Assembly: GCA_946478975.1 (NCBI GenBank)
Contig: CAMLEO010000364.1
Span: 1-6,195, forward strand
DNA length: 6,195 bases
Origin: an uncultured Steroidobacter sp.
GTDB taxonomy: Bacteria; Pseudomonadota; Gammaproteobacteria; Steroidobacterales; Steroidobacteraceae
Direction of reading: 5' to 3'
Below, one piece after another: positions 1 through 6,195 of the stretch. Below the pieces are notes generated by a model. The model was not told the origin of the DNA, did no database searches, and saw only the letters and a program-made list of their open reading frames with translations. The position numbers and the translations under genes are program-made. How positions within the stretch are numbered: the first letter of the stretch is position 1; each line of letters starts with the position of its first letter.

Positions 1-1287
1 CTGCGCGAGGATCAACGAGGCGCCGAAGTCCACATCGCGATTCACTGAATCCTTGGGACAGTTCAAGCGTTTCGAATTGCCGAAGCAGCCGGTGAGAAAA
101 ATATCGTTGGCGGTCGCCTGGAACGACCAGCGAATGCGGCCGTCTTTCAGATCGATTGCGAGAATCGCATCCGTGGTCGGCGCAGCGGGCTCCGAAGTTG
201 CTTCGCCGGTGCCGACATACAACACGCCGCGCCTGGCGTCGATTACAGGCGAGTTCCAGATCGGCGCGCCCGAGGGGCCGTAAATCATTTTGCCGTCGCC
301 GCGATCGCGCACCGGCTTCGCTTCTGCCATCGTGTGCGTGGTCCAAAGTTTCTTTCCAGTCGCGGCGTCCAGTGCGGTGACTGCGCCGTGGGTCTTGCAG
401 CACTCGTGATTGTCGTTGGCACCGAGTGAGATCTCATATTGTGAGATCGGCACATACACACGATCTTTGTGCATCACCGGCGTGCCGGTGGTCAGCGAGA
501 ACTGGTACAGCCCGACATACTGGATCCAAAGGAGCTGGCCGGTGCTCGCATCGAGCATGTGGACCTTCGAGGCCACATCGGCGAACACGATCACCTTGCG
601 GCCGCCTCGCAGTTCGCCGAAGGCGGCGCTGGTGCGCAGGGGTGTTTCGTGTTGGTAAACCCACTGCACGCAAGGCTTCGCTGAAATGTCGATTGCGAAC
701 AGGCGTTGGGCATCGGCGACGGGCAGGAACAATGTAGTGCCCACGACGGCAGGTTGCGAGCGCATCGCCGTCGCTTTGGGAAAACCGAGCGCCCATGCCA
801 GTTCCAGCTCCCGCATATCGCTGGTGCGCAGTCCGGCCTGCGCGGCGCTCAGCTGACGGTGATTTTTCACATCGAAACCGAAGCCGGCGACGGTCGCCGG
901 CGTGTCCAGTTTCACCCTGCGGCGCTCGGCCGGGCACATCATCGGCGCCAGCCATTCATCGGAAGTTGCCTCCCTGCCGACCAGGAAATCGATGACTGCA
1001 GATTTTTGCGCGGTACTGAGCGTTGCTGCCTGAACTTTCATCTTGCCTTCGTTCAGTGCGTACAGCAGGGTCTGATAGCGCATGCCCTTGAGCGTTTCGA
1101 GGGCCGGCGCGCGGCTCGCCTCGGGGTTGTTGTGACAGGCGGCACAGGCTTGGTCATACAAAGCCTTGCCCGGATGCTCCCCCGCATGTTCGTTGGCTGC
1201 CTCGGCCGCGGTCAGCGTTTGTGACCAAGTCAACATCAGCAGCGCGATTCCGAGCGCGAATTTCCGTATTGCGGCTACAGCGCACAT
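1..1287 (-). CDS. Cytochrome c/PQQ beta-propeller dehydrogenase, polyvinyl-alcohol-dehydrogenase-like (3' end outside window)
   Basis: The frame is open from an ATG at 1287 to the window edge, giving 429 residues; the C-terminus lies to the left. Residues 1-28 form a Sec signal peptide (basic RK, hydrophobic LGIALLMLT, then TAA). A short cytochrome c domain follows, with one heme site C48-A-A-C51-H52 and a probable axial Met near residue 83 ahead of a 'LSTAQKSAVIDFLVG' helix. From about residue 115 the chain is a PQQ-type beta-propeller with repeated 'ALDAATGKKLW' and 'AIDLKDGRIRWSFQ' blades. Vicinal cysteines C296-C297 resemble the disulfide next to PQQ in quinoprotein alcohol dehydrogenases. 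The VDFGASLIL segment also fits the family. Known relatives oxidise alcohols in the periplasm and pass electrons from PQQ to heme c. The substrate here cannot be told; 'polyvinyl alcohol' is a family label only. The start is fixed by an in-frame TAG directly before the ATG and a strong Shine-Dalgarno (1296-1303). It is divergent from the GH20-like gene. Confidence 0.88.
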   Translation of the reverse strand, partial: MCAVAAIRKFALGIALLMLTWSQTLTAAEAANEHAGEHPGKALYDQACAACHNNPEASRAPALETLKGMRYQTLLYALNEGKMKVQAATLSTAQKSAVIDFLVGREATSDEWLAPMMCPAERRRVKLDTPATVAGFGFDVKNHRQLSAAQAGLRTSDMRELELAWALGFPKATAMRSQPAVVGTTLFLPVADAQRLFAIDISAKPCVQWVYQHETPLRTSAAFGELRGGRKVIVFADVASKVHMLDASTGQLLWIQYVGLYQFSLTTGTPVMHKDRVYVPISQYEISLGANDNHECCKTHGAVTALDAATGKKLWTTHTMAEAKPVRDRGDGKMIYGPSGAPIWNSPVIDARRGVLYVGTGEATSEPAAPTTDAILAIDLKDGRIRWSFQATANDIFLTGCFGNSKRLNCPKDSVNRDVDFGASLILAQ

Positions 1288-1295
1288 CTATTGTT

Positions 1296-1303
1296 CCCCC
1301 TCC
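1296..1303 (-). promoter_or_regulatory. Ribosome binding site of the PQQ/cytochrome c gene
   Basis: On the minus strand GGAGGGGG lies 8 bases before the ATG at 1287. With the in-frame TAG at 1288-1290 immediately upstream, it fixes the start codon. Confidence 0.75.
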
Positions 1304-1353
1304 GTGCTGCTATTAGAGTCTGGGACCCGCGGCAGCTGCTCATAAGATTTGTT

Positions 1354-1378
1354 GGCAGTTGTTGCCGAGTAGTCGGCA
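1354..1378. repeat. Overlapping inverted repeats, possible operator
   Basis: TGCCGA (1363-1368) and TCGGCA (1373-1378) form a perfect 6-base dyad around GTAG. The same left arm can instead pair with GGCA (1354-1357) across GTTGT, so three arms compete for two pairings. The site lies near the middle of the divergent region, about 70 bases from the minus-strand ATG and about 115 from the plus-strand ATG. It could be a protein-binding site or a small RNA hairpin; its significance is unproven. Confidence 0.35.
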
Positions 1379-1478
1379 CCGCGCTTGGGCATACCTCCTG
1401 CATATGGATGGCGCACGGGATTTATTTTTCGCCGCGCCTGAATAGACGACTACTGGCCACTCAACAGGGCGTCGGACG

Positions 1479-1486
1479 AGGGAGGA
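1479..1486 (+). promoter_or_regulatory. Ribosome binding site of the GH20-like gene
   Basis: AGGGAGGA lies 7 bases before the ATG at 1494, a near-ideal Shine-Dalgarno. It selects this start, which is also the one that gives a proper signal peptide. Confidence 0.75.
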
Positions 1487-1493
1487 AAACACA

Positions 1494-3269
1494 ATGGTTG
1501 GTCGAGGGTTGGCTGCGCTGACGGCGTGGCTGTGTTTGGCTGCAAGCGCTCTGGCGGCGGACCGCGCGGCGGATATTTCGCTGATTCCATGGCCGGCCAG
1601 TCTCGAAATGACCGGCGGCGCGCTCACCGTGGAGCCCGACACGCAGCTCATTGTCGCTGGCGACGCGAGGGTGGGCGTGATCGCGCGCTATTTTGGGGAT
1701 CTGGTGGAGCGTTCGCGCGGCTGGCGCCCCGTGATCGCTCAGGGCACGGTCGAGGATGCTCCAAAACGGGCCGTTGTCTTTACATTGGTGAGCGGCGGCG
1801 CCGGCGGCGAGGCCTACACCATCGATGTGTCTTCCAAAGGCGCTGTGGTCTCCGCCTCCGATCCTCGTGGCTTGTTCAACGGCGCGGTCACCATGTGGCA
1901 GTTGTTGACCATGCATGCGGCTGACACTCGCGAGATCCGCATTCCCGGCGTCAAGATCGTGGACGCGCCTCGGCTGCGCTGGCGCGGCCTGCTGCTCGAT
2001 TCCGCACGTCAGTATCAGTCGGTCGCCTTCATCAAGCGCTACATCGATTTCATGGCGCTTCACAAACTGAATGTGTTGCATTGGCGCCTGGTCGACGATC
2101 ACGCATGGCGCCTGCAGATTCCCAAATATCCCAAGCTCACCGGCGGCATGAGCTCTTACAGCGCCGATGACGTTCGCGAAGTGCTCACCCATGCGGCGGC
2201 TCGCAATGTGACTGTCGTGCCCGGGCTCGAAATGCCTGGCGGCGCGACGGCGGCGTCCACTGCATATCCGTTGCTGCGAGCGGCGGATGCACCGGTCCAG
2301 CAGGGCCCGACCTTGTACAACATCGATGAACAAACATTCGCGTTCTTCGACGACGTGTTCGCGCACGTGGCGTTGCTGTTTCCGAGCGAGTTCGTGCACA
2401 TCGGCGCGGCGGACGTGTCGAAGGATCAATGGAAACAATCGAGCAGCGTGCAGGCGCGCATGCGCGAGCTCGGCATCATCAACGAGCAGAAAGTGCAGCG
2501 ATATTTCTTCGAGCGCATCGGCCAGCTCACGCAGAAATATAAAAAGCGCATCGTCGGTTGGGACGCGGTGTTCTCAGGCGGCGTGCCCCAGGACACGGTG
2601 ATCATGACTGGCAAAGGTCTCGATGGCGCGCTGGGTGCCGTCGCCTCCGGCTATGAAGTGGTCGTGTCGTCACATGCGACGTTGAGTTTCAATCTCGCGC
2701 AAAGCGCGACCGGCAACGAAGCGGCGAAGACCGATATCCTCAGCCTGGGTGATGTTTATCGTTTCGATCCGGCGCCGGCGGCGCTCGGGGCGCAGGACTT
2801 GAGCCGATTGATCGGCGTGCAGGGCAATGTTTGGACGACGCCCGACGACAACGAAGACGATGTCGAGGCGATGACGTTCCCGCGGGCCGCGGCACTGGCG
2901 GAAATCGGCTGGACGGCGCCGAGCTTCTTACGTTGGGCTGAGTTTCAGCCGCGCATGGTCGCGATGCTCGGCCGCTATGCGCACATGGGCGTTCGTTTCA
3001 GCGATGAAGCGTTTCGCGCCATGGCGTTCAAGCGCGGCGAAAACGGCGGCAAAGTCGCCGTCGAGCTGGCGAAGCAAGTGCCGCTGGGAGAGATTCGTTA
3101 CACGTTGAACGGCAGCGAGCCGAACGCGAAGTCGCAGGTCTACACCGACGTGTTCGAAGTTCCGCGCGTGGCAACGATCAAGGCAGCCGTGTTTTATAAC
3201 GGCGAACAGTTATCGCGCACCACTTCCGTCAACGTGGCCACCGACATCGTCGGTGGCCCGGCGCAATAG
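1494..3269 (+). CDS. Secreted GH20 beta-N-acetylhexosaminidase-like protein with degenerate active site (predicted pseudoenzyme)
   Basis: This 591-residue protein has a Sec signal peptide (1-22, ending ASALA-AD), a GH20 N-terminal alpha/beta domain (about 28-158), a GH20 TIM barrel (about 160-500) and a C-terminal chitobiase/Fn3-associated-like domain (about 516-585, 'IRYTLNGSEP'). Length and order match normal GH20 enzymes, which remove terminal GlcNAc/GalNAc by substrate-assisted catalysis. Fold signatures kept: RGLLLDSAR (R172), YIDFMALHKLNVLHW, DD201-202, W356, W447, FPR (462-464) and AEIGW. Catalytic signatures lost: HWHL reads HWRL (R198); PGH reads PGG (G250); GGDE reads A305-A306-D307; WDE reads WDA (A358); the barrel Trp near 373 is Gly; the Tyr-x-Asp pair reads S398-F-N400; WTE reads WTT (T449). 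The frame is uninterrupted, so this is not decay by nonsense mutation. Normal hydrolysis looks unlikely. A role in sugar binding, regulation or a different reaction is inference. Confidence 0.87.
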   Translation: MVGRGLAALTAWLCLAASALAADRAADISLIPWPASLEMTGGALTVEPDTQLIVAGDARVGVIARYFGDLVERSRGWRPVIAQGTVEDAPKRAVVFTLVSGGAGGEAYTIDVSSKGAVVSASDPRGLFNGAVTMWQLLTMHAADTREIRIPGVKIVDAPRLRWRGLLLDSARQYQSVAFIKRYIDFMALHKLNVLHWRLVDDHAWRLQIPKYPKLTGGMSSYSADDVREVLTHAAARNVTVVPGLEMPGGATAASTAYPLLRAADAPVQQGPTLYNIDEQTFAFFDDVFAHVALLFPSEFVHIGAADVSKDQWKQSSSVQARMRELGIINEQKVQRYFFERIGQLTQKYKKRIVGWDAVFSGGVPQDTVIMTGKGLDGALGAVASGYEVVVSSHATLSFNLAQSATGNEAAKTDILSLGDVYRFDPAPAALGAQDLSRLIGVQGNVWTTPDDNEDDVEAMTFPRAAALAEIGWTAPSFLRWAEFQPRMVAMLGRYAHMGVRFSDEAFRAMAFKRGENGGKVAVELAKQVPLGEIRYTLNGSEPNAKSQVYTDVFEVPRVATIKAAVFYNGEQLSRTTSVNVATDIVGGPAQ

Positions 3270-3279
3270 TTGAGTCGAT

Positions 3280-3299
3280 GACGCCGCTCAGCCGGCGTC
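3280..3299. terminator. GC-rich hairpin between convergent genes, possible weak terminator
   Basis: GACGCCG (3280-3286) and CGGCGTC (3293-3299) form a perfect 7-base stem with the loop CTCAGC. It sits just past the GH20-like stop and holds the stop codon of the opposing lipoprotein gene in its loop. There is no T-run on either side, so it is not a standard intrinsic terminator. Confidence 0.3.
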
Positions 3300-3806
3300 G
3301 TCGGCGCTGGCCGCCTGCGCAATCTCGACCTCGGTCTGCGGCGCGTAATCGGTGTTGTACATCACGCGATAGAGCTTCCAGCCCTCGCCGCGATTGCGCC
3401 ACACGTGCAGGTACTTGCCTTCCTCCACGTCCGAGCCGCGGCGTACGTCACGCACGCGGAAATGACCTTGCTCGATGGCGATGTCGTTCCTGATCATCGT
3501 CATGTCGGCCTCGGTGTTGAACGACACCACCGGGGTCATCTGATCTTTCAGATATTCGGCGATGCCTTCGCGTCCGGAGACCGCCGGCCCGCGCTCGGGC
3601 AGGATCTGGGCTTCGTCGTCGAACAAGGCCAGGCAGCCTTCGAGGTCGTCGGCATTGAAGGCCTGCTCGAACGATTGCACCACCGATTTGGGCAGGGCCT
3701 CGCTCCGGCTGCAGCCGTTGAGCGAAACTGCGAGCGCCAGAACCGTTCCTGCCAACGCCGTCCGTGCAGCCCACTTTGGCTGTGAATGAAGCGCTGTCGT
3801 ATTCAT
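3288..3806 (-). CDS. Lipoprotein with NTF2-like (SnoaL/DUF4440-like) domain
   Basis: The protein has 172 residues from an ATG at 3806. It begins with a basic n-region (PKWAAR) and a hydrophobic stretch ending in a lipobox-like L-N-G-C with Cys32, followed by Ser, which suggests outer-membrane sorting. Residues about 40-158 look like a single NTF2-like cone-shaped domain. The 'VVQSFEQAFNADDLEGCLALF' helix, 'SGREGIAEYLKDQ', and late strands with 'HVWRNRGEGWKLYRVMYNTD' are typical of SnoaL/DUF4440 proteins. Such domains bind small molecules or act as isomerases or cyclases, but many have no known activity and the function here is unassigned. The 3806 start is preferred because AGGGGGAAG sits 6 bases upstream and it gives a compact signal peptide. 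A GTG at 3833 would add nine residues but lacks a well-spaced site. The gene converges on the GH20-like gene with an 18-base gap. Confidence 0.8.
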   Translation of the reverse strand: MNTTALHSQPKWAARTALAGTVLALAVSLNGCSRSEALPKSVVQSFEQAFNADDLEGCLALFDDEAQILPERGPAVSGREGIAEYLKDQMTPVVSFNTEADMTMIRNDIAIEQGHFRVRDVRRGSDVEEGKYLHVWRNRGEGWKLYRVMYNTDYAPQTEVEIAQAASADDAG

Positions 3807-3812
3807 GATCGT

Positions 3813-3821
3813 CTTCCCCCT
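3813..3821 (-). promoter_or_regulatory. Ribosome binding site deciding the lipoprotein start
   Basis: On the minus strand AGGGGGAAG lies 6 bases before the ATG at 3806. It favours that start over the in-frame GTG at 3833. Confidence 0.6.
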
Positions 3822-3877
3822 GACGCGCGCCACCTCGCGTCACATTCGTTTCGGGTGCGTCGTTGCACCGTGAGAAA

Positions 3878-3906
3878 AGAATATTCCGCTGCACACACAG
3901 CGTCAC
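3878..3906 (-). promoter_or_regulatory. Candidate sigma70-type promoter of the lipoprotein gene
   Basis: On the minus strand GTGACG (3906-3901) is followed after 17 bases by TATTCT (3883-3878). Each box matches four of six consensus positions at optimal spacing. It would give a leader of roughly 65 bases before the ATG at 3806. This is an inference from consensus only. Confidence 0.35.
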
Positions 3907-3988
3907 CAGCGGATATCCGAGAGCCAGCGCGTCATGATCCCGCAATCATTTGATGCGTGCTCGCCGTTGACCTGTCAGCAGAACGGTG

Positions 3989-4014
3989 AGCGTTGTATCA
4001 AGCGTTGCTCAACG
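3989..4014. repeat. CGTTG/CAACG dyad and direct repeat upstream of the LysE-family gene
   Basis: AGCGTTG occurs twice (3989-3995 and 4001-4007), 12 bases apart. The second copy faces CAACG (4010-4014), making the near-palindrome CGTTG-CT-CAACG. The two-base centre makes an RNA hairpin unlikely, so a protein-binding dyad is the better guess. It sits about 90 bases before the LysE start. Confidence 0.3.
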
Positions 4015-4090
4015 TGGTTCAACACCAGCCAGCCATTGCCGCTCGGTGTGGCGCGTGGGTAAGCTCTCGATGAGCACGCCTGACGTGGGC

Positions 4091-4097
4091 GAGGGAG
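4091..4097 (+). promoter_or_regulatory. Ribosome binding site of the LysE-family gene
   Basis: GAGGGAG lies 7 bases before the ATG at 4105 and supports that start. Confidence 0.65.
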
Positions 4098-4104
4098 TCG
4101 AGTT

Positions 4105-4731
4105 ATGTCGTTGTATGGGCTGTTAGTTTTCGCGGCGATTTATATGCTGGCAGTGGCCACGCCCGGCCCCGGTGTGGCGGCGGTGATCGCGCGTTCGCTG
4201 GCTCGTGGCACTCGGGGTGCGCCGGCCTTTATTGCCGGATTTTTGGTGGGCGATCTCATTTGGTTCACATTTGCGGCCACCGGACTCGCAGCGCTGGCGC
4301 AGACGGCGCAAGCATTATTTGTGGTGGTGAAATACGTAGGTGCAGCGTATCTGCTGTTTCTGGCCTACAAGTTGTGGACCGCGCCGGTTGCGACTGTCGA
4401 CAGCACCGCCGCCGAAGCGGCGCTCGATCGAGGTCAGAAGCCGCTGCAGTTGTTTCTGGGCAGCCTCACGCTGACCTTGGCGAATCCCAAGACCATCATT
4501 TTCTTCATGGCGCTGCTGCCGACGGTCGTGCACTTGGAGCAACTGACGATCGCCGGCTTCCTGGAGATCGTGGCGACGATCGTGATCGTGCTGCCGCTGA
4601 CGCTCGGTTCTTATGTGGTGCTGGCCGACCGCGCACGTCGCGTCTTCAAGAGCGCGACGGCGGTTCGCCGGATCAATCGAGGCACGGGTGCCGCGATGGC
4701 CTGCGCCGCCGTCGCTGTCGCGACACGTTAG
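4105..4731 (+). CDS. LysE/RhtB-family amino-acid exporter
   Basis: This 208-residue inner-membrane protein has the usual length for the LysE/RhtB family, whose members export amino acids or their derivatives using the membrane gradient. Family marks visible are ATPGPGVAAVIARSLARGTR (18-37) in and after the first membrane helix, the second helix 'FIAGFLVGDLIWFTFAATG' (42-60), the end of the third helix with YKLW (88-91), a charged loop (about 95-114), and ANPKTIIFFMALLP (126-139). Hydrophobic segments fall near 5-25, 42-64, 70-91, 117-139, 148-173 and 194-206, giving about six helices. The closing INRGTGAAMACAAVAV is the standard last helix. The substrate cannot be read from the sequence, so no specific name such as rhtB is given. 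The gene stands alone on its strand, and its TAG stop directly abuts the stop of the opposing TonB-dependent receptor. Confidence 0.9.
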   Translation: MSLYGLLVFAAIYMLAVATPGPGVAAVIARSLARGTRGAPAFIAGFLVGDLIWFTFAATGLAALAQTAQALFVVVKYVGAAYLLFLAYKLWTAPVATVDSTAAEAALDRGQKPLQLFLGSLTLTLANPKTIIFFMALLPTVVHLEQLTIAGFLEIVATIVIVLPLTLGSYVVLADRARRVFKSATAVRRINRGTGAAMACAAVAVATR

Positions 4732-6195
4732 CTAGAAGGTGTAGCTCACGCGTCCGTAGATGAAGCGGCCGGAACGACCGAACGGCGAGTAGTTCGAGAA
4801 CGAGGTGGTGCCGGTGGTGTTGATCTGCGGCGGATTCTCGGTCGGATACTCGTCGGTGAGGTTGTCCGCACCCAGCGCCACCTTGATGTGATCGGTGACG
4901 CCGATGCGCGCCTCCAGGTCGATCAGCGTCCTCGGCTCCAGGGTCAGATCGAACGCCGGATTCGGATCCGGCGACAGCACTTCGCCGTAACGGGTCGCGC
5001 GCAACGTTGCGCCGAAGCGATTCAACGTCCAGTTGATCGCCGCGGCGTATTTATCCTTCGGCGTGCCTTCCTCGTACGTCAGCACGTTGAAGCGGCTGAA
5101 CAGCACCTGCGGCGGCAGCGCCGTCAGCTGCGGCGTCGACGGCACGCGTGTGACATCGGTGGAGTTCCAGTTTCCCGTCAGCGTGAAGTCGAAGCGGCCC
5201 AGCGCCGCAGTCGACAGCGGATAGTTCATCACCAGGTCGACACCTTCGGTGCGGGTGTCCACGCCGTTGATGAAGAAGCGCCCGCCGCCGACGCCGACGA
5301 AGCCGAGGCTGGTCAAATAATTGCGCACATCGGTCGAAGTGAGGTTCTCGGACAGCACGATGCGGTCGTCGATGTTGATCCGGTACGCATCGACCGTCAT
5401 TGTGAAATCGGCGATACGCGCGACCGCGCCCACCGAGTAGTTCAACGATTCCTCGGCATCGAGCGGCTTGGCGCCTAACGCCTTCGCAACCGGATCGGTG
5501 ACCGGGAAGGTCGTGATGTCGAACGGCACGCCACCGATGAAGTTGGTCGACGTGGTGGCGAAGTACTGTTGTTGCAACGACGGTGCCTTGAAGCCGTTCT
5601 GCACCGACGCGCGCAGCGCGAAGCTCGGCGTGAAGTCATAACGCAGCGACAGCTTGCCCGCGACGTTCTCGCCGAAATCGGAATAGCTTTCGCCGCGAAC
5701 GGCGACCGACGCCAGCAGCTGCTGGGTCACATTCGCTTCCAGGTCGATGTAGGCGCCGACAGCGGTGCGGTCCTGATCGACTTCGTTCGCCGGCCGGAAG
5801 CCCGGGAACACCTGCGCGCCCGATTGCGTCGGTGTGCCGTTCGGCAACAGCACGCCGCCGTTGCGATACGAATCCGGCTCGCCGGCCGAGATGCTGAATG
5901 TTTCTCGCCGCGCTTCCACGCCGATCGCGATATTCAACGGCGACGCGAGACCAATCTCGGCGGTGCGCACGCCAGAGATGTTCATCACCAGCTGGTCGTA
6001 ATCGAAGCCGCCGGCGTCGAACTCGGTCTTGCTCGCGACGCCCAGCGAACGATTCAACGTGTTCTTGATGGTGAAATCCATTTCGTTGCGGCCATAGGTC
6101 AACGAGGAATCCATGTTCCACTCGCCCAGGCGCCAGCTCGTGCCGACGGCAGCGGATGTATCGATGACTTCGGGCGCGATCAACGGCAGGAAGCC
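4732..6195 (-). CDS. TonB-dependent outer-membrane receptor, C-terminal beta-barrel (5' end outside window)
   Basis: The frame stays open to the right edge, so only the last 487 residues are present; the signal peptide, TonB box and plug domain lie outside. What is visible is the beta-barrel: alternating amphipathic strands separated by loops, the signature 'LRASVQNGFKAPSLQQQYF' (about 194-212), 'ESLNYSVGAVARIADFTMTVDAYRI' (about 249-273), 'VDTRTEGVDLVMNYPL', and a final 'ALGADNLTDEYP' followed by a closing strand GRFIYGRVSYTF with the C-terminal Phe needed for outer-membrane insertion. Such receptors take up siderophores, cobalamin, saccharides or other large substrates with TonB energy. The substrate is unknown because the plug and neighbours are missing. 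A TTG at 6183 could be mistaken for a start, but barrel-like coding (GFLPL) continues upstream of it. The gene is convergent with the LysE-family gene with no spacer and no visible terminator. Confidence 0.9.
   Translation of the reverse strand, partial: GFLPLIAPEVIDTSAAVGTSWRLGEWNMDSSLTYGRNEMDFTIKNTLNRSLGVASKTEFDAGGFDYDQLVMNISGVRTAEIGLASPLNIAIGVEARRETFSISAGEPDSYRNGGVLLPNGTPTQSGAQVFPGFRPANEVDQDRTAVGAYIDLEANVTQQLLASVAVRGESYSDFGENVAGKLSLRYDFTPSFALRASVQNGFKAPSLQQQYFATTSTNFIGGVPFDITTFPVTDPVAKALGAKPLDAEESLNYSVGAVARIADFTMTVDAYRINIDDRIVLSENLTSTDVRNYLTSLGFVGVGGGRFFINGVDTRTEGVDLVMNYPLSTAALGRFDFTLTGNWNSTDVTRVPSTPQLTALPPQVLFSRFNVLTYEEGTPKDKYAAAINWTLNRFGATLRATRYGEVLSPDPNPAFDLTLEPRTLIDLEARIGVTDHIKVALGADNLTDEYPTENPPQINTTGTTSFSNYSPFGRSGRFIYGRVSYTF

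Follow-up and report, generated by a model that had tools for sequence, protein, structure and literature searches.

The question raised by this locus is whether a gene that encodes the whole scaffold of a GH20 beta-N-acetylhexosaminidase, with its catalytic residues replaced, is still maintained, and in what role. We analysed a window of 6,195 nucleotides from an uncultured soil bacterium, Steroidobacter sp., in which an open reading frame on the forward strand runs for 591 codons plus a stop, with no internal stops. Its product has the domain order GH20b-GH20-CHB_HEX_C, all present according to Pfam:

1494..3269, forward strand: pseudo-GH20 gene, 591 amino acids (open reading frame, Pfam, structure model)
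1494..1559, forward strand: predicted N-terminal export signal, recognised by eye as a hydrophobic stretch up to ...ASALAA, without a lipobox Cys (sequence; helix 2-19 in the model)
1575..1967, forward strand: GH20b domain, residues 28-158 (PF02838, 62 bits)
1977..2918, forward strand: GH20 TIM barrel, residues 162-475 (PF00728, 262.6 bits)
3039..3227, forward strand: C-terminal CHB_HEX_C_1 / Fn3-associated domain, residues 516-578 (Pfam)

GH20b and the barrel both score above the Pfam cut-off, placing the protein in the GH20 fold family, and its structure model, a confident GH20 fold (pLDDT 88.8), matches solved GH20 structures. The intact scaffold and clean frame that the original prediction had described are thus borne out by the reading frame, the Pfam scores and the model. 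In domain order, barrel and many structural residues the protein is like known GH20 beta-N-acetylhexosaminidases (6q63 BT0459; 7cbn Am0868; 3rcn Arthrobacter; 1hp4 SpHex; 6ezr Vibrio GlcNAcase), from which it differs in being without the catalytic dyad and most of the -1 subsite contacts.

The losses fall on recognisable motifs. The translation reads H196-W-R198-L, P248-G-G250, G304-A305-A306-D307, W356-D-A358, G373, S398-F-N400 and W447-T-T449, and these sites align with HWHL, PGH, GGDE, WDE, the barrel Trp, Y-x-D and WTE of solved GH20 enzymes and of 120 database relatives. Replacement of the key residue at seven GH20 signatures had been proposed from the letters alone; translation, pairwise and multiple alignment confirm each one, and alignment with characterised enzymes puts all seven substitutions on the intended motifs:

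2085..2087, forward strand: R198, replacing His in HWHL (translation, multiple alignment, site counts)
2241..2243, forward strand: G250, replacing His of PGH (translation, multiple alignment, site counts)
2406..2414, forward strand: A305-A306-D307, replacing Gly-Asp-Glu, catalytic dyad lost (pairwise and multiple alignment, site counts)
2565..2567, forward strand: A358, replacing Glu of WDE (multiple alignment, site counts)
2610..2612, forward strand: G373, replacing the pocket Trp (multiple alignment, site counts)
2685..2693, forward strand: S398-F-N400, replacing Tyr-x-Asp (multiple alignment, site counts)
2838..2840, forward strand: T449, replacing Glu of WTE (multiple alignment, site counts)

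We scored ten catalytic or -1 subsite positions (172, 198, 250, 306, 307, 358, 373, 398, 400 and 449), at which the window protein retains a single canonical residue, Arg172. The Asp-Glu dyad of active GH20 enzymes is replaced by A306-D307. For the -1 subsite, the contact list was matched to the window protein by sequence motif: Arg274, Trp487, Trp505, Tyr530, Asp532, Trp582 and Glu584 of Vibrio GlcNAcase (PMC8098473) correspond to positions 172, 356, 373, 398, 400, 447 and 449, of which the contacts at 373, 398, 400 and 449 are lost and Arg172, W356 and W447 are retained.

We then observe that the loss is not confined to this gene. The 140 relatives comprise the best 120 of 1079 matches and 20 new proteins among the best 120 of 1065 in a profile search; dead-type and canonical groups were first set by match order (P0001-P0088 against P0089 onwards) and later checked by residues and tree. 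The 52 canonical relatives retain 9-10 of the ten scored residues, with the expected residue in 52/52 at nine positions and in 51/52 at position 400, whereas the dead-type proteins (88 among the matches listed, and the query) retain 0-5. A tree built for 136 full-length proteins from residues 28-504 with the site columns removed, by a quick search with SH-aLRT as its only support measure and no bootstrap, places 84 dead-type rows on one side of a single branch (SH-aLRT 100); the fragments P0058, P0059, P0060, P0081 and P0088 were left out of the tree but enter the counts at the sites they cover. Members among the matches listed share 44-87% identity with the query. The profile search, made with 30 members, returned the same 88 among its best 120 of 1065, and since its 20 new proteins all carry Asp-Glu, the clade looks bounded at 88 among the matches listed, within a non-exhaustive search over at most 7998 candidates. 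Isolated neutral decay in the relatives, the outcome that would have spoken against the original prediction, was not seen: the query and these 88 form one clade. Because the fold is intact (262.6 bits; pLDDT 88.8) and the loss is common to a supported clade, the substitutions are not due to chance, and with its catalytic motif lost, its fold kept and its relatives alike in both, the protein has the features of a pseudoenzyme. The simplest reading of the tree would be a single ancestral loss of catalysis.

Position by position, E358, W373 and Y398 are retained in none of the 89 dead-type proteins and E449 in one, whereas the pocket Trp residues persist (W356 in 85/89, W447 in 86/89), as does D202 (88/89). 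Arg172, present in the query, is missing from 33 of the 88 clade proteins that cover this position. Glu307 occurs in 15/89, and Asp306 in 6 of the 86 whose sequences reach position 306. Loss of the dyad is not absolute, since six members have Asp306 and one of them, P0046, has both equivalents; all six are without E358, W373 and Y398 equivalents. These six (P0034, P0036, P0046, P0050, P0052 and P0057) sit at several separate tips nested within the dead clade, and their Asp has perhaps been regained. The expectation of a clade carrying the same substitutions stood in part: the loss is shared by one clade, but the particular replacements are common only to the query's 20-protein subclade, to which HWRL, PGG and WTT belong as features that are not clade-wide. 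Homologues with the AAD/PGG/WTT pattern do exist, and within that subclade G250, A306, D307, G373, S398, N400 and T449 are fixed in 20/20 proteins.

Residual or even normal hexosaminidase activity, with D307 as the acid, is suggested by the acidic nature of D307 and by the members with Asp306 or Glu307. We consider it very improbable, as Ala or Gln mutants of the Vibrio GlcNAcase dyad keep less than 1% activity (specific activity 19.4 falling to 0.05 and 0.07 in the Ala mutants; PMC4752478, whose passage on these mutants gives none with Glu-to-Asp) and the window protein lacks, in addition, the Trp, Tyr, Asp and Glu that contact the sugar. Judged by their PDB titles, engineered GH20 mutants (chitobiase D539A, 1c7s, and E540D, 1c7t; SpHex D313A, 1m03; Vibrio D437A, 6ezt) carry changes whose equivalents, Asp-to-Ala and Glu-to-Asp, the query has naturally and together; unlike in those mutants, the loss is natural and clade-wide, and further pocket residues are gone in the query's clade.

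Organism names are attached to 7 of the 88 dead-type proteins among the matches listed, all Steroidobacter or Povalibacter, and one dead-type locus is from Peristeroidobacter soli, so that the three named genera of Steroidobacteraceae are all represented. Of 150 genomes sampled from the family-level group to which the Peristeroidobacter genome belongs, 39 contain a GH20-like match; the dead type occurs in six, with copies at 49-74% identity. All six lie within a 14-genome genus-level group, whose remaining eight genomes divide into four with a match, in each case a canonical GGDE enzyme, and four without.

Next, we examined selection on the dead gene. Omega was calculated by NG86, a simple method, over the trimmed residues 24-585 of six genes, one from the window and one from each of five genomes; the median over 15 pairs is 0.157, with the omegas of window-gene pairs being rough because their dS is 0.9-1.2. 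Three bootstrapped pairs give 0.130-0.173, and the closest pair, G117/G108, has dS 0.244 and omega 0.130 (bootstrap 0.083-0.193). Median omega by domain is 0.207 for GH20b, 0.139 for the barrel and 0.139 for the C-terminal domain, and for comparison the six pairs of canonical paralogues from four of these genomes, with G002 and G046 left out, lie at 0.115-0.149. The dead gene is under purifying selection, about as strong as that on the canonical GH20, and it shows the maintenance by selection expected of a pseudoenzyme. The original prediction had suggested that the gene is probably under selection and proposed dN/dS as a check; the value of about 0.16, near that of the canonical paralogue, agrees with it. 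A decaying gene whose function has gone would fit the variable old catalytic sites and the absence of 9/10 residues from the query, but it is scarcely credible: omega already contradicts decay, the frame is open in the window gene and in six genome copies, the clade is deeply diverged, and neighbours in five genomes and an upstream element (both below) are conserved.

The ten old sites show 0-1 changes among the 52 canonical proteins compared with 7-23 among the 84 dead ones. Within the dead clade they average 14.3 changes, more than the 4.8 of other barrel positions that are invariant in canonical enzymes (permutation p 0.0007), whereas set against all barrel positions, with a mean of 9.9, the excess falls short of significance (p 0.069). 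In P0020-P0057, 0/10 old sites are invariant as against 122/319 barrel positions; in the query's subclade 8/10 are invariant as against 196/319, on account of which a new pocket specific to that subclade is possible. On these sequence counts the probable history is a single loss with subsequent drift at the old sites and, possibly, local re-fixation in the query's subclade. Nearly all polar residues that are invariant across the 89 are shared with canonical enzymes, and no polar barrel residue was found that is invariant in the 89 and missing from canonical enzymes. By contrast, E524 and D552, both in the C-terminal domain, are invariant in the dead clade and absent from 23/52 canonical proteins, and canonical proteins that have the C-terminal domain are also not invariant there; for this reason the retained function may reside in this domain.

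These counts bear on the proposal that the opened pocket, with D307, R198, W356/W447 and D202, catalyses another hydrolysis or a transfer. The residues fixed in the query's subclade and the retention of both Trp residues and D202 across the clade speak for such a changed reaction. Since the old positions vary across the dead clade, however, a repurposed catalytic site at these residues is argued against, as it is by the lack of old sites invariant in P0020-P0057 and of a clade-specific polar barrel residue, and we regard a changed reaction as improbable. Of the three roles put forward in the original prediction, namely binding, regulation of a partner and a changed reaction, the last, if placed at the old residues, is thus the least supported. 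Its broader claim of a role other than GlcNAc hydrolysis is favoured at the sequence level by the clade, the shared pattern and omega.

We also investigated the genomic surroundings. The window gene shares this stretch with a PQQ/cytochrome c-type gene that is cut and divergent, a convergent DUF4440/SnoaL-like gene, one gene for a LysE-family exporter and one, likewise cut, for a TonB-dependent receptor:

1-1287, reverse strand: divergent PQQ-type beta-propeller protein, cytochrome c domain at its N-terminus, truncated at the window end

By tblastn, the DUF4440, LysE and TonB genes adjoin the dead gene in 5/6 genome loci and the PQQ-type gene in 4/6; the Povalibacter-type locus (L041) is without all four, and the Peristeroidobacter locus (L037) is without the PQQ gene only. 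All six genomes with the dead gene (G001, G117, G108, G076, G002 and G046) also hold a canonical GGDE GH20. Both regions were compared in four genomes, and the canonical gene is there surrounded by one and the same set of genes. In G076 (L049), where genes were named by Pfam, this locus comprises PTS EIIC/EIIB, PTS EIIA-HPr-EI, GH20, a TonB receptor, GntR-UTRA, SIS and an amidohydrolase, with a LacI-type gene adjoining; in the other three genomes genes were named by similarity grouping. By gene content it is a GlcNAc-type (nag) locus. The dead gene lies outside it, with 64 kb between the two GH20 genes in G001. Further GH20-like sequences were a stretch with one internal TGA in the Povalibacter-type genome (G046:C1:70950-71696, L063) and a third GH20, with GGDE and 31% identity, in a Steroidobacter-type genome (G117:C2:430552-432108, L058).

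Co-occurrence raises the possibility of a prozyme-like partner, in which the window protein would join its cell's canonical GH20 in a complex and alter the activity or stability of that enzyme. Some GH20 enzymes are dimers, which would suit such pairing. The six co-occurrences carry little weight, as canonical GH20 is common, and because four of the 14 genus-group genomes carry the canonical GH20 alone, the canonical gene is independent of the dead one. Furthermore, the two genes are neither in one operon nor close, and a pattern search, a weak test, found no convincing GntR-like operator common to the dead gene and the GlcNAc locus. The canonical GH20 of L046-L049 has a lipobox-like N-terminus, unlike the window protein, a difference that is not general (lipobox pattern in 11/52 canonical and 5/88 dead-type proteins among the matches listed). 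On balance, a partner of this kind appears rather unlikely.

Upstream of the dead gene, we detect a conserved element:

1388..1402, forward strand: promoter-like element GGCATACCTCCTGCA, GG-N10-GC, with the -24/-12 layout of a putative sigma-54 promoter (conservation)

Its first base lies 106 nt 5' of the start codon in the window, and 39-106 nt across seven loci. Five of the 7 loci carry it exactly, the Povalibacter-type locus differs at one letter and G076 at two; it is the best-conserved upstream 15-mer (summed mismatches 3, compared with at least 28 in 30 mononucleotide shuffles). An exact search with GGCAYACCTCCTGCA in six genomes gave a single copy in five, each upstream of the dead gene, and none in G076, and the reversed control gave no matches in the six. 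The GG-N10-GC spacing, maintained in 7/7 loci, resembles that of the sigma-54 consensus TGGCACG-N4-TTGC(T/A) (PMC7910581); the Povalibacter-type copy reads TTGGCAC-N5-CTGCA, and the window copy differs from the consensus at several letters. A gene with a sigma-54 DNA-binding domain is present in 6/6 genomes. We infer that the dead gene is under sigma-54 control through this element. Matches to a looser pattern numbered 1-4 per genome compared with 0-2 for the reversed control, including the dead gene itself in four genomes, and yielded no regulon. A hairpin at the element sequestering the Shine-Dalgarno site was rejected, as pairing between the element and the ribosome site varies across seven leaders from 0.01 to 0.98. 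A leader peptide is doubtful, since by eye its frame is apparently not kept in the Povalibacter copy. Rfam gave two matches on the window, both below gathering scores. A second, less conserved stretch, CTATTAGAGTC, lies at 1310-1320, about 70 nt upstream of GGCATACCTCCTGCA, and may be a promoter part of either divergent gene.

Overall, we consider it likely that the gene encodes a conserved, exported, non-hydrolytic GH20 pseudoenzyme, under selection and acting by binding. Such a protein would not hydrolyse beta-GlcNAc by substrate-assisted catalysis, and would play a non-catalytic role outside the cytoplasm, with a glycan or protein partner bound through the retained scaffold, through the opened pocket with W356 and W447 as its floor, and/or through the C-terminal domain. 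These two kept residues leave an aromatic floor in the pocket; binding of terminal GlcNAc there is less likely, because the contacts made by Trp, Tyr, Asp and Glu are gone. Expression would come from its own sigma-54-type promoter and not with the GlcNAc locus.

Pseudoglycosidases are already known in other families, including the GH18 protein YKL-39, GH1-like klotho and GH33-related CyRPA (PMC7828330) and beetle GH28 pseudoenzymes (PMC6549527). As described there, they are alike in keeping the fold after catalysis was lost and in having a non-hydrolytic role; those named are eukaryotic and of other families, with no GH20 case among them. The trypanosome AdoMetDC prozyme, a dead paralogue that alters the active enzyme (PMC5201418), is alike in standing beside an active paralogue and differs in that the enzyme is unrelated, a complex with the canonical GH20 being hypothetical here. 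A search of the open-access literature, which was not exhaustive, found no described inactive GH20 clade.

Those clade members that bear names among the matches listed are called hexosaminidase, beta-N-acetylhexosaminidase or family 20 glycosylhydrolase, and such names probably mislead predictions of chitin or amino-sugar use. More tentatively, and with some doubt, Steroidobacteraceae may possess a pseudo-hexosaminidase family of exported binders that moved out of the GlcNAc locus and came under a sigma-54 promoter, sensing or delivering amino-sugar material or controlling the active GH20. The clade represents a natural series of GH20 proteins in which catalysis was lost, most simply once, and the scaffold was kept beside a canonical paralogue, and it lets selection on a dead glycosidase be tested in bacteria.
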